Source: Capnocytophaga cynodegmi DSM 19736
Lineage (GTDB): Bacteria; Bacteroidota; Bacteroidia; Flavobacteriales; Flavobacteriaceae
NCBI RefSeq assembly: GCF_000379185.1
Contig: NZ_KB900715.1
Location: forward strand, 124,001-188,000
Direction of reading: 5' to 3'
Length of the DNA stretch: 64,000 nt
The position numbers and the translations under genes were made by a program. The notes under the pieces were generated by a model. The model saw nothing but the letters and a program-made list of their open reading frames with translations. It had not been told where the DNA came from and did no database searches. Below are positions 1 through 64,000 of this stretch, piece after piece (the stretch's first letter is position 1; each line of letters begins with the position of its first letter).

Positions 1-879
1 GATTTTTGCTGGGTTCAATACATCAACAATTTGCTGAACAGCAACTGCTGGAAGGTATTCTTGCGTACGTCCTGGGTAACCGAAAACCATCGTGAAGTCA
101 TCTTCGGAGATGCCGTCCAACGAAATTGGAAAATAATGCTTAGGCGTGTAAGGTACGTTGTCTTTGGAATACTCGGCAGGACGATTATTCTTATCGGCAT
201 AGATGCGGAAAAGAGCAAAGTCTCCCGTATGTCGTGGCCACACCCAATTGTCTGTATCTGAGCCAAATTTTCCGATAGAAGACGGCGGAGCTCCTACCAA
301 ACGCACATCTTTAAAGTTTTCTACCACGAACAAAATATATTGATTTCCGTTATAGAAAGCTCGTACGCGATTTTCCTGCCACGCCTCTTTGGGTGATGTT
401 TTCACCAATTCAGCGATGTTTTTTTCGATGATTTTGGCTTTTTCGCTTTCAACAGAAAGATTTTCTGTACCTTTGACAATAGTAGCCGTAACATCTTCAA
501 TACGAACGATAAACGTAACGCTCACGCCAGGGTTAGGCAATTCTTCGGCAAGAGTTTTCGCCCAGAAGCCATTTGCCAAATAATCGTTTTCAACCGTGGA
601 GTGCGACTGAATTTCGCCATATCCGCAGTGATGATTGGTAAGTAACAACCCCTTTGGAGAAATTACCTCGGAAGTACAACCGCCATCAAAGTGCGGCACC
701 GCATCTTTAAGTGAAGAATGGTTCACGCTGTAAATATCTGCTGCTGACATCTTCATTCCCAGCGATTTCATTTCTTTTTCGTTCATTCCCTCCAAAAGCG
801 AAGGAATCCACATTCCGCCCTGTTGTGCATAGAGCGAAACTGAGCAAAATAGTAATAAAAGTTTTACATATTTCATCAT
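1..879 (-). CDS. S46 family dipeptidyl-peptidase (DPP7/DPP11 type), N-terminal part
   Basis: Partial gene running off the left edge; about 290 N-terminal residues are visible. The protein starts with a signal peptide (MMKYVKLLLLLFCSVSLYA, then QQ) followed by GGMWIPSLLEGM, typical of S46 serine peptidases. TNHHCG at about residues 82-87 holds the catalytic His, and WPRHTGDFALFRIY holds the catalytic Asp region. The catalytic Ser and the residue that decides DPP7 versus DPP11 specificity lie outside the window. The family releases dipeptides from peptide N-termini in the periplasm and suits an asaccharolytic or peptide-feeding bacterium. A longer in-frame start exists at 891 (MTIQMMKYV); the shorter one gives the more usual signal peptide length. 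Confidence 0.93.
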   Translation of the reverse strand, partial: MMKYVKLLLLFCSVSLYAQQGGMWIPSLLEGMNEKEMKSLGMKMSAADIYSVNHSSLKDAVPHFDGGCTSEVISPKGLLLTNHHCGYGEIQSHSTVENDYLANGFWAKTLAEELPNPGVSVTFIVRIEDVTATIVKGTENLSVESEKAKIIEKNIAELVKTSPKEAWQENRVRAFYNGNQYILFVVENFKDVRLVGAPPSSIGKFGSDTDNWVWPRHTGDFALFRIYADKNNRPAEYSKDNVPYTPKHYFPISLDGISEDDFTMVFGYPGRTQEYLPAVAVQQIVDVLNPAKI

Positions 880-956
880 TTGTATCGTCATTGATTTATT
901 TTTTATGTTTTTCAGTATGAATAGGTTAGTTATACCTACAATTAAGTACAAAAAAG

Positions 957-1649
957 CTACTTTTTCCCTCGGCGATTGATGGTTGTATTGGCATCATCAA
1001 TTACTTGTGAAACCACTTTCGAGAAGTTAGTGTAAGTACTTTCTTCCTGTAAAGCAGCCAGATAACTAATCAATTTTGTATTGATAAGCCCCAATAAAGG
1101 TTTTTTCAGAGCTGTTGCCGACTCGTCGAATTCTTGTTCGGAAACGGACTTTTCATACGCCATTCGCTCGGTATGAAAAGCCGTCTGACGGGTGCGAAGC
1201 TCTTCTATTGTATCGGATACTCCCAAAAGTTTTCCGATAGCTTCTTGCAACTCGGTGGCGGAAAAATCTCGTAAAAGCGATTCGATATGTGCCGATTCGC
1301 TCGAGTAGTTTTCACGTGTGATTTTCGTTCCGTAACGGTCAAAAACAGCATATAGTTTTTCGGCACTTTCACGGATTTCAGGCGAACGCATCGAGCGATA
1401 GCCCAGCAATATGTTGCTTAAATTCATAATCGTTTCGTCACGCAGATTGTCCGCTTCTTCCAACTTGGAAACGGCAACTTCTTTTTTGATAGCCACCGAA
1501 AGTGCCGTAGCCTGTGTGTCAATTTTCTCAAACAGATTTTTCAAAAAAGCATCTGTTTGTAATTCATTTTCTTGGTGAAAAAGCCCTACCAAACGATGAG
1601 CTATATCAGCCAATTCGGAAACACGTACTATTGTTAATAATCGTTTCAT
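957..1649 (-). CDS. DUF6261-like hypothetical protein
   Basis: A 230-residue, helix-rich, soluble protein with no signal peptide or membrane segment. It begins MKRLLTIVRVSELADIAHRLV and ends in a basic tail (NRRGKK). The overall pattern (an N-terminal segment about where to place a helical bundle, then mid-protein NLSNILLGYRSMRSPEIRESAEKL) resembles the DUF6261 family of Bacteroidota proteins, recalled from memory and not searched. Function is unknown. It stands alone between the S46 peptidase and the membrane protein at 1883, with over 200 bases of noncoding DNA upstream. Confidence 0.75.
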   Translation of the reverse strand: MKRLLTIVRVSELADIAHRLVGLFHQENELQTDAFLKNLFEKIDTQATALSVAIKKEVAVSKLEEADNLRDETIMNLSNILLGYRSMRSPEIRESAEKLYAVFDRYGTKITRENYSSESAHIESLLRDFSATELQEAIGKLLGVSDTIEELRTRQTAFHTERMAYEKSVSEQEFDESATALKKPLLGLINTKLISYLAALQEESTYTNFSKVVSQVIDDANTTINRRGKK

Positions 1650-1803
1650 TGTATATAAATTTTGATTAATTCAGTGTATGATTTTTTAGTCATTAGTAGC
1701 TTCATCTTGCGGAAGCCTCCGACTAAAAAGTGATTTATATCTTCTTTCGGAAGAAATTTTTAACTAAATGATTGCACTTTTCTGCAATCCTTAGATAATC
1801 ATC

Positions 1804-1854
1804 ACTAAATAGTTATCCATCTAAACAACGCAAACAGAGGTTTAACTATTTAGT
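1804..1854. repeat. 12-bp inverted repeat in an intergenic region
   Basis: ACTAAATAGTTA (1804-1815) and its exact reverse complement TAACTATTTAGT (1843-1854) are separated by 27 bases. They lie between the genes ending at 1883 and starting at 1649. There is no T-run after the second arm on either strand, so this is not a clear terminator; an operator or an mRNA leader hairpin is possible. Confidence 0.5.
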
Positions 1855-1882
1855 CACGGCATTGTTTTGCGTAATTGATGCC

Positions 1883-2290
1883 TTATTCTGTTTTGTTTTT
1901 AGAAACGTCCATAACGGGAACTAATCCTTCGGAAGGCATATAAATAATCTGCGGAAGATTGCCTTTGTCTGCCAATTTTTCGAGCGTTCGGATAAACAAA
2001 TACTGATTATAGACCGAATTGAGCGTTCCGTTTTCGATTTTCATTGCCTCTGCCATACCTCTTGCTCTCTCAATTTCGGCCTGAGCATTAAGTTTTTCGG
2101 CTTCCAGTCGAGCTTTGGCTTCTTCAATAAGAATTTTTCGGTTTTGTTCGGCTTTTGCCATTTCAGCCTTACCAGCCATTTCTTGTTGCCAAACGTTGTA
2201 AATAGGCAATCCAAACATCATCACCACAATGATGATAACCACCACAGAGACCGTGCCTACAATTGCGGAAATAGGTAATTTTGATTTCAT
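1883..2290 (-). CDS. small membrane protein with stomatin/prohibitin-like helical tail
   Basis: 135 residues: one N-terminal membrane segment (about residues 8-28), then a long charged helix rich in Ala, Glu and Lys (AEMAKAEQNRKILIEEAKAR, AQAEIERARGMAEA), then IIYMPSEGLVPVMD near the C-terminus. The helix plus the GMAEA/tail pattern is what follows the band-7 domain in SPFH proteins, but the band-7 domain itself is missing and would not fit in this length. It probably forms an oligomeric membrane-anchored coiled coil. The next gene downstream on the same strand is at 957 and a LOG-family gene lies just upstream (8 bases apart), so it may be cotranscribed with that gene. Function not known. 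Confidence 0.7.
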   Translation of the reverse strand: MKSKLPISAIVGTVSVVVIIIVVMMFGLPIYNVWQQEMAGKAEMAKAEQNRKILIEEAKARLEAEKLNAQAEIERARGMAEAMKIENGTLNSVYNQYLFIRTLEKLADKGNLPQIIYMPSEGLVPVMDVSKNKTE

Positions 2291-2298
2291 AGGTTTTA

Positions 2299-2988
2299 CT
2301 AAAAATTAGGTCGAAGATTGTATTTTAGATAGAATTTTTCGATAATATCAACAACTTCATCTGCTGTATCAACAACTTTGAAAAGGAACATATCTTCGGG
2401 AGAAATGTTTTGAAATTCGTCCAAAAGTGTTTTTTGGAACCAATCCACAAGTCCTTTCCAAAATTCGCTTCCGACCAAAATAATCGGGAATTTATCAATT
2501 TTTTGAGTTTGAATAAGCGTGATAGCTTCAAAAAGTTCGTCCATTGTTCCGAATCCTCCTGGCATCACAACGAATGCTTGTGAATACTTAACAAACATCA
2601 CTTTACGAGCAAAAAAGTAATCGAAATTCAAATTTTTATCTCTGTCGATATACGGATTATCGTGTTGTTCAAAAGGTAGGTCGATATTTAGCCCAACTGA
2701 CGAGCCATTTCCTTTACGTGCTCCTTTATTTCCGGCTTCCATAATACCGGGTCCACCTCCTGTAATTACTCCAAAGCCCGACTCCACGATTTTTTCAGCG
2801 ATTTCTACCGCCAAATTGTAGTATTTGCTATCGGATTTGGTACGAGCAGAACCAAAAATAGACACACACGGACCTATTTCACTGAGTTTTTCGTATCCAT
2901 TTACGAATTCTCCCATTATTTTAAAAATTGACCAAGAATCATTGGTTTTAATCTCATTCCAAACTTTAGAATGTTGTTTTTTATTCAT
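2299..2988 (-). CDS. LOG family protein (TIGR00730), nucleoside 5'-monophosphate phosphoribohydrolase
   Basis: 229 residues with the LOG signature: GGGPGIMEAGNKGA and PGGFGTMDELFE form the nucleotide-binding and catalytic region of a Rossmann-like fold. The family cleaves the N-glycosidic bond of nucleoside monophosphates (cytokinin riboside monophosphates in plants, AMP and similar in bacteria). The protein is cytoplasmic with no signal peptide. The stop lies 8 bases before the start of the small membrane protein at 2290, which suggests a two-gene unit. The family call is firm; the physiological substrate here is not known. Confidence 0.92.
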   Translation of the reverse strand: MNKKQHSKVWNEIKTNDSWSIFKIMGEFVNGYEKLSEIGPCVSIFGSARTKSDSKYYNLAVEIAEKIVESGFGVITGGGPGIMEAGNKGARKGNGSSVGLNIDLPFEQHDNPYIDRDKNLNFDYFFARKVMFVKYSQAFVVMPGGFGTMDELFEAITLIQTQKIDKFPIILVGSEFWKGLVDWFQKTLLDEFQNISPEDMFLFKVVDTADEVVDIIEKFYLKYNLRPNF

Positions 2989-3011
2989 AGAAAGTATATT
3001 TAAGTGTTTAT

Positions 3012-3575
3012 TTATCGTTTAAAAAAATCGTATCCTATTTTAAAGCTCAACGAAAAGGCCCCTCCTTTGCTATTCGGATTTTTACCTAGTGTTTGCGAAT
3101 AACCATATCCCACGTTGAATTCATAATTGAAATTTCTACCAAAACTACGACGAATACCGAAAGTAGGCATTATGCTGATAGAGTTATCATTATTAGTTAT
3201 ATCATTATAATTGGAGATGATAAACCAATTAGGGAAATATTCAGCCCGAAGTGAAAAATAGTTTCCACTATTATTTTTGGTGTTTTTTCCTTTCCTCACA
3301 CGACGATTTAATCCGTAGTACCATTTACCTTCGAGCGAAGCAGCAGGAATTAGCAAAAAGCCTGTCTTTTCATACATTGTCCCTGTCCAGAAACCTCCGT
3401 GTAAACTCAATTGTGAACGCAGTGCCACAGCATCGGAGAGTTTGTGTTCGTTGTAAGCATTTGCTCCGAACAACCCAATTTGAACGCCAATAATATCTTT
3501 TTCAACACTTGCATTTTGTGCTTGAGCCACCGCAAATCCTAATAGTGTAAAAACACCAATAAAAAGTTTTTTCAT
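3012..3575 (-). CDS. outer-membrane beta-barrel protein
   Basis: 187 residues with a clear signal peptide (MKKLFIGVFTLLGFAVAQAQ). The mature part is rich in alternating aromatic and hydrophobic residues (GGFWTGTMYEKTGFLLIPAA, YFSLRAEYFPNWF, YEFNVGYGYSQTLG) and ends SLSFKIGYDFFKR, the C-terminal aromatic strand typical of outer-membrane barrels. It is probably an eight-stranded barrel of the OMP_b-brl kind. No enzyme motif is visible. A -7 box CAAATATA (3597-3604, read as TATATTTG on the minus strand) lies just upstream. Ligand and role are unknown. Confidence 0.8.
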   Translation of the reverse strand: MKKLFIGVFTLLGFAVAQAQNASVEKDIIGVQIGLFGANAYNEHKLSDAVALRSQLSLHGGFWTGTMYEKTGFLLIPAASLEGKWYYGLNRRVRKGKNTKNNSGNYFSLRAEYFPNWFIISNYNDITNNDNSISIMPTFGIRRSFGRNFNYEFNVGYGYSQTLGKNPNSKGGAFSLSFKIGYDFFKR

Positions 3576-3875
3576 AGAAAATTGAAATTAAAGAGGCAAA
3601 TATATAAAAAAACGACTCAAAACTGGTAGTTTAAATAACTTTGTTTGGCTGTATTTTTAAAAAATCTTCAGAAATTTAAAATCAAAACTTCCTCTTCAAA
3701 TAAAACTGGTGATTGAACAAAGGTTGGAATTCATCTAATTCTTTCGTTTGAAATGAACTAAAAAAAGTCTGTAAAAATCCTTTTTTAAAAAATATTGAAA
3801 AGATATTTTTATTATTGCTCAGAAAGTATTACTTTCGCCCACTAAATTAATAATACTAAAATTACATAACGAAAG
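3576..3875. other. 300-base divergent intergenic region
   Basis: Noncoding DNA between the minus-strand barrel gene and plus-strand ppiD. It contains a minus-strand -7 box (3597-3604) for the barrel gene. Near 3829-3836 there is only a near match to TAnnTTTG (ends TTCG) for ppiD. I see no RNA gene, repeat or terminator. Confidence 0.6.
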
Positions 3876-5993
3876 ATGGCAGTTCTTGAAAAAATTAGAA
3901 ACCGTACAGTATTTCTCATCGTGATTATTGGGTTAGCGTTGTTTGCTTTTGTAATCTCTGACTTTATTGGTTCAGGAAGATTTAGCAATTCGCACCCCAC
4001 AGAAGTAGGAACCGTTAACGGAGAAGATGTTTCTATTGATGCTTTCCGCTACCAAGTAGAAGCTACCATTCAAAATGCAAACGGACAGGCAAGTTCCATT
4101 GAAGCTGCAAAATACGTTTGGGAACAAAATGTTCGTAACATTCTTCTAAAACAACAATTTGAAAAATTAGGACTAAGTGTTGAAAAAGACCAAATCATTT
4201 CTATTCTATCAAAAAGCCCAATAGCTCAAAATCAAGAATTCACAAATGAATTTGGCGTTTTTGACTCATCAAAATTCATCAATTATTTAGCTACCCTAAA
4301 AGCAACTAATCCTCAGGCTTACCAACAATGGAAAATGCAAGAAGAGGCTCTTATTGAGGGAGCTAAGCAACAAATGTACTTCAGTTTGATACGTGGAGGA
4401 TTGGGAGCTACTAATGCTGAAGCAGAAATTGCTTACCATCAAGAACAAGACAAAGCAGATATAAAATTCGTAGCTTTGCAATATAGCTCAATTCCTGATA
4501 GTACAATTACTGTAACTGATAGCGAAATAAAATCATACATTAACAAACACGAAAAACAATTCAAGCAAGAAGCTTTCCGTAACATTCAATACATAGTTGT
4601 TAATGAAAAGGCTTCAGATAGTGATATTCAAGCAAGTAGAGAAGCTTTAAACAAGTTGCTTTCTCCAGAAGTTGTTTTTAATAACCAAACAAATTCGAAT
4701 GACACAATTGCAGGTTTTGCAAAAACGACAAAAATTCGTGAGTTTGTTGATAAACATTCTGATACCCCTTACGACTCTTTATTTGTGACTAAAGAACAAT
4801 TATCTTCCAGTTATGCCGATACTTTATTCACACTTCCTGTTGGAAAAGTTTTCGGACCATACGAAGATGGAGGTAGCTTGAAACTTTCTCGTATGATTGC
4901 CAAAGAAGCTAATGGAGCTGTAAAAGCAAGTCATATTTTAATTCCTTACACAGGAAGCCAAGCTGCAAACCAGAGTGTTACACGCACTAAAGAAGAAGCT
5001 CAGGCAAAAGCCAAAGAAATATTAGCTCTTGCACAGGTTCCTGGTGCCGATTTTGCTGCGTTAGCAAGAGAAAATTCAGAAGAACCTGGAGCTGCTTATA
5101 GTGGAGGCGATTTAGGTTTTTTCACAAAAGGAAGAATGGTTAAACCTTTTGAAGAATTTGTTTTCTCAAATCCAACAGGGCATATCGGAATTGTTGAAAC
5201 TGATTTTGGCGTTCACGTAGTGAGAATTGCAGAAAAGACTGATGCTGTACAAATTGCAACCATCACACGCAAAATTGAACCTTCTGAAGCTACATTAAAT
5301 GAGTTATTCTCAAAAGTTTCTAAGTTCGAAATTGACGCATTGGCTGATGTTAAAAATTTCAGCGAAGTTGCCAAAAAATCTGATTTATCTGTGCTTCGTG
5401 CTGATAATCTTAAACAAAATGATGAATATATCATAGGTTTAGGAAACAATCGTGCCATTGTACAATGGATTTTCCAAGAAGACAGCAAAGTAGGTGATAT
5501 TCGTAAGTTTACTTCAGGAGGGAACTATATTGTAGCTCAACTTACCAAAAAAGGTGAAAAAGGAATTAGCTCTGTTCAAGACGCTTCTCCTTTTGTAAAA
5601 CCAATTTTAATCCGTCAGAAAAAAGCCGAAATTCTTGCTGAAAAAGCCAAAGGAAATTCATTAGATGCTATTGCTTCTGCAAATAAAAGTGAGGTAAAAA
5701 CAGCTACAGGTTTATCAATGAACAATCCAACAATTATTGGTGAAGGACGTGAACCAAGAGTTGTAGGCACTGCCTTTTCTTTGAAACAAAATCAAGTTTC
5801 TAAGCCTATTGAAGGAGAAAATGGCGTTTACGTAATAGAGGTTACTTCTACTACAAAAGCTCCTACAATTGACAACTACAAATCATTTGCAAAAACTCTG
5901 GAAGGCTTAAAATTAAGCCGTGCATCAGAAGAAGTTTTGAGTGCTCTTAAAAATTCGGCTGAAATAAAAGAAAATCTTAGTCTATTCTACTAA
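3876..5993 (+). CDS. ppiD: periplasmic folding chaperone PpiD-like, SurA_N/PPIC-type peptidylprolyl isomerase
   Basis: 705 residues. An N-terminal cytoplasmic stub and one membrane anchor (MAVLEKIRNRTVFLIVIIGL onward, about residues 12-30) are followed by a SurA_N-like helical region. A parvulin PPIC domain starts at about residue 348 (VKASHILIPYTG ... GGDLGFFTKGRMVKPFEEFVFS ... FGVHVVRIAEK). A second, degenerate parvulin-like region precedes the C-terminus. The length and architecture fit PpiD, an inner-membrane foldase that helps proteins emerging from Sec. The gene has its own terminator at 6011-6042 and appears monocistronic. Confidence 0.9.
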   Translation: MAVLEKIRNRTVFLIVIIGLALFAFVISDFIGSGRFSNSHPTEVGTVNGEDVSIDAFRYQVEATIQNANGQASSIEAAKYVWEQNVRNILLKQQFEKLGLSVEKDQIISILSKSPIAQNQEFTNEFGVFDSSKFINYLATLKATNPQAYQQWKMQEEALIEGAKQQMYFSLIRGGLGATNAEAEIAYHQEQDKADIKFVALQYSSIPDSTITVTDSEIKSYINKHEKQFKQEAFRNIQYIVVNEKASDSDIQASREALNKLLSPEVVFNNQTNSNDTIAGFAKTTKIREFVDKHSDTPYDSLFVTKEQLSSSYADTLFTLPVGKVFGPYEDGGSLKLSRMIAKEANGAVKASHILIPYTGSQAANQSVTRTKEEAQAKAKEILALAQVPGADFAALARENSEEPGAAYSGGDLGFFTKGRMVKPFEEFVFSNPTGHIGIVETDFGVHVVRIAEKTDAVQIATITRKIEPSEATLNELFSKVSKFEIDALADVKNFSEVAKKSDLSVLRADNLKQNDEYIIGLGNNRAIVQWIFQEDSKVGDIRKFTSGGNYIVAQLTKKGEKGISSVQDASPFVKPILIRQKKAEILAEKAKGNSLDAIASANKSEVKTATGLSMNNPTIIGEGREPRVVGTAFSLKQNQVSKPIEGENGVYVIEVTSTTKAPTIDNYKSFAKTLEGLKLSRASEEVLSALKNSAEIKENLSLFY

Positions 5994-6010
5994 AAGATAA
6001 TCAAAAAGCA

Positions 6011-6042
6011 AAAAAAGGAAGGTAAATTTACCTTCCTTTTTT
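6011..6042 (+). terminator. intrinsic terminator of ppiD
   Basis: Perfect stem AAAGGAAGGTAA / TTACCTTCCTTT with a very short loop, followed by a T-run. It begins 18 bases after the ppiD stop codon. Confidence 0.88.
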
Positions 6043-6104
6043 ATTTCGTGATATATTTTTATTACTAAAAATTTTTACATTTGCCTACCCAAATAAAGTA
6101 ACTA

Positions 6105-6869
6105 ATGAAAATCATATCTTACAATGTGAATGGTGTACGTGCCGCAATGGCAAAAGGACTAACAGAATGGCTAAAAAATGCCAATCCTGATGTACTTTGT
6201 TTACAGGAAATCAAAGCTTTGGAATCACAAATTGAAAAAACGGCTTTTGAAGATTTAGGATACAAATACCAATATTGGCATAGTGCCGAAAAAAAAGGAT
6301 ATAGCGGAGTTGCGATACTATCCAAAATAAAACCCAATCACGTTGAAGTAGGAAGTGGCATCAACTATATGGACACTGAAGGACGCATATTACGTGCTGA
6401 CTTTGATACAATTTCGGTAATGAGCCTTTACCTACCATCTGGCACAAACATTGAACGATTAGACTTCAAATTCACCTTTATGGATGATTTTCAAGACTAT
6501 ATCAATCAGCTAAAAGTATCACACCCAAACTTGGTAATCTGTGGTGATTATAATATATGTCATCAGGCTATTGATATTCACGACCCCATACGAAACGCCA
6601 ATGTTTCTGGCTTCCTACCTGTGGAACGTGAATGGCTTGACAATTTTATGAAAAGTGGATTTATTGACAGCTTTCGTCACTTCAACAAAGAGCCTCACAA
6701 TTACTCGTGGTGGAGTTATCGTGCAAATGCTCGTAATAACAATAAAGGTTGGCGAATTGATTACAATTTGGTTGCACAACCTCTCGAAAATCGATTACAA
6801 CGAGCCTTAATTCTCCCTGAAGCAAAGCACAGTGACCATTGCCCCATTTTGGTGGAGATTGAAGACTAA
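6105..6869 (+). CDS. xth: exodeoxyribonuclease III
   Basis: 254 residues of the exonuclease-endonuclease-phosphatase fold. MKIISYNVNGVRAAMAKG at the N-terminus, CLQEIKA (metal-binding Glu), GDYN in the middle and SDHCPILVEIE at the C-terminus (catalytic Asp-His) are all intact. The enzyme cuts DNA at abasic sites and removes 3' blocks and 3' ends in base-excision repair. A -7 box TACATTTG lies at 6076-6083, giving a short leader. The neighbouring gene downstream is convergent. Confidence 0.96.
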   Translation: MKIISYNVNGVRAAMAKGLTEWLKNANPDVLCLQEIKALESQIEKTAFEDLGYKYQYWHSAEKKGYSGVAILSKIKPNHVEVGSGINYMDTEGRILRADFDTISVMSLYLPSGTNIERLDFKFTFMDDFQDYINQLKVSHPNLVICGDYNICHQAIDIHDPIRNANVSGFLPVEREWLDNFMKSGFIDSFRHFNKEPHNYSWWSYRANARNNNKGWRIDYNLVAQPLENRLQRALILPEAKHSDHCPILVEIED

Positions 6870-6933
6870 TATTCCAAGAAGAAGTCAAAAGAAAGCGATG
6901 GATAATCAATAGCAACTGACTTCTTCTTGAAAA

Positions 6934-7314
6934 TTATTGTAGATTCTTCGCTTCAATACTTAACGTTGTATGAGGAACGGCCAACAAACGGCGTTTATCA
7001 ATCAGTTTGCCTGTTACTCTACAAACCCCATAAGTTTTATTCTCTATGCGAATAAGTGCATTTTTAAGGTCACGAATAAACTTCTCCTGACGAATTGCCA
7101 AAGTTGTGTTTTCTTCCTTGCTTGTCACTTTCGAACCTTCTTCAAAAGCCTTAAAAGTAGGTGAGGTATCTTCCGTGCCATTAGTTGCACTATTCATATA
7201 AGCACTCTTAAGAAGCTCTAAATCTGCCTGAGCTTTTTTAATCTTTTCCTCGATAAGAACTTTGAATTCTTCTAATTCCTTATCGGAATACCTAACTCTG
7301 ATGTTTTCTTCCAT
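6934..7314 (-). CDS. TraR/DksA family protein lacking the zinc-finger cysteines
   Basis: 126 residues. An N-terminal helical hairpin (YSDKELEEFKVLIEEKIKKA onward) is followed by a loop and the DksA/TraR C-terminal region YGVCRVTGKLIDKRRLLAVPHT. In canonical DksA this region has four zinc-binding Cys; here only one Cys remains and the others are Thr, Lys and similar residues. A conserved Cys-poor form is usual, to my knowledge, in flavobacterial homologues, so this looks like a subfamily feature and not a decayed gene. It probably acts at the RNA polymerase secondary channel; regulation by ppGpp is not shown. It lies downstream of ileS on the same strand but 287 bases away. Confidence 0.85.
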   Translation of the reverse strand: MEENIRVRYSDKELEEFKVLIEEKIKKAQADLELLKSAYMNSATNGTEDTSPTFKAFEEGSKVTSKEENTTLAIRQEKFIRDLKNALIRIENKTYGVCRVTGKLIDKRRLLAVPHTTLSIEAKNLQ

Positions 7315-7601
7315 AATTATTTCTTATTTGTGTCGTTAAACATTTTTGATATGCCTTCCTCCTAATTTCGGCAAAATAATAGTCCAAATCAAAACAGCTG
7401 GAATCAAAAAAAAATCAGAAAATCTACCGATTTCACATAAGCAAAAACCCCAACAACACTTCGGTTAAAACTACCAAACAACAAGCCCAATAGAGCTTTT
7501 TTGATAATCAACGAATTCCCAATTTTTAAGTCTTATTTCTTTATTTTATTGTAAAAATAATCTATTTAATTTTTAAAACAAACCCTTTCCTAATCTGATT
7601 A

Positions 7602-10600
7602 TCACACTTTCTCCACGGAAATTTTCGTTACAATATCATCAAACTCAATAGGTTCGCCTGAAACATTTTCAGCAAACGTAAGTTCACTAGTAAGGGTTTC
7701 GCTTTTGATGTACTCCAAATTGTCCGAAACAGCCTCTTCCACGGCTTTTTGTTTTTGAATGCAAATATTGATTTTATCCGTAACATCAAAACCGCTGTCT
7801 TTTCGGATATTCTGAATACGATTTACCAACTCACGAGCGATTCCTTCTTTTCTCAACTCGTCAGTGATATGAATATCCAAGGCTACCAACAAATTCCCTG
7901 AACTTGCCACAAGCCACCCCTCGATGTCTTGTGTGGTGATTTCCACATCTTCAATGCTTAAAGTTACATCTTTTTCTTCTAATTTTATAATAATTTCACG
8001 ATTTTTTTCGATATTCTGAATATCTTCTTGCGTAAAATTCTGTATTTGAGCAACTACCAATTTCATATCTTTACCGAAACGAGGTCCCAAAGTTTTGAAA
8101 TTCGGTTTAATTTGCTTCACTAAAATACCCGAAGCATCTTCCAAAAGTTCAATTTCTTTAACGTTTACCTCTGATTTTATCAAATCGGCAACTGCTTCAA
8201 TTTCCCTTTTTTCAGCTTCGTTTGATACAGGAATCATAATTTTTTGCAACGGCTGACGCACCTTTATCATTTCCTTTTTACGAAGTGAAAGCACCAAAGA
8301 TGAAATATTTTGAGCTTTTTCCATTTTGCTCTCCAATGACTTGTCAATAAACGATTTATCTGTCGTTGGGAAAATGGTTAAATGCACACTTTCTGCCGTT
8401 TCTTTTTGGGTTCCTGACACCAAATCTCTGTACAATACCTCTGCGTAAAACGGAGCTACCGGAGCCATTAGTTTTGCCACGTTCAGAAGACAAGTGTACA
8501 AAGTCTGATAAGCCGAAATCTTATCTTCCTCATATTCACCCTTCCAGAAACGTCTGCGGCACAAACGCACATACCAGTTACTTAAATTCTCTTGTACAAA
8601 ATCCGAAATTAAGCGAGTGGCACGAGTAGGCTCATAGTCGGCAAAAGCCTCATCAACCTTTTGGATAAGGGTATGAAGTTCCGACAAAATCCAACGGTCG
8701 ATTTCAGGGCGTTTTTCTAAGGGAATTTCCTCTTCTTTGTATGTAAATCCGTCAATATTAGCATATAAAGCAAAGAATGAATAGGTGTTGTAAAGCGTTC
8801 CGAAAAACTTACGACGAACTTCGGCAACACCCTCCAAATCAAACTTTAAGTTATCCCACGGATTGGCATTGGAAATCATATACCAACGTGTGGCATCGGC
8901 TCCGTATTCTTCCAAAGTGGTGAACGGGTCGATAGCATTGCCCAAACGTTTAGACATTTTTTGTCCGTTTTTATCCAAAACTAATCCGTTGGAAACCACA
9001 TTTTTGTATGAAATTCCATCGAAAACTAATCCCGCAATCGCGTGAAGTGTATAGAACCAACCGCGTGTTTGGTCAACTCCTTCAGCGATGAAATCGGCTG
9101 TTTTCCAAGTGTTTTCAACCATTTCTTTGTTTTCGAACGGATAGTGCCATTGTGCGTAAGGCATTGCTCCCGAATCGAACCAAACGTCAATCAAATCGCT
9201 TTCGCGTTTCATCGGTTTGCCCGATGCTGAAACCAAAACGATTTTATCTACCACGTTTTTATGCAGGTCGATTTTCTCATAATTCTCGTCAGACATATTT
9301 CCTACCTGAAAATCAGCAAAAATATCTTCTTTCATTAGTCCTGCAGCGATAGACTTCTGAATTTCAGACTTTAACTCTTCCACAGAACCAATGATAATTT
9401 CTTCTTTTTTGTCTTCGGTTCGCCAAATCGGAAGCGGAATTCCCCAATAACGCGAACGCGACAAATTCCAATCGTTGGCGTTTTGTAACCAATTTCCGAA
9501 ACGTCCTTCACCGGTGGCTTTGGGTTTCCAATTGATGTTTTTATTTAAGTCGAAAAGGCGGTCTTTCACGTCCGTAATTTTGATGAACCAAGAATCGAGT
9601 GGATAGTACAAAACGGGTTTGTCAGTTCGCCAACAATGCGGATATGAGTGGACGTATTTTTCCACCTTAAAAGCTTTATTTTCAGTTTTTAAGAGAATTG
9701 CCAACTCTACGTCCCACGATTTTTCTGGTGCATTTTGGTCGTAATATTCGTTCTTGATGTATTTTCCGCTAAAAATTTCAGGAACATTTTCGCCTTTTAC
9801 AAATCTGCCCTGCAAATCCACAAGTGGAACAAGATTATCGTTTTCATCTTTGATGAGCATCGGCGGAATTCCGTTTTCTTTGGCAACGCGAGCGTCATCA
9901 GCACCAAAAGTCGGAGCGATGTGGACAATTCCTGTTCCGTCTTCCGTAGTTACGAAATCGCCTGTAATTACTCGGAAAGCTTGGTCGGCATTTTCCGCAG
10001 GACTAAACCACGGAATGAGTTGCTCATAGGTAGTCCCTTCTAAATCAGAACCTTTGAATTCAGCAAGGATTTGATAAGGAATTTTGGCGTGTTTCATCTC
10101 GCTGGTTTGCACAATTGCGACATTGATAATATCCAAAGCATCGTCTCTATTAGGAATTTCGTTGTATTTTTGCTCAATTCGGTTAAATATTTCAGAATTT
10201 TCACCTTCGGAAAATTTGCTTCCAAATAGTTTTGGTACTAAATCTTTTGCCAAAATTACATAAATCGGCTCGTAAGTGTATTGATTAAAAGTTTTAACCA
10301 GCACATAATCAATATTTTTACCCACAGCCAAAGCCATATTTGAAGGAAGCGTCCAAGGAGTGGTTGTCCAAGCCAATATGAATACATTCTCTCCTAAATC
10401 TTTGAACTGATTTATAAGCTGATACGAAAAAGTTTTCACACGGAATTGAGCCACAATCGTAGTATCCGAAACATCACGATACGTACCTGGTTGGTTGAGT
10501 TCGTGAGAAGAAAGTCCTGTTCCTGCCTTTGGCGAATACGGCTGAATGGTGTAGCCCTTATACAGCAAACCTTTGTTGTAAATTTGCTTCAAAAGCCACC

Positions 10601-11078
10601 AAACTGATTCCATATATTTGGATTTGTAGGTAATGTACGGATTTTCCATATCTACCCAATACCCCATTTTTTCGGTAAGGTCATTCCAAATGTTGGTGTA
10701 ACGCATCACGGCTTCTTTACAAGCCTTGTTGTAGTCTTCCACCGAAATTTTCTTTCCGATGTCTTCTTTAGTAATGCCCAACTCTTTTTCCACGCCAAGC
10801 TCCACAGGAAGTCCGTGCGTATCCCAACCTGCTTTTCGTTTTACTTGAAATTCTTTTTGAGTTTTATAACGGCAGAAAATATCCTTAATCGTACGTGCCA
10901 TCACGTGATGAATGCCCGGAAGCCCATTTGCCGAAGGCGGACCTTCAAAAAATACAAACGGCTCTTTGCCCTCACGCGTTTCAATACTTTTTTCAAAAAT
11001 ATTATTTTCTTGCCAATATGTAAGTATCTCTTTGGCAACGACTGATAAATCTAAGTTTTTGTGCTCTGTGAATTTCAT
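7602..11078 (-). CDS. ileS: isoleucyl-tRNA synthetase, eukaryote-like long form
   Basis: 1158 residues from MKFTEHKNLDLSVVAKEIL. This start is preferred over one 14 codons upstream (11120) because the family begins there. The class I signature reads PSANGLPGIHH (HIGH-equivalent, about residues 50-60) and the second is GQKMSKRLGN (about residue 710). The tRNA-binding anticodon domain follows (EIDRWILSELHTLIQKVDEA). The CP1 editing domain with GWDTHGLPVE and TTPWTLPSNMAL is present. The length and the modified HIGH motif place it with the eukaryote-like IleS type, which in other bacteria is associated with low mupirocin sensitivity. It charges tRNA-Ile in the cytoplasm. Confidence 0.97.
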   Translation of the reverse strand: MKFTEHKNLDLSVVAKEILTYWQENNIFEKSIETREGKEPFVFFEGPPSANGLPGIHHVMARTIKDIFCRYKTQKEFQVKRKAGWDTHGLPVELGVEKELGITKEDIGKKISVEDYNKACKEAVMRYTNIWNDLTEKMGYWVDMENPYITYKSKYMESVWWLLKQIYNKGLLYKGYTIQPYSPKAGTGLSSHELNQPGTYRDVSDTTIVAQFRVKTFSYQLINQFKDLGENVFILAWTTTPWTLPSNMALAVGKNIDYVLVKTFNQYTYEPIYVILAKDLVPKLFGSKFSEGENSEIFNRIEQKYNEIPNRDDALDIINVAIVQTSEMKHAKIPYQILAEFKGSDLEGTTYEQLIPWFSPAENADQAFRVITGDFVTTEDGTGIVHIAPTFGADDARVAKENGIPPMLIKDENDNLVPLVDLQGRFVKGENVPEIFSGKYIKNEYYDQNAPEKSWDVELAILLKTENKAFKVEKYVHSYPHCWRTDKPVLYYPLDSWFIKITDVKDRLFDLNKNINWKPKATGEGRFGNWLQNANDWNLSRSRYWGIPLPIWRTEDKKEEIIIGSVEELKSEIQKSIAAGLMKEDIFADFQVGNMSDENYEKIDLHKNVVDKIVLVSASGKPMKRESDLIDVWFDSGAMPYAQWHYPFENKEMVENTWKTADFIAEGVDQTRGWFYTLHAIAGLVFDGISYKNVVSNGLVLDKNGQKMSKRLGNAIDPFTTLEEYGADATRWYMISNANPWDNLKFDLEGVAEVRRKFFGTLYNTYSFFALYANIDGFTYKEEEIPLEKRPEIDRWILSELHTLIQKVDEAFADYEPTRATRLISDFVQENLSNWYVRLCRRRFWKGEYEEDKISAYQTLYTCLLNVAKLMAPVAPFYAEVLYRDLVSGTQKETAESVHLTIFPTTDKSFIDKSLESKMEKAQNISSLVLSLRKKEMIKVRQPLQKIMIPVSNEAEKREIEAVADLIKSEVNVKEIELLEDASGILVKQIKPNFKTLGPRFGKDMKLVVAQIQNFTQEDIQNIEKNREIIIKLEEKDVTLSIEDVEITTQDIEGWLVASSGNLLVALDIHITDELRKEGIARELVNRIQNIRKDSGFDVTDKINICIQKQKAVEEAVSDNLEYIKSETLTSELTFAENVSGEPIEFDDIVTKISVEKV

Positions 11079-11257
11079 TTCCAAAACTTGTAAATTACTA
11101 AAAGAAAAACAATAGTACAAATTTTTATACTATTAACTACTTTTTTTAAATGTGCGAATTTAAGAAAAAAATATGGAATAACGACCAAATCTTTTCCTAT
11201 TTATTTTAATTTGAATTACCTTTTTCTCCAGAAAAATGTTTCCACATCGAAATTAAA

Positions 11258-11300
11258 TAAAAAAGTTGCTCAAAAAAGATATTTTGAACAACTTTATATT
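11258..11300 (-). terminator. intrinsic terminator of serS
   Basis: On the minus strand the sequence reads AAAGTTGTTCAAAA, a short loop, then TTTTGAGCAACTTTTTT, giving a strong stem followed by a T-run. It lies about 20 bases after the serS stop. Confidence 0.85.
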
Positions 11301-11317
11301 TTTCTATTTTTTAATTA

Positions 11318-12586
11318 TCAAATAATATCAAATCCTGTATATTTTCGAAGCACTTCAGGCACAACTATACCTTCTTCGGTCTGATAATTTTCTAAAATCC
11401 CTGCCAAAACGCGAGGTAAAGCCAAGGAACTTCCGTTAAGTGTATGAGCTAATTTATTCTTTCCGTCAGAATCTTTATAACGCAACTTCAATCGATTAGC
11501 CTGATACGTTTCAAAATTAGACACCGAACTGATTTCCAACCACTTTTGCTGAGCCGTTGAATACACCTCAAAATCATAGGTTAAAGCAGATGTAAAGCCT
11601 AAATCTCCTCCGCAAAGTCGCAAAATTCGGTAAGGCAACTTTAGCTCATTGAGGATTGATTTTACGTGTTCTACCATTCCTTCTAAAGCTTTGTACGAAT
11701 TATCGGGGTGTTCTACACGAACAATTTCAACCTTATCAAATTGGTGCAAACGATTCAATCCACGAACGTGAGCTCCATAACTTCCAGCCTCCCGACGGAA
11801 ACAAGGTGTATACGCCGTGCAACAAATAGGAAGTTCATTTTCAGAAACTAACACATCTCTAAAAAAATTAGTTACTGGAACCTCAGCAGTAGGAATTAAA
11901 TACAGGTCATCCATACCAATGTGATACATTTGTCCTTCTTTATCAGGAAGTTGACCTGTTCCAAATCCTGAAGCTTCATTCACAACGTGTGGCACTTGAA
12001 ATTCCTGATAACCAGCTTCAGTATTTTTGTCCAAAAAGTAGGTAATTAAAGCTCGTTGCAACTTAGCTCCTTTTCCTTTGTAGACAGGAAAACCCGCTCC
12101 TGTAATCTTCACACCTAACTCAAAATCAATTATATCGTACTTTTTGGCCAACTCCCAATGCGGCAGAGCATTCTCGCCTAAATTAGGAACTTCTCCAGCC
12201 TGAAAAACTACTTCATTATCCGTTTCAGAAGTACCAAAAGGAACTAACTCATTAGGAATATTAGGAATACGATATAATAAATCGTTTAATTTTTCTGAAA
12301 TTTCAGCAAGGTTATCGGATAAAGTTTTTGATTTATCTTTCAACTCCACCGTTTTCTCTTTCAAAGAATTAGCTTCAGACACTTTGCCTGACTTAAATAG
12401 CATTCCTATTTCCTTTGAAATTGCGTTCGATTCTGCTAACACATTATCTAACTCAACTTGTGTAGCTCTACGTTTTTCATCTAAATCAATTACTGAATCT
12501 ATAATGTGTAAATCCTTGAAATTTCTCTTTTTGAGTCCCTCTAAAACGACATTTTTATTTTCTCTGACAAAGGTAAGTTGCAACAT
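11318..12586 (-). CDS. serS: seryl-tRNA synthetase
   Basis: 422 residues, the usual bacterial length. The N-terminal antiparallel coiled-coil arm (about residues 30-100, VIDLDEKRRATQVELDNVLA onward) recognises the long variable arm of tRNA-Ser. The class II core follows, with motif 2 FRREAGSYGAHVRGLNRLHQ and motif 3 GSSLALPRVLAGILENYQ. The gene has its own promoter (12617-12646) and terminator, so it is a single-gene unit convergent with nothing and divergent from glutamine synthetase. Confidence 0.97.
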   Translation of the reverse strand: MLQLTFVRENKNVVLEGLKKRNFKDLHIIDSVIDLDEKRRATQVELDNVLAESNAISKEIGMLFKSGKVSEANSLKEKTVELKDKSKTLSDNLAEISEKLNDLLYRIPNIPNELVPFGTSETDNEVVFQAGEVPNLGENALPHWELAKKYDIIDFELGVKITGAGFPVYKGKGAKLQRALITYFLDKNTEAGYQEFQVPHVVNEASGFGTGQLPDKEGQMYHIGMDDLYLIPTAEVPVTNFFRDVLVSENELPICCTAYTPCFRREAGSYGAHVRGLNRLHQFDKVEIVRVEHPDNSYKALEGMVEHVKSILNELKLPYRILRLCGGDLGFTSALTYDFEVYSTAQQKWLEISSVSNFETYQANRLKLRYKDSDGKNKLAHTLNGSSLALPRVLAGILENYQTEEGIVVPEVLRKYTGFDII

Positions 12587-12616
12587 ATCAATTATATTTT
12601 ATCTGTTTTTGAAAGA

Positions 12617-12646
12617 CAAAATTACAATAATATTTCACAAAGGCAA
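12617..12646 (-). promoter_or_regulatory. serS promoter
   Basis: On the minus strand TTG (12646-12644), 19 bases, then TAATTTTG (12624-12617), an exact fit to the Bacteroidota promoter pattern. The serS start codon lies about 30 bases downstream. Confidence 0.65.
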
Positions 12647-12793
12647 AAAAAGTATTTTTATGATACATTTTCTGCACCATAAATAACTTGATTATATCTT
12701 CTGTTAGAAGATTAAAGCATCTTCTTGAAAAACAAAATCAACGAAAAAACTATTATTTTTATACAACATACAATAATTTTTACAGGGGTGTTA

Positions 12794-12823
12794 TTGATAT
12801 TTTATATATTATTTATACATTTG
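12794..12823 (+). promoter_or_regulatory. glutamine synthetase promoter
   Basis: TTG (12794-12796), 19 bases, TACATTTG (12816-12823), followed 21 bases later by the start codon. Exact fit to the Bacteroidota consensus. Confidence 0.75.
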
Positions 12824-12844
12824 CCCCCATAAAATACACCACAT

Positions 12845-15031
12845 ATGCCAAATTTACGTTTTAACGCTTTAAAAGAAGTAGGACTAAGAAAACCAGTTGT
12901 AATTACTGAAAAAGGAAAACGTTCTGAGCTTTTCGGCAAAAATGTTTTCAATGAAGAGGCTATGCGTCAGTTTATGACAAGTGAAGCCTTTGAAAGTGTA
13001 ATGAATTCCATTCATTATGGAATAAAAATCGACCGCAAAGTTGCTGACCAAGTTGCTGCGGCTATGCGTGATTGGGCAATTTCCAAAGGAGCAACTCACT
13101 ACACACATTGGTTTCAGCCCTTAACAGGGACTACTGCCGAAAAACACGATGCTTTTTTCGAACCTGTAGGAAGAGGTAAAGCCATTGAAAAATTTGGAGG
13201 AGGACAATTAGTACAGCAAGAATCAGATGCTTCGAGTTTTCCTAATGGAGGAATTCGAAATACTTTTGAAGCTCGTGGCTACACCGCTTGGGACCCCTCC
13301 TCTCCCCCATTCGTTTACGGAACTACTCTCTGTATACCAACAATTTTCATTTCTTACACAGGAGAAGCACTTGATAATAAAACACCTTTATTAAAAGCTA
13401 TGGCAGCCATCGACCAAGCAGCCACAGAGGTAGCCAAATACTTTGACAAAAATGTGACGAAAGTTACTCCAACTTTGGGCTGGGAACAGGAATACTTCTT
13501 GGTAGACAAGGCTTTAGCAAACACACGTCCTGACCTCATACTTGCTGGACGTACACTTTTGGGGCAACAAGCCGCTAAAGGACAACAACTGGACGACCAT
13601 TACTTTGGTTCAATTCCCGATAGAGTATTAAGCTATATGCGTGATTTAGAGCACGAATGTTTACTACTGGGAATTCCAGCAAAAACAAGACACAACGAAG
13701 TTGCTCCCAACCAGTTTGAATTAGCGCCCATCTTTGAAGAAGCTAATCTGGCAGTTGACCAGAATTCTCTTTTGATGGACGTTATGAACAAAGTCGCTGA
13801 GCGTCATAACTTTGTAGTTCTTTTCCACGAAAAGCCTTTCGCTGGAGTAAATGGTTCAGGAAAGCACAACAACTGGTCATTGGCCACTGACACTGGCGTA
13901 AACTTACTTGCCCCAGGAAAAACACCAATGAAAAACTTGCAGTTTTTAACCTTCTTCATTTGTACCATAAAAGCTGTTTGCGAATACGAAGAACTACTCA
14001 GAGCTTCTGTAGCTTCAGCGAGTAATGACCACCGCTTGGGGGCGAATGAGGCTCCTCCTGCTATTGTTTCTGTGTTCATTGGCGAACAGCTTACTAAAGT
14101 TTTAGATGAGTTAGAGGACGTTTCTACAGGAAAACTTTCTCCAGAAGAAAAAACAGACCTAAAACTTAACGTTGTAGGTAAAATTCCTGATTTATTCTTG
14201 GATAATACTGACAGAAACCGAACTTCTTCCTTCGCTTTTACTGGAAATAAATTTGAATTTCGTGCGGTAGGTTCTAAAGCAAACTGCGGAAAACCGATGG
14301 CTATCATCAATACAATTGTTGCTAAACAACTTATCGAATTCAAAAAAGAAGTAGACCACTTAATTGATAATAAAGGACTTAAAAAGGACGAAGCCATTTT
14401 CAACGCATTACGAGAATATATCAAACAATCCAAAAAAATCCGTTTTGAAGGAGATGGATACAGCGAAGCTTGGGAAAAAGAAGCTGCAAAAAGAGGACTG
14501 AGTAATAACAAAACAACCCCCGAAGCACTAAAAGCAAATATTTCGGAAAAAGCAATCGCCTTATTTGAAGAAATGAAAGTGATGACCCGAGTTGAAATTG
14601 AAGCTCGTTACGAAATTGAATTGGAAGAATACACCAAAAACATCCAAATTGAAGGTCGTTTAATCGGAGATATTGCTCGAAATCACGTAGTTCCAACAGC
14701 CGTAAGATATCAAAACACGTTAATTGAAAATGTGAAAGGCTTGAAAGAAATCTTTGGAAATGACTATCAAGGAGTTGCTGATGAACAAATAGAATTAATC
14801 AAACGAATATCAAATCATATAAAAATGATTCACAGCAAAGTAGACGCAATGATTGAGGCTCGAAAAGAAGCAAACAAACTCATTTCTGCCGAAGAGAAAG
14901 CCGATGCTTATTGCAATAAAGTAAAACCATTTTTCGATGAAATTCGTTACCATTGTGATAAATTGGAAACGATGGTTGATGACGAATTGTGGACACTTAC
15001 TAAATATCGTGAGTTATTGTTCACAAACTAA
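12845..15031 (+). CDS. glnN: glutamine synthetase type III
   Basis: 728 residues, the length of GSIII rather than the 450-470 of GSI. The N-terminus has MPNLRFNALKEVGLRKPV. The catalytic beta-barrel region carries GWEQEYFLVD (metal-binding Glu) and NQFELAPIFEEANLAVDQN, KPFAGVNGSGKHNNWS (ammonium/ATP site) and SASNDHRLGANEAPPAI. The enzyme makes glutamine from glutamate and ammonia with ATP and forms dodecamers. Expression from the promoter at 12794 starts a very short leader. No GlnB or Nif-type regulator is beside it. Confidence 0.97.
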   Translation: MPNLRFNALKEVGLRKPVVITEKGKRSELFGKNVFNEEAMRQFMTSEAFESVMNSIHYGIKIDRKVADQVAAAMRDWAISKGATHYTHWFQPLTGTTAEKHDAFFEPVGRGKAIEKFGGGQLVQQESDASSFPNGGIRNTFEARGYTAWDPSSPPFVYGTTLCIPTIFISYTGEALDNKTPLLKAMAAIDQAATEVAKYFDKNVTKVTPTLGWEQEYFLVDKALANTRPDLILAGRTLLGQQAAKGQQLDDHYFGSIPDRVLSYMRDLEHECLLLGIPAKTRHNEVAPNQFELAPIFEEANLAVDQNSLLMDVMNKVAERHNFVVLFHEKPFAGVNGSGKHNNWSLATDTGVNLLAPGKTPMKNLQFLTFFICTIKAVCEYEELLRASVASASNDHRLGANEAPPAIVSVFIGEQLTKVLDELEDVSTGKLSPEEKTDLKLNVVGKIPDLFLDNTDRNRTSSFAFTGNKFEFRAVGSKANCGKPMAIINTIVAKQLIEFKKEVDHLIDNKGLKKDEAIFNALREYIKQSKKIRFEGDGYSEAWEKEAAKRGLSNNKTTPEALKANISEKAIALFEEMKVMTRVEIEARYEIELEEYTKNIQIEGRLIGDIARNHVVPTAVRYQNTLIENVKGLKEIFGNDYQGVADEQIELIKRISNHIKMIHSKVDAMIEARKEANKLISAEEKADAYCNKVKPFFDEIRYHCDKLETMVDDELWTLTKYRELLFTN

Positions 15032-15045
15032 AATCTTTTCAAAAC

Positions 15046-15075
15046 AAAAGCACTTTTTTCAAAGTGCTTTTTTTA
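15046..15075 (+). terminator. intrinsic terminator of glutamine synthetase
   Basis: AAAAGCACTTT, short TTTC loop, AAAGTGCTTTT and a continuing T-run, 15 bases after the stop codon. Confidence 0.88.
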
Positions 15076-15175
15076 TTATTCCTAAATTATTTTCTAAGAT
15101 TTTTTGTATTCCTAAATCTTTCCCAAATCTTCAAATACTTTTGCTCCTGTAAACAAATAAATACTTTTTTATCGT

Positions 15176-15622
15176 ATGAAAAATTTTAAAAAAATCACAA
15201 CCTTATTAGTTGCTTTATTTACTGTAACATTTGCTTCTGCACAAGATGATAGATTTATTTCTTTCAGCCAATTACCTGCAAAAGCACAATCTTTCATTAA
15301 AGAATATTTTTCAGAAGAAAATATTGCTTCTGTTTGGGTGGATACAGATTATTTAGTTAAGAAAGAATACACCGTTGTTTTCAATGATGGTTCAGAAGTA
15401 GAATTTTATTCAAATGGAGATTGGGAAGAAGTAAAATCAAGAACTAGTGAAGTTCCAGCGAGAATTATACCTTCTGGAGTAGCTCAACACGTACAGAGAA
15501 ACTTTCCGAATACTTTTGTGAAAGAAATAAAAAAACGCAAATACGGGTATGAAGTTGAACTTTCTAACGGACTTGATTTAGAATTCAATCGTGCTGGAAA
15601 ATTCTTAAGAATTGATGATTAA
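15176..15622 (+). CDS. secreted PepSY-like (DUF2874/BLIP-like) protein
   Basis: 148 residues with a signal peptide (MKNFKKITTLLVALFTVTFA, SAQDD). The mature part is one PepSY-like unit: FSQLPAKAQSFIKEYFSE, then YTVVFNDGSEVEFYSNGDWEE, then a second half with VAQHVQRNFPNTFVKEI and GYEVELSNGLDLEFNRAGKF. It is probably soluble in the periplasm; there is no lipobox, unlike its two neighbours. A -7 box TACTTTTG lies at 15136-15143. It is the first of three tandem paralogues. Function is unknown; related folds bind or inhibit other proteins. Confidence 0.85.
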   Translation: MKNFKKITTLLVALFTVTFASAQDDRFISFSQLPAKAQSFIKEYFSEENIASVWVDTDYLVKKEYTVVFNDGSEVEFYSNGDWEEVKSRTSEVPARIIPSGVAQHVQRNFPNTFVKEIKKRKYGYEVELSNGLDLEFNRAGKFLRIDD

Positions 15623-15648
15623 GCATATTCAATAAACAAATTTGACTT

Positions 15649-16086
15649 ATGAAAAAAACTATACTTTGCCTATTTATTGTAATATCATTTTTAGTTTCTT
15701 GCAACGACAACGATAGCAGAAATTTAAGTTTCAATAACTTACCTAATGAAGGACAATCATTTATTACTGAGTACTTCTCTGATCTTAAAATTTCTCAATC
15801 TATGAGAGACGATGACGGAAGTTACGATATCCGATTTACAAATGGAACAGAAATTGATTTTGATGCACAAGGAAGGTGGACAAGCGTAAAGGCCTCTGAT
15901 AGACAACCTCTTTTACACACGTCCTTCATTCCCAACGCAATTACTTCATACATAAATCAAAACTATCCAAAAAATGCAATAAATAGCATTGAAAGAATAG
16001 CAACAGGATATGAAGTAGAGCTTTTGGGCTTAACTCAAGAACTGATATTTGATAAAAACGGAAACTTCGTAAGACTAAATAAATAA
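15649..16086 (+). CDS. PepSY-like lipoprotein, one domain
   Basis: 145 residues with a lipoprotein signal (lipobox LVSC, Cys at about residue 18). It has the same repeat plan as the gene before: NNLPNEGQSFITEYFSD, YDIRFTNGTEIDFDAQGRWT, ITSYINQNYPKNAINSIERI, GYEVELLGLTQELIFDKNGNFV. It starts 26 bases after the upstream gene and is followed at 35 bases by the next paralogue, so the three form an operon. It is likely anchored in the outer or inner membrane facing the periplasm. Function not known. Confidence 0.85.
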   Translation: MKKTILCLFIVISFLVSCNDNDSRNLSFNNLPNEGQSFITEYFSDLKISQSMRDDDGSYDIRFTNGTEIDFDAQGRWTSVKASDRQPLLHTSFIPNAITSYINQNYPKNAINSIERIATGYEVELLGLTQELIFDKNGNFVRLNK

Positions 16087-16121
16087 GAAATTATATTTTA
16101 AAAAATTTAAATTACATAATT

Positions 16122-17396
16122 ATGAGAAAACTTTTTTCAAAACTAGCAATTATTGCTCTCGCAACATCTCTAATGGCTTATTCTTGTGAGAAGGACGATT
16201 TGATTCCTCACAACAATTTGCCTAACACAGCACAATCATTCATAAGTAAATACTTTAATGGTGCTAATGTTGTTAAAACAGAAACCGAGAGTAACGGAAG
16301 ATACTCTGTTGATTTATCCAATGGAGTAGAAGTTGATTTCGATGCAAATGGAAATTGGACTAAAGTTGATGCACGTGATGGACAAGCCTTGTCTGCACTA
16401 GTAACGTCAATGGATTTCATTCCTCAAAGCATCATTAACCACGTAACAACTACTTATCCTAAAAATGCCATCAATAGCATTGAGAAGAAAAAAACAGGTT
16501 ACGAGGTAGACCTTGTAGGAGTTGAAAAAGACATCTATTTTGATGTTAATGGACAACCTATATCTTCTGGAACAGGTAACAACAACGGTGGAAACGGGAA
16601 TACTGGAACAGGTAATACAACCATTGTAGGAACAGTTCCTCAAGTTGTTCAAACTAAAGCTAATGAATTTTTGAAAACTTACTTCGCTTCAATTGCTATT
16701 ACCAAAATTGAAGTAGAATCTAATAAAGTAGATTACGATTTGGCTAATGGAGTTGATATTGATTTTGACCTAATAAATGGTAATTGGATAAATGTTGACG
16801 CTCGTGACGGACAAGCTTTATCAAAGACGGCTTTCATTCCTCAAAGTATTCTTAATCACTTGAGAACAACGTATCCTAACAATCCTATCAACGGAATTGA
16901 GAAAACTGTTACAGGTTACGAAGTAGAACTAGTTGGAATCAAAAACGACATCCACTTTAACACTAACGGACAACCTATTGGTGCAGGTAACAACAACGGT
17001 GGAAACGGGAACGCTGGAACAGGTAATACAACCATTGTAGGAACAGTTCCTCAAGTTGTTCAAACAAATGCTAATAACTTCTTAGCTACTCACTTCCCTT
17101 CAATTGCCATTAAAAAAATTGAGGTGGAATCTAACAAAGTAGAATACGATTTGGTTAATGGTGTTGACATTGATTTTGACCTAAATGGTAATTGGATAAA
17201 CGTTGATGCTCCTGACAGACAATCTATTCCAACAGGATTCATTCCTGCTGCAATAAGAAGATATGTACAAGCAAATTACTCGAGATACGCTTTCAACAGC
17301 ATTGAAAAGAAAGCCAATTCTTACGAAGTAGAACTTGTAGGATTTCACAAAGACTTAATTTTTGATTTGAATGGTAACTTCATAAGATTAGATTAA
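16122..17396 (+). CDS. PepSY-like lipoprotein with three domain copies
   Basis: 424 residues with a lipoprotein signal (MAYSC lipobox, Cys at about 22). It has three PepSY-like units, at about residues 27-146, 165-285 and 305-424, each ending in a GYEVELVG-type strand. Units 1-2 and 2-3 are joined by glycine/asparagine linkers (GNNNGGNGN type, then GNTTIVGTVPQVVQT). The linkers are encoded by 82-bp repeats at 16573-16654 and 16984-17065 that differ at two bases, so the third unit arose by recent in-frame duplication. It is probably surface- or periplasm-exposed. The terminator at 17405 ends the operon. Confidence 0.87.
   Translation: MRKLFSKLAIIALATSLMAYSCEKDDLIPHNNLPNTAQSFISKYFNGANVVKTETESNGRYSVDLSNGVEVDFDANGNWTKVDARDGQALSALVTSMDFIPQSIINHVTTTYPKNAINSIEKKKTGYEVDLVGVEKDIYFDVNGQPISSGTGNNNGGNGNTGTGNTTIVGTVPQVVQTKANEFLKTYFASIAITKIEVESNKVDYDLANGVDIDFDLINGNWINVDARDGQALSKTAFIPQSILNHLRTTYPNNPINGIEKTVTGYEVELVGIKNDIHFNTNGQPIGAGNNNGGNGNAGTGNTTIVGTVPQVVQTNANNFLATHFPSIAIKKIEVESNKVEYDLVNGVDIDFDLNGNWINVDAPDRQSIPTGFIPAAIRRYVQANYSRYAFNSIEKKANSYEVELVGFHKDLIFDLNGNFIRLD
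16573..16654. repeat. 82-bp direct repeat, copy 1
   Basis: Matches 16984-17065 with two mismatches. The spacing is 411 bp (137 codons), one PepSY-like unit, so the repeat keeps frame. Confidence 0.9.
16984..17065. repeat. 82-bp direct repeat, copy 2
   Basis: Second copy of the linker-coding repeat described at 16573-16654. Confidence 0.9.
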
Positions 17397-17404
17397 CAAA
17401 ACGA

Positions 17405-17435
17405 AAAAGCCCTCAGAATTCTGAGGGCTTTTTTT
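17405..17435. terminator. bidirectional intrinsic terminator
   Basis: Perfect palindrome AAAAGCCCTCAGAATT and its complement, with T-runs usable on both strands. It lies between the convergent PepSY-like operon and the MFS gene. Confidence 0.88.
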
Positions 17436-17447
17436 ATTTACTATTGA

Positions 17448-18647
17448 TTATTTCTTTACTTTTATTAGAAAACATAACAAAAAAGCTACTACTGAAACTA
17501 CAAGTCCTGTTGAAAACACATAAATACCCGCATCTTCATTGAACGTATCTTTCAAAAAAGCTGTAGTTAGTGTACCTATCAAACCTCCTATTCCCCAACC
17601 TGTTAGCATTTTTCCATACATTTTAGACATATTTGCTTTTCCAAATTCATCTCTCACAAGAGAAGGTAGTATTCCAAAACCTCCACCATAACAAAGGAGA
17701 ACCAAACACACCAAGACCGAAAATAAAATCACATTTTGTGTAAAAATCAGTAAGATAAAACAAACTATTTCAAGTCCTATAAGCATTCTGAACGTATTGA
17801 TACGCCCCATTTTATCCGACAAACTTGCCCAAAGAAGACGCCCAATTCCATTGAAAAATGCGCTTACAGCTATTAAAGTAGCTCCAGCTTGTACCAAGTA
17901 CTCTTTATCAACCTGTTCTTCTTTTTGAATAAGCTCCTGAAGAAGAGGCGATTGAAAAGACAGAAAAATCATTCCTACAATAATATTCAATGTGAAAATC
18001 GTCCATATCAAAATTGTTTTTCTACTTGAATTCTCTGTTTCAATGACTTCCTTCTTTTCACAAACCACCTCATTTTGAGGAGGAAACTTTAAGAACACTC
18101 CTAATAAAGGAATTGCTACCAAAAATAAAATTCCTGAATACCGGAAACTCAAAGCAACATTTTTTTCTGTCAATTCAAAGAAAATTGGAGCTAATATTTT
18201 GGACATCATAAAAGCTCCTAAACCAAAACCCATCACCACCATTCCTGTGGCTAATCCTTGATTTTTGCTAAACCATCGGCTAACTACCGCAACTGGAGTT
18301 ACATACGCAAGTCCTAAGCCACAGCCTCCTATTACTCCAAAACAAAGATAAAACAACCATAAATTCACACTTCCCAAAGCGTATGAAGCTAAAATATATC
18401 CTAATCCGAACAGAATTCCTCCTATAATCGTCAGTTTTTGAGGTCCGTAAACTTCCAATTTTCGTCCTGCCCACGAGGCAGTAATCCCCAACGTCAGAAT
18501 TGTTAAGCTGAAAGCCATCGTCGTTTCGGTATTATTCCAATTGGTATTTTCCATTATTGGAACTTGAAAAAAACTCCAAGCATAAACTGTCCCTAAAAAT
18601 AAATGAATTAACGTACCAATAATTGCTGTTTTCCAAGAGTTTGACAT
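17448..18647 (-). CDS. MFS transporter, OFA (oxalate/formate antiporter-like) family
   Basis: 399 residues with 12 predicted membrane segments. The N-terminal GTLIHLFLGTVYAWSFFQVP and the TPVAVVSRWFSKNQGLATGM and DKMGRINTFRMLIG segments match the OFA family, whose members move monocarboxylates such as oxalate, formate, lactate or pyruvate. The substrate cannot be named from sequence. The gene stands alone downstream of tyrS with that gene's terminator between them. Confidence 0.85.
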   Translation of the reverse strand: MSNSWKTAIIGTLIHLFLGTVYAWSFFQVPIMENTNWNNTETTMAFSLTILTLGITASWAGRKLEVYGPQKLTIIGGILFGLGYILASYALGSVNLWLFYLCFGVIGGCGLGLAYVTPVAVVSRWFSKNQGLATGMVVMGFGLGAFMMSKILAPIFFELTEKNVALSFRYSGILFLVAIPLLGVFLKFPPQNEVVCEKKEVIETENSSRKTILIWTIFTLNIIVGMIFLSFQSPLLQELIQKEEQVDKEYLVQAGATLIAVSAFFNGIGRLLWASLSDKMGRINTFRMLIGLEIVCFILLIFTQNVILFSVLVCLVLLCYGGGFGILPSLVRDEFGKANMSKMYGKMLTGWGIGGLIGTLTTAFLKDTFNEDAGIYVFSTGLVVSVVAFLLCFLIKVKK

Positions 18648-18669
18648 AATATTTGCTTTTTAATTTTAC

Positions 18670-18712
18670 AAAAAAATAAACCACGAACTGAACTTTTCAA
18701 CTCGTGGTTTTG
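18670..18712 (-). terminator. intrinsic terminator of tyrS
   Basis: On the minus strand AAACCACGA, loop, TCGTGGTTT, then TATTTTTTT. It begins 8 bases after the tyrS stop codon. Confidence 0.85.
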
Positions 18713-18719
18713 GTTATTT

Positions 18720-20015
18720 CTATTTTACTCTTACTACAAAATAATTTTTCTTTCCCCTTTGAAGTAAAATAAATTGATTATTTATTAAATCTTTATGTGT
18801 AACGATGTAATTATCAGAAGCCTTTTCCTTATTGACTGAAATTGAGTTTTCTTTCAATGCCCTACGAGCTTCAGAATTACTTTTTATAAACTCTGTCTTA
18901 GCAGAAAGTATGGCTATCATATCCAGTCCGTTTTCGATATCTGAACGGAAGATTTCAGCCTGTGGAACTCCATCAAAAACATCAAGAAAAGTTTGTTCGT
19001 CTAATTTCTTTAAATCTTCTGAAGTTGAATTTCCAAACAAGATTTTTGATGCTTGAATGGCTTTCTCCAATTCTTCTTTTCCGTGAACTAAAACCGTAAT
19101 TTCCTCAGCCAGTTTACTTTGCAACAGACGTAAATGAGGAGCCTCTTTATGTTCTGCAGTTAAACTTTCTATTTCTTCTTTGGAAAGCATCGTAAATATT
19201 TTAATGTACCGCTCAGCGTCTTCGTCAGAAGTATTTATCCAATATTGATAAAACTTGTAAGGCGAAGTTTTCTCTGGGTCAAGCCAAATATTTCCTCCTT
19301 CGGATTTTCCGAATTTTGTTCCATCGGCTTTGGTAATCAACGGACAAGTCATAGCAAAGGCTTTCCCTCCTGCAATTCTACGAATCATTTCTGTACCTGT
19401 GGTGATATTGCCCCATTGGTCGGACCCTCCCATTTGAAGTGTACAATTTTTCTCTCGGAAAAGGTGCAAAAAGTCGTAACCTTGAATTAGCTGATATGAA
19501 AATTCAGTGAACGACATTCCGTCCGTATTTTCACTCGGATCGAAACGCTTTTTCACAGAATCTTTTGCCATCATATAATTAACCGTAATATGCTTACCAA
19601 TATCGCGAATAAAAGATAAAAACGAAAAATTCTTCATCCAATCGTAGTTATTCACAAGTTCCGCTTTGTTAGGTTCTTTGCTTTCAAAATCTAAGAATTT
19701 TGCCAATTGTTTTTTTATTCCCTCAATATTATGAGCTAGAACTTCTTCTGTAAGTAAATTTCTCTCAACTGACTTTCCTGATGGATCGCCTATCATTCCT
19801 GTAGCTCCTCCTACCAAAGCATAAGGTTTATGTCCACAATTTTGGAAATGCCTGAGAATCATCACTCCCACAAGATGTCCTATATGAAGCGAATCTGCAG
19901 TTGGGTCAATCCCCACATACGCCGAACGAATTCCTTCCAATAAATGTTGCTCTGTCTCAGGCATTATGTCCTGAATCATTCCACGCCATTGTAATTCTTG
20001 TACAAAATTTTTCAT
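18720..20015 (-). CDS. tyrS: tyrosyl-tRNA synthetase
   Basis: 431 residues from [16 protein letters not shown] start nine codons upstream (20042) is rejected because it falls inside the -7 box at 20040-20047 and would precede transcription. Class I signatures are [10 protein letters not shown] (HIGH) and KFGKSEGG (KMSKS), with [11 protein letters not shown] for tyrosine binding. An S4 RNA-binding domain occupies the C-terminus ([20 protein letters not shown]). It charges tRNA-Tyr in the cytoplasm. Confidence 0.97.
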
Positions 20016-20039
20016 TATTTTCAATTTCAAAAATGTGTG

Positions 20040-20047
20040 CAAAGATA
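20040..20047 (-). promoter_or_regulatory. tyrS -7 box
   Basis: TATCTTTG on the minus strand, about 25 bases before the chosen start codon. No clear -33 TTG at the usual spacing. It helps decide the tyrS start. Confidence 0.55.
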
Positions 20048-20176
20048 GATAAAAGAACTATTAAAAAGTATGATTTCTTTCAAAAAAATAGTATATGAAT
20101 TGTTGAAAGTTTATTTACAGAAACGAAAAAAAACGAAAATTACTTCCAGCTTATTTCTCTTTCCGTAAAGAAATAG

Positions 20177-20214
20177 AAAAAGTGAAAAGTAATGAGGGTT
20201 ACTTTTCACTTTTT
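20177..20214 (-). terminator. intrinsic terminator of the first susCD pair
   Basis: A 16-bp perfect stem, AAAAAGTGAAAAGTAA and its complement, closes a 6-base loop. It lies 22 bases beyond the susD stop. Confidence 0.85.
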
Positions 20215-20235
20215 TCAAAAGATTAATTTTAAGAT

Positions 20236-21702
20236 TTATTTATAACCTTCTGTTTGTTTAAGCTCTGGGTCATTTGCAATCATTCCTTCTGAAATAGAAT
20301 AGTAAATTTTGTAAGATTCAGAAGCTTTCATTGTAGGTACTTCATCAAATAAATGATTATCACCAGCTCTGACCAAATCCCACCATCGTTTACCTTCTCC
20401 AACGAACTCTTTTAAACGCTCATCAAGAATAGCTTTAGCATTCGCAGATTTATTAGCATTTGTGTAACCGTGAGTGGCAACATTGTAAGTATTACCGTAA
20501 GCACGTTCACGTATTTTATTAATTTCTGGAGAAGGATCTTCTCCTAAATGATTTTTGGCCTCGGCAAGTAATAACACTACATCAGCATAACGATATAAAG
20601 GCACATTATTCCAGCTTCGACGTAATCCAGTTTCAACAACTCCCAAAAATTTGTTTAAAACCGTACCTATCAATTTCTTAGCTGTTTTGTCTGAATAAAT
20701 TCCCATAAAGGTTTTACTTCTTTGATCTTGTAAATCAGCTTTTAGAAAATCAAATACTTTCGCACTTGCTCCATAACGGCTACCTCCATTGAGTGTAAAA
20801 TTATCAAGGAGATTACCCTCGTCATCAAACTTTCCTTTGATGTCTACTTGACGAGCAGTCATCAAAGAATAAAAGTTATCAGATTGGTCTTCTTGGTAAT
20901 CCAAAGCAAAAATAAATTCGTTATTTCCTTCTTTAGCCTGTCCCCACAAATCTTCATAATTAATCAATGAATATCCTGTAACAGATTCCAATGCTGTTTT
21001 AGCGACTTCAAAATCAGCGCTCCCTCCACCTAATACCTTTCCTGACCACAAGTATACATCACCTTTGAGGGTTAACGTTGCAGCTTTTGACCAGTAAATA
21101 TTTTTGTTGAGCCACTTTGAATTATCTGTATTAAAAAATTCAAGTGATTTTTCAATATCCGATTTTACTAATGCTAAAACATCTTCTTTAGGAGAACGTT
21201 TCTTTTTCAAAGATTCTAAAGATTCTACTTTGGTTAAAGGTTCAGTAGCTATAGGCACTTCTCCCCAAGCTTTAAGCATCGTATAATAGACATATGCACG
21301 TATACCATACATTTGTCCCATCATATGATTTCGTTGCTCTTGGTTAGAGGCAGGAACCGTAGGTGCATTTTTAATAAAATCATTGATTTTATGTATTAAA
21401 GAATAGAATTCAGCCCAGTTTCCATAATGAACTCTAGTTACACTTACGTCATTCTTAATGAGTTCAGCACTAAAAGGAGATTCAATTGTGGTACCCCCCC
21501 AAATATCAGAACGCAATTCCCCCATTCCCCAAAAGGTATTATCGTACCCTCTAAGATGCGGGTAAATCCCGATATGAGCTGCTCGTACAGCTTCTTCGCT
21601 ATCCCAAAATCCGTTATACGTTAAAGAACTTTCGGGTTTTAAGTCTAATTCACAGCTGCTAAATGTGAATACTGATGCTATAATAAATACTATTTTTTTC
21701 AT
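20236..21702 (-). CDS. SusD/RagB-type nutrient-binding lipoprotein
   Basis: 488 residues with lipobox FSSC (Cys17), so an outer-membrane lipoprotein facing outward. It has SusD_RagB features: LKPESSLTYNGFWDSEEAVRAAHIGIY near the N-terminus, a TPR-like helical core (RAYVYYTMLKAWGEVPI) and the C-terminal LNEIRERAYGN- and LDERLKEFVGEGKRWWDLVRAG-type segment. It pairs with the SusC upstream (18 bases between them) as a lid for substrate capture. No glycan enzyme is nearby, so the substrate (glycan or peptide) cannot be told. Confidence 0.93.
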   Translation of the reverse strand: MKKIVFIIASVFTFSSCELDLKPESSLTYNGFWDSEEAVRAAHIGIYPHLRGYDNTFWGMGELRSDIWGGTTIESPFSAELIKNDVSVTRVHYGNWAEFYSLIHKINDFIKNAPTVPASNQEQRNHMMGQMYGIRAYVYYTMLKAWGEVPIATEPLTKVESLESLKKKRSPKEDVLALVKSDIEKSLEFFNTDNSKWLNKNIYWSKAATLTLKGDVYLWSGKVLGGGSADFEVAKTALESVTGYSLINYEDLWGQAKEGNNEFIFALDYQEDQSDNFYSLMTARQVDIKGKFDDEGNLLDNFTLNGGSRYGASAKVFDFLKADLQDQRSKTFMGIYSDKTAKKLIGTVLNKFLGVVETGLRRSWNNVPLYRYADVVLLLAEAKNHLGEDPSPEINKIRERAYGNTYNVATHGYTNANKSANAKAILDERLKEFVGEGKRWWDLVRAGDNHLFDEVPTMKASESYKIYYSISEGMIANDPELKQTEGYK

Positions 21703-21720
21703 CTTTGATATTTTAAAAAT

Positions 21721-24700
21721 TTAGAAAGTAAGATTTAGCCCAAGCGTAATCACTTGTGGCAGTGGATAGCGACCTCGCTCACTACCTTGTACCACTCCTA
21801 AGTCTGCTCTGTTAGCACTTGCGTCTTCGGGCGTACTACCTCCATACTTGGTAAAGTAGAACAAATTAGCTCCTGTTACATACAAACGAACTGATTTAAA
21901 TAAATCATTCATCAATGAGCCTTGTAGGTCGTAACTTAATGTAATTTCTCTCAGAGCCAAGTAGTCTCCTTTTTCCCAATACATAGCACTACTTCCGTGT
22001 AAAGAACCCTGATCTCCTCCACCTGCTAAGTGATTTTTTTGGCGGTCAACCAAATCAAAACGAGGTATGTCAGAATTTGGATTTTGTGGTGTCCAAGATT
22101 CACGAATTTCTACAGGTCCATTTTGGTTTCCTTGTGTTTGAGCAATTCCTTTTACTCTTCGCCCATTGATGATATGATGCCCTACGGCAAAATCTGTTTT
22201 TACGTACAAACCAACATTTTTGTAAACCAAGTTGCTTGTAAATCCTCCAGTAAATTTAGGTGTAATACGTCCAATTACCTGTCTATCTAAGTGATTGATT
22301 ACGTTATCTCCATTCACATCTTTCCAACGGGTGTCGCCCAAAAAGCGAGTTTTCTTTTGCCAAGCAAATTCCACAGACCTATCCTTATCAGCATCTATTT
22401 CAGCTTGTGTTTTATAAACTCCTTCTGGAATATAAGCAACTATCAAATCGTTTTCAATTCGTTGTCCTTGTTGTAAGCCTCCAACATAAATATTTTTTCC
22501 AGAAGCTACATCGTAAATTTCAGTTCCCCCTTGTCGGTTATTATCGATTCCATTATCGGGTAATTTTTTTGCATAATTCTTAACTTGGTAATACACAAGA
22601 CCTAAATCCCAATTCAAATTTTCTGTTTTGAGAACTTTTGCATTTACTTCTAACTCAAAACCTTTATTTTGCAAAATACCATTATTAACAGTAATCCCTG
22701 AAAAACCTGTCCACAAAGGTAAGGTTAGGGTAGATAATTTGTCTTGTACATCTCTGATAAAGTAATCAGCTACTACATTTACACGGTTGTTGAACAACCC
22801 TAAATCTAACCCAAAGTTAAGTGTTGTAGAGCGTTCCCAACGTAAATCCATTACAGGTAAAGATGAATTCACGTATCCAACTTGAGTATCATATATGCCT
22901 GTCGTTCCATATAGACCATACACACCATAATTACTCAGTGTTTCAATATTTCCATTTACACCATAACTAACACGTGGTTTTATTCTTGAGATATAAGTGG
23001 ATATTGACTTATCTTTATAGAAAGTTTCATTATGTATATTCCAACCTAATGAGGCTCCGGGGAAAAAACCATATTTATCATTTGCTAAGCGCGATGTTCC
23101 ATCACTTCTAAAGGTTAGTCCTAACAAAAAGCGATTGTCATAATCATAATTCAATTGTCCGAAAACAGATGCTATCGCATATTCCGTTCTTGAAGAACTT
23201 GGTTTTCCTTGTGCCTCAGCCCCTACATTTAAAGTATGGATTAAATCGGTAGGAGATTTACGAGTTGCCCCTGAAAGCCCAAATCTTTTCTCTCTAAAAT
23301 ATTCAGTTCCTAGCAATGCATTTACATTATGTTTTTCTAAAAAAGTATTATTATAGCTTAAAACAGAAGTATATTGGTGTCGTAATGTTCTTCCATAACC
23401 TGCATATGCGATACGCTCTGTATTTAAATTTCCGCTATTCAGAAAAGCTTTGTTAAATGATTCATCAACATCATTAATTGAAAAATAACTTCCTCTTGCC
23501 ATTAAGTTGAAATTTTTAGCAAACTGCCAATCAAATTGCCCTGAAGCTGTTAAACGTTGTTCTAAATTGTCATTAACAAATTTATCTCTGTAATAGAGAG
23601 GATTACCAAAACCACGATACGTTCCAGGTTGTAATTCATTGGACAAACTTCCATCAGGATTGTTGTTATAGACACGTGATGTAGGTGCTAAACCTGTTGC
23701 TCTTTGGAAAATATCATATATACTATCGAAAGAATCTATTTTACTTGAATGAGTATAAATTACGTTCCCAGATACTTTAAAATTGTCAAATATCTTGTAC
23801 GAAGCATTAAAAGTTCCTGAGTAACGTTTAAACCCTGTATTATAAACAAGCCCCTTATCATCCAAAATTCCTAAACTGAAATAGTAAGTGCTTTTATCGT
23901 TTCCTCCATCGAATGACAAAGTATAATCATTTGAAAAACTGGTTTGGTAATATTGGTCTTTTAAATAGCTATTATCCATAAAGATGAGTTGTCTACCTGG
24001 TGTTACAGGGTCCTCAATAGTTTGCCAACCCTGATAATTAAGCAAATGACGATTGGTATCATCCAAAAACATTGTTGTATAGATGGAATTCAAAGGATTA
24101 TTTCCTGTGGCAGCACTATGTTGTCCAGTTAAAAAAGCATCAAACCCCTGATCCCCTTGAACCATTTGAGTGTTTTTCACAGCCATACGATTAAATCTAA
24201 CATAATCGGCTGCATTTAGGTATTCCATTCTGTCCTTCAAACGTCCGTTAAAACTCAATTTACTTTTGAAATTTATGCTAGAACGACCTGCTTTTCCTTT
24301 CTTTGTTGTTACCAAAATCACTCCATTAGCCGCCCTTGCACCATAAATAGCAGTGGAAGCTGCATCTTTTAACATTTCCATTGATTCAATATCATCGGAA
24401 TTTAAAGCATAAAAAGAACTTGGCACACCATCTACCAAAACCAAAGGAGTTCCTGAACCATCAAAAGAAGTACCTCCACGAAGAATAATATCAGGAGTTG
24501 TTCCTGGTTGCCCCGAATGTTGAGTTACTTTAAGACCTGAAACAGTTCCTTGTAAAGCTGTTCCTGCATTAGAGCGAGAAGCACTCTCCAGAACCTTAGT
24601 ATCTAGTTTTGAGATGGAAGTTGCTAAGGTTTTACGCGTTTGTGTAGCATACCCTGTAACAACTACCTCATCAAGTTGACTAGCTTCTTCTTCAAGAGCT

Positions 24701-24981
24701 ACATTCATTACCGACCCCGTAACCTTGCGCTCCAAAGTCTTAAAACCAATAGAAGTAAATTGAAGAATCTCACCATCTTTAGCTTGGATAGTAAAATTTC
24801 CATCAAAATCAGTAGCTACTCCACGAGTCGTTCCCTTAACAACTACCGAAACTCCTATTAACGGCATTCCGTCACTTGAAGAGGTTACCGTTCCACTAAC
24901 TTGCTTTTCCTGAGCTATCACTCCCTGAAGAAGAAACGCTAAGAAAAAAAACAAAATACATTTTAACAATTTTTCTTTCAT
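21721..24981 (-). CDS. SusC/RagA family TonB-linked outer-membrane transporter
   Basis: 1086 residues. A signal peptide (ending LQGVIAQ) is followed by a carboxypeptidase-like regulatory domain (VSGTVTSSSDGMPLIGVSVV), the TonB box region (LDEVVVTGYATQTRKTLATS), the plug (LQGTVSGLKVTQHSGQPG, ILRGGTSFDGSGTPLVLVDG) and a 22-strand barrel ending in LGLNLTF. It imports oligomeric nutrient across the outer membrane using TonB energy. Transcribed from the promoter at 25027-25057; forms an operon with susD. Confidence 0.95.
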   Translation of the reverse strand: MKEKLLKCILFFFLAFLLQGVIAQEKQVSGTVTSSSDGMPLIGVSVVVKGTTRGVATDFDGNFTIQAKDGEILQFTSIGFKTLERKVTGSVMNVALEEEASQLDEVVVTGYATQTRKTLATSISKLDTKVLESASRSNAGTALQGTVSGLKVTQHSGQPGTTPDIILRGGTSFDGSGTPLVLVDGVPSSFYALNSDDIESMEMLKDAASTAIYGARAANGVILVTTKKGKAGRSSINFKSKLSFNGRLKDRMEYLNAADYVRFNRMAVKNTQMVQGDQGFDAFLTGQHSAATGNNPLNSIYTTMFLDDTNRHLLNYQGWQTIEDPVTPGRQLIFMDNSYLKDQYYQTSFSNDYTLSFDGGNDKSTYYFSLGILDDKGLVYNTGFKRYSGTFNASYKIFDNFKVSGNVIYTHSSKIDSFDSIYDIFQRATGLAPTSRVYNNNPDGSLSNELQPGTYRGFGNPLYYRDKFVNDNLEQRLTASGQFDWQFAKNFNLMARGSYFSINDVDESFNKAFLNSGNLNTERIAYAGYGRTLRHQYTSVLSYNNTFLEKHNVNALLGTEYFREKRFGLSGATRKSPTDLIHTLNVGAEAQGKPSSSRTEYAIASVFGQLNYDYDNRFLLGLTFRSDGTSRLANDKYGFFPGASLGWNIHNETFYKDKSISTYISRIKPRVSYGVNGNIETLSNYGVYGLYGTTGIYDTQVGYVNSSLPVMDLRWERSTTLNFGLDLGLFNNRVNVVADYFIRDVQDKLSTLTLPLWTGFSGITVNNGILQNKGFELEVNAKVLKTENLNWDLGLVYYQVKNYAKKLPDNGIDNNRQGGTEIYDVASGKNIYVGGLQQGQRIENDLIVAYIPEGVYKTQAEIDADKDRSVEFAWQKKTRFLGDTRWKDVNGDNVINHLDRQVIGRITPKFTGGFTSNLVYKNVGLYVKTDFAVGHHIINGRRVKGIAQTQGNQNGPVEIRESWTPQNPNSDIPRFDLVDRQKNHLAGGGDQGSLHGSSAMYWEKGDYLALREITLSYDLQGSLMNDLFKSVRLYVTGANLFYFTKYGGSTPEDASANRADLGVVQGSERGRYPLPQVITLGLNLTF

Positions 24982-25026
24982 TGCAATAACAGTTTAATAC
25001 TTTACTCTTATATGTTGTACATAAGG

Positions 25027-25057
25027 CAAATATAATCCTTTTACGATGAAAAGCAAA
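25027..25057 (-). promoter_or_regulatory. susC promoter
   Basis: On the minus strand TTTG (25057-25054), 19 bases, TATATTTG (25034-25027). Exact consensus, 45 bases before the susC start codon. Confidence 0.75.
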
Positions 25058-25182
25058 TAAAATAATACTTTATTTTAAATTTCCATCAACAAAAAAGCAA
25101 TTTCTTTTTTACTATTACAATAAAGAAGAAATCATTTTTATAAATAATTAAAAAATTAAGTGTTAAATATCAGATTTTTTTC

Positions 25183-25238
25183 ACACATTATGTGTTGAAA
25201 TATTTTCTTTTTCATATTTCGAATATTTTCTTTTTCAT
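25183..25238. promoter_or_regulatory. candidate operator upstream of the susC promoter
   Basis: Palindrome ACACATTATGTGT, then two copies of AATATTTTCTTTTTCAT 23 bp apart (about two helical turns), 130-200 bp upstream of the promoter. No regulator gene is adjacent, so the binder is unknown. Confidence 0.35.
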
Positions 25239-25300
25239 CACATAAAACCCTATTCAAAAAAAACAAAAACAAAATTCGAAAAAAAAGAAAACCATAAATT

Positions 25301-25711
25301 CTACCTCTTATTCATATAATTTTGCAGAATCAATGTTGCACTTATTTCATCAATCAAGGCTTTATTTTGGCGTTGTTTTTTTCCTAGCCTACTGTCAATC
25401 ATTGATTGAAATGCCATTTTAGAAGTAAATCGCTCATCTTCACGAACGATTATTATTTCAGGGAATTCCTTCTCAAGAAGTTCTACTTTTTTCTGGATTT
25501 CCTTTTCAATATCAGAAAATTCATTATTCATTCGTTTGGGTTGCCCCACAACTATTTCTGTTACTTTTTCTTCAGAAATATATTTCTTTAAAAACGTAAT
25601 CAACTCATCTGTAGCAACTGTGGTTAAACCTGAAGCAATAATACGCAGAGGGTCTGTAACAGCAATACCACAACGTTTACTACCATAATCTATAGCTAAA
25701 ATTCGAGACAT
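25301..25711 (-). CDS. ruvX: RuvX/YqgF family putative pre-16S rRNA nuclease / Holliday junction resolvase-like
   Basis: 136 residues, the family's usual length. RNase H-like fold motifs: AIDYGSKRCGIAVTDPL at the N-terminus (catalytic Asp), VVGQPKRMNNE, EDERFTSKMA, and the last acidic motif IDEISATLILQ. The family processes the 5' end of 16S rRNA in E. coli; a resolvase role was proposed earlier. It lies 42 bases after the lipoprotein gene at 25754 on the same strand. Confidence 0.94.
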   Translation of the reverse strand: MSRILAIDYGSKRCGIAVTDPLRIIASGLTTVATDELITFLKKYISEEKVTEIVVGQPKRMNNEFSDIEKEIQKKVELLEKEFPEIIIVREDERFTSKMAFQSMIDSRLGKKQRQNKALIDEISATLILQNYMNKR

Positions 25712-25753
25712 AACAACTTTATTTAAACAGAAAACAAACTGACAATCAGTACC

Positions 25754-28111
25754 CTACTTCAATTCTTTTATTTCGTAAACACTTATCCGATTTTTAGTTG
25801 TTGCCAAAACAATCCAAATGGCTTTATCCAAATCCACATCTATATCTATTGGCGAAATTCCTTCCATCGGAAAGTCTTGCACAAGTTTACCCTGTTCGTT
25901 CCATAAATAAACCTTTTCATTTTCAATATCGTTTGCAGAAACATAGTTCACACCTCGCACCCGAAAAAGTTTTTGCTTTTCGTATTTCGCTTCAGGAATT
26001 TGAATTTTTGTATTTCCGATAGATAAAGTACTTCCAGAAAGAAACGAAGTTGTATATTGATTACCAATCAAATAATGATTTCTATCCCAATTTCTTTCCG
26101 CTTTAACTATATTTCCGTTTAAGTCTATTCGGGTAAGATTTCCATCTCGGGTTGAAAACAAAAACCGATTATCAAAAAACAGCGGCGGATTATTCGAAAA
26201 TTCATATTTCCCTTGAATGGGTATGCGAATCTCACCATTGCGATGCAACACGTTAAACTTGCCATTATCAGACAAATAAACCAAAAAATCTTTATCTCCT
26301 GCTCGATAATGCTTCGGAGTGAATAATGGAACTGCATCTGTATTTTTTCTTAAAAATCCACCTACAACATCACCTTTTTTATCCAACATATGTAACGTTT
26401 TCCCTTCTGCAAACAGAAATCTATACTCTCTATTTTTATCATAATCAAATACTTCCAAAGGAGTTATTTTCCCCTTATATTTCTTAGGGAATGGAGCTAC
26501 ATTGTTTCCATTTCTGTCCACAACCCAAATGGAATGTTCCGTTGTAAAAGCCATCTGCAAAAAACCATTTTTAAACAAATCTACCTGATAAACAGAACTT
26601 TGTATTTTTCCATCTAACCTTTTCTTCCATAATAAACTACCATTATTCCCGATTAGATAGAGGTCATAATTTTCATCTTGAACAACAATTTCTCTACGTT
26701 TTGTTCTGTGATTCAGCAATATAGCAGGAGGTGTAATAATTTTAGCATCTAACACAAATTGAAAACGTTCTTTAATTTTATCCGTCACAGAATTTTTCGT
26801 CTGTTTTTTACTCATAAAATTAAACATATAGTACTCATTTTGAGAAGTTTGCTGAAATACCGCCCAACGATAATTCTGGGCTATCTGGGGATATCTCTCA
26901 CGAAATTCACCACTATTATACAGATTAGCAACACGCGTCAAACTCATATTGGAGGCTGTATTTTTTTCCAGCAATTCATAGGATTTATTTTCTGAAAGAG
27001 TATTTTTTCTCCCAATATCGTTCATAACCGAACTGAGAACTTCTTTTGTTTTTGAAAAAATTAAATAATCATTATGTACAGAAACATATTTTGGTTTGAA
27101 ATTAGGTTCAAAAGCAGAGAAAAAATCCAACGAAGAATCTTTATTCAACTCATAAACAGGAAATTCTCCTTGTGGTTCTTCAGACAAAATTGGTAACTGC
27201 AATAACGTTTCGTCCACATCAAAAGACGAAGCAACGGCAAATTTTCCGTCGATAGTTTGTGCAAAAACTAACCCGTTAAGTGTTTTTTGGAAAGAAGCCG
27301 TAACCGAGTCAGGAAGTGATATTTTTTCTGAATCCTCAAAAGAAAAAGAAGTCATTCGCAGAATATGTGAAGGAACTACCTCAGCTAGATTGTTTTCATA
27401 AGGCTTCACTTTCAGCAATATATCTTCCTTGTAATCGTTTTTAGCCACTGCCATTCCACTAAACCTCACGTCATTCTCTTCCAAAAATAAATCCAACGCA
27501 AGCCAATGATTGAAAGGCTTTGTGACATCTGTTTTAAAAAAAGAGGAAAAAAACTGATTTGCTTGTTCTTTTTGCATAAATAAATTGGCACTACAATCGG
27601 TTGTGGCAATCTTTTGAAGTTGTTCCAGAATAGCTTGTTTTTCAGATTTTTCCTGTGCTTCAGTTTCAGTTTTAAAAAAAGAATCAATCTCAGAAGAATT
27701 ACTAATTATCAGTCTGTTATCTACAACCGTGTAATACCATTCTTTTCCAAATTGTGATTGTTTTTGAATTGTCGTATTAGCGTTCTTCCAAATACTTAAC
27801 GTATCTGATTCCTCCTTCTTGGTAATCGCAAAAAAGTTTTTATAGGCTGTGAAGGCTACCCATATATTATGGTCTGTAGGAAGGCTTCTAAGCAATTTCG
27901 TTTCATAATTGCGTAATGGTTTTGGATTGTTTTCTTTCCAAAACTCATTGTTTTCGATAGCACTCAAAAAATTATTCTTATGATTAACCCGATAAATAAC
28001 TTGCGTATTTTCAGGAAATAACAAAATGTCACCTTTAACAGAATTTCCTTTTTTGTTACAGGCAACCAGTCCTAAGACTAAAAATAATATTTTTATAAAA
28101 ATACGGCTCAC
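25754..28111 (-). CDS. orphan lipoprotein with a C-terminal beta-propeller-like region
   Basis: 785 residues with a lipoprotein signal (LGLVAC, Cys at about 18). The N-terminal half (about 25-450) has no motif I recognise, though its start (LLFPENTQVIYRVNHKNNFL) is reminiscent of DUF3352-type proteins. From about residue 455 the sequence repeats blade-like units such as NYDLYLIGNNGSLLWKKRLDG, HSIWVVDRNGNNVAPFPKKY and TLHMLDKKGDVVGGF, as in WD/PQQ-like propellers. It is likely periplasmic and membrane-anchored. It has a promoter at 28129-28158 and is followed by ruvX. Function not known. Confidence 0.8.
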   Translation of the reverse strand: MSRIFIKILFLVLGLVACNKKGNSVKGDILLFPENTQVIYRVNHKNNFLSAIENNEFWKENNPKPLRNYETKLLRSLPTDHNIWVAFTAYKNFFAITKKEESDTLSIWKNANTTIQKQSQFGKEWYYTVVDNRLIISNSSEIDSFFKTETEAQEKSEKQAILEQLQKIATTDCSANLFMQKEQANQFFSSFFKTDVTKPFNHWLALDLFLEENDVRFSGMAVAKNDYKEDILLKVKPYENNLAEVVPSHILRMTSFSFEDSEKISLPDSVTASFQKTLNGLVFAQTIDGKFAVASSFDVDETLLQLPILSEEPQGEFPVYELNKDSSLDFFSAFEPNFKPKYVSVHNDYLIFSKTKEVLSSVMNDIGRKNTLSENKSYELLEKNTASNMSLTRVANLYNSGEFRERYPQIAQNYRWAVFQQTSQNEYYMFNFMSKKQTKNSVTDKIKERFQFVLDAKIITPPAILLNHRTKRREIVVQDENYDLYLIGNNGSLLWKKRLDGKIQSSVYQVDLFKNGFLQMAFTTEHSIWVVDRNGNNVAPFPKKYKGKITPLEVFDYDKNREYRFLFAEGKTLHMLDKKGDVVGGFLRKNTDAVPLFTPKHYRAGDKDFLVYLSDNGKFNVLHRNGEIRIPIQGKYEFSNNPPLFFDNRFLFSTRDGNLTRIDLNGNIVKAERNWDRNHYLIGNQYTTSFLSGSTLSIGNTKIQIPEAKYEKQKLFRVRGVNYVSANDIENEKVYLWNEQGKLVQDFPMEGISPIDIDVDLDKAIWIVLATTKNRISVYEIKELK

Positions 28112-28128
28112 TTACCCAATCTCATCGC

Positions 28129-28158
28129 AAAAATATGCTTTTTTTTAAAACTTTGCAA
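28129..28158 (-). promoter_or_regulatory. promoter of the propeller lipoprotein gene
   Basis: On the minus strand TTG (28158-28156), 19 bases, TATTTTTG (28136-28129). Start codon 18 bases downstream. Confidence 0.65.
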
Positions 28159-28246
28159 TTCAAAACCCAATAAGCTTTTCAAATATGTAACATTCTCAAT
28201 TAAAATTCTTTTCTCTTATTTTAAAGATTAAAAATCACAAGTCTCT

Positions 28247-28277
28247 TTTGAAAAAATAGTATTATTTTTTAATTTTG
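28247..28277 (+). promoter_or_regulatory. promoter of the gene at 28305
   Basis: TTTG (28247-28250), 19 bases, TAATTTTG (28270-28277), 27 bases before the start codon. Confidence 0.7.
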
Positions 28278-28304
28278 CTCTGAATTTTAAATACAATCAG
28301 GCTT

Positions 28305-29024
28305 ATGAAAACTTATTTTTACTTATTAATAGCATTTTTTCCTTTTTTAGTATTCGGACAAAATAGTGATATTTATGTAATGCTCCCCAATAAATTCGAT
28401 TTTCAAAAAAAAGACAATGACTATCAACTAAATAGCTTAGCAAAATTTCTTCTTGAAAAAGAAAATTTTAAAGTTTTCTTTGAAAATGAAGCTCCAGATA
28501 ATATCATTGAAAATCCTTGTAATTACCTAAAAGCAAACATTTTAAACACTTCAGGAATGTTCTTTACAAGGCTTCAGTTAGTTTTCACAGATTGTAAAGG
28601 GAAACAAGTTTTTACCTCCGAAGTGGGAAAAAGTAGAGAAAAAGAATTCAAAAAAGCTTATCACGAAGCGCTTCGAAGTGCTTTCTTGGCAGGAAATAAA
28701 TTGACTATTTTTAAACAAAACTACAAAGATGAAAATCCTAACCCACTGGTTATAAATCAAAAACCTATCGCTGAGAATGAAATAAGATCTAAGGATAACA
28801 ATATCTCAACGTTATACGCTCAACCTAATAATTTAGGATTTCAACTGATTGATAATACACCAAAAATAGTTCTAAAAATAAAGCAAACTTCTTTGTTAAA
28901 TGTTTACATTGCAGAAGATGAACACGGCAATCAAGGCATATTATACAAAACTGAAAATCAATATGTTTTTGAATTCATCAAAGACGAAAAATTACAACAA
29001 AAAGTATTTAATGTTAAATTCTAA
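28305..29024 (+). CDS. secreted hypothetical protein
   Basis: 239 residues with a signal peptide (MKTYFYLLIAFFPFLVFGQ). The mature N-terminal part (YVMLPNKFDFQKKDNDYQLN, SLAKFLLEKENFKVFFENE) looks like a compact alpha/beta domain with two Cys (NPCNYLK and FTDCKGKQ) about 35 residues apart that could form a disulfide. The C-terminal 70 residues are a separate basic/polar segment. I do not recognise a family with certainty. It is followed after 25 bases by the DUF4268 gene, so they are probably cotranscribed from 28247-28277. Confidence 0.75.
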   Translation: MKTYFYLLIAFFPFLVFGQNSDIYVMLPNKFDFQKKDNDYQLNSLAKFLLEKENFKVFFENEAPDNIIENPCNYLKANILNTSGMFFTRLQLVFTDCKGKQVFTSEVGKSREKEFKKAYHEALRSAFLAGNKLTIFKQNYKDENPNPLVINQKPIAENEIRSKDNNISTLYAQPNNLGFQLIDNTPKIVLKIKQTSLLNVYIAEDEHGNQGILYKTENQYVFEFIKDEKLQQKVFNVKF

Positions 29025-29049
29025 AACGTAAAAACATTTTTCAATTTTT

Positions 29050-29484
29050 ATGTACAGCAAAGCAGAAGCTAAAAAATTACGTGAAGAATTTTGGACTTCT
29101 TTCGGAAAATCCTTTCCTCGAAAATGGGTGTTATATGATACCAAAATCAAAGATTTCAGCTTTAAATTCTATTTTGACACAAAAAAGGCTATTGTATCTT
29201 TAGATATCGAAGATAATGTTTTGATTAACAGGATATTATACTACGAAAAATTAGTTTCCTTGAAAGGCATTTTGCTTGAAGAATATCTACCAGATGCCAT
29301 TTTTGAGGACTGTTATGTCTTAGATAACGATAAAGAAATCAGCCGTATTTACGTCCAAAAAGAGAATGTAAACATTCATAATAAAAATACTTGGCGAGAA
29401 ACTATGGAATTTTTGTTTGAAAAAATGCTGAAATTTGAAGAGTTTTGGTATGAATACGAAGATGTTATAAAAGAAAATTTCTAA
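29050..29484 (+). CDS. DUF4268-like protein
   Basis: 144 residues with no signal peptide. The pattern EAKKLREEFWTSFGKSFPRK, WVLYDTKIKDFSFKFYFD, KEISRIYVQ, TWRETMEFLFEKMLKFEEFW matches DUF4268, a small domain found alone or fused to nuclease-like modules. Here it is free-standing. Function is unknown. It follows the secreted gene by 25 bases and precedes argS. Confidence 0.85.
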   Translation: MYSKAEAKKLREEFWTSFGKSFPRKWVLYDTKIKDFSFKFYFDTKKAIVSLDIEDNVLINRILYYEKLVSLKGILLEEYLPDAIFEDCYVLDNDKEISRIYVQKENVNIHNKNTWRETMEFLFEKMLKFEEFWYEYEDVIKENF

Positions 29485-29582
29485 CCACCTAAATTACAAT
29501 TCTTTTCTGTCTTTACTCACGAAAAACAATAAATTATTGGCATATAAAGACTCTAAAAATAAAAATTCTTTTAGAAATTACG

Positions 29583-29590
29583 TACCTTTG
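29583..29590 (+). promoter_or_regulatory. argS -7 box
   Basis: TACCTTTG, 25 bases before the ATG at 29616. It overlaps the region upstream of an alternative TTG start at 29601, which is therefore unlikely. No good -33 element seen. Confidence 0.5.
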
Positions 29591-29615
29591 TGGGCTATAA
29601 TTGAAAAAATCAAAT

Positions 29616-31403
29616 ATGCAGAATTTACAAGAAATACTAAAACAACATACACAAAAAGCAGGTGAACAAATTTTTGGAGTTTCACTCGAAAACATTGAAC
29701 TTCAACAGACTAAGAAAGAGTTTGAGGGCGACATTACTATTGTAATTTTCCCGATGTTGCGTCAGATTAAAGGAAATCCTGAACAAATTGGGCAACAAAT
29801 TGGAACTTTTTTACAAGAAAATGTAAAAGAGGTAGAGAGCTTCAATGTAATCAAAGGATTTTTGAATTTAGTAATTTCGGATTCTTATTACATTGATTTT
29901 CTGAAAAGTATAGAAAACGAAACCCATTTTGGTTTGGCTCAGCCCAATTCCAAAAAGACCATAATGGTTGAATATTCGTCGCCTAACACCAACAAACCCT
30001 TGCACTTAGGGCATATTCGCAACAACTTGTTAGGATATTCGGTTGCCGAAATTCTGAAAGCAGCCGGACATAAAGTATATAAAACTCAGATAATCAACGA
30101 CAGAGGGATACACATCTGTAAATCAATGATTGCTTGGCAACGTTTTGGCAATGGCGAAACGCCTGAAAATTCAGGACTTAAAGGCGATAAACTTGTCGGG
30201 AATTACTATGTAGCTTTCGACAAAGCGTATAAATCTGAAATTGAGCAACTTATTTCAGAGGGAAGAACCAAAGAAGAAGCTGAAAAACAAGCTCCTATAT
30301 TTTTGGAAGCACAAGAAATGCTTCGAAAATGGGAAGCCGGAGACGAGCAAGTTATCTCGCTTTGGAAAGAAATGAATCAGTGGGTTTACAACGGATTTTC
30401 AACTACTTACAAAAATTTAGGCGTCGATTTCGATTCGTACTACTACGAAAGTGACACATATTTATTAGGAAAAGACATCATCGAAGAAGGGTTACAAAAA
30501 GGCGTTTTCTTCAAGAAAGAAGACGACTCGGTTTGGTGTGACTTAACCGCTGATGGTTTGGACGAAAAATTAGTACTTCGCTCCGACGGGACTTCCGTGT
30601 ACATCACCCAAGATATTGGTACCGCAACCCAACGCGTAAAAGATTATCCTGATGTAAAAGGAATGGTTTATACCGTTGGAAATGAGCAAGATTATCATTT
30701 CAAGGTTTTGTTTTTAATTCTGAAAAAATTAGGCTTTGATTGGGCTGAAAATCTATATCATTTGAGCTACGGAATGGTAGATTTACCAAGTGGAAAGATG
30801 AAAAGTCGTGAAGGAACTGTGGTCGATGCCGACGATTTAATTGCCGAAATGGAGCAAACAGCCGAAGAAATTTCGCAAGAATTAGGCAAATTAGACGGAT
30901 ACGATGATAATCAGAAAAAGGAATTGTATCACACCATCGGTTTGGGAGCTTTGAAATACTATATTTTGAAAGTTGACCCCAAAAAACGTATTCTTTTTGA
31001 CCCGAAAGAATCTATTGACTTCCAAGGGAATACAGGTCCTTTTGTACAATACACTTATGCACGAATTAAATCTATCTTACGAAAATACAACGAAATAGAA
31101 GTTTCAAAATCAGAAAGTCTTTCAATTTCAGAATTACACCCTAAGGAGAAAACGCTTCTTAAAAATATGGCACTTTTCCCCGAAGTGGTTCAAAACGCAG
31201 CAGATTCGTACAGCCCTGCGGTCATTGCCAATTATGTGTATGATTTGGTAAAAGATTTCAATTCTTTCTATCAGAATGTATCCATTTTGGGAGAGGAAAA
31301 TTCGGCTAAAAGAGAATTTCGAGTGTCTCTTTGTAAAAAAATAAGCGAGATTATTGCATCGTCTTTTGCAATGCTTGGGATACAAGTTCCTGAGAGAATG
31401 TAA
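29616..31403 (+). CDS. argS: arginyl-tRNA synthetase
   Basis: 595 residues from MQNLQEILKQHTQKAG; an upstream in-frame TTG at 29601 is not used because the family starts here and the -7 box is too close. It has the N-terminal Add-1 domain, the HIGH motif PLHLGHIRNN in SSPNTNKPLHLGHIRNNLLG, the KMSK-like SGKMKSREGTVV, and the C-terminal DALR anticodon-binding domain (FVQYTYARIKSILRKY). It charges tRNA-Arg in the cytoplasm. Confidence 0.97.
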   Translation: MQNLQEILKQHTQKAGEQIFGVSLENIELQQTKKEFEGDITIVIFPMLRQIKGNPEQIGQQIGTFLQENVKEVESFNVIKGFLNLVISDSYYIDFLKSIENETHFGLAQPNSKKTIMVEYSSPNTNKPLHLGHIRNNLLGYSVAEILKAAGHKVYKTQIINDRGIHICKSMIAWQRFGNGETPENSGLKGDKLVGNYYVAFDKAYKSEIEQLISEGRTKEEAEKQAPIFLEAQEMLRKWEAGDEQVISLWKEMNQWVYNGFSTTYKNLGVDFDSYYYESDTYLLGKDIIEEGLQKGVFFKKEDDSVWCDLTADGLDEKLVLRSDGTSVYITQDIGTATQRVKDYPDVKGMVYTVGNEQDYHFKVLFLILKKLGFDWAENLYHLSYGMVDLPSGKMKSREGTVVDADDLIAEMEQTAEEISQELGKLDGYDDNQKKELYHTIGLGALKYYILKVDPKKRILFDPKESIDFQGNTGPFVQYTYARIKSILRKYNEIEVSKSESLSISELHPKEKTLLKNMALFPEVVQNAADSYSPAVIANYVYDLVKDFNSFYQNVSILGEENSAKREFRVSLCKKISEIIASSFAMLGIQVPERM

Positions 31404-31449
31404 AATGCTTTTCAGACAGAAAAATATTTTTCAAAAAAAAGAGAAAATA

Positions 31450-31480
31450 TTTGCCAAGTAAAAAAATGTTGTTATCTTTG
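31450..31480 (+). promoter_or_regulatory. promoter of the tRNA-Gly/tRNA-Leu unit
   Basis: TTTG (31450-31453), 19 bases, TATCTTTG (31473-31480), 44 bases upstream of tRNA-Gly. Exact consensus. Confidence 0.78.
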
Positions 31481-31524
31481 CACTCGCAATCAGTCAGGGG
31501 TTGCTTTTGAAAAATATTGTTCTT

Positions 31525-31597
31525 GCGAAAATAGCTCAGTTGGTAGAGCGCAACCTTGCCAAGGTTGAGGTCGCGGGTTCGAACCCCGTTTTTCGCT
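31525..31597 (+). tRNA. tRNA-Gly (anticodon GCC)
   Basis: 73 nt cloverleaf: acceptor GCGAAAA pairs with TTTTCGC, D-arm with AGCTCAGTTGGTAGAGC, anticodon stem CCTTGCCAAGG with GCC, and T-arm with GGTTCGAACCCC. CCA is not encoded. Confidence 0.96.
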
Positions 31598-31618
31598 CTT
31601 TTATTGCCTTAATAAAGG

Positions 31619-31704
31619 GCTCGGATGGTGGAATCGGTAGACACGCTGGACTTAAAATCCAGTGGGCAGCAATGCCTGTGCGGGTTCAAGTCCCGCTCCG
31701 AGTA
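31619..31704 (+). tRNA. tRNA-Leu (anticodon TAA)
   Basis: 86 nt with a long variable arm. Acceptor GCTCGGA pairs with TCCGAGT; anticodon stem CTGGA / TCCAG encloses CTTAAAA with anticodon TAA; T-arm contains GGTTCAAGTCCC. The 3' end is the attachment site of the element at 31690-41820, and the gene is left complete. Confidence 0.96.
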
Positions 31705-31755
31705 CAACAAAAAATCGTAATACTTTTATAATGAAAGTGTTGCGATTTTTTTATT
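31690..31755 (+). repeat. attachment site, tRNA-proximal copy (66-bp direct repeat)
   Basis: Identical to 41755-41820 with mismatches immediately outside both ends. It covers the 3' end of tRNA-Leu from the T-arm onward plus the following terminator hairpin. Confidence 0.95.
31707..31755 (+). terminator. terminator of the tRNA unit
   Basis: AAAAAATCGTAATACTTTT pairs, with G-U wobble, with AAAGTGTTGCGATTTTTTT around a short loop. An identical copy lies at 41772-41820 because the hairpin is part of the duplicated att site. Confidence 0.8.
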
Positions 31756-31760
31756 TCGAT

Positions 31761-31779
31761 TTTTCCCTACATTTTCCCA
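31761..31779. repeat. candidate arm-type integrase site near attL
   Basis: TTTTCCCTACATTTTCCC here matches the tandem repeats at 41598-41622 near the other end, in the same orientation. Repeats of this kind close to both att sites are typical of integrase arm sites; binding is not shown. Confidence 0.5.
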
Positions 31780-31953
31780 ACAATTCAAAAAATGCTATTT
31801 TGTCAGGTGGTTTTTTTTGAAGTCGTTTTTGCTTTAATTGGCTTTTGCATAACCACAACAACAAGCCACAAAAAAAGCCCTCGATGATTTTAACCAAAGA
31901 GGGCGAGAAAACAAAGTCAAAAAACAAAAAATTATTATCTTCAAACACAACCT

Positions 31954-31975
31954 TTTTTATGCAATTTTTATGCAA
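31954..31975. repeat. tandem 11-bp repeat
   Basis: TTTTTATGCAA twice in a row (31954-31964 and 31965-31975), close to the left end of the element. Might be another recombination-protein site. Confidence 0.4.
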
Positions 31976-32021
31976 TTCGTGCATTTATTACAAAAACTAA
32001 ACGTGGCTTATTGAACCACGT

Positions 32022-32213
32022 TTAAAGTTGATTGTTTAACCAAGGGTCCTTCACTTGTTCTCTTTTGTCGATTACCTCAATTTGTATCAAAGGAAGTTCT
32101 ATTTTTTGGGTCAATTCTTTCAATTGTTCAGGTGTAATATATCCTTGTTTAAGAATTTTCAAAAGTAATACTTTTGCTTCCTTATCTAATGGTTTTGCTT
32201 CACTATTTTCCAT
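32022..32213 (-). CDS. small hypothetical protein of the element
   Basis: 63 residues, acidic and helical (MENSEAKPLDKEAKVLLLKI, LKQGYITPEQLKELTQKIEL), without a signal or membrane segment. Its start overlaps the stop of the 49-residue gene at 32203 by 11 bases, which supports that it is a real, coupled gene. It is the last gene of the leftmost minus-strand run, 270 bases inside attL. Function not known. Confidence 0.55.
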   Translation of the reverse strand: MENSEAKPLDKEAKVLLLKILKQGYITPEQLKELTQKIELPLIQIEVIDKREQVKDPWLNNQL

Positions 32214-32352
32214 CTTTTATTTCTGCATTATATGTATTTATCCATTTCAGGGGTTGAGGTTCTTTACTTTTGGTTACGTTTTTTGGCTTCTTAACCTTTT
32301 GTATTCCATTTGTTATCCGTACCCCTTTGATTACTTTAACAACTTTCTTCAT
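32203..32352 (-). CDS. very small basic hypothetical protein of the element
   Basis: 49 residues, strongly basic (MKKVVKVIKGVRITNGIQKV, KKPKNVTKSKEPQPLK). Its ATG overlaps the TGA of the upstream gene as ATGA (32349-32352), a classic sign of translational coupling, and its stop overlaps the next gene. Such overlaps make it more than a chance frame. Basic charge suggests nucleic-acid contact; this is a guess. Confidence 0.55.
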   Translation of the reverse strand: MKKVVKVIKGVRITNGIQKVKKPKNVTKSKEPQPLKWINTYNAEIKDGK

Positions 32353-32645
32353 TCTTTTAAAATATTCTCGGTTAAGTTTTCGATGATTGTATTTAGATTG
32401 TCTTCTGAAAGGGCTTCTAATTCAATATTAGCCCCCAACGTTTGCATTTTTGGCAAGGTGTATTGTAAAAGCCTTTCAAATGCCTGTATGCGTTCTTTCG
32501 GTTCAAGTGCCTTAAAATCTTTTTCAATCTGCTCCTGATTTTGGTCTAAAAAAGACTTTAACCACTTTCGCATATCGTTTGTGGCTTTATTAGGAGTTCC
32601 CTTTTTTCTTCCTCCAGTCTTTGCAGTTCCTTTAACTCGAGGCAT
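32349..32645 (-). CDS. GGRKKGTPNK-motif protein, possibly terminase-small-subunit-like
   Basis: 98 residues. N-terminal MPRVKGTAKTGGRKKGTPNK is the start seen in many phage and island proteins annotated as DUF5681 or small terminase-like DNA-binding proteins; the rest is helical (KWLKSFLDQNQEQIEKDFKA, LLQYTLPKMQTLGANIELEA). The family memory is not verified. If it is a small terminase, the element could redirect packaging of a helper phage. The stop overlaps the next gene as ATGA and the upstream gene ends 2 bases before its start. Confidence 0.6.
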   Translation of the reverse strand: MPRVKGTAKTGGRKKGTPNKATNDMRKWLKSFLDQNQEQIEKDFKALEPKERIQAFERLLQYTLPKMQTLGANIELEALSEDNLNTIIENLTENILKE

Positions 32646-32646
32646 A

Positions 32647-33090
32647 TTATCTGTTTTGTGAAGTTTCCATTAATGCTTCCTTAAATGCTTTTTTCATCAT
32701 ATCGAATTGCTTTTGTTCCTGTTTCTGTTTTTCTAAATCCTCATTTAACTTATTCTTACTTTCAGCATATTCATTGATATTTACAAAACCGTGCATATTT
32801 GCAAAGGTTGTGAATATATTGAAATTGTTTTCTCGAAGTTTATCATTTACTTGACCAGCATTAAAATGCAATATCAAGTTTTCATATACTTTGCGTTCCG
32901 TTTCATCTGTTAATCTCTCTTTCAATATATCTTGAAATTCCAACTCTTCATTAATAACGTTTATAACGTGGTTGGTCGCAAAGTCTCGGTTTAATTCCCT
33001 TGCCACACTTTCCAACGTTCTTTCAAAATCTTCTATGAAAGTTTCTTTGTGGAGTGTTGAAAAATTATCCGCTTGGATAATCAAATACAT
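32647..33090 (-). CDS. hypothetical protein of the element
   Basis: 147 residues, soluble and largely helical, with a coiled-coil-like charged stretch near the C-terminus (ESKNKLNEDLEKQKQEQKQF, DMMKKAFKEALMETSQNR). No family recognised. It lies directly upstream of the GGRKKGTPNK protein with one base between stop and start, so the four genes 33090 to 32022 form a tight operon. Confidence 0.65.
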   Translation of the reverse strand: MYLIIQADNFSTLHKETFIEDFERTLESVARELNRDFATNHVINVINEELEFQDILKERLTDETERKVYENLILHFNAGQVNDKLRENNFNIFTTFANMHGFVNINEYAESKNKLNEDLEKQKQEQKQFDMMKKAFKEALMETSQNR

Positions 33091-33117
33091 CTACCTCAAA
33101 TCTTGTATTTTATGTTG

Positions 33118-33198
33118 TTAGTGTACATTCTTACCTACTGCCTTCCTTTGTTTGATTAATTCTTTGATTTTTTCTTTGTTTTGCTCTATACTATTCAT
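33118..33198 (-). CDS. possible 26-residue peptide
   Basis: A short frame MNSIEQNKEKIKELIKQRKA then VGKNVH, helical and basic, 28 bases upstream of the gene starting at 33090. Only composition and spacing support it; it may be chance. Confidence 0.25.
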   Translation of the reverse strand: MNSIEQNKEKIKELIKQRKAVGKNVH

Positions 33199-33313
33199 AA
33201 TTTCAGTTATTATAAAATTCAGTACAAAAATAACACTTTTATTTCTATTTCAATCTATTATAGATATAAAATTAAAGTATTAGTTTAATATTTTAATTAT
33301 TATACATTGATAA

Positions 33314-33595
33314 TCAATTTATTTTAAGTTTATTAAGGTTTTCAATCCGAACACTTAAGGCGGTTAATTTTTTAATTAAATCCTTTGTTTGCTCCAAAGT
33401 CAAGAAAGTAGCCATTTCTGCGGTATTTTCACCCAAAAGGCCTGTTAATACCAAACCTAAAGAATAATGCGAAAAAACGCCGTTTGTGTGCGTCCTACAC
33501 ACTTGTAACGATATTTGCGTATTTGCATCAGTGGCAACTTCGATGATTTCGGAGTTTTTAAATTCTTTGATTGTGGGTGTGTGATTTTTTTTCAT
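33314..33595 (-). CDS. hypothetical protein of the element
   Basis: 93 residues (MKKNHTPTIKEFKNSEIIEV onward), soluble, with LGLVLTGLLGENTAEMATFL in the middle and a helical C-terminus (LIKKLTALSVRIENLNKLKI). No motif I recognise. It starts 27 bases after the stop of the replication gene, on the same strand, so it is probably cotranscribed with it; it could be an accessory to replication. Confidence 0.6.
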   Translation of the reverse strand: MKKNHTPTIKEFKNSEIIEVATDANTQISLQVCRTHTNGVFSHYSLGLVLTGLLGENTAEMATFLTLEQTKDLIKKLTALSVRIENLNKLKIN

Positions 33596-33622
33596 CGGTT
33601 TATTTTTTTTGAGTTAATTTTT

Positions 33623-35131
33623 TTAAAACAATTCCAGTTGATTTTTGAAATACTTTTGCAAAGGCGGTTTGTTGGGTTGATTGTTTAACTTGCGATACAA
33701 ATTCCGTACTTGTTTGCATAAGTGCATTATGATATTTTTTTCTCTTACGGGTTTGTAACCTGTACTTGGCAAAAGGTACGAACAAAGCAAAATATATCTT
33801 TCAGGGTCGTGTTCTCGCAAATATAAAAAAGTTGCCGTTCTGATGTACCTCGCACCCTCTTTTTCGTGGGTTAATTCAACCCCCGTAATCGGACACGATT
33901 TTTTAATTTTTTCGACCCCATTTTTTAACGAATTTTCGACCTCGTTTTTTTCTACTTTTTTAACCTCAAAATTTGATGTTTTTTTGTCCCTTTTTTCTTC
34001 ATCTTCTAAACTCATATTTTCAGAACTTAAAACAACCTTTTTTTCAAGGTCTGTTTTTTTGATGTTACAATCTTCCCGTTTACTTAAAGGGTAATTTTGT
34101 AACATAACCCTATTTTTACTTGTATTTTCAGGGTCGGTAATTTTGTAACATTTTTCACTTTTTGAGGGCGAAAAATTGATATTATTTTGGTCGTTTTCAG
34201 GGTCGGTAATTTTGTAACATTTTGGGGTAATTTCATTGTTAAAAATCGCCTCTTTTTCGTGGTGCATTTTTCGTATAATTTGCCCCTTTTGATTGTCTGA
34301 AAAAGTGGTGTTTAATTCCTCTAAAAACTCCTTTGCTCGTTGTACTTGCATACGGGTCATATTTTGCCAAAATGCGGGGTTTCGCAGTTCGTTTAATCGT
34401 ATCAAATCTTTTTCCGTAAGTTCGTTTGCTCGTAGTGAATTATCAATATTAACCACTTTTTCAAATTCCGATGTAACTACTTCAAAGGCTTTTTGTAGGT
34501 TATCGGTGCTGAGGTCGGCAAGTGTGTGTATAGGTACTCCTGCATTATGCAGTTTTTGCATTTTTATTACTTTAACCTCAACCCTTACCACTTCATCATA
34601 TAACCCATATTGTTTGCCTTTGTTGTATAGTTTCAAGTAGTATTGACTATATCCAAACTCAAAGTAATTACGTCCGTGTTTGATAGTCGGGGCAAAGTTA
34701 TTGCGGTGTGCCTGAATACCTTGCAAAAAATCAAAGGCACTAAACGGAATAACATTGTTCAACCCTATTTCAATATTTTGAAGTACGCACCCACCCGCCT
34801 GAACGTCCAACAACTTACAAAGATGTTTTATAACATTTTCTACTTCTGAAAGTGTAAATCGGTCGCCATTAAATCCGTTGTATTTTGCCGTCCATTCGGG
34901 GCGTGTGTTTCCGATAAGTTCGTTATGTAGTTTGTGTATGCTACCTTTAAGGATAAAACCACCATTATAGGGCTTTAATCGCATATTGTGGTACTTGTAC
35001 ACTTCTTTCACTACTTCGCCCGTGTAAGGGTCGGTTTCCTGTTCTACGTACAGAAATGCCCCACTTGTCAAAATCTGATGTAGTTTGTCGTTATCGGGGT
35101 ATGATACGGATATTTTTATAAAATCTACCAT
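33623..35131 (-). CDS. replication initiator, phage-CRI (gene II)-like
   Basis: 502 residues. The first 250 match the pattern of the phage replication CRI family of rolling-circle initiators, such as filamentous-phage gene II: HNMRLKPYNGGFILKGSIHK, VLQNIEIGLNNVIPF, YYLKLYNKGKQYGLYDEVVRVEVKV. The second half is a low-complexity, charged region with two KCYKITDPEN-type repeats at about residues 304 and 327 encoded by the iteron-like DNA repeats, then a basic C-terminus (EKGARYIRTATFLYLREHDP, ERYILLCSYLLPSTGYKPVR). Catalytic Tyr and metal residues were not assigned. It would nick and replicate the excised element. Confidence 0.7.
   Translation of the reverse strand: MVDFIKISVSYPDNDKLHQILTSGAFLYVEQETDPYTGEVVKEVYKYHNMRLKPYNGGFILKGSIHKLHNELIGNTRPEWTAKYNGFNGDRFTLSEVENVIKHLCKLLDVQAGGCVLQNIEIGLNNVIPFSAFDFLQGIQAHRNNFAPTIKHGRNYFEFGYSQYYLKLYNKGKQYGLYDEVVRVEVKVIKMQKLHNAGVPIHTLADLSTDNLQKAFEVVTSEFEKVVNIDNSLRANELTEKDLIRLNELRNPAFWQNMTRMQVQRAKEFLEELNTTFSDNQKGQIIRKMHHEKEAIFNNEITPKCYKITDPENDQNNINFSPSKSEKCYKITDPENTSKNRVMLQNYPLSKREDCNIKKTDLEKKVVLSSENMSLEDEEKRDKKTSNFEVKKVEKNEVENSLKNGVEKIKKSCPITGVELTHEKEGARYIRTATFLYLREHDPERYILLCSYLLPSTGYKPVREKNIIMHLCKQVRNLYRKLNNQPNKPPLQKYFKNQLELF
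34090..34220. repeat. iteron-like repeats inside the replication gene
   Basis: GGTAATTTTGTAACAT occurs at 34090-34105, 34136-34151 and 34205-34220. The last two belong to a perfect 30-bp repeat (34125-34154 and 34194-34223) spaced 69 bp. A fourth copy is at 35826-35841. All have the same orientation. Confidence 0.85.
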
Positions 35132-35177
35132 ATTTTCAAGGTTTTATGTTTTATGCCTTATGCTTATGGTTTACAAC

Positions 35178-35636
35178 CTATTGCAATCCAAAATATCTTT
35201 TTATTTGAACTGAAATCATAGTTATTGCTAATGGCACGTCCATAGGGTAATAATTCGGATACTCCAAAATTGCTAATTTGGTGCGGTCGGTATTGAATAC
35301 GAAAAATAACAAGGTATGTTTTTTGTAACGCCCGTAATAGTCTTTGCTCGATATATCGCCGTAATAGATTTGCGGGTGTGCGGTTCTGAAAAGCCCCGTG
35401 AGTACTTCGCCCCACTTGGCACGTGTGCCGTCTGCTTTACGTGGTGCGGGTTTGTACCAAAAGGCGACGTTTTCCGAACGATTGAAGTTGCGTTGTACAG
35501 ATATATTGGCAAAGTCCAAAATATGCCGACTATTTGCGGTTTGGTGTATCTTTTCAAAGTGCGTAACTTCTTTGTATTTGTCTGATGTTTCTATTTTGGC
35601 AAACTGATGTATGTTTGCTCCGTTTAGGTTATTCAT
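35178..35636 (-). CDS. hypothetical protein of the element
   Basis: 152 residues, basic and aromatic-rich, with no signal or membrane segment (FNRSENVAFWYKPAPRKADG, FRTAHPQIYYGDISSKDYYG, VPLAITMISVQIKRYF). Not recognised. It lies 46 bases upstream of the replication initiator on the same strand, so it might be a replication accessory such as a single-strand DNA-binding protein; this is a guess from position and composition. Confidence 0.6.
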   Translation of the reverse strand: MNNLNGANIHQFAKIETSDKYKEVTHFEKIHQTANSRHILDFANISVQRNFNRSENVAFWYKPAPRKADGTRAKWGEVLTGLFRTAHPQIYYGDISSKDYYGRYKKHTLLFFVFNTDRTKLAILEYPNYYPMDVPLAITMISVQIKRYFGLQ

Positions 35637-35747
35637 ATTTATTTAATGATTAAAAGATTAAATGATTAAAAAAATTACTTGGATTTTGTTACTTGTTACT
35701 TGGTTCTTTGAACTTTATACTTTATCCTTGTTCCTTTTTTTTAAGAC

Positions 35748-35783
35748 AAAAGCCCCCCTACGCCCCTATTTTGGGGGCTTTAC
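35748..35783. terminator. GC-rich hairpin, possible terminator
   Basis: AAAGCCCCC and GGGGGCTTT flank about 17 bases. On the minus strand an AT-rich run with T's follows, so it could end the transcript of the 35856 gene; the T-run is broken. Confidence 0.45.
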
Positions 35784-35819
35784 CTACTTGTTATTTTTTG
35801 AATGATTATTTAACGAATT

Positions 35820-35850
35820 AGGGGCGGTAATTTTGTAACATTTTGCCCCT
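35820..35850. repeat. iteron-like repeat, fourth copy, with inverted flanks
   Basis: GGTAATTTTGTAACAT at 35826-35841 is bracketed by AGGGGC (35820-35825) and GCCCCT (35845-35850). It lies in the noncoding gap upstream of 35178-35636. It may be an origin element or a binding site of the replication initiator. Confidence 0.6.
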
Positions 35851-35855
35851 TGTGG

Positions 35856-36359
35856 TTACTTGGTGGGGTGCTGTTCTTTGAACTTTTGGATAAACTCGGT
35901 ATAGGTTATTTCATCGTTCATAAATGAATAGTTGAGGTTTGCGTATTCGTCTGTAGGGTCTTTAAACCAACCTAATACATAGCAATCTAATTCATAATCA
36001 GGCGTGAAGTACAAATCGTTATGTACGTAATAAAACTTATCCGAAAATTTGTACAATTGCTTAGCCACTTCAAAATATTGCTTTTGGTCGTCTTCTGTAA
36101 AGTCTTTACCCCTTTCCAATATCGAAGCCAAAAGGCGGTAAAAAATGCCTGTATCGATTGGCTTTTTATCAAACTCTTTCAGGAAAAGGTTAAGGCGGTT
36201 CGTGACTTCGATAGCATCTAATGCCAATAACGAATATTTGAGGGCGTCTTTTTGGGTGTGCATTCCAAAATCATTCACAGGTATAAACGTACCGAATTCC
36301 TCATTTGTTTTGCCGTTGCGGTCTTTGATTGTCAAGGTTTGTCTTTCTAAAACTCTCAT
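35856..36359 (-). CDS. hypothetical protein of the element
   Basis: 167 residues, soluble, helical and charged (LERQTLTIKDRNGKTNEEFG, NDEITYTEFIQKFKEQHP). No family recognised. It is divergent from the Xre gene and is transcribed from the promoter at 36449-36479, which the operator-like palindrome at 36478-36494 overlaps. So it is probably an early gene under Xre control. Confidence 0.65.
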   Translation of the reverse strand: MRVLERQTLTIKDRNGKTNEEFGTFIPVNDFGMHTQKDALKYSLLALDAIEVTNRLNLFLKEFDKKPIDTGIFYRLLASILERGKDFTEDDQKQYFEVAKQLYKFSDKFYYVHNDLYFTPDYELDCYVLGWFKDPTDEYANLNYSFMNDEITYTEFIQKFKEQHPTK

Positions 36360-36448
36360 ATTATTATTTTTAAATAGTTACTTAATTACTTTGGTTCTGA
36401 AACTTTGCGTAATCGAAAATATTATAACTTATGTTTTATTTTACAATG

Positions 36449-36479
36449 CAAAAATATAACCTTTAATTTATACAAACAA
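36449..36479 (-). promoter_or_regulatory. promoter of the gene at 35856-36359
   Basis: On the minus strand TTG (36479-36477), 20 bases, TATTTTTG (36456-36449). Confidence 0.6.
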
Positions 36480-36531
36480 GTTATTTTATAACTTTTTATT
36501 TATTTTATTTCTCTTTTAATATATTATACGT

Positions 36532-36539
36532 TATATTTG
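36532..36539 (+). promoter_or_regulatory. -7 box of the Xre gene
   Basis: TATATTTG, 19 bases before the Xre start codon, overlapped by an operator-like half-site. Confidence 0.6.
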
Positions 36540-36558
36540 CAGTCAAAATAATAACGTT

Positions 36559-36825
36559 ATGTTACGGATTAAAGATATTTTAAAAGAAAAAGCATTGACG
36601 CAAAATGAACTTGCCGAAAAATTAGGGGTGTCTCAAGTGGCTTTAAATAAAGTAATTAACGGAAACCCTACGATTGAAACCCTTTTAAAAATCGCCAATG
36701 TTTTAGAAGTTGATGTAAGGGACTTAATCGAACCCACGACCTCAACGGCAACCACGCCTCTATATATCAAAGACGATAACGGCAACTTAGTTGAGGTGGG
36801 CAGTCTTAACAAGGATAAAGAGTAA
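36559..36825 (+). CDS. Xre/HTH_3 family transcriptional repressor
   Basis: 88 residues. A single HTH_3 domain fills residues 5-57 (LKEKALTQNELAEKLGVSQV, ALNKVINGNPTIETLLKIAN), followed by a short tail. It is the only plus-strand gene in the element and is divergent from the gene at 36359 across an array of candidate operators, the layout of a phage-type switch. One candidate site overlaps its own promoter, so autorepression is likely. The target genes beyond the divergent pair are unknown. Confidence 0.88.
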   Translation: MLRIKDILKEKALTQNELAEKLGVSQVALNKVINGNPTIETLLKIANVLEVDVRDLIEPTTSTATTPLYIKDDNGNLVEVGSLNKDKE

Positions 36826-36888
36826 AGGATAAAGTAACAAGTAATCAAAATCCAAGTAACAAGAACTTGAAACCTTGAACCTTGTAAC

Positions 36889-36919
36889 TTTGAACTTTAT
36901 ACTTTTTTCCGTATCTTTG
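36889..36919 (+). promoter_or_regulatory. promoter of a putative small RNA
   Basis: TTTG (36889-36892), 19 bases, TATCTTTG (36912-36919), an exact consensus, with no gene downstream on this strand but a terminator 37 bases further on. Confidence 0.6.
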
Positions 36920-36925
36920 TCACGT

Positions 36926-36977
36926 TCGTACGCACAAAACTTTTCTAAAACACTTGGGGGCTTTTGCCCTCTTTTTT
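36926..36977 (+). ncRNA. putative small regulatory RNA complementary to the int and RteC-like leaders
   Basis: The promoter at 36889-36919 predicts a transcript start near 36926; a terminator (stem GGGGGC / GCCCTC, loop TTTT, then TTTTTT) ends it at about 36977, giving about 52 nt. Its unpaired middle holds ACTTTTCTAAAAC (36939-36951). The same 13 bases stand on the plus strand at 41536-41548 and 39201-39213, which are the mRNA leaders of the integrase and RteC-like genes, so the RNA is perfectly complementary to both, ending six bases from each start codon. It also lies convergent to the KilA-N gene. Expression is inferred from sequence only. Confidence 0.5.
36956..36977 (+). terminator. terminator of the putative small RNA
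   Basis: Stem GGGGGC / GCCCTC with TTTT loop and a T6 run. It could also stop readthrough from the Xre gene. Confidence 0.65.
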
Positions 36978-37674
36978 ATGCTTTATTGTAGTTTTCAATC
37001 ACTTTTAACAACTGACTTTCAGAGGTAATCAATTTTTGTTCAATCACTTGGGTTACAAACTTTTCAATATCTGAAATGCGTTGTAGTTGTCCACGTGTGG
37101 CAGTGTCTCTAATACCTTTTTCGTGTCTTCCAAATACTTTATTATTGATTTCACGGCTGTACAAGGCATAATTAGGCTCTTCGATAATAGTTGCGATGGC
37201 TCTATTCATAGGGGCAAACTCCGACCCCGCCAATATGCGGTTAAAAATAAGGCTGTCGGTTAGCCAAATTACCACCTTTGCGTAAATCAACGGGTTTAAT
37301 TCCATTGCTAAAAGTACCCATATATAAGGGTCGGCATAGGTAGATTTATTTTCGCCCCTGCCTGTAGTTTTCCAAACTTTAAGACCTTTAAGGGTTTTTA
37401 TAACACCCTCTTTTTCAACAAACTGCATAAAACTGATTATATTCATTTTTATGATACCTCTCTCATTTAAAAGATGATATACTCTTTCTTGAAAAGGTTT
37501 GGTTTTTACTATATCTTCTACTTGTCTATTAGACCACCCGTACTCAAATCTTGCAGTTTGATAGGCTTTCATCAGGTCGGTAACCGACAGGCTTTGTCCG
37601 TTCTTTGTATTTTGTTTGATAATCACGCCGAATAAATTGCGGTCAGCACTTTTCATTATTACGTTTGTTTTCAT
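36976..37674 (-). CDS. KilA-N domain protein, phage antirepressor-like
   Basis: 232 residues. The KilA-N-type domain spans about residues 25-145 (LSVTDLMKAYQTARFEYGWS, STYADPYIWVLLAMELNPLI, YAKVVIWLTDSLI); the second half is helical and ends EQKLITSESQLLKVIENYNK. KilA-N proteins bind DNA and often act as antirepressors in phages. It starts 6 bases after the excisionase-like gene, so they are cotranscribed. It would counter the Xre repressor; this is inference. Confidence 0.8.
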   Translation of the reverse strand: MKTNVIMKSADRNLFGVIIKQNTKNGQSLSVTDLMKAYQTARFEYGWSNRQVEDIVKTKPFQERVYHLLNERGIIKMNIISFMQFVEKEGVIKTLKGLKVWKTTGRGENKSTYADPYIWVLLAMELNPLIYAKVVIWLTDSLIFNRILAGSEFAPMNRAIATIIEEPNYALYSREINNKVFGRHEKGIRDTATRGQLQRISDIEKFVTQVIEQKLITSESQLLKVIENYNKA

Positions 37675-37680
37675 AATTCA

Positions 37681-37959
37681 TTAGTTTTTTAGTTCAATAA
37701 CGGCACTTTCTACCTCGTGGCGTTTGTAGTACACACGTCCGCCAATTCCGTATGATTTTAGTATGCCTTTGCGTGTCCAATTGTTTAGGGTCGTAAGGTT
37801 CACGCCTAACAAGTTAGCCACTTCACGGCGGGTTAAATACTCGGTGGGGGCTTTAGGCTGAAAATGTTTTTTGAGTTCGTTAATTTGGGACTGCACCACT
37901 TCCGAAAATTGTTCTTTGAGTTGCTCGGGGGTAATTTGAATAAATTGGATTGCTTCCAT
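37681..37959 (-). CDS. excisionase-type helix-turn-helix protein
   Basis: 92 residues. A helical N-terminus (ITPEQLKEQFSEVVQSQINE) precedes a winged HTH_17 domain (YLTRREVANLLGVNLTTLNN, WTRKGILKSYGIGGRVYYKR) that is standard for Bacteroidota excisionase-family or MerR-type proteins encoded next to integrases. It is probably the recombination directionality factor of the element. It precedes the KilA-N gene. Confidence 0.85.
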   Translation of the reverse strand: MEAIQFIQITPEQLKEQFSEVVQSQINELKKHFQPKAPTEYLTRREVANLLGVNLTTLNNWTRKGILKSYGIGGRVYYKRHEVESAVIELKN

Positions 37960-38013
37960 CGTTGAATAATTTTTTATGTTTTTCGATGGTGCAAAGGTCT
38001 ATCATATGCAACC

Positions 38014-38057
38014 AAAAAAAAGGACACGTTACCCCCGCAGAAAGGTAACGTATCCTA
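38014..38057 (-). terminator. intrinsic terminator of the RteC-like gene
   Basis: On the minus strand GGATACGTTACC, loop, GGTAACGTGTCC, then a run of nine T's. It lies 28 bases beyond the stop codon at 38085. Confidence 0.9.
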
Positions 38058-38084
38058 CAAATTGAATGAAATAAACTGAAAAGG

Positions 38085-39194
38085 TTATTTTTCCTCTTTC
38101 ATTATACTTTTGAAGTCATTTTTTAGTTTTGTTAATAGTTTTGGTGGTGTAGGTTGCTCAAAGTTTTTTATTAGTTTATTTAGGAATTTCGGTTGTTTCT
38201 TGCGTTCGGGTGCGGTTGTTTTCGATATGATAACGCTGTAATTTTCCTTTGTTAGTTTGCTGTTTTTGTTGTTTACCACCTCAAAAACGGAATTAAAAAC
38301 CTCAACAATATCAATGATACTATCTTTCAAAGTTCCTGTAAGTGTAAGGGCTTTGATTAACTCCATTGCTTCTCTTGGTGTGCCGTGCCACTGAATTTTT
38401 TTGAATGGTTGCGGTTCGGGGGTTTTTGTTTGCTCCTTAAAATTGTGGAGTAATTGATGTTCCGAAACAACGGGGGCGGGTTGGGCTTCCCCAAAATTGG
38501 GGACGGGTTGGGGGTCTTGGGTTGGTTCTGTTCGTTGCGGTTTTGGTTCGGATACGGGCAAAGGTAACGTTTCCTTTTTCGGGGAATTGCTTTCTGAAAG
38601 TGGGTTGTTATCCGTGTACAACTCTTCTGAAAGTAAAAACCTTACTATTTTTTCGATGTTTTTAGTGAAGTTTCTGTATTGATTTTTTTTAAAGATAATT
38701 GTTTTGGCTTCCTCGTTCCAAACAAAGAAAGTGTTTAGCACCCGACGAACTTCATAACTGAAATAGAAATCGCCTTTTTGATTGTTGGGATAATATACTT
38801 CCTTTTCCTTTTCGTATTCAAGGGATAATATTTGTGCAGGAGAGTCTTTGCTTATCAGTAGGTAATTTGTTTTGTTTGTTAAAAAATCGTGATATAATGA
38901 AATATCAAAAAAATTAGTTTGGTAACTTGTTGGTTCAAAAGGTTCAAAAACTTCATATTTTACCCAAAAACCTTTAAAATCAAGCCCGTTTATTCCATAA
39001 TCAGCAAAAAAAGGGTAGTATATTTGTAAATATTCCTCTTTAAAATCTTTTTCTTCTCCGTACGGGCTTTGTAGTTCCAACCACTTTTTTAAATGGTTAG
39101 GGTAGTTGTCCATAAATTCTTTGTATGTTAAATAAAATTTTATTTCACTACTCGCAAGTAGTAAATTTGTGCTTTCTGTATTATGTATATCCAT
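38085..39194 (-). CDS. RteC-like protein
   Basis: 369 residues. The N-terminal 200 residues are mixed alpha/beta with many aromatic residues. About 205-260 is a proline-rich linker. From about residue 265 the C-terminal part (IQWHGTPREAMELIKALTLT, GTLKDSIIDIVEVFNSVFEV) resembles the RteC domain of Bacteroides conjugative elements, a winged-helix activator of excision genes. The end is basic. The 5' leader carries GTTTTAGAAAAGT six bases before the ATG, complementary to the putative small RNA, and a strong terminator follows the gene. The RteC link is a moderate-confidence call by eye. Confidence 0.6.
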   Translation of the reverse strand: MDIHNTESTNLLLASSEIKFYLTYKEFMDNYPNHLKKWLELQSPYGEEKDFKEEYLQIYYPFFADYGINGLDFKGFWVKYEVFEPFEPTSYQTNFFDISLYHDFLTNKTNYLLISKDSPAQILSLEYEKEKEVYYPNNQKGDFYFSYEVRRVLNTFFVWNEEAKTIIFKKNQYRNFTKNIEKIVRFLLSEELYTDNNPLSESNSPKKETLPLPVSEPKPQRTEPTQDPQPVPNFGEAQPAPVVSEHQLLHNFKEQTKTPEPQPFKKIQWHGTPREAMELIKALTLTGTLKDSIIDIVEVFNSVFEVVNNKNSKLTKENYSVIISKTTAPERKKQPKFLNKLIKNFEQPTPPKLLTKLKNDFKSIMKEEK

Positions 39195-39200
39195 ACCTCA

Positions 39201-39213
39201 ACTTTTCTAAAAC
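39201..39213 (-). promoter_or_regulatory. leader motif of the RteC-like gene, small-RNA target
   Basis: GTTTTAGAAAAGT on the minus strand, six bases before the ATG. The same motif at the same distance precedes the integrase gene. Confidence 0.5.
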
Positions 39214-39282
39214 ATTATTATTTTTTAATCGGCTCAAAATTCAGCCAATCGCAAGGGGTTGCCCTTAAATTATTGGTTTTTA

Positions 39283-39312
39283 CGCCCTAAAATCATCGGA
39301 GGGCGGTTTTTT
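39283..39312 (+). terminator. intrinsic terminator of unknown transcript
   Basis: CGCCCT (39283-39288) and AGGGCG (39300-39305) followed by a plus-strand T-run. No plus-strand gene precedes it nearby; it may isolate the Fic/int unit from the RteC-like gene. Confidence 0.55.
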
Positions 39313-39418
39313 AAGGAGTTTCCGTAACAGAACCCCCATTAATATTGCATTTATGTAGTCATTTACTCTTTCATTTATACGAAATGCCGTTTTTGTATAA
39401 ACGTGGTTACGCAATACC

Positions 39419-40156
39419 TCAACCCTCAACAATCTTTATAATACGTTCAATGGTTTGGCGTATGTTATCCGCAATTAGGTCAATAAAGGGGCGTTTGTCA
39501 TTATCTATTTGGGCGGTTTCCAAAGTCCCGTAATATTTCAAACGGCTTTCCGTATCGCCTTTGAGTATCGCAATAGGGTAACCCCACCGCAACAATATCA
39601 AATTCATTAAAAGCCTCGAAGTACGCCCGTTGCCGTCTATAAAGGGGTGTATGGTTACTAATCGTTCGTGCATTTCGGAGGCTAACTCAATAGGGTGTAA
39701 CGTATCTTTATTGTCATTGTACCACTGCATCAGTTTTTCCATTTCCAAAGGCACGGCGTAAGGTTGCGGGGGTACGTGCTTTGCTCCTGAAATCAATACG
39801 GGTACATTGCGATAACGCCCCGCATTGCTGTTGTCAATGCCTTTCAATATCAGGGCGTGTATTTCGGTTATTAGGCGTTCGGTTATCGGTTCGTTACCCT
39901 TTGCTATTTCTTTGATAAAGTCTATTGCGTGGGTGTGGTTCACGGCTTCCAAATGTTCGTTTAGGGTTTTGCCTCCAATGGTCAAGCCTTTTTCAATGAC
40001 AAGGGCGGTTTCTTGGAGGGTTAAAGTGTTGCCCTCAATCTTGTTGCTTTCATAGGTGTACTCTATTTCAAGGGCTTTAACCACCTTTTCACTTTGTAAG
40101 GCTCTTAACTCATTGAGGCGGTTTTTAAGGTTATCTATTTCAGTGTATCTATTCAT
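39419..40156 (-). CDS. Fic family protein, class II with N-terminal inhibitory motif
   Basis: 245 residues. The catalytic motif is HPFIDGNGRTSR at about residues 170-181, with His170 and the anion-binding loop intact, so it can be an AMP- or other nucleotidyl-transferase. An N-terminal SNKIEGN (about 37-43) is the [S/T]xxxE[G/N] inhibitory helix, with Glu41 expected to block the active site, so it is class II. No separate antitoxin gene is needed. It follows the integrase by 2 bases as an operon partner, so its expression is tied to integration. Target protein unknown. Confidence 0.93.
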   Translation of the reverse strand: MNRYTEIDNLKNRLNELRALQSEKVVKALEIEYTYESNKIEGNTLTLQETALVIEKGLTIGGKTLNEHLEAVNHTHAIDFIKEIAKGNEPITERLITEIHALILKGIDNSNAGRYRNVPVLISGAKHVPPQPYAVPLEMEKLMQWYNDNKDTLHPIELASEMHERLVTIHPFIDGNGRTSRLLMNLILLRWGYPIAILKGDTESRLKYYGTLETAQIDNDKRPFIDLIADNIRQTIERIIKIVEG

Positions 40157-40158
40157 AA

Positions 40159-41529
40159 CTATTTTATATTTAAGTCGTTCAATTGGTTTAGTTCTTGGAT
40201 TAGTTCGGGTTTGGAAGTTAAGAAATCGACCATTTGTAAGGCAGTTTCGGCTTCATTTTTACCGATGTATTTTAGTAACATTGCTTCGGTAGAATGTCCC
40301 GTAACGTTCTTAATTATCGTAGTGGGTAACTTTCCGTATAGGTTGGTCGCAAACGACCGCCTACATACGTGCGAGGTTATAAACTCGTATTTTGGTAGGG
40401 TTACTTTTATGGTCCGTTTGTTACCTTTGCCCTCGTAATTACCTTTATCGTCTTTCTCTATGGCGTTGCCGTTGCGGTCAATCAGTACCGACCTTGTGTG
40501 TGTTATTGGAATATCAATACCCGCCAACTTACATACTTCTTTAATGTATTCGTTAAGACGTTGGATACTGATAGGATAAGGAAGCCCCGCATTTTTTATT
40601 TCTAATATTTCAGAATTAAGCCCCTCGATGATAGGAACGATAACTATTTTGCCTGTTTTTTGTTGTCTTATCCTAACTGCTGGAGTACCATTGTCCAAAT
40701 AAGCATAGTTGGAATGGTCTATTTTTAAAAGGTCGCCCCCACGTTGTCCCAAATGACAACCCAACAAAAGCCACTTACGGGCGTTGTGTAGTTGTAAGTT
40801 TGTTATTTTGCAGTCTCTTATCTGTTGGAGTTCCTGAGGATTGAGGTATATAGGTAACTCTTTTTCGGGTGTACCTTTGGCTAATTTAGGCAGTTGGGGG
40901 CTTGTCTCAATGCCTAATGTATTTGCTTCGTTGCATACGGCTTTGAGGTTGTCCATTAGTTTGAGGGCGTAACTATCTTTATGCTGTCTTGTATTTATTA
41001 GCCAATCCAGAAAAAGGCGTTCAAACTTTAAATCTATATCCTTTGCCTTGTAATGCTTTCGGGTTTTGGATTGATAGGCGTTGAAAATGGTTTTTAATGT
41101 TTGATAGGATTTTACCCTACTTTGAGAAAGTCCCAATGTACCCCGTCCGTTTTTGCGTGTGTGGGCGGTTTGTATGATGTAATCGATAAGGTCAAGGATA
41201 AATGCACTTTGTCCCGTGTTGGGGTCGTCTATTCGTTTGAAAAAAATATCAATTTGAGTTTGTAGCCAATCGGCATTAACGGGGTCGCCTTGCTGTTGGG
41301 CTTGGTTTAGGCTGTTTTCAATGAATAGTTTTAAAGTGCTGAGGTCAGTTGCGAGGTTTTTATTTTCGGGACTTGTGGGCTTAGGTTCTTTCTTTTTGGC
41401 ACTCCATTGGTCGGGGTCGATGAGTAAGCCCGTTTTTTTGATATAGTCTTTCCCACGTTGTAGGTTCAAACGTACGTATATGGTTGCGGGGTTGGTCTTA
41501 CTTTTGACCAAAAATGTAACGGACGGCAT
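40159..41529 (-). CDS. tyrosine recombinase/integrase of the element
   Basis: 456 residues. It has an N-terminal arm-binding/SAM-like domain (VTFLVKSKTNPATIYVRLNL), a core-binding domain (about 120-215, QSRVKSYQTLKTIFNAY) and the catalytic domain. Catalytic residues visible are Arg in GQRGGDLL (about 262), His and Arg in HVCRRSFATN (about 385-388), His in TGHSTE and Tyr in LLKYIGK (about 418). It is next to the distal att copy, as expected. Its promoter is at 41553-41583, and its leader carries GTTTTAGAAAAGT. It starts a two-gene unit with fic. Confidence 0.95.
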   Translation of the reverse strand: MPSVTFLVKSKTNPATIYVRLNLQRGKDYIKKTGLLIDPDQWSAKKKEPKPTSPENKNLATDLSTLKLFIENSLNQAQQQGDPVNADWLQTQIDIFFKRIDDPNTGQSAFILDLIDYIIQTAHTRKNGRGTLGLSQSRVKSYQTLKTIFNAYQSKTRKHYKAKDIDLKFERLFLDWLINTRQHKDSYALKLMDNLKAVCNEANTLGIETSPQLPKLAKGTPEKELPIYLNPQELQQIRDCKITNLQLHNARKWLLLGCHLGQRGGDLLKIDHSNYAYLDNGTPAVRIRQQKTGKIVIVPIIEGLNSEILEIKNAGLPYPISIQRLNEYIKEVCKLAGIDIPITHTRSVLIDRNGNAIEKDDKGNYEGKGNKRTIKVTLPKYEFITSHVCRRSFATNLYGKLPTTIIKNVTGHSTEAMLLKYIGKNEAETALQMVDFLTSKPELIQELNQLNDLNIK

Positions 41530-41535
41530 AATATT

Positions 41536-41548
41536 ACTTTTCTAAAAC
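41536..41548 (-). promoter_or_regulatory. leader motif of the integrase gene, small-RNA target
   Basis: GTTTTAGAAAAGT on the minus strand, six bases before the integrase ATG and at the predicted 5' end of the message. Confidence 0.5.
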
Positions 41549-41552
41549 GATA

Positions 41553-41583
41553 CAAAAGTAATAGTTCTTGTTGGACTTGTCAA
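41553..41583 (-). promoter_or_regulatory. integrase promoter
   Basis: On the minus strand TTG (41583-41581), 20 bases, TACTTTTG (41560-41553). The predicted start, near 41547, leaves an 18-nt leader. Confidence 0.65.
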
Positions 41584-41597
41584 GTCATCAAAAATCT

Positions 41598-41622
41598 TTC
41601 CCTACATTTTCCCTACATTTTC
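41598..41622. repeat. tandem arm-type repeat near attR
   Basis: Two overlapping copies of TTTCCCTACATTTT, matching the single copy at 31761-31779 near the other end of the element. Candidate integrase arm sites. Confidence 0.5.
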
Positions 41623-41754
41623 TGTTTTGCTTTCAACTTTATTGTATTATTTTGTATTATTTGTAACAATGTTTTTCAAGTTAGTTAATTGAATTACAAA
41701 ACAATAACACTGATTTTAAAGAGAATACGAAAAGGGTAAAAATATAGGTGTCTT

Positions 41755-41820
41755 GTCCCGCTCCGAGTACAACAAAAAATCGTAATACTTTTATAATGAA
41801 AGTGTTGCGATTTTTTTATT
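41755..41820 (+). repeat. attachment site, distal copy (66-bp direct repeat)
   Basis: Identical to 31690-31755. It supplies a second copy of the tRNA 3' end and of the terminator hairpin at the element's right boundary. Confidence 0.95.
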
Positions 41821-41886
41821 CCAAGTCTTATAAAAAATACAATATCAGTAGTTTTTTATCACAAAAGCTATCAAAACAGAACATAA

Positions 41887-41914
41887 AAAATCACAGCAAT
41901 TGAACTGTGATTTC
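41887..41914 (-). terminator. intrinsic terminator of the sprE-like gene
   Basis: On the minus strand AAATCACAG, loop, CTGTGATTT followed by more T's. It lies 44 bases beyond the stop. Confidence 0.82.
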
Positions 41915-41957
41915 CCACTTGATTTCTAGTAAAAAAAGGAATTATCTACATATTAGC

Positions 41958-44468
41958 CTATTTCTTTCTTTTCTTTTCATAATCAAAATACTTTTCTTTC
42001 TCTTTTCTAATTTGCACCAAGCGATAATTTTCAGTTGCAATAACAAAGCTAGTAAACTTATGATTTGTTTGGATTTCTTGCAATTTCTCAATGATACTTT
42101 CTGCTGTATTTCGGTTTTGAAGTCCGTGAACAACAAGCCAAGTTTCATCAGGGTTGTAAACATCTTCTGACACAGAAATTTTATCCGAAATAGTAGCCAA
42201 CTTCTCAATAAGTTGCAATTTAACTTCTTCCCTATTTTCCGTAGAAACATCAGCAAGAACTACTTTCCAAGACCTCGTCTTTTCATCGGAAACAAACTCT
42301 TCTTTCTCAATATTATTCAATTCTTCCAATAATTCAGCAGCAAGTTTACTTTCATCTGTTTCAGGATAATTAACCTTAACTTGTTCAAGAGCTTCACGAT
42401 AAGATACAACGCCATACAAACGAGCAATCGCATCAGCCTTTAACATTTCCAATTTGGGAGCTACCGCTGTTTCACGGAAAGAAAGTCTATTTTCGTCCAA
42501 ATTTTGCAGAATTTCTAAAATTTTTCCTTTCTGAAAATCAGCTGTAAGCGTATCCAAAAGTTCTTGAGCTTTCTGGTCTTTCTGCTGTTGAGAAGATATA
42601 TTTCCTTTCAAAATACTAACATAATCTGACTCTGGGAATTTGTTAAATAATTGATTTTTAAAATCTTCAGATTTTGAACTATTCAAATCGAGATAATTTT
42701 TATACAACTCATAGAGGGCTCCAACTTCTAAGTTAGCATCTGGATTGGCATTTAGCAAACTCTCCAAACGACTGATAGATAATTCATTGTCTCCAAATTT
42801 TGCTCTATATAAAACTCCTAATTGATATAAAGCCTGATTTCTATCTTTTTCTAATTGTATTATTTCAATTTCCGATTTTGGTAATTTTTCAACAAAAGAT
42901 TCTGCTGTTACAAAATCATGCTCAATAGCAACTAACTCACTATCAAATTCTTCCAAAGATTGTGTAGTTGCTTTTTTTACCTTTGACGACCAGCGCCAAT
43001 TATCTTCCAATGCACGATTTCCCCAATACTGCTGAAATTGTTGCTTCCCGTAGGCAATAGCCATCGGATTGTAAAAATAAAACTTCCCTCCTTGTTGCTC
43101 AGGAAGATTTTGAACATAAAATCCTGAACCTAAATCTTCTGCAGAAGTCATATTTTTTTGCTTCTGTTCTACAACCTTTTGCACGGAATCAATGTGCTTT
43201 TGGAAAAAACTTAATTGCTCCTCTTTGGATAATCTTGCTATTTTTATAATGCTATCATTCTGTTTTACAACATACTCAAGTTCCGTAATTTTAGCTAAAT
43301 TTTCCTTTTTTCGCTCGATGTAAAGACGCTCAAAAGTATGTTCTGGAATATAAGCCAACGTACTATCCAAATGGTGGTATGCTCCTGTATAATCTTTTTG
43401 TTCAAACAGAATTTCTGCAAGTTGTTCGTGTGTTTTTGCTTTAAGAGAATTATTTTCTTTATTGTTTTTCAACGACTTACGATAGAAACTCGTAGCAATT
43501 ACTTTGTTGTTTTCTTGAGTTAATGACCCGTGCATAAAATAAAGAACATCTAACAAATCCTTATGCTCATAACGTTTTTCTAATTTTGTTAAATATTCCA
43601 AGAATTCTTGTTTCTGCTCAGGAGAAAAATCTTTATTTCGAGCTTTTCCTGCTTGAGCTTCTACCCACAATTTCCGTGAAATTTTCCAGTTCAAATCAAT
43701 AACTTTTTCATAGGCAACAACGGCGGAATCTCTCTGTTTTTGCTTCTCATAAAGCTGAGCAGCAATAAAATAATATCTTCCTCTGAGTAACTTATTTTTA
43801 GTAAACTTTCCTGCCAAGTAAAGGGCTTCAGCTGCGTTGGGATACATTTCTTGATTGATATACGCCTGACCTAACGTTGCATAAGCTTCTGCTTTATCAT
43901 TTCTACGTAATTTTTCAGTCTCCAACAATTCGTGAAGTTTTTCTATAGCAATTTTATCTTTTCCCAACCGAAGATTTGTTTTCTGTGCCCAAATAGCCGC
44001 TTCGGGAATACGCTCACTTTTTCCGTAGTTTGTAAGTAAATGGTTAAAAGCCTCTAAAGCAGGAAGAAAACGTTCGTTGTAATAACGTGATTTTCCTAAC
44101 AGAACGTATGCGTCATCAATTTTATAATTCCGTTGGACACCCTTGAAAACCATTGAATGCAGCTGAATTGTTTTGATAGCTTTTTCCTCCGCTCGTTCAA
44201 AATTTGGATTTTCAATACCATCTAATTGTATTTTTCCTGACATTTTGATAGGTTCCACAGGTAAAACCTCGCTAAAATTATCTTGGTATTGCTCTTGAAG
44301 TTCCTTTAATCCCAAATCAAAAGCCTCTTCACCATTGAAAAGAACATTATACTTGGTAACGATGGGTTGCATTTGCCGATTGTAGTACGTGTTTGCATTA
44401 GGAGTACACCCAAACACAAGCAACTGAATCACAGCAAAAAAAGAAAAATATTGAATACGTTTTTTCAT
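41958..44468 (-). CDS. sprE: SprE/PorW-like tetratricopeptide lipoprotein (type IX secretion, gliding)
   Basis: 836 residues with a lipoprotein signal (VFGC, Cys at about 21). YYNRQMQPIVTKYNVLFNGE near the start, then many TPR motifs (AYATLGQAYINQEMYPNAAE, KLWVEAQAGKARNKD, ...), then a 130-residue C-terminal SPOR-like region (EEVKLQLIEKLATISDKISV, TSFVIATENYRLVQIRKE). The layout fits SprE/PorW, an outer-membrane lipoprotein needed for type IX secretion and gliding in Flavobacteriia. The identity rests on length, lipobox and start motif. It is the last gene of the sufS, dipeptidase, sprE run. Confidence 0.75.
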   Translation of the reverse strand: MKKRIQYFSFFAVIQLLVFGCTPNANTYYNRQMQPIVTKYNVLFNGEEAFDLGLKELQEQYQDNFSEVLPVEPIKMSGKIQLDGIENPNFERAEEKAIKTIQLHSMVFKGVQRNYKIDDAYVLLGKSRYYNERFLPALEAFNHLLTNYGKSERIPEAAIWAQKTNLRLGKDKIAIEKLHELLETEKLRRNDKAEAYATLGQAYINQEMYPNAAEALYLAGKFTKNKLLRGRYYFIAAQLYEKQKQRDSAVVAYEKVIDLNWKISRKLWVEAQAGKARNKDFSPEQKQEFLEYLTKLEKRYEHKDLLDVLYFMHGSLTQENNKVIATSFYRKSLKNNKENNSLKAKTHEQLAEILFEQKDYTGAYHHLDSTLAYIPEHTFERLYIERKKENLAKITELEYVVKQNDSIIKIARLSKEEQLSFFQKHIDSVQKVVEQKQKNMTSAEDLGSGFYVQNLPEQQGGKFYFYNPMAIAYGKQQFQQYWGNRALEDNWRWSSKVKKATTQSLEEFDSELVAIEHDFVTAESFVEKLPKSEIEIIQLEKDRNQALYQLGVLYRAKFGDNELSISRLESLLNANPDANLEVGALYELYKNYLDLNSSKSEDFKNQLFNKFPESDYVSILKGNISSQQQKDQKAQELLDTLTADFQKGKILEILQNLDENRLSFRETAVAPKLEMLKADAIARLYGVVSYREALEQVKVNYPETDESKLAAELLEELNNIEKEEFVSDEKTRSWKVVLADVSTENREEVKLQLIEKLATISDKISVSEDVYNPDETWLVVHGLQNRNTAESIIEKLQEIQTNHKFTSFVIATENYRLVQIRKEKEKYFDYEKKRKK

Positions 44469-44559
44469 TTTTTGTTTTATGAAAATCTTAATTGAACCAC
44501 GAAGTTACTGCTTTTATTTCGAAAAAAAAAGACTTTTAATTTTTTATTAGGAAAAGATT

Positions 44560-45303
44560 TTATTCGCATTCCCATACAAAATCTTCTACTTTTGAATTAA
44601 TTTCAGGACGAAATTCATAATGCCACCATTCGGAGTAAATCGACTTAAAATTGTGTTTATGCAAAATTTCTTTCAAAAGTTTTCGATTTTTCAACACTTC
44701 TTCAGGCAAATTTGTGTAAGTATGATGTGCTTCCTTTCCAAAAAAATCAAAAGGAGTTCCCATATCAAGCTCTTTTTCATTCATATCAACCAGAGTCAAA
44801 TCCACTGCAGCTCCTCGATTGTGTTTTGAACCTTTGGCAGGATTTGCTACGTAATGCGTTCCTGGCAAAATTGCCCACATTTTTTTCTGCACTGAAAGAG
44901 GACGATAACAATCAAATAATTTAATACGAAAACCTAATTTTTTAAACTCTTCATTAGCAGCCAACAAAGCCTTTGCTGTAGCTTTACGCAAATAGCATTC
45001 AGGACAATCATATACCGCTTGTTTCAAAAAATTATCTTCAGTAGCATACTTGATATCCAAAATAAAATCATCTGATAAACTCTTGATATTCACAAAGTCG
45101 GTATGAGGTGATATTTTTTCTTCTTTTTTAGAAACATCAATCTCGTCATCTTCATTTTCTGTAATAAGTACATTATCAGCCTTATATATATTTTCTACTT
45201 TAACTATATCTATTTCCATTTTAGCAGAACGACTTTCCTTATTATTATTTTTACAAGAAAAAAATAACACAGAGAGGAAAAGAAGAAAAAGTACGTTTTT
45301 CAT
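44560..45303 (-). CDS. D-alanyl-D-alanine dipeptidase, VanX/DdpX type (M15D), lipoprotein
   Basis: 247 residues with lipobox FFSC (Cys17). The core has SKHNRGAAVDLTLVD, the zinc-binding SxHxxGxAxD pattern, and EWWHYEF, holding the catalytic Glu and third zinc ligand. The family hydrolyses D-Ala-D-Ala in peptidoglycan turnover; VanX members also give vancomycin resistance, but no vanH or vanA-like ligase is nearby, so a housekeeping role is likely. It lies between sufS and the sprE-like gene. Confidence 0.93.
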   Translation of the reverse strand: MKNVLFLLFLSVLFFSCKNNNKESRSAKMEIDIVKVENIYKADNVLITENEDDEIDVSKKEEKISPHTDFVNIKSLSDDFILDIKYATEDNFLKQAVYDCPECYLRKATAKALLAANEEFKKLGFRIKLFDCYRPLSVQKKMWAILPGTHYVANPAKGSKHNRGAAVDLTLVDMNEKELDMGTPFDFFGKEAHHTYTNLPEEVLKNRKLLKEILHKHNFKSIYSEWWHYEFRPEINSKVEDFVWECE

Positions 45304-45331
45304 TTTCTGAATTTGATTTGTATTTTTCGCA

Positions 45332-46552
45332 TTATTGTAACATCATTTGTGCTTTTTTGAGACTTTCGATGAGAAAATCTATTTCCTCAAAGGTATTATA
45401 AACTGCGAAACTTACCCGAATAGTCCCCGAAATGCCATAAAACTGCATTATGGGTTGAGCACAATGATGTCCTGTTCTGACGGCAATTCCCAACTTATCC
45501 AATATAGTACCTACATCATATGGATGTATTCCCTTCAAATTGAATGAAATAACAGATGTTCGCTTAGAAAGATTATCGTCTCCGTAAATTTCAATTCCAT
45601 CAATAGTTTTGAGTTTTTGGGTAGCGTACTCTAACAACTTGTGCTCGTAATTTGCTATATTTTCAATTCCAAGTTCGTGAATATAATCTATTGCACTGCC
45701 AAAAGCGATTCCTCCACAAATATTGGGAGTTCCTGCTTCAAATTTATGTGGTAAATCGGCATAAGTAGAAGCTTCAAACCGAACTTCTTTAATCATTTCT
45801 CCCCCACCTTGATACGGAGGAAGTTTATTTAATAATTCTTCTTTGCCATAAAGTATTCCCACACCCGTAGGACCATACATTTTATGAGCAGATACAGCAT
45901 AAAAATCAACATCAAGAGCCTGAACATCAGCTTGAATATGTGGAGAGGATTGAGCACCATCTACCAAAACCACAGCTCCTCTTTCGTGAGCCTTTTCAAT
46001 GATAATTTCAATAGGGTGTATGTTACCTAACGCATTGGAAACGTGCTGCACACATACTAATTTTGTTCGATTGGTTAACAATTTATCAAATGCATTGAGG
46101 TCTAAAATTCCCTTTTTATCCATTGGAATGACTTTCAAAATTGCACCACTTCGCTCACAGGCAAATTGCCAAGGAACTATATTACTATGGTGCTCTGATG
46201 CAGAAATGATAATTTCATCTCCCTCAGTCAAAATTGAAGCATATCCATTGGCTACCAAATTAATGGCTTCTGTAGTTCCAGAAGTAAAAATAATTTCAGA
46301 TGACTTTTTTGCATTAAAATGACGTTGTAACTCCACACGAGCCTTCTCATAAGCATCTGTAGCTTCTTGACTGAGCGTGTGTACACCTCGATGAATATTC
46401 GCATTCAAAAAAGAATAGTAATGTACGATACTATTTATCACTTGAACAGGCGTTTGTGATGTAGCTGCATTATCAAAATATATCAGAGGCTTACCATTTA
46501 TTTTTCGTTCCAGTATAGGAAAATCTTTTCGGATTTCTTCAATAGGTTTCAT
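45332..46552 (-). CDS. sufS: cysteine desulfurase, SufS type
   Basis: 406 residues, usual SufS length. It starts MKPIEEIRKDFPILERKING; the PLP lysine is in SAHKMYGPTG and the catalytic Cys in RTGHHCAQPIM. Group II desulfurases take sulfur from cysteine for Fe-S assembly and pass it to SufE. No other suf gene is in the window. The -7 box at 46580-46587 (TACTTTTG) supports transcription from here; the VanX-type gene follows after 28 bases. Confidence 0.95.
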   Translation of the reverse strand: MKPIEEIRKDFPILERKINGKPLIYFDNAATSQTPVQVINSIVHYYSFLNANIHRGVHTLSQEATDAYEKARVELQRHFNAKKSSEIIFTSGTTEAINLVANGYASILTEGDEIIISASEHHSNIVPWQFACERSGAILKVIPMDKKGILDLNAFDKLLTNRTKLVCVQHVSNALGNIHPIEIIIEKAHERGAVVLVDGAQSSPHIQADVQALDVDFYAVSAHKMYGPTGVGILYGKEELLNKLPPYQGGGEMIKEVRFEASTYADLPHKFEAGTPNICGGIAFGSAIDYIHELGIENIANYEHKLLEYATQKLKTIDGIEIYGDDNLSKRTSVISFNLKGIHPYDVGTILDKLGIAVRTGHHCAQPIMQFYGISGTIRVSFAVYNTFEEIDFLIESLKKAQMMLQ

Positions 46553-46629
46553 CAGTGATTGATTTAAATTCTACAGAAGCAAAAGTATTTATTTTTTTAT
46601 GATATTTATAACGAATTGAAAATAAAATG

Positions 46630-46637
46630 TAACTTTG
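46630..46637 (+). promoter_or_regulatory. -7 box of the arginase-fold gene
   Basis: TAACTTTG, about 100 bases before the start codon at 46740. No clear -33 element. Confidence 0.4.
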
Positions 46638-46739
46638 TGGCTCAGGCGTGGCTGAAGGTAAATCATATTTTTGATACTTTTATCCACAATTGTAAGATTT
46701 CATTCATATATAGTTGATAACTAATTTTTAATACATAAA

Positions 46740-47864
46740 ATGCCTTTATTTTATTTACAACCTATTTCAAATTCAATCACTTCGCAAGAATACAAACAGC
46801 AACAAATTGGTTTTCAAATTAAAAGACATATTTTGGAAGACGGATTACCTGATTTGGAAGGAGTTAAAATTGCATTTATCTGTATTGAAAATTCAGCTCA
46901 AAAAATGACCAATTTTCGGAAGAAATTATATTCCCTTTATGTAGGAAATTGGAATTTCACGATAGCAGATTTAGGAAATTTGATAGAAAGTCCTTCGGTA
47001 AAGGACACTTACTTTGCTATCAGAGAAATGGTCAGCTATCTTGCAAAAAAAGGAATTACTTTAATCGTGGTTGGTGGCGAACAGCATTTAACATACGCCT
47101 TGTACCGAAGTTTTGATGAGTTAGAACAAATGGTAAATTTGGTAAGCGTTGATGCAAAATTCGACTTTAATGATGAGGAAGAACTATTTTCAGAAAACTC
47201 TTATTTTAGTAAAATCCTGACAGAAAGCCCCAATAACTTATTCGACTTCACCAACTTAGGTTATCAATCTTATTATGTGGCACAAGAAGAGTTAGATTTG
47301 CTCGACAAAATGTGCTTCGATGCCTACCGATTAGGAAATGTGGTAAATGACTTACCTTCAATCGAACCAGCGATGCGTGATGCAGACCTTGTAAGTGTGG
47401 ATATGACAAGCGTTCAAGCTCGTGATGTAAATAGCGAAACGGGCTACGTGAATGGATTTTCGAATCGAGAAATTTGTACTATTTCTCGTTATGCAGGTAT
47501 CAGCAATAATGTACAAGTTTACGGAATTTTTAATATCCCACAAACGGAATTGGCTTCGGAATTAGTAGCTGAAATGATTTGGTATTTCTATGAGGGATAT
47601 AATTTCAGAATCAAAGAATTACCTATTGTTAATGATGACAACTATACAAAATATATCGTTCCAATTGATGATGTTCAAATCGAATTTTTTAAAAGCAATG
47701 CCACAGGTCGTTGGTGGATGAAACCAGGAAGTGATAAATTTTCAGGACACCAAAATCACTTACCTTTAGGCTTGATGCCTTGCAATCAAAAGGAATATAT
47801 CGAAGCAACTCAAGGAATTATACCTGAAAGATGGTGGAAATCTTACAGAAAATCAATGCAATAA
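46740..47864 (+). CDS. arginase/formimidoylglutamase-fold protein with altered metal ligands
   Basis: 374 residues of the ureohydrolase fold: VVGGEQHLTYALYRSFDEL, VSVDAKFDFNDEE, SVDMTSVQARDVNSETGYVN. In true arginases these three motifs are GGDHS, DAHxD and DxDxxD. Here the second has Lys for His (DAKFD) and the third has DMTS, so two metal ions cannot both be bound in the usual way. Homologues in Flavobacteriia are annotated formimidoylglutamase. It may have lost hydrolase activity and become a binding protein. It is convergent with the histidine kinase gene. Confidence 0.8.
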   Translation: MPLFYLQPISNSITSQEYKQQQIGFQIKRHILEDGLPDLEGVKIAFICIENSAQKMTNFRKKLYSLYVGNWNFTIADLGNLIESPSVKDTYFAIREMVSYLAKKGITLIVVGGEQHLTYALYRSFDELEQMVNLVSVDAKFDFNDEEELFSENSYFSKILTESPNNLFDFTNLGYQSYYVAQEELDLLDKMCFDAYRLGNVVNDLPSIEPAMRDADLVSVDMTSVQARDVNSETGYVNGFSNREICTISRYAGISNNVQVYGIFNIPQTELASELVAEMIWYFYEGYNFRIKELPIVNDDNYTKYIVPIDDVQIEFFKSNATGRWWMKPGSDKFSGHQNHLPLGLMPCNQKEYIEATQGIIPERWWKSYRKSMQ

Positions 47865-47885
47865 ATGGAATTAGCAAACAATGGT

Positions 47886-49340
47886 TTACTGCTGTTTCTC
47901 ACTTTTTAGCCGAACGACAAATGTGCTCCCCTTACCTTCTTCGGAAGTCAGAGAGATTGTTCCGTTGTAAGATGAAACAATACTTTTCACCATCGCAAGT
48001 CCCAAACCACTTCCTGTAGATTTAGTAGTAAATTTTGGCTCAAAAATCTTATCCATATTTTCTGAGGAAATGCCTATACCATTGTCACTTACAGATAGTT
48101 CAACAAAATCATCTGATTCTTCCAAAGAAACGATAATATTTCTATCAACCTGACCTTCAGTTGCTTGTAAGGCATTTTTCACTAAATTAGTTACAACACG
48201 TCCCATTTGGTCTTTATCAAATAAAACCACAATTTCCTTTTCTGGGCAGGCAAATGTAATATGCTTAGAATCGAAAATATCCAACGTTCTTTTAACTATC
48301 GGAACGATATTAAAGTATTCATCATTTTTATCGGGCATATTGGTCAAAGCAGAAAAAGCTGTTGATATATTACTCAGAATATCAATCTGTTGAATCATTG
48401 ATTCACAAAATTCATTTACTTCCTCACTATTTTCAGGCTGCTTTCCGAACTTTCGTTGAAAACTTTGTACCGAAAGCCGCATCGGGGTAAGAGGATTTTT
48501 TATTTCGTGAGCCACTTGTTTAGCCATTTCTCTCCAGGCTTGTTCTCTTTCGGACTTGGCTAACAGCACTTTACTATTCTCAATTTCATCAATCATACTA
48601 TTATAAGCTCCTACTAACTGACCTATTTCAGTACTTGGCGATTTAAGTATAATTTTTTCATTCCGTTCCAAAAGACGAGTTCTTTCAAGTCTATTTTCAA
48701 TGGTTTTCAAGGACTTAGTTATATAAGATGAGATAAAATACGCCAAAATCAGTGCTAAAACCAACAATGAAAAATACACCATTGAAAGATTGTACAAAGA
48801 CCCTTCTAAAGCTCTTTCATTGAACGTATCGTTTTCAAAATAAGGAATATTTAAAACGGCAATTGGTTTAAACTGCAAGTCATTTACGTAGCCATACGAA
48901 GTCTGATAACCTCTGCCTTCCAGCTCTTTATGCTCAGAAAAACGTTTATCAATATTTGTTGAAAGTTGTTGTAAAATTTCCTTTGAAATTTTCAAAGTAT
49001 CCTTTTTATTACCAATTACGGCTCGTGAACTTTTTAGGAGATTTCCATTAAAATCATATAAATCAAAGTTTACGTTTAAAATATTAGCAATATTATATAT
49101 TGACTCCCTGAAAATCAAAGGAATATACGATGTTTCAACTGGATATGTAGTTTGTGAAAGAACATACTGAATTTGGGTTTTGATTTGGCTTTCCTTGTCT
49201 ATCAATCGCTCATCGTGATATTCCACAGCTTGTTTTTGATATTGAAGAATCATCACCACTGCAATAGTAGCAAAGGCAATCAACACCAAAAAAGTCATAC
49301 TCAGAAAGATACGCAACCGAAGTGAATTTTTCTTAAACAT
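47886..49340 (-). CDS. membrane sensor histidine kinase, NtrY-like
   Basis: 484 residues from MFKKNSLRLRIFLSM. A GTG start five codons upstream is possible, but GAGG-like sequence before the ATG favours this one. It has two membrane segments (about 10-30 and 195-220), a periplasmic sensor loop, HAMP (SLKTIENRLERTRLLERNEK), HisKA with HEIKNPLTPMRLSVQSFQRK, and HATPase (NLVKNALQAT; DNGIGIS; GSGLGLAMVKSI). No response regulator is adjacent. It follows a SPOR protein gene by 28 bases. Confidence 0.93.
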   Translation of the reverse strand: MFKKNSLRLRIFLSMTFLVLIAFATIAVVMILQYQKQAVEYHDERLIDKESQIKTQIQYVLSQTTYPVETSYIPLIFRESIYNIANILNVNFDLYDFNGNLLKSSRAVIGNKKDTLKISKEILQQLSTNIDKRFSEHKELEGRGYQTSYGYVNDLQFKPIAVLNIPYFENDTFNERALEGSLYNLSMVYFSLLVLALILAYFISSYITKSLKTIENRLERTRLLERNEKIILKSPSTEIGQLVGAYNSMIDEIENSKVLLAKSEREQAWREMAKQVAHEIKNPLTPMRLSVQSFQRKFGKQPENSEEVNEFCESMIQQIDILSNISTAFSALTNMPDKNDEYFNIVPIVKRTLDIFDSKHITFACPEKEIVVLFDKDQMGRVVTNLVKNALQATEGQVDRNIIVSLEESDDFVELSVSDNGIGISSENMDKIFEPKFTTKSTGSGLGLAMVKSIVSSYNGTISLTSEEGKGSTFVVRLKSEKQQ

Positions 49341-49368
49341 ACCAAAACCCCTCACTTTTCTGAAAAAA

Positions 49369-49728
49369 TTATTTTTTAGGAGCCATTACAAAAGCTGCTG
49401 GATATACTTTTTTCACTTCAATCAAATGTTTTTCAGCTTCAAGCCGAGTTCTAAAACTTCCAACTCGGATTTTATAGTTTGGAGTTTCAAAAATCAACTG
49501 AGAAGGATATTGTTTGAGTTGCTCCTTAACCTTTGCCAAAGCTTCATTAGCTCCTGCAATATTTCCGTTATAAATTTGTATTTGATAAGCACTCTCGTTT
49601 TTTGCTACTTCTTTTTTCAATTCCATTAATTCAGAAATATTATTTTCCTGATTAATAGTCACTTGAGAAAATAAAGAAGAAGTTATAAGTGTAAAAATAA
49701 ATCCCAAAACAATTTGTAAACGAACCAT
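49369..49728 (-). CDS. SPOR-domain secreted protein
   Basis: 119 residues with a signal peptide (MVRLQIVLGFIFTLITSSLF, SQ). The C-terminal SPOR domain (YQIQIYNGNIAGANEALAKV, NYKIRVGSFRTRLEAEKHLI, AAFVMAPKK) binds septal peptidoglycan lacking stem peptides. It is upstream of the histidine kinase on the same strand, so the two are probably cotranscribed. Confidence 0.88.
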   Translation of the reverse strand: MVRLQIVLGFIFTLITSSLFSQVTINQENNISELMELKKEVAKNESAYQIQIYNGNIAGANEALAKVKEQLKQYPSQLIFETPNYKIRVGSFRTRLEAEKHLIEVKKVYPAAFVMAPKK

Positions 49729-49860
49729 AAATTTTCTTTCTTTTGATGAATAGAAGGCAAAAATAATGATTTTAGCCCAAAAGACAAATTATTTTTGGAT
49801 TTACACAATTAGTTATGCAAGAGAATATTAGAAAAATTATATTTTTTTTCAGAAAACAAA

Positions 49861-49893
49861 AAATCTCTATAGAATTTTCTTCCATAGAGATTT
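49861..49893 (-). terminator. intrinsic terminator of fucP
   Basis: On the minus strand AAATCTCTAT and ATAGAGATTT flank a 13-base loop, then TTTTTTG. It is 27 bases beyond the fucP stop. Confidence 0.85.
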
Positions 49894-49919
49894 ATTACAA
49901 TAAAAAACAATTAAAAGTA

Positions 49920-51215
49920 TTATGAGCCTAATTTTTTGCTATTGTGCACTCGAAATCCGTAAATACCTATAATTAAGAAACATAGTAACGGAAGTACAAA
50001 AGAAACATTAACAGCTGCAAGATTGCCAACTTTTTGCAAATCAATAATACTTCCTTGTAAAGGAGGCATCAATGCACCACCCACAATAGCCATAACTAAT
50101 CCTGCTGCTCCCAACCCTGTATCTTTTCCTGTATTTTCGAGTGCTAAGCCATAAATTGTAGGAAACATCAATGACATAAAACCTGATGTGAGAATCAAGC
50201 AATATAAACCTAACATTCCTTCGATAAAAATGACTCCTAAAATAGAAATAAATCCACCAATGGCGAAAATCGTGAGCATAAGTGATGCCTTTACGTATTT
50301 CATCAAAAAAGTACTTACAAATCGTGAAGAAAGAAAAATAGCCATTGCTAAAATATTGTATCTCTGAGCAGTAGCTTTATCCAAACCGATATTCTCAGCA
50401 TACTGAATAATAAACGTCCAACACATAATCTGAGCAGCTACGTAAAAAACTTGAGCTATAACTCCTTCACGATATATCTTGTTTACAGACAATCTTTTAA
50501 GGCTTCCTAAAAAATCTATTTTTTCATTGATTTTTTGTTGTGTTTCAGGCATTTTAACAAGAGAAATCACAATCAACATCAGTAAAACAAAAAAACCAAG
50601 AAGAATGTAAGGTTGACTAATAATTCCCAAATCGTGAGTTCGGATTGATATCTTTTCTGCCTCAGGTAAGGTTTGAAATATCAGATTTCCAGCACCATCA
50701 CGTTTATCTGATTCTAAATTAGAAAGAACGAAGTTCGAAGCAACGAACATTCCTAAAAGCGAACCCATTGGATTGAAAGCCTGTGCCAGATTCAGCCTAC
50801 GAGTAGCAGTAACTTCACTTCCCATTGAAAGAATGTAAGGATTAGCCGTAGTTTCCAGAAAAGCCAATCCAAAAGTTAAGATATAAAGTGAAATTAGGAA
50901 GAAAGAAAACTCTTGCCATTGTGCAGCTGGATAAAACAATAAAGCCCCAACGGAATACAACAATAATCCTAATAAAATTCCTTTCTTGTAGCTATATTTC
51001 TGTGCAAAAATTGCAGCAGGAATTGCCATAGTTCCGTAACCTCCATAAAAAGCAAACTGGACTAAGGCAGCTTTACTCACAGGAATTTCCATCACAGTCT
51101 GAAATGCAGCTACCATAGGGTTTGTAATATCATTGGCAAAGCCCCAAAGAGCAAACAAACTGGTTATAAGCACAAAAGGAATAATGTACTTTTTTTCTAC
51201 TATTTTTGGTTTCAT
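49920..51215 (-). CDS. fucP: L-fucose/H+ symporter, FucP-type MFS permease
   Basis: 431 residues with 12 membrane segments. MAIPAAIFAQKYSYKKGILL, FGLAFLETTANPYILSMGSE, RRLNLAQAFNPMGSLLGMFV and LMFPTIYGLALENTGKDTGL match the FucP/GluP sugar-symporter family. It closes the fucose locus: the susD stop and a terminator lie upstream, with a possible promoter (51492-51499), so it can be expressed with or apart from susCD. It carries L-fucose across the inner membrane. Confidence 0.9.
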   Translation of the reverse strand: MKPKIVEKKYIIPFVLITSLFALWGFANDITNPMVAAFQTVMEIPVSKAALVQFAFYGGYGTMAIPAAIFAQKYSYKKGILLGLLLYSVGALLFYPAAQWQEFSFFLISLYILTFGLAFLETTANPYILSMGSEVTATRRLNLAQAFNPMGSLLGMFVASNFVLSNLESDKRDGAGNLIFQTLPEAEKISIRTHDLGIISQPYILLGFFVLLMLIVISLVKMPETQQKINEKIDFLGSLKRLSVNKIYREGVIAQVFYVAAQIMCWTFIIQYAENIGLDKATAQRYNILAMAIFLSSRFVSTFLMKYVKASLMLTIFAIGGFISILGVIFIEGMLGLYCLILTSGFMSLMFPTIYGLALENTGKDTGLGAAGLVMAIVGGALMPPLQGSIIDLQKVGNLAAVNVSFVLPLLCFLIIGIYGFRVHNSKKLGS

Positions 51216-51604
51216 ATGGTTGGTTTTGATTTATATGGCGTAAAGTTATGCTTTTTAAAGATATTTTCAAAAGAAACTAACAAAATAAATAGAAATTCAA
51301 TTAATGAAAAATAGTAATAATAATTCTTAATTTTTATGATATTTATTGGTACTAAGTGATTTCAAGTTTAACGTTTTTCATCAATTATACAACGGACATA
51401 TATAATTCAAGGTTTTAAAAACGATTACAAACGGAAAAAATTTAAATTTATTTTATATCCTAATTAATAGCTCTAAACTTTACACATTTAGCAAAATTAA
51501 TATTCTATTGAATAATGAAAATCTATAAAATAAAAAAAGAGACCAACTTAAAGTTAGTCTCTTTTTATTATTAATTCATAGATGATATGTTCCTAAATTA
51601 TAAA
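51216..51604. other. 389-base gap between susD and fucP
   Basis: Contains the susD terminator (51532-51566) and a minus-strand -7 box CAAAATTA (51492-51499) that could start a fucP transcript with a leader of about 280 nt. AT-rich, with no gene or RNA that I can identify. Confidence 0.55.
51532..51566 (-). terminator. intrinsic terminator of the second susCD pair
   Basis: AAAAGAGAC with AACTT pairs with AAGTT and GTCTCTTTT around one mismatch; T-rich flank on the minus strand. 38 bases beyond the susD stop. Confidence 0.8.
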
Positions 51605-53296
51605 TTACCAGCCTGGATTTTGTTTATATCCAACTAATTTAAGCTCATCAATTGGGAGCGGATATAAGTACATTTTATCATCCCAAGTACGACCATCTGG
51701 AAATGCAGGATAAATAATTAGGTATTTATCATTATCTACAGGAAGGTTGGTAACAGCATCCTTGTTATATTCAGCTTTCAAAGCATCTGTTAGTTTCATA
51801 CCTCTTATTGTTTTCGGGTTATTGATTAATTTTCCCGCTTTCCAACGGAGTATGTCATTAAAACGAAAACCTTCCCCAACCAGTTCTATACGACGTTCTC
51901 TACGTATTTCATAAAGAATAGGAGTAACTGGATAACCATAATCACTTGCATTAGTATCTGCTGCCACAGACATCGTTAAGTGTGGCATCGCAACTCTATC
52001 TCTTATCTTATTTATGGTTTTGTCTAAATCCGCTTGAGATAATGTTCCTAACTCATATTTTGCTTCAGCATAATTTAATAAAACCTCTGCATATCTGAAA
52101 ATAAACATATCTGTATCACTACTGTATGCTTCCTCTTGTTTTGGGTCACTTGACATACCCTTGATGAACCAATATCCAGTAGTAGTCACAGGGGTTGATA
52201 TCTCGGGAAGATTAACTATTACAGGAGGAGTAGAACTTGTTTTCACAAACCCAGGAGTAGCAACCGTTTGAGCATATCGAGGATCTCTATTTTCAGCTTC
52301 CTTAGCAGGGGTACTATCATCATATGCATATGAGGTTGTACTTATAGGCTTACCATCTTTAAAAAGATAGTATTCCATAAAATCTTTACTACAGCCATTG
52401 TTAGAACCTTTGGCAAAGCGACTATATTCGTGTCTTCCAGTTTCAACGGAACGCAAATAATGTCTGTGAAAAATAGCTTCTTTGTTACCCGCCAAATTAT
52501 CTTTTATAAATAAATCTCGATAATCTTGATCTGGTTTTCCTGTTGAATAAATTTCATATCCTTTTGCCATTAACTTTTCAGACGCATCAACAGCTGCTTC
52601 TAGAAATACTCGTTCATCTCCCAAATTATGATATTTACGGAAAGTTCCTTCCCAAAGTGCAATTCTTGATTTGAGAGCTAACGCAGCGTCTTTATGTAAT
52701 CTTCCTGTTTCTGCACTTGATTTTTCTGGTAAATGTTCAATAGCAAAATCAAGATCTACTAAAACCTGATCCATAACCTTTTTGTGAGGTTCTCTTGGTC
52801 CAAATATTTCTGAAGAGGAGTCTCCTACTTTTTTTAAGATTAAAGGAACATCTCCAAAACGAACCACTTTCTCCCAATAATATAAAGCTCTAAAAAATCT
52901 AACTTCAGCAGCATACTTTTCTTTTGTAGTTCCTGGTACTCTTTGATAATTATCTAAGAAGAAATTACAATTCCGTATACCATTCCAAGCTCCTTCATCC
53001 CATCCACCTCCTTCTGAGGGAACAGTATATGTTCCAAACAGAAAATTATCAGGAGTATTAGGAACCATATTATCGGATTGTACATCTCTATGCCCTAGAA
53101 TACTCAAAGGTAGACTTCCATAAAAACGATTTGCAAAAAAACTTAATTCTTGTTCTGTTTTAAAATAAGAAGGTTCAGTAAAAGCATCAGGAGGGTACTT
53201 ATCCAAAAAATCATCATTTTTACACGAAACTGCTGTCAATACTGCAAATGTTGAAAGCCCCAATGCTATATTTTTTAATTTATTTTTCATCTTCAA
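51605..53296 (-). CDS. SusD/RagB-type lipoprotein of the fucose locus
   Basis: 563 residues with lipobox TAVSC (Cys at about 25). SusD-like helical core, LNYAEAKYELGTLSQADLDK, TINKIRDRVAMPHLT and the C-terminal EIRRERRIELVGEGFRFNDI, LRWKAGKLI, which is the SusD/RagB signature. It binds substrate at the cell surface with the SusC partner 15 bases upstream. Position in the fuc cluster suggests a fucose-containing glycan or free fucose. Confidence 0.94.
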   Translation of the reverse strand: MKMKNKLKNIALGLSTFAVLTAVSCKNDDFLDKYPPDAFTEPSYFKTEQELSFFANRFYGSLPLSILGHRDVQSDNMVPNTPDNFLFGTYTVPSEGGGWDEGAWNGIRNCNFFLDNYQRVPGTTKEKYAAEVRFFRALYYWEKVVRFGDVPLILKKVGDSSSEIFGPREPHKKVMDQVLVDLDFAIEHLPEKSSAETGRLHKDAALALKSRIALWEGTFRKYHNLGDERVFLEAAVDASEKLMAKGYEIYSTGKPDQDYRDLFIKDNLAGNKEAIFHRHYLRSVETGRHEYSRFAKGSNNGCSKDFMEYYLFKDGKPISTTSYAYDDSTPAKEAENRDPRYAQTVATPGFVKTSSTPPVIVNLPEISTPVTTTGYWFIKGMSSDPKQEEAYSSDTDMFIFRYAEVLLNYAEAKYELGTLSQADLDKTINKIRDRVAMPHLTMSVAADTNASDYGYPVTPILYEIRRERRIELVGEGFRFNDILRWKAGKLINNPKTIRGMKLTDALKAEYNKDAVTNLPVDNDKYLIIYPAFPDGRTWDDKMYLYPLPIDELKLVGYKQNPGW

Positions 53297-53311
53297 ATTC
53301 TTTTATGTTTA

Positions 53312-56300
53312 TTAAAATCGTGCTTGTACACCAAATGTAAGGACTCTGTTAAGAGGATAAATCTGATTAAGCAACTCAGGATCATATGATTTTATCAGTT
53401 TGGTAAATTCCATCACATTTTCTCCTGTCAAATAAATTCTTAGGTTATCCATACCAATAGATTTCATAACATCTTTTGGCAGTGTATATCCCAACGTGAT
53501 TTGTTTCACGCGTATGTAAGAGGCATCTTGCAAATATCTGGTAGAGGTTTGGAAGTTTCCTCCTCCGAAACGTTGTCTTGGAAAATAAGCATTTGGGTTT
53601 TCAGGTGTCCAATAATCCAATTGTTCGGTAGTAGGTACAGCCCATTGATTGGTAAAACCCCAGAAGTAAGTACCTCCTAAAGCATAATCTCTTTTTGCTA
53701 CACCTTGTAAGAATAATGAAAAATCGAATCCTTTGTAATTAGCACCCATATTTAAACCAAAAGTATAACGTGAACTATTATTCCCTATAATACTTAAATC
53801 CCCAGGATTTTCCAAAGTGTTATCTCCGTTATCAATTTTTTTGTCTCCATTTAGGTCTTCAAACTTCACGTCACCAGCTAACCACTTATATCCTGCTAAT
53901 CTTTTCTTGTCAGTAACAGCTGCATCTGCATCAGTTTGATATAATCCATTGGAAGTGTAACCCCAAATTTCACCAATTTCTCTACCAACATAATATTGAC
54001 CTAAATTGCCCGTTGGATTCAAATCAAATTTGGTGATAAATGAACGGCTATCTGCTAAATTAAAGTTTATGTTATAGCTGAAATCATCAGATACTTGATC
54101 TTTCCAACCAATACTAAACTCGAAACCTTTAGTCTCCAAATCAGCCGCATTTCTCCGTGGTGACCCCGTACCTAATACTTTTGGTAAAGGAAGTCCTCCT
54201 ACTAACATACCTTGGGTATTTCTAATATAGTAGTCAAATGAACCTGATAAACGATTTTTAAAAAATCCGTAATCTACTCCTATATTACGAGTTTCAACAG
54301 TTTCCCAAGTAAAATTATCACTAACTAAACCAGAAGCATTTACGTAAGGAAGCCCTGCATTACCAAAAAGATAACCTGTTTGTGCTCCATAGCCCATTGT
54401 TGCCAAGTAAGGATAATATTCGTCCTTCAATAGTTGATTAGGTAACTCTCCATAAGAAACTCTTAACTTCAAATCACTCACTACTTTTTCTAATGGAGTA
54501 AAGAATTTCTCTTTCGAAATACGCCATCCTAATGAAGCTGAAGGACTAAACACATATCTGTTATTTTTACTAAACTTAGAAGAGCCATCATAACGACCAT
54601 TTATTTCTAAAAGATATTTTTCTGCATATACGTAATTCAGACGGAAGAAAGACCCTATCAATGCCCAGTCAGAAATTCTGCTCCCTACGTGAGGTTTTTC
54701 ATCATTATTCAGTTTCAGATATGGATAATCTTGATTTATAAGGTTTTTTACACTCGCCCAAAAAGATTCGTTGTGTTTTTCTTCTTGGTTATATCCTACC
54801 ATTGCCTTAAAGTAGTGTTTATCGGCAAAGGTATTTTCATACTGAGCGTAAATATTAGCAGCTTTATAAATATCCTGACTACTACTCTCATCAACCCTAG
54901 AAGTATTAGTGTGAGGAAAGAAACCTAAATCAGTCGCTTTAATTGGGTCAAAAATACTAACGCCATCGGATGGTGCCCCATATTCTTTAAACCGTTTGAC
55001 ATTTGTTTTGCTGTTGTATCTGTAAGAGTTCCACGTATAATCACCCACTATTTTTACATTTTTAATAGGGGTAAGCGTAAAACTCCCTGTAACCCATATA
55101 TCATCAGACGTATATTTATCCCTTGCTCCTGTAGCTATCATAGCAAATGGATTAGTATAACTTCCTTGTCCTGAGAAATTGCCATCTGGGTGACGAATAG
55201 GCATTAAAGGTTTTAGATCACTTGCAAATCGCTCTGTCTCAATTCCGTTACGACCATTAGAAGGCTGGTCATTGTCTTTGCGATTAAGTGCTGTTTTTAC
55301 GCCAATGGTCAGCCATTTAGTAACATCAGTATTCAAACCAAGACTTAAATTATATCTATTAAATTTTTGGTTAGAAACTTTGAAAAGCCCTTGTTGTTCA
55401 AACATACCAGCAGAAGCAATATAAGTAGTTTTTTCTGTCCCTCCTGAGAGAGATATGTTATGCTGTGATTGTGGAGCCCAACTTGGATACATCTCCTCAA
55501 TCCAGTCAGTATTACCAACATAACGATACTTTCTTGGGTCGGTAGGATCAATGTAAACAGAATTTTCAGGACGTGGATCCGCCATATATTTTTTCACCCT
55601 ATCAATATCTTCTTGTCCAAAGCCTTGACTTCCCCTGTTTCCTCCTGATATTCCTCCTGTCTCATCCGCTAATAAGTACATCTCTAAATATTCTAAAGAA
55701 TTTACCAGCTTAGGTAATCGAGTAGGTCGTGTGATAGAGTAACTTGTGGAGATATTTACCTGAAGAGGAGTCTCTCTTTTACCTTGTTTAGTAGTGATAA
55801 GAACCACTCCAAAAGCTGCTCGTCCACCATAGATAGCTGCAGAAGCAGCATCCTTAAGTATTGTAACGTTTTCTACATCGTTAGGGTTAATTTGGTTAGG
55901 GTCCATTTGTACTCCATCAACAAGAACTAGTGGAGAACCTCCATTGATAGATGTAAAACCCCTAATATTAAACCCTGTACCTGTACCTGGACGACCATTC
56001 CCCATTGAAATATTTAAATTAGGAACCAAGCCTTGTAAACCTTGCCCTATGTTTGTCAATGGTCGGCTTTCAAGTACTTTTGCATCAACAGTTGCTACAG
56101 CACCAGTTAAATTCTCTTTCTTTTGGGTACCATATCCAACAACTACCACATCGCTAAGTTGTTGTGCATCTTCTTTTAACACTACGTTGATAGTTTGTTT
56201 ACCACTACCTGTTACCTTTTTAGTTTGAGTCTGGAACCCGATAAAGGAGATTTCCAACACATCACCTTGCTTTGCTTCAATTGCATAGTTTCCGTCAAAA

Positions 56301-56458
56301 TCGGAGCTAACTCCGTGCGTAGTCCCCTTTACCAAGACACTAGCACCTGGTAACGGACTATTACTCTCATCGGTAACCTTTCCAGTTACTTTAACTTGTG
56401 CTGACAATGGTGACGCCAACAATATCAGCACAAATACTGCAAATAATTGTCTAAACAT
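53312..56458 (-). CDS. SusC/RagA TonB-linked outer-membrane transporter of the fucose locus
   Basis: 1048 residues. The signal peptide ends at SAQ, then a CarboxypepD_reg domain (VTGKVTDESNSPLPGASVLV), TonB-box region (LSDVVVVGYGTQKKENLTGA), plug (LQGLVPNLNISMGNGRPGTG, ILKDAASAAIYGGRAAFGVV) and a 22-strand barrel ending LTFGVQARF. It lies directly downstream of fucI (37-base gap) and upstream of susD, so all are one operon. It imports fucose-containing substrate across the outer membrane with TonB energy. Confidence 0.95.
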   Translation of the reverse strand: MFRQLFAVFVLILLASPLSAQVKVTGKVTDESNSPLPGASVLVKGTTHGVSSDFDGNYAIEAKQGDVLEISFIGFQTQTKKVTGSGKQTINVVLKEDAQQLSDVVVVGYGTQKKENLTGAVATVDAKVLESRPLTNIGQGLQGLVPNLNISMGNGRPGTGTGFNIRGFTSINGGSPLVLVDGVQMDPNQINPNDVENVTILKDAASAAIYGGRAAFGVVLITTKQGKRETPLQVNISTSYSITRPTRLPKLVNSLEYLEMYLLADETGGISGGNRGSQGFGQEDIDRVKKYMADPRPENSVYIDPTDPRKYRYVGNTDWIEEMYPSWAPQSQHNISLSGGTEKTTYIASAGMFEQQGLFKVSNQKFNRYNLSLGLNTDVTKWLTIGVKTALNRKDNDQPSNGRNGIETERFASDLKPLMPIRHPDGNFSGQGSYTNPFAMIATGARDKYTSDDIWVTGSFTLTPIKNVKIVGDYTWNSYRYNSKTNVKRFKEYGAPSDGVSIFDPIKATDLGFFPHTNTSRVDESSSQDIYKAANIYAQYENTFADKHYFKAMVGYNQEEKHNESFWASVKNLINQDYPYLKLNNDEKPHVGSRISDWALIGSFFRLNYVYAEKYLLEINGRYDGSSKFSKNNRYVFSPSASLGWRISKEKFFTPLEKVVSDLKLRVSYGELPNQLLKDEYYPYLATMGYGAQTGYLFGNAGLPYVNASGLVSDNFTWETVETRNIGVDYGFFKNRLSGSFDYYIRNTQGMLVGGLPLPKVLGTGSPRRNAADLETKGFEFSIGWKDQVSDDFSYNINFNLADSRSFITKFDLNPTGNLGQYYVGREIGEIWGYTSNGLYQTDADAAVTDKKRLAGYKWLAGDVKFEDLNGDKKIDNGDNTLENPGDLSIIGNNSSRYTFGLNMGANYKGFDFSLFLQGVAKRDYALGGTYFWGFTNQWAVPTTEQLDYWTPENPNAYFPRQRFGGGNFQTSTRYLQDASYIRVKQITLGYTLPKDVMKSIGMDNLRIYLTGENVMEFTKLIKSYDPELLNQIYPLNRVLTFGVQARF

Positions 56459-56495
56459 ATTTTGATTGTTTTAAAAAATGATTACTATTTTTTTG

Positions 56496-58280
56496 CTATT
56501 TATATAGAGCCCCATAAGTTTGACAGGCACGATAATCGGAACCTTCTTTATCCATTCCAAAGCCACTCCACGCTGACGGACGGAAAACATCCTTATCAGC
56601 AATGTTGTGCATCTGAATTGGAATACGAAGCATTGACGCTAACGTAATTAAATCAGCTCCTATGTGACCATAACAAATTGCTCCGTGATTCGCTCCCCAA
56701 TAAGCCATAACTGAGTACACATCTTTGAAATTATCCTTAGTTGAATCCAAACGTGGAACAAACCAAGTAGTAGGCCACGTTTGATTAGTACGTTCGTCTA
56801 ACACTTTATGGATTTCATCAGGGATATCCACTGTCCAACCTTCAGCTATCTGTAACACAGGTCCAATACCCTTTATCAAATTGAGTCGGCACATTGTTAC
56901 TGGCATTTCCCCAACAGTTTTAAACTGTGAAGAATAGCCTCCTCCACGGAAGTACTCGTGGTCAGCCTGTGGCCAGAGTGTATTTTCTAAACACGCTTGA
57001 ACATCTTTTTCAGTTACTTCCCAGTAAGGCTTCATAACGTGCTCTCCTTTATCGTTTAGCATTCGTCCTGTAGCATCAAGGGTTGTAGAACCTGAGTTGA
57101 TTAAATGAATAATCCCATCTTTTGCTCTGCCAGTCAGTTTTTTACCTGTAACACGCTCTACCGACTCAGGACTCCAATAAGTACGAACATCTGAGAATAT
57201 TTGGGCTGTTCCTGTTAGTAAATGTCCAAAAAGCATTGAAATTCCGTTGAGGCAGTCGTTCTCTGTAGCCACTACAAAAGCCTGACGGATACCGTTCCAA
57301 TCAAAAGAAGAATTCAAAATAGCTTCAGCAAAATCACCATTTGGTAAATAGTCCGTCCATTGACGTTGTCCTTGGAAACCTGAAACGATGGCATTTCGTC
57401 CGTGTGACTCTTCTCCAAAGCCCATTTCTTTAAGTTTAGGATTTCCTACCATCATATCTCGAATGATAATAGTCATTTTTACAACCATTTCCCATTCGTA
57501 TTCTTTACGTTTATCGTCTATTTTATTATGAGGTTTATTGATGTCGATACCTTCTTTGCAATGTTTTTTCGTCCATTCCATTGCTTTTTTATATTCCTCT
57601 TGGTCGAAAATACCTTCATCTATCCTGCGTAGAATTTCTATCATATCAACAAACTCAGTACGTATACCAAAGTAATCTTGCAGAAAATGAATATCTACCA
57701 TTGAACCTGCAATTCCCATTGAAGAATAACCAAGTGATAGATAGGATTTTCCTTTCATATAAGCCACCGCTATCCCAGCTTTAGCAAAACGAAGAATTTT
57801 CTCCTGTACATCTTTTGGAATAGAAGTATCGTTAGCATCTTGTACTTCGTGACCATAAATACCAAAAGCTGGTAATCCTTTTTGTGAGTAACCTGCCAAA
57901 GCCGCAGCAAGATACACAGCTCCAGGACGTTCCGTTCCATTGAAACCCCAAACAGCTTTCGGGATAAGCGGGTCAGTATCCATAACCTCCGTTCCGTAAC
58001 ACCAACAAGGCGTTACAGTTAGCGATACGCCAACTCCCTCACGTTGAAATTTATCGGCACACATTGCAGCTTCGGCAACACCACCAATAGTTGTATCAGC
58101 AATAACACATTCCACTTTTTGTCCGTTCGGGAAACGTAAATTCTCTTCAATAAGTTTGGCAGCAGCTTGTGCCATTTTCATTGTTTGTACTTCGAGCGAC
58201 TCACGAACGCCTCGTTCACGCCCATCAATTACGGGTCGGATACCTATTTTAGGCAAACGCCCTATTAATCTTTCCTTCAT
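56496..58280 (-). CDS. fucI: L-fucose isomerase
   Basis: 594 residues, the normal FucI length. [20 protein letters not shown] at the N-terminus, [19 protein letters not shown] and [40 protein letters not shown] (metal ligands Glu and Asp in ATENDCL) and [20 protein letters not shown] (third ligand His) are intact. It converts L-fucose to L-fuculose with Mn2+. It starts 4 bases after the fucK stop, so the two are translationally close. Confidence 0.96.
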
Positions 58281-58284
58281 ATTC

Positions 58285-59712
58285 TTAACTTTTAATTGAT
58301 GTAGTTTTTGTTTTGGGATAGAAAATACTGCTTTGTTTTACAATTTTCTGAGCTTCTTTTATTGAGCTAAAAACACCTGCGGATGTAAAAACATAGAACG
58401 AAGCACCAAGTACAGTTGTTTCTTTCTGTTCGATAACTTTTATAGGAATGCCACAAACATCAGCACGAATTTGGTTCCACAATGCATTTTTGGAACCTCC
58501 TCCTACACAAATGATAGATTCAGCTTTAAATTTACCTGCTTTCTCAATTGAAACAAGGGCTTCTTTGAGCCTGTTAGCCAATGCTTCTAATCCTGCACGA
58601 TAAATATGACCTCTGGTTGTGTTAAGTGTAAGCCCTTCGATACTTCCTCCCGAAACACCTTGTGTAGCATAAAAATTAGGATTCAGACGCACACCTTCAG
58701 CTCCTTGCAGGATTTGCTCCGCTTCACGAATCATTGTTTCGTAACATTCTGAACCAGACAAATTTCCGTAGAAATTGTTTTTTATCCACTCAAGAATTCC
58801 TGAAGCAACATAGTTTACACCAATGTTGTATTTTCCTTTTTCGGCATCAAATTCAGTTGTAATTCCTAAATCCATTTCTTGAGAAGAGGTTGTAGTTTTT
58901 TCACTTCGGGTCATCAAAATTTCCCAAGTTCCTGAACTTAGCACAGGCTGATTGACGTCCGCTCCTGAACCAATGATGGCAAATTGAGTATCGTGACCAG
59001 CGAGATAAACAGGTACACCTTCGGGAAGACCTGTTTGTTGTGAAGCAGAAGCAGTTACTTTTCCAGCAACATCTCCTGAGTTACCTATTCTTCCAAAAAT
59101 ATCTGGTGATAATTGTAGTTTTTCGAATATTTTTTTAGATAAATTTTGGCTACTTTGATTGGCTAACATTGAAGTTCCAATCATTGTGTTGTCATTGCAC
59201 TTCAATCCTGTTAATTTCATATTCAGAAGAGAAGGCATAAATAGAAAGGTTTCAGCCTTATTGATAATTTCAGGATGATTTTCTTTGAACCAAATTAGCT
59301 TGTTTATTGTATTGAAGTTATAAGGATAAACCCCTGACTCAGAATATAATTCACTCTTAGACAAATATTTATCTATATTTTCTAAAACGGGAACAGTTCT
59401 TGAACATTGCCACGAAATGATAGGATACAACAAGTTACCTTGTGCATCAACAAAAGTGCCATCTACACCAAATGTTGTAGTAGTTACACCAACAATGCGT
59501 TGAGGGTCTATCTGGCTTGTTACTGCTTTACAAGCTCTTACAAGTTTGTTCCAAATTACATCAAGGTTCCAAATGCGTCCTTCTGGGAAATTAGGATCTA
59601 TATCCGTCTGATTCGGGTAGGACTGTTGGGCTTCTATCTTACCCTGTGCATCAATAGCCACTACCCGAACATTGGTAGCTCCACAATCAAAAATGATAGC
59701 CAACGGATTCAT
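58285..59712 (-). CDS. fucK: L-fuculokinase
   Basis: 475 residues of the FGGY sugar-kinase fold. N-terminal [20 protein letters not shown] (phosphate-1), [35 protein letters not shown], and the C-terminal [20 protein letters not shown] (adenosine/phosphate-2 site) are present. With fucI next door it phosphorylates L-fuculose to L-fuculose-1-phosphate. A -7 box (59803-59810) precedes it in a 108-base gap after the aldolase gene, so it may also start a transcript here. Confidence 0.92.
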
Positions 59713-59820
59713 AGGTAATAATTTTAAATTTGGTTGATAATGATGGTTATGGTTTGGTAATGAAAAAGTTAGTTTTATATCTTTTCTATATCTAATTTAT
59801 AACAAACCTAGTAGGAATAA

Positions 59821-60627
59821 TTATTTACCTAAAAAGTTTCTTTCCAATTCATTAAGTTGCTCGTCGCTCATTCCTTGTGGTTCAAACCCTGCAGCCCACG
59901 CCATAAGTAACATTTTGGCTCCTTTGTTAGCTACATCTAAAAAATCGAATGCTTTAACAACATCTTCACCAGTAGCTAAAGCTCCGTGCTTTTCCCACAA
60001 AATAACGTCGTGATTTTTAAGGCCTTCTATAGTAATATCTGCCAAAGCCTCAGTTCCTGATAAAGCATACGGACAGCAGTGAACACCATTAGGCACAAAG
60101 ACACGAATTTCAGGACAAAGTTTCCAAAGAGAATGATTAAATTTAGCCTCATCATAGAAGATATCGTGATGACTTAATACAATCAACTCAATGGTATGTG
60201 TATGGAGAACAGCTTTGTATGTAGGTTTATACTTTTGATTAAAGCAATGTATTTTGATATGTGAAATCAATTCGCTTGTTGGAGCAAAAGGTTTACTCTT
60301 CCCTCCCCAAACAATTGCATACCCTGAAGCAGAATTATTAATATGAATAATACAAGAAGCTTCTTCTATGTTATTGATAAGTGAACGTAAATAGCAGCCT
60401 GTACCAGTAATGAAGTATGTTTGATTCGCGGCTTCTAAAGGAAGTTGTCGGGAAGCAACATAGCTTGTAAGGTAATCAAAGTCAGATGGAGAGAAATGCT
60501 CTGTCAAATTTATTGAGATGTTACCAGCATTACGCTCAGCCCACTCACGCTCCCACAAATATTTTGCTACTTCACTTACTTTAAGTATTTCTTTTTGTAC
60601 TGAACTAGGTAGTTGATGTGTCTCCAT
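59821..60627 (-). CDS. class II aldolase, RhaD type, acting in the fucose locus
   Basis: 268 residues. The zinc-aldolase core has EWAERNAGNISINLTEHFSP, ITGTGCYLRSL, AVLHTHTIELIVLSHHDIFY (metal His pair), GVHCCPYALSGTEALADITI and VILWEKHGALATGEDVVKAF (third His). Length and sequence fit rhamnulose-1-phosphate aldolase rather than the 215-residue FucA. Placed with fucI and fucK it most likely splits L-fuculose-1-phosphate to lactaldehyde and DHAP. It is the first gene of the operon, divergent from the AraC gene. Confidence 0.88.
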   Translation of the reverse strand: METHQLPSSVQKEILKVSEVAKYLWEREWAERNAGNISINLTEHFSPSDFDYLTSYVASRQLPLEAANQTYFITGTGCYLRSLINNIEEASCIIHINNSASGYAIVWGGKSKPFAPTSELISHIKIHCFNQKYKPTYKAVLHTHTIELIVLSHHDIFYDEAKFNHSLWKLCPEIRVFVPNGVHCCPYALSGTEALADITIEGLKNHDVILWEKHGALATGEDVVKAFDFLDVANKGAKMLLMAWAAGFEPQGMSDEQLNELERNFLGK

Positions 60628-60653
60628 TAAATATAGTATTTTGAATTACGAGA

Positions 60654-60661
60654 CAAAATTA
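60654..60661 (-). promoter_or_regulatory. -7 box of the fucose operon
   Basis: On the minus strand TAATTTTG, 27 bases before the aldolase start. No good -33 TTG is found, consistent with a need for an activator. Confidence 0.5.
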
Positions 60662-60695
60662 TTCAAAACTAACAGATTGAAAAATGAATAATTTT
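60655..60695. promoter_or_regulatory. 11-bp inverted-repeat operator between the aldolase and AraC genes
   Basis: AAAATTATTCA (60655-60665) and its exact complement TGAATAATTTT (60685-60695), with centres 30 bp apart. The arms overlap the -7 box of the fuc operon and lie inside the AraC promoter, so one protein could control both. The AraC-family regulator is the obvious candidate. Confidence 0.6.
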
Positions 60696-60705
60696 TGTAT
60701 TTTTG
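60677..60705 (+). promoter_or_regulatory. promoter of the AraC-family gene
   Basis: TTG (60677-60679), 18 bases, TATTTTTG (60698-60705). It lies downstream of an alternative ATG at 60684, which therefore cannot be the start. Confidence 0.65.
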
Positions 60706-60728
60706 TATCTGTTTTAAACATTTTTAAG

Positions 60729-61634
60729 ATGAGGAAAGAAAGTTTAGCACAAAAGGGCGACCCTTCCAAAGTAGAACAAATCTTCACTTCTGTCAGACTG
60801 AAGTTATGGTGCTGTAGATATTGGCAGTTGCAAAAATGGGATACAACAGATATGGCTTTCCCTTATTGGAGAATTTATTGGAACAAAAACTATGGCGGAA
60901 TTATTGGCTACAACCAAAAAGAATATGCGATGTCACCAGACACTTTGTACATCATTCCGCCCAACACACCCTATTTTTCGTGCTTTCTTTCATCAAAAAA
61001 TGATAATTCACAAAACGATGAAGTAAGAGGCAAACGAGTAGATGAAGACGAAGATGAACAAATTATAGGTAAAAATTCACTATTACATTTGTATATCCAC
61101 TTCAATCTTGGGATTCCGTTCGACTATGTAAAAGAAGGTATTTACACGATTGATTTAAGTCCTTTTCAGAAACAGAAACTCGAAAATCTTACTCAATACC
61201 TAAAAAAAGGAAACGTTTTTGATTTTTCCACCACAATGTATTTACAATCACTCATTTTTGAGTTTATATCACAACTAAACAGCACCTTATGGGATTCTGC
61301 AAGAATGGATAAACGTGTACTTACCGTTATTCGATATATTGACAGAAATATTTCCCAGAATTACACGAATGATGAGTTAGCGTCATTGGTTCATATGGCA
61401 ACCAACTCGTTTTCAAGACTTTTCCATAACGTAATGGAAACCCCATTACAGCTTTTTATAAAAGAAAGAAAAATCAACAATGCTTGTGGACTTTTTGACC
61501 ATAGCGAACTTTCTATTGAAGAAGTTGCACATCAATTGGGCTTTGCCGATCGTTACCATTTTTCTCGAATTTTTAAGCAAATACGAGGCGTCTCTCCTGG
61601 TGAATATTGCAAAATCAGAAAGTTAATCTCTTAA
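60729..61634 (+). CDS. AraC-family transcriptional regulator of the fucose operon
   Basis: 301 residues from MRKESLAQKGDPSKVEQIF. An upstream ATG at 60684 is rejected because the promoter at 60677-60705 lies after or over it. The N-terminal cupin-like sensor (MAFPYWRIYWNKNYGGIIGY, DTLYIIPPNTPYFSCF) senses a sugar; the C-terminal double HTH (YTNDELASLVHMATNSFSRL, IEEVAHQLGFADRYHFSRIF) is typical of AraC. It is divergent from the fuc operon and likely responds to fucose or fuculose. Autoregulation is likely. Confidence 0.9.
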   Translation: MRKESLAQKGDPSKVEQIFTSVRLKLWCCRYWQLQKWDTTDMAFPYWRIYWNKNYGGIIGYNQKEYAMSPDTLYIIPPNTPYFSCFLSSKNDNSQNDEVRGKRVDEDEDEQIIGKNSLLHLYIHFNLGIPFDYVKEGIYTIDLSPFQKQKLENLTQYLKKGNVFDFSTTMYLQSLIFEFISQLNSTLWDSARMDKRVLTVIRYIDRNISQNYTNDELASLVHMATNSFSRLFHNVMETPLQLFIKERKINNACGLFDHSELSIEEVAHQLGFADRYHFSRIFKQIRGVSPGEYCKIRKLIS

Positions 61635-61712
61635 AAAACGACTATCAAATCACCAACTTATAATTTCAAACAGAAATTCTTCATTTCAACTCTTAAGATA
61701 ATGTAAAAATAT

Positions 61713-61720
61713 TATATTTG
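61713..61720 (+). promoter_or_regulatory. -7 box of the djlA-like gene
   Basis: TATATTTG, 18 bases before the ATG at 61739. It overlaps the alternative TTG start at 61718, which is rejected. Confidence 0.6.
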
Positions 61721-61738
61721 CCAAAAAATAATAGAAGT

Positions 61739-62485
61739 ATGCAATGGATTTTAGCTGTATTGGGATTTATTTTTTTTAAATTACCAGGAGCAATTTTAGG
61801 TTTTATCATAGGATATTTGTTTAAGAATACAACAATAAAAACAGGGGGAAGCTTTGGAAATATTTTTCAAAACAATCAGCAACAAACTGTAAGCCCTGCT
61901 GATTTTGAGGTAAATTTGTTATCCTTATGCTCTTTGGTAATAAAAGCAAATAGGCAAGTAAGCCAATCGGAACTAGACTTTGTGCGTATGCGATTTGTGG
62001 AAATGTACGGAAAAGAAAGAGCAAACGCAGTTTTTCGTACATTTAACGAACTTGTTAAAGGGCGAGAGATTTCAGCATACCGAGTGAGTACATATTTGAA
62101 AATCAGGACACCTTACGAAACTCGTTTGCAAATTATCCATTTTTTATTTGGGATTGCAAAAGCAGACGGAATTGTTAGTGATTCAGAAGTTAAGCAAATA
62201 CAAGAAATATCAGGTTACTTCGGAATTTCGTCAAACGATTTTGAAAGTATTAAAGCAATGTTCGTTCATAGCCAAACCGAAAGTATTCGTGACGCTTATA
62301 CCATTTTGGAAATCAATAAAAACGCAACAGATGCTGAAGTAAAAAAAGCATATCGTGAAATGGCAAAAAAATACCACCCTGATAGAGTAATTACACAAGA
62401 TGAAGCTATAAAGAAAGGAGCTGAAGAAAAGTTCAAACAAGTGCAAAAAGCATATGAGCAGATACAAAAAGAAAGAGGGCTATAA
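61739..62485 (+). CDS. djlA: DjlA-like co-chaperone (TerB plus DnaJ domain)
   Basis: 248 residues from [20 protein letters not shown]. There is one N-terminal membrane region (about 1-25), a TerB-like helical domain (about 55-165) and a C-terminal J domain (about 180-245) with [10 protein letters not shown], including the HPD that stimulates DnaK. This layout is that of DjlA, a membrane-bound J protein. Single-gene unit with the SRP RNA gene convergent downstream. Confidence 0.9.
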
Positions 62486-62499
62486 AGCCCAATAAAAAA

Positions 62500-62596
62500 A
62501 AGGCAAGCTACCTACATCGCACCGCTACAACCACATACCTTTGCTGTGTTCCCACCCTGGAGGATTCTGCAGGAGCTGGTCGTGTAGGACTTGCCG
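62500..62596 (-). ncRNA. ffs: signal recognition particle RNA (4.5S-like, small bacterial SRP)
   Basis: On the minus strand the RNA starts GGCAAGTCCTACACG and ends GTAGGTAGCTTGCC, which pair to close a long helix; the apical part has GGGTGGGAACACAGCAAAGG, which corresponds to the conserved 4.5S region that binds Ffh. Length is about 97 nt. An exact promoter (62600-62629) lies just upstream and a T-run just downstream. It works with Ffh in co-translational targeting to the membrane. Confidence 0.88.
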
Positions 62597-62599
62597 GTG

Positions 62600-62629
62600 C
62601 AAATATACATACTTTTATCTACTTAACAA
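62600..62629 (-). promoter_or_regulatory. SRP RNA promoter
   Basis: On the minus strand TTG (62629-62627), 19 bases, TATATTTG (62607-62600). The RNA's 5' end would be about 5 bases downstream. Confidence 0.78.
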
Positions 62630-62649
62630 GTTTTTTTACAAAAAAAGTG

Positions 62650-62657
62650 TATATTTG
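62650..62657 (+). promoter_or_regulatory. -7 box of ndk
   Basis: TATATTTG, about 100 bases before the ndk start; divergent from the SRP RNA promoter. No clear -33 element. Confidence 0.45.
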
Positions 62658-62760
62658 TAGGTCAAATGTTTCCTTTTCAAAAAAGAAAATCTACAATAAG
62701 AGTTGATATATAACATTTTGGCATAAAAAAAATAATCACGAATTTTATAACGTTTATCTT

Positions 62761-63180
62761 ATGGCAACAAACAGAACACTTACAATGATTAAGCCCGACG
62801 CTGTTGAAAACGGACATATAGGGGCAATTTTAAACCAAATCGTTGAGGCTGGATTTAAAATTAAAGCAATGAAATTCACTCAACTAACAAAACGTGACGC
62901 TGAAGCTTTTTACGCAATTCATAAAGAACGTCCGTTTTTTGACACTTTAGTTACTTTTATGACAAGAGGACCTATCGTAGCTGCGGTTCTTGAAAAAGAA
63001 AATGCCGTGCAAGACTTCAGAAAATTAATCGGAGCTACTAATCCCGCTGATGCCGCAGAAGGAACTATTCGCAAAAAATATGCAAAATCTGTTACTGAAA
63101 ATGCAGTCCACGGCTCAGATAGTGACGAAAATGCAGAATTAGAAAGTAATTTTCACTTTTCAGGAAGAGAAATTTTTTAA
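62761..63180 (+). CDS. ndk: nucleoside diphosphate kinase
   Basis: 139 residues, usual length. [20 protein letters not shown] at the N-terminus, [20 protein letters not shown] and [15 protein letters not shown], whose His is the phosphorylated catalytic residue. It transfers phosphate from ATP to other nucleoside diphosphates to balance nucleotide pools. Apt follows after 35 bases on the same strand. Confidence 0.97.
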
Positions 63181-63215
63181 AAAAGTCAATTTTAGGCTTC
63201 AAATCACAACATTAA

Positions 63216-63740
63216 ATGAACGAAATAGATTATTTAAAAAATAAGATTAGAGACATACAAGATTTCCCAAAAGAGGGTGTGGTATTTAAAGATATTACAC
63301 CAATTCTTTCAGAACCAGATGCTATGAATAAGGCTTTGAACTTATTTCTAAAGCAACTCAAAGATGTAAAAATCGACAAAGTTGTAGGAATGGAAAGTCG
63401 AGGTTTCTTTTTCGGAACATTATTAGCACAACGGCTTAACGCTGGATTTGTACCCGTTCGAAAACCAGGAAAACTTCCGTTTACGACACTTGCCCAAACC
63501 TATGATTTAGAATATGGACAAGATAAACTTGAGATACATTCCGATTCCATCAAAAAAGGAGAAAATGTATTAATCCACGATGATGTTTTAGCAACTGGAG
63601 GCACAGCCGAAGCTGCTGTAAAATTGGTTGAAGCTCTCGGAGGAAATATTATTCAGCTAAACTTCTTGATAGAATTAACCTTTCTTAATGGTATAAAAAA
63701 ACTGGAGAATCACGACGTTTTTAGTATTTTGAAATACTAA
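63216..63740 (+). CDS. apt: adenine phosphoribosyltransferase
   Basis: 174 residues, typical of bacterial Apt. FPKEGVVFKDITPILSEPDA, VVGMESRGFFFGTLLAQRLN and the PRPP-binding loop VLIHDDVLATGGTAEAAVKL are all intact. It salvages adenine to AMP with PRPP. It follows ndk with a short gap, so the two may be cotranscribed. Confidence 0.96.
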   Translation: MNEIDYLKNKIRDIQDFPKEGVVFKDITPILSEPDAMNKALNLFLKQLKDVKIDKVVGMESRGFFFGTLLAQRLNAGFVPVRKPGKLPFTTLAQTYDLEYGQDKLEIHSDSIKKGENVLIHDDVLATGGTAEAAVKLVEALGGNIIQLNFLIELTFLNGIKKLENHDVFSILKY

Positions 63741-63775
63741 AATGAATCATTTTGAATATCAATCATTAATTATTT

Positions 63776-64000
63776 ATGACAGAATTACGCAAAAAAATAG
63801 AAAACGCTTGGGAAAATCGTGAACTTTTACAAGAAGATAGCACACAAATAGCCATTAGAGAAGTTATTAACTTACTAGATAGTGGAAAATTACGTGTTGC
63901 TGAACCTACCGAAAAGGGTTGGCAAGTAAACGAATGGGTGAAAAAAGCAGTTGTGCTTTATTTTCCCATTCAGAAAATGGAAACACTCGAAGCAGGAATC
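63776..64000 (+). CDS. dapD: tetrahydrodipicolinate N-succinyltransferase, N-terminal part
   Basis: Partial, cut by the window end after 75 codons. MTELRKKIENAWENRELLQE, AIREVINLLDSGKLRVAEPT, EKGWQVNEWVKKAVVLYFPI matches the N-terminal domain of DapD. The enzyme acts in lysine and diaminopimelate synthesis; the left-handed beta-helix with the catalytic site lies outside the window. Start at 63776 gives the family N-terminus; apt ends 35 bases earlier. Confidence 0.93.
   Translation, partial: MTELRKKIENAWENRELLQEDSTQIAIREVINLLDSGKLRVAEPTEKGWQVNEWVKKAVVLYFPIQKMETLEAGI

Follow-up and report, generated by a model that had tools for sequence, protein, structure and literature searches.

A putative family of antisense RNAs complementary to integrase leaders in integrative elements of Flavobacteriaceae

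The integrative element and its genes

The window, that is, the whole 64,000-nt stretch of the Capnocytophaga cynodegmi DSM 19736 genome that was analysed, contains an integrative element of approximately 10 kb (31690-41829), flanked by a 75-nt direct repeat whose copies (31690-31764 and 41755-41829) are 95% identical. The 3′ end of a tRNA-Leu gene (31619-31705) lies within the left copy. The minus strand of the element carries int, a Fic gene, an RteC-like gene, an HTH_17 gene and a gene for a 232-aa protein, while a small RNA gene and an XRE regulator are found on the plus strand. The int gene (40159-41529, minus strand) codes for a tyrosine recombinase of 456 aa with the Pfam domains Phage_integrase and Arm-DNA-bind_5. 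The RteC-like gene (38085-39194, minus strand; 369 aa), the second putative target considered below, matches Pfam RteC with 24.4 bits, slightly below the cut-off of 25.3, and its product is a poor anchor because only weak matches to it exist (one in the wider-family sample and one in Capnocytophaga felis). The HTH_17 gene (37681-37959, minus strand) is excisionase-like, with a TIGR01764 score slightly below the cut-off, and the XRE regulator (36559-36825, plus strand; HTH_3) lies upstream of the RNA gene. A conserved protein of 502 aa (33623-35131, minus strand) serves as a marker of this family of elements; it has no Pfam match, and we infer that it is probably a replication initiator. As far as can be inferred from its genes, the element has no recognisable tra operon.

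Some other characteristics of the element can be mentioned. The Fic/DOC gene (39419-40156), which separates int from the RteC-like gene, has been retained in C. felis, and a different gene, of 151 aa, takes its place in two relatives described below (L111 and L112). Repeats of the TTTCCCTACATTTTCCC type are present near both ends of the element (31759-31785 and 41594-41620), and similar two- or three-fold short repeats, such as GTTGACTAAATGTTGACTAAAT, precede the promoters of many related int genes; these repeats at the element ends are likely to be arm-type sites of the integrase. The sequence GGTAATTTTGTAACAT occurs four times (34090, 34136, 34205 and 35826), three of them inside the gene of the 502-aa protein, where a VTKLPT-like repeat is encoded, and the fourth in an intergenic region. 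When viral contigs were searched with int and the 502-aa protein, no close relatives and only one weak int match were obtained, and DNA and protein searches of phages and plasmids gave no useful result.

The RNA gene and its complementarity to two leaders

A trans-acting antisense RNA is expected to have its own promoter and intrinsic terminator without a coding frame, and a single-stranded seed that faces distant initiation regions and is kept by covariation. The first of these expectations is met at 36889-36977, and the features involved are kept in relatives. The promoter, recognised by its sequence (36889-36919, plus strand), consists of TTTG (36889-36892), a 19-nt spacer and TATCTTTG (36912-36919), a TAnnTTTG-like box that is also kept in relatives. 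The intrinsic terminator, GGGGGC-TTTT-GCCCTC-T6 (36956-36977, plus strand), has a stem of 6 bp (36956-36971) and six T that reach 36977 and run into the end of the 232-aa gene, which is convergent and has its stop at 36976; shuffled versions of the region gave an expectation of 0.0 terminator-like sites. There is no ORF of at least 50 aa between promoter and terminator. The initial annotation had claimed an exact promoter, a terminator and the absence of a coding frame, all of which held, but the distance from the −7 box to the terminator, given as 37 bases, had to be corrected to 36 before the start of the stem. The predicted transcript has approximately 52 nt (36926-36977, plus strand), with an inferred start, and is supported by the lack of an ORF, by its fold and by its conservation in C. 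felis. It folds as a linker followed by the terminator (z −2.8), and the linker contains the seed AACTTTTCTAAAACA (36938-36952, plus strand), which is predicted to be unpaired.

Within this seed lies the 13-mer ACTTTTCTAAAAC, which occurs exactly on the plus strand at 36939, 39201 and 41536, so that the three same-strand copies reported by the initial annotation were confirmed. Its claim of a six-base distance between the end of the complement and the ATG also held, both for int (ATG at 41529) and for the RteC-like gene (39194). The target in the int leader (41536-41548, minus strand) begins four bases past the −7 box of an inferred promoter, TTG-N20-TACTTTTG (41553-41583, minus strand, identified by sequence), and in the leader of the RteC-like gene the match extends to the 15 nt of AACTTTTCTAAAACA (39200-39214, minus strand). 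Paired with its targets, the seed would span positions −19 to −7 on the int mRNA and, on that of the RteC-like gene, −20 to −6. When duplex energies were calculated for 85 leaders of the window (mean −8.4, sd 4.0), the two target leaders ranked first (−24.6) and second (−18.5).

It could be argued that these coincidences derive from chance or from the AT-rich composition of leaders, the 13-mer being a common translation-initiation sequence of the genome. In favour of this explanation, when the element was dinucleotide-shuffled 1000 times, some complex 13-mer was present three times in 10 of the shuffles, and, when two mismatches were allowed, the 13-mer was counted 15 times in the window against 9.1 expected, which is near expectation. 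The bare triple occurrence is, thus, only mildly unusual in an AT-rich element of 10 kb, and comparative evidence is required; it is the placement of the copies and their behaviour in relatives that make them significant. Against it, the 2.66-Mb genome has no more than four exact copies, of which three lie in this element. The fourth (contig C35:110398 of G000, locus L004) precedes a truncated integrase gene by some 45 bases and has the same orientation; we take it as a chance occurrence, although it may be a relic. Lone copies in three further genomes (G400, G404 and G023) were discarded, as their contexts are unrelated.

Conservation and concerted change in related elements

The same-genus genome G401 matches NZ_BLBC01000005 of C. 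felis, and its related element (L068) holds the three 13-mers without any change. Between a point before the −7 box and the terminator stem, its RNA gene shows one substitution and an insertion of 1 nt immediately before the seed, and the T-run of the terminator has one additional T, while the DNA farther upstream is diverged. The leader of the second target is an island of about 33 identical nt, and the gene behind it codes for a different protein, of 298 aa. The XRE gene is absent at the corresponding place and, therefore, is not what keeps the motif. As a separate observation, the C. felis homologue of the 232-aa gene (L068:9956-10654) is divided into two frames, of 138 and 88 aa, and looks broken.

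Two other, more distant Capnocytophaga elements, L111 (genome G405) and L112 (G397), were selected by means of int (56% identical) and the 502-aa protein (approximately 40%). In both, all three places have changed in concert, the seed now reading ATTTTTAAAAAC, and the RNA genes have TACCTTTG, a 5-bp hairpin (GTGTG/CACAC), the seed CACAATTTTTAAAAAC and a new terminator. The L112 seed region is complementary to the leader of gene 2 (the counterpart of the RteC-like gene) over 17 nt and to the int leader at 18 of 19 nt, 14 of them contiguous. In L111, 12 contiguous nt pair with each leader, and there is one extra base in an A/T run; this single-base slip is the only imperfection of the concerted change. 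The initial annotation would have been refuted by related elements in which an alteration of the 13-mer at one site is not matched at the other sites. The search of related islands for the triple motif did not find this, because the three sites are either kept (C. felis) or changed together (L111 and L112). The second expectation for a trans-acting antisense RNA, a single-stranded seed kept by covariation with distant initiation regions, is met as well.

To extend the comparison, int loci were taken from a sample of Flavobacteriaceae together with as much as 20 kb of flanking sequence; 75 distinct loci were usable. Many int leaders have a GTTCAAA-like sequence directly after the −7 box, and the 13-mer of the window was not found in the int leaders of the wider family. 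When a TAnnTTTG box and a terminator were required, eight loci showed an antisense match of at least 11 nt between the linker and their own int leader; mismatched leaders gave such a match in 0.7% of locus pairs, from which approximately 0.5 loci would be expected. Without the promoter requirement, there were 14 antisense matches of at least 11 nt, none in the sense orientation and three in the reversed control. Among the 14, at least three are unrelated to the RNA: those of L220 and L225, close to the far end of their loci, resemble att-core repeats and were discarded, and that of L111 is located at a different place from its small RNA. The match of L230 is doubtful. The mismatched-leader and orientation controls, the concerted change in relatives and the absence of this 13-mer from the int leaders of the wider family all speak against chance, which we regard as practically ruled out.

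If weaker cases are included, some 15-16 elements have an RNA of the same build, which consists of TAnnTTTG, usually a 5′ hairpin, a linker seed antisense to the element's own int leader and a terminator. The arrangement described by the initial annotation is not unique to this island, but recurs as a family in Flavobacteriaceae. The match between linker and int has 15 nt in L183, 14 nt in L160, L185 and L194, and 11 nt in L174, L189 and L206, while in L166 the pairing with int is poor. Over 14 elements, folding of the 5′ part was better than in shuffled sequences (combined p of 5e-8), although in the same comparison the hairpin was not significant in the window or in C. felis. The stem sequences differ among elements, and the variable hairpins could not be aligned by MAFFT. 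The RNA was recognised in only about a fifth of the int loci. Furthermore, the apparent agreement is inflated, because most members outside Capnocytophaga were found via their pairing with int, and a permutation test within these pre-selected loci, being circular, was not relied on.

The second target, the gene located immediately before the HTH_17 gene, was not used in finding the RNAs. Apart from int, its leader is the best paired in nine of 16 elements (which include two related pairs, the window with L068 and L111 with L112), and clear pairing is missing in six to seven. This gene is a clear RteC in L162 (6.5e-14). In L116, L177 and L256, the pairing takes place through the loop of the 5′ hairpin, by exact but differing 11-mers (TATGCGTTGCC, TTACGTTGCCA and TTATCGTTGCC, respectively). 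Duplexes that reach over the AUG itself are predicted in L185 and L116. It can also be observed that in L116, L162, L154 and L256 the RNA gene occupies the opposite strand, in the interval from a small gene that follows HTH_17 to a conserved gene of the 400-aa class. As it is antisense there, its 5′ half is perfectly complementary to the region just upstream of the start of the latter gene, which may be a third target, in cis.

Members were also sought with a pattern of the RNA alone, CGTTGCC-N4-24-CATTTGAACAAA, which matched four of 299 genomes. Three of them were already known, and the fourth (G286, locus L256) has an int leader that pairs over 10 nt and a gene 2 leader that pairs over 11 nt. 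As the pattern was built from known members, this test is independent of the int and gene 2 of L256, but not of the family. Among viral contigs, 18 matched the pattern, and a terminator directly follows it only in L244, whose int leader shows 10 nt of pairing; the remaining ones were dropped for the lack of this feature.

These results also bear on the possibility that the 13-mer is a DNA operator by which a regulator of the element (XRE, HTH_17 or RteC-like) coordinates three promoters. It is true that its core, TTTT-NN-AAAA, is partly palindromic, that the int copies are located just past the −7 box and that regulator genes are nearby. However, operators need no orientation, and the sites of an operator regulon would be expected in either orientation and not tied to an RNA gene, while the matches over the 75 loci are antisense only (14 against none in sense) and lie beside terminators. 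Furthermore, the site is placed between the hairpin and the terminator of an RNA gene; in several elements gene 2 uses the sequence of the hairpin loop, unlike int; the XRE gene is, as mentioned, lacking at this place in C. felis; and gene 2 of L111 and L112 has, by inference, no evident promoter before the motif. A shared protein operator is disfavoured because of the strict antisense orientation and the existence of two distinct seeds, and we consider it very improbable.

Proposed mode of action and relation to known systems

The architecture of the RNA gene, its antisense complementarity and the concerted change are shown by the sequences. By contrast, transcription of the RNA and repression through occlusion of the initiation site (whether or not the mRNA also decays) are inferences, as there are no expression data. 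The initial annotation had proposed that the RNA blocks the initiation of two mobility genes; this reading is supported, with RNA production and repression remaining unproven. We consider it likely that the locus codes for a short trans-acting antisense RNA that damps int and gene 2 together and belongs to a co-evolving family. In the proposed mechanism, the single-stranded linker would pair with two mRNAs in their short 5′ leaders, that of int and that of the gene preceding the excisionase-like gene (RteC-like in the window), and the duplex would cover approximately positions −20 to −7 before the AUG. Translation initiation of both mRNAs would most likely be blocked, which, given the position of the seed, we infer to be the simplest outcome, and mRNA decay may follow. 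In this way, one RNA would damp integration/excision and excision-related genes together, while the seeds of the family would co-evolve with their own targets in the integrative elements of Flavobacteriaceae.

Alternatively, the RNA could be real and act as an activator, direct mRNA decay or be a sponge titrated by the mRNAs. Complementarity by itself gives neither the sign nor the mode of action, and RteR of CTnDOT alters expression along an operon rather than the occupancy of a start site (PMC7366714). However, duplexes at −20 to −6, some of them over the AUG, are found at the usual place of translation-blocking small RNAs, and we regard these other modes as unlikely. Within the preferred reading, that of a blocked initiation, a bolder version can be proposed, towards which we lean only slightly: a widespread, undescribed family in which a single RNA acts coordinately through one seed or two separable ones (linker and hairpin loop). 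It would silence both the integrase and the gene that opens the excision operon, and in several elements it also has a cis overlap with the operon gene that follows. As the sets of seeds and targets diverge together, the control of each element would, in this version, be private, similarly to the specificity of RNA-based immunity or incompatibility.

The RNA can be compared with several known systems. RteR is a 90-nt trans-encoded RNA that acts on the tra operon (PMC7366714) and resembles the proposed window RNA in being a small RNA from an integrative element of Bacteroidota that affects the transfer of the element. Nevertheless, the window RNA does not fit this description, with a predicted length of approximately 52 nt and the int and RteC-like leaders as putative targets. 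RNA-OUT of IS10 is cis-encoded and has a long perfect overlap with its target. Like it, the window RNA is antisense and would limit the synthesis of a recombinase by acting at the initiation region, but RNAs of the window type are encoded kilobases away and pair over 10-17 nt with two separate mRNAs. The arrangement, therefore, differs both from transposase antisense RNAs and from RteR, as the initial annotation had claimed when citing them as precedents. The C4 antisense RNAs of P1-type phages pair through two short regions. They (e.g., Rfam c4-2, RF02944) are likewise small antisense RNAs of mobile elements, and the C4 covariance models (Rfam clan CL00128) did not match the window RNA even at E values up to 10. 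Separately, a c4-2 match was observed at L160:7750-7830, some 0.4 kb from the int-antisense RNA of that element, which indicates that one element may carry two antisense RNAs. Finally, sgm-sRNA of Salmonella genomic island 1, which comes from a longer primary transcript, at its 3′ end, and is required for mobilization (PMC9299015), is, like the proposed window RNA, a self-encoded small RNA that affects the mobility of an integrative element, but it has not been reported as an antisense RNA of int.

No Rfam 15 family matched at gathering score at the small RNAs, and no antisense control of the integrase in flavobacterial elements was found in the open-access literature searched, most subscription papers being outside its scope. 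The transcriptome of F. psychrophilum includes 85 newly described RNAs (PMC9723704), whose possible overlap with this family is undetermined. With this reservation, the family of mobility-control RNAs has probably not been described before.

The quiescence of integrative elements in Bacteroidota is known mainly from a few conjugative transposons of Bacteroides. The present finding provides a specific and testable candidate RNA switch, common to many flavobacterial elements, for which the natural compensatory variants permit clean seed-swap experiments. If the proposal is true, an element-private specificity, that is, a control of superinfection, would be predicted, and the RNA may also be used as a marker for the annotation of such elements.

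Follow-up and report, generated by a model that had tools for sequence, protein, structure and literature searches.

The locus analysed here raises the question of what a protein with the shape of an arginase does when the residues that hold the metals in arginases are altered. The window, i.e., the whole 64,000-nucleotide stretch of Capnocytophaga cynodegmi DNA that was analysed, contains an ATG-initiated open reading frame (ORF) with exact bounds at 46740 to 47864 (+). It encodes a 374-amino-acid protein, referred to below as the pseudo-arginase, which is the sole member of its family found in this genome, and no signal sequence was seen in it by eye. The original prediction was that its three metal motifs (GGEQHL, DAKFD, and DMTSVQ) are changed, and the exact ORF and its translation agree with that. 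Metal motif 1 reads GGEQH in place of the arginase GGDHS (residues 112 to 116; 47073 to 47087, +), or GGEQHL if the next residue is counted (residues 112 to 117; nt 47073 to 47090), and Q115 sits at the first His position. Metal motif 2 is DAKFD instead of DAHxD (residues 138 to 142; 47151 to 47165, +), in which K140 replaces His, and metal motif 3 is DMTSVQ instead of DxDxxD (residues 221 to 226; 47400 to 47417, +), in which T223 replaces the second Asp.

Alignment of the family profile to solved ureohydrolases placed the six ligand positions at Q115, D138, K140, D142, D221, and T223, of which the window protein retains three (D138, D142, and D221), both His positions and one Asp being changed. 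The six-residue ligand set of a binuclear manganese centre, with either Asn or His accepted at the first position, is thus incomplete in the window protein. Loss of the central His and of Asp residues had been predicted; the former is borne out by K140, but a single Asp ligand out of four is gone. Likewise, GGEQHL is present as described, but it is a local version of a motif that reads GG(S/T)QD or GA(S/T)QD in most of the family (GGEQH recurs at Capnocytophaga locus L106, and L107 has GGEQQ), and the first His is missing from real formimidoylglutamases too: in the same alignment, the enzymes of B. subtilis (3m1r) and T. cruzi (4mxr) carry Asn there. Position 115 is therefore a weak marker, and the informative changes are those that put Lys in place of the DAHxD His and Thr in place of an Asp of DxD. 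A canonical arginase-family gene on another contig (L001), the one other PF00491 match in the whole genome, reads GGEHS, DAHTD, and DLDAFD.

The arginase fold itself, which had been described as well kept, was confirmed by structure prediction and fold comparison. The AlphaFold2 model, built with 45 sequences, has a pLDDT of 85.8 and a pTM of 0.87, and it shows a three-layer arginase (ureohydrolase) fold domain at residues 13 to 293 (46776 to 47618, +; AlphaFold2 and VIA-align). The best VIA-align match was the T. cruzi formiminoglutamase 4myl (Z 30.1, rmsd 2.3 over 256 residues, spanning residues 19 to 291), while true arginases reach Z values of 22 to 23 in the same comparison. The Pfam Arginase model PF00491 matches the protein with 38 bits against a gathering score of 22, and it matches 35 of the 40 members of family set A2 at an E value of 0.001. 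The HutG equivalog model TIGR01227 is still the best NCBIfam model, yet it gives only 31.4 bits against a cut-off of 229.15, which supports the suspicion that the name formimidoylglutamase is unwarranted here. On the sequence, the pseudo-arginase would thus be an arginase-shaped protein without the metal site that arginases need.

The homologue alignment revealed that the change is general. The family set comprised 166 distinct sequences, the window protein included, all picked for having a residue at position 325, so that conservation of W325 and of the C-terminal module is partly built in by the selection; three sequences without a residue there (L102 to L104) were set aside. Three ligands are kept in 149 sequences, four in 8, two in 4, and one in 5; four is the maximum, and none of the 166 keeps all six. 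With three of six ligands in the window protein and no complete set in the family, a binuclear manganese site is very unlikely, as had been proposed. The trio D138/D142/D221 is intact in 154 of the 166 sequences, and basic residues occur at position 140 in 135 and at position 226 in 141 (Gln in the window protein). In f2, neither of the two members has more than two ligands, and in f5 the same holds for four of five. Capnocytophaga gingivalis L109 has ASGVE, SPLFG, and DMAGVQ as its loops, and D221 is the only ligand left; with D138 and D142 lost, this homologue (L109, 7501 to 8589) has the most degraded metal site seen in Capnocytophaga. All of these ligand-poor members (f2, f5, and L109) have W325, and all but L091 (Ser) have C348. 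Across the family, Q176, G239, and W281 are found in 166 of 166 sequences, E209, P210, R213, and C348 in 165, and Y353 in 164; W325 is also found in all 166, in rows picked by having a residue there. The family may be viewed as a large natural series in which an enzyme fold loses its metal site stepwise while bearing a new module. The set-aside L102 to L104, relatives from other classes of the phylum, have five or six ligands but no C-terminal module, which would fit an origin of the family in an active member of the formiminoglutamase branch.

The prediction that the protein is under selection was strengthened, and the selection is strong and purifying, since dN/dS values were 0.018 to 0.074 in the 10 Flavobacteriaceae pairs with finite dS (0.69 to 2.09). 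The nearest named relatives of the window protein are from Capnocytophaga (81% and 70% identity); dS was saturated in three Capnocytophaga pairs, with pS 0.80 and pN 0.11 for the window protein versus L106. A sequencing error or a pseudogene was rejected, because the ORF is intact, a like motif change occurs in 165 other distinct sequences, and dN/dS is well below 1. Because most relatives of the bacterium retain a closely similar copy, the pseudo-arginase probably does an important job.

The C-terminal module, residues 294 to 374 (47619 to 47861, +), lies beyond the range matched by solved arginases and outside the span of most VIA-align rows; it is specific to this family, and its conserved residues are W325, W326, C348, and Y353. 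When residues 265 to 374 were analysed alone, Foldseek gave no match at an E value of 0.001 or better, the best VIA-align Z was 3.6, and the best E value in a sequence search was 0.73. A known fold for this part was therefore dropped. Since the model of residues 265 to 374 is only moderate (pLDDT 79.1, pTM 0.63), a new fold is not claimed either. In two f5 proteins of 277 to 278 amino acids (L088 and L089), the N-terminal half is strongly reduced and the C-terminal module is retained.

The gene was found in 146 of 149 genomes of Flavobacteriaceae, including 125 of 125 high-quality ones, and the three genomes that miss it are 88% complete. In the class, probably to be taken as Bacteroidia without Bacteroidales, 276 of 295 genomes have the gene, usually in a single copy; among these positives, G491, G520, and G522 have scores typical of ordinary arginases (E values of 1e-17 to 1e-19) and may lie outside the family. 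It is also present in 60 of 60 genomes of the genus of G659. These data indicated that the pseudo-arginase gene is a core gene of Flavobacteriaceae that is widespread in the class, and that the altered metal site is a property of the family and not a quirk of one genome. The original prediction did not cover this distribution, nor the C-terminal module, the topA/gldKLMN neighbourhood, or the earlier examples of metal-free proteins with an arginase fold. Seven near-complete genomes (at least 99%) have GldM and lack the gene, which means that parts of the class can do without it. One contig titled Bifidobacterium breve (L130) carries a flavobacterial homologue with gldK downstream and represents a mislabelled or mixed assembly.

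Gene neighbourhoods were then compared. In the 80 named Flavobacteriaceae loci, topA lies directly upstream of the pseudo-arginase gene in 74 and gldK directly downstream in 76. The four loci without gldK are all from Capnocytophaga, topA is not adjacent there either, and in the genome of the window gldK-L-M-N is on a different contig (L105). From topA to the gene, the median gap is 3 nt (at most 30 nt in 56 of 74 loci); from the gene to gldK it is 237.5 nt (minimum 55, at most 100 nt in 2 of 76 loci), all gaps being lower bounds that use the first possible start codon. A further 56 loci, mostly from other families and one from the genus of the window, were chosen by hand and are thus non-random; their neighbour clusters, including gld and mur, were named by eye except where Pfam is cited. 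Within two genes, topA occurs in 20 of these loci, a gldK/gldJ-type gene in 19, and a PorP/SprF-type gene in 18 (confirmed by Pfam PF11751 for one locus). The order topA-gene-porP-gldK-L-M-N recurs, and gldL, gldM, and gldN are each found at a distance of up to five genes in 14 loci. Four loci instead show the order gene, murF, and a gldJ-type gene that lies on the opposite strand. In 6 of 10 f4 loci, the next gene belongs to a single cluster, identified by Pfam as an S13 D-Ala-D-Ala carboxypeptidase in the two checked. The f3, f4, f5, and f8 loci of this set had no topA up to five genes away.

Several other genes were noted near the pseudo-arginase gene in the window. An M15 D-Ala-D-Ala dipeptidase (Pfam) is encoded at 44560 to 45303 (-); elsewhere, murF or the S13 D-Ala-D-Ala carboxypeptidase gene neighbours the pseudo-arginase gene, and this parallel may be chance. 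A few kilobases away, at 41958 to 44468 (-), an 836-amino-acid TPR lipoprotein-like protein (Pfam TPR) is encoded, which we take to resemble SprE/PorW and hence to be related to the type IX secretion system (T9SS). A tyrosine recombinase with Arm-DNA-bind_5 (Pfam) at 40159 to 41529 (-) possibly marks a mobile element near the new site of the gene.

The neighbourhood suggests an accessory or assembly factor in the cytosol that serves the T9SS/gliding machinery and acts on GldL/GldM or on GldK/GldJ biogenesis, an explanation that we consider unlikely. It draws on the 76 of 80 loci with gldK directly downstream, on the recurrence of the gldK-L-M-N order in other families, and on the four loci with murF and a gldK/gldJ-type gene; in addition, with the family and order of the window left out, a same-strand gldM lies within 10 kb in 39 of the 65 genomes, out of 295, that appear in both sets of matches listed. 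Co-occurrence points the same way: at an E value of 0.001, 268 of 295 genomes have both the gene and GldM, 7 have neither, 8 the gene only, and 12 GldM only, an odds ratio of about 19.5 that is not corrected for phylogeny. Genomes less than 90% complete account for 5 of the 12 GldM-only and 6 of the 8 gene-only cases; two of the latter, G529 and G594, have SprA, and their missing GldM may reflect an assembly gap. Retention of the gene without GldM argues against such a factor. In the genus of G659, GldM exceeds the cut-off in 51 of 60 genomes, leaves a broken trace in one (G696), and has no match in 8, including three single-contig assemblies (G706, G734, and G743). All 60 keep the pseudo-arginase, although a T9SS component should be lost with the T9SS, and its scores in the 8 GldM-less genomes (375.5 to 395.9 bits) fall within the range of the genus (371.8 to 399.4 bits). 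Thus, the gene outlives the loss of GldM in at least this genus. Of four gene-only genomes checked for SprA, G659, the sole one of the 8 GldM-less genomes tested, and G489 have neither SprA nor GldK over the cut-off. Conversely, the 12 GldM-only genomes suggest that T9SS can exist without the pseudo-arginase, the spacing ties the gene to topA and not to gldK, and the genome of the window keeps the two apart on separate contigs. A T9SS component, favoured at first by the gldKLMN synteny, was therefore lowered by the retention without GldM and the measured spacing; the gene order makes such a guess too easy. The T9SS motor thus seems to have been lost in the genus of G659, perhaps repeatedly. 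We take Fjoh_1852 to be the locus tag of the F. johnsoniae homologue. In the open-access literature, we found no work tying the formimidoylglutamase/arginase family to type IX secretion or gliding, apart from one paper on a duck pathogen that was listed for gldK and arginase, and none on gldK, gldL, and topoisomerase in one operon; the gliding-track paper PMC12635249 does not mention arginase, formimin-, formimid-, or Fjoh_18, and PMC8986121 and PMC11885536 yielded no mention of the homologue by term search.

Three further explanations keep closer to enzymology. Near-invariant residues off the old metal site (Q176 in 166 of 166 sequences; E209, R213, and C348 in 165) would suit an enzyme that works without metal at a new active site, which Cys348, Glu209, Arg213, and Trp residues might form, but no neighbour naming a pathway recurs across the lineages of the 56 loci, residues 265 to 374 lack a confident structural match, and no known catalytic domain was recognised, which makes this quite improbable. 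The joint retention of three Asp in 154 of 166 sequences, together with the Asn found at the first His position of genuine formimidoylglutamases, could instead reflect a metalloenzyme that still binds a single metal at the A site of arginases (presumably D138, D142, D221, and Q115), with Lys140 filling the B site, to which we assign position 140. The single zinc of the HDAC type uses the B site. We regard this as highly improbable, since the protein persists where the Asp trio is broken, in f2, in most of f5, and in C. gingivalis L109, and the B site carries Lys or Arg here. Finally, the protein could be a non-catalytic subunit of a canonical ureohydrolase, in the manner of MetCb in metformin hydrolase, which PMC11271267 describes as a metal-free binder of MetCa; the canonical L001 would provide a partner in the genome of the window. 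There is hardly any chance of this arrangement: L001 is on another contig, whereas the MetCb gene lies beside that of its active partner, and the pseudo-arginase is the only PF00491 match in G043, G044, G090, G116, G067, and G136, four of which are at least 96% complete. These six come from 14 genomes checked for PF00491, a non-random set picked as small or match-poor. A MetCb-type pairing with a canonical arginase is thus unlikely for the pseudo-arginase, and this candidate was lowered.

We therefore favour, as fairly likely, that the pseudo-arginase is a widespread housekeeping pseudo-ureohydrolase that is non-hydrolytic and acts by binding, and not a dedicated part of the T9SS. In this protein, the binuclear metal centre would be replaced by a charge network, in which Lys or Arg at position 140 and Lys or Arg at position 226 (in most members; Gln in the window protein) may stand among the kept Asp residues. 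Such a network could make the domain a stable, non-hydrolytic scaffold that would act in the cytosol by binding a partner or ligand, with a putative binding surface of Q176, E209-P210-R213, R250-Y251-G253, and W281-Y282 and, from the C-terminal module, W325-W326-C348-Y353. The gldKLMN neighbourhood may then be a relic of an old topA-pseudoarginase-gldKLMN gene order, and because the two genes are tightly packed, TopA would be the first candidate partner, by gene spacing only. Several observations speak against parts of this reading. Several lineages have the gene at a distance from topA, the joint conservation of D138, D142, and D221 (154 of 166 sequences) exceeds what a pure scaffold would require, and the co-occurrence with GldM and the two arrangements near gldK/gldJ-type genes suit a T9SS or envelope role. 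A wider proposal, which we offer tentatively and to which we give a low chance, is that the pseudo-arginase is a so far undescribed core protein of most families of the class: a metal-free protein of arginase fold, extended by a new C-terminal module, that serves as a regulator or scaffold, works with topoisomerase I or couples housekeeping to the envelope machinery and is important for growth. The case is one of a conserved, class-wide gene whose resemblance to an enzyme family is contradicted by its own residues and, if it is important for growth or the envelope, of a component of Flavobacterium and Capnocytophaga biology that has been overlooked.

Among known systems, the closest fold is that of formimidoylglutamase (HutG; 4mxr/4myl and 3m1r), with Z values of 28.1 to 30.1 and rmsd values of 2.3 to 2.6, and the motif wording is similar, the T. 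cruzi enzyme reading GGGND, DSHLD, and DVDS. Unlike HutG, the window protein has K140 and T223 in place of ligands and an additional C-terminal module, and it falls about 198 bits short of the HutG cut-off. The arginase-like protein of T. brucei (4RHI to 4RHQ), inactive and without key catalytic residues according to PMC10820115, also has an arginase fold, one that evolved without a manganese cluster as worded in the title of a 2015 paper. It compares to the pseudo-arginase with Z values of 22.3 to 22.9, and, to judge from its entry titles (R151H and S149D/S153D), Arg is native at the His position of DAHxD, a basic residue as in most of the pseudo-arginase family. It has Ser where the family mostly keeps the two Asp of this motif, and its aligned range ends at 294 to 299, so the C-terminal module is not common to both. 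MetCb/MfmB is a ureohydrolase-fold pseudoenzyme that binds the catalytic MetCa; five of its six ligands are changed, in contrast to the three that the pseudo-arginase keeps. The T. brucei protein and MetCb are both precedents for metal-free proteins with an arginase fold.
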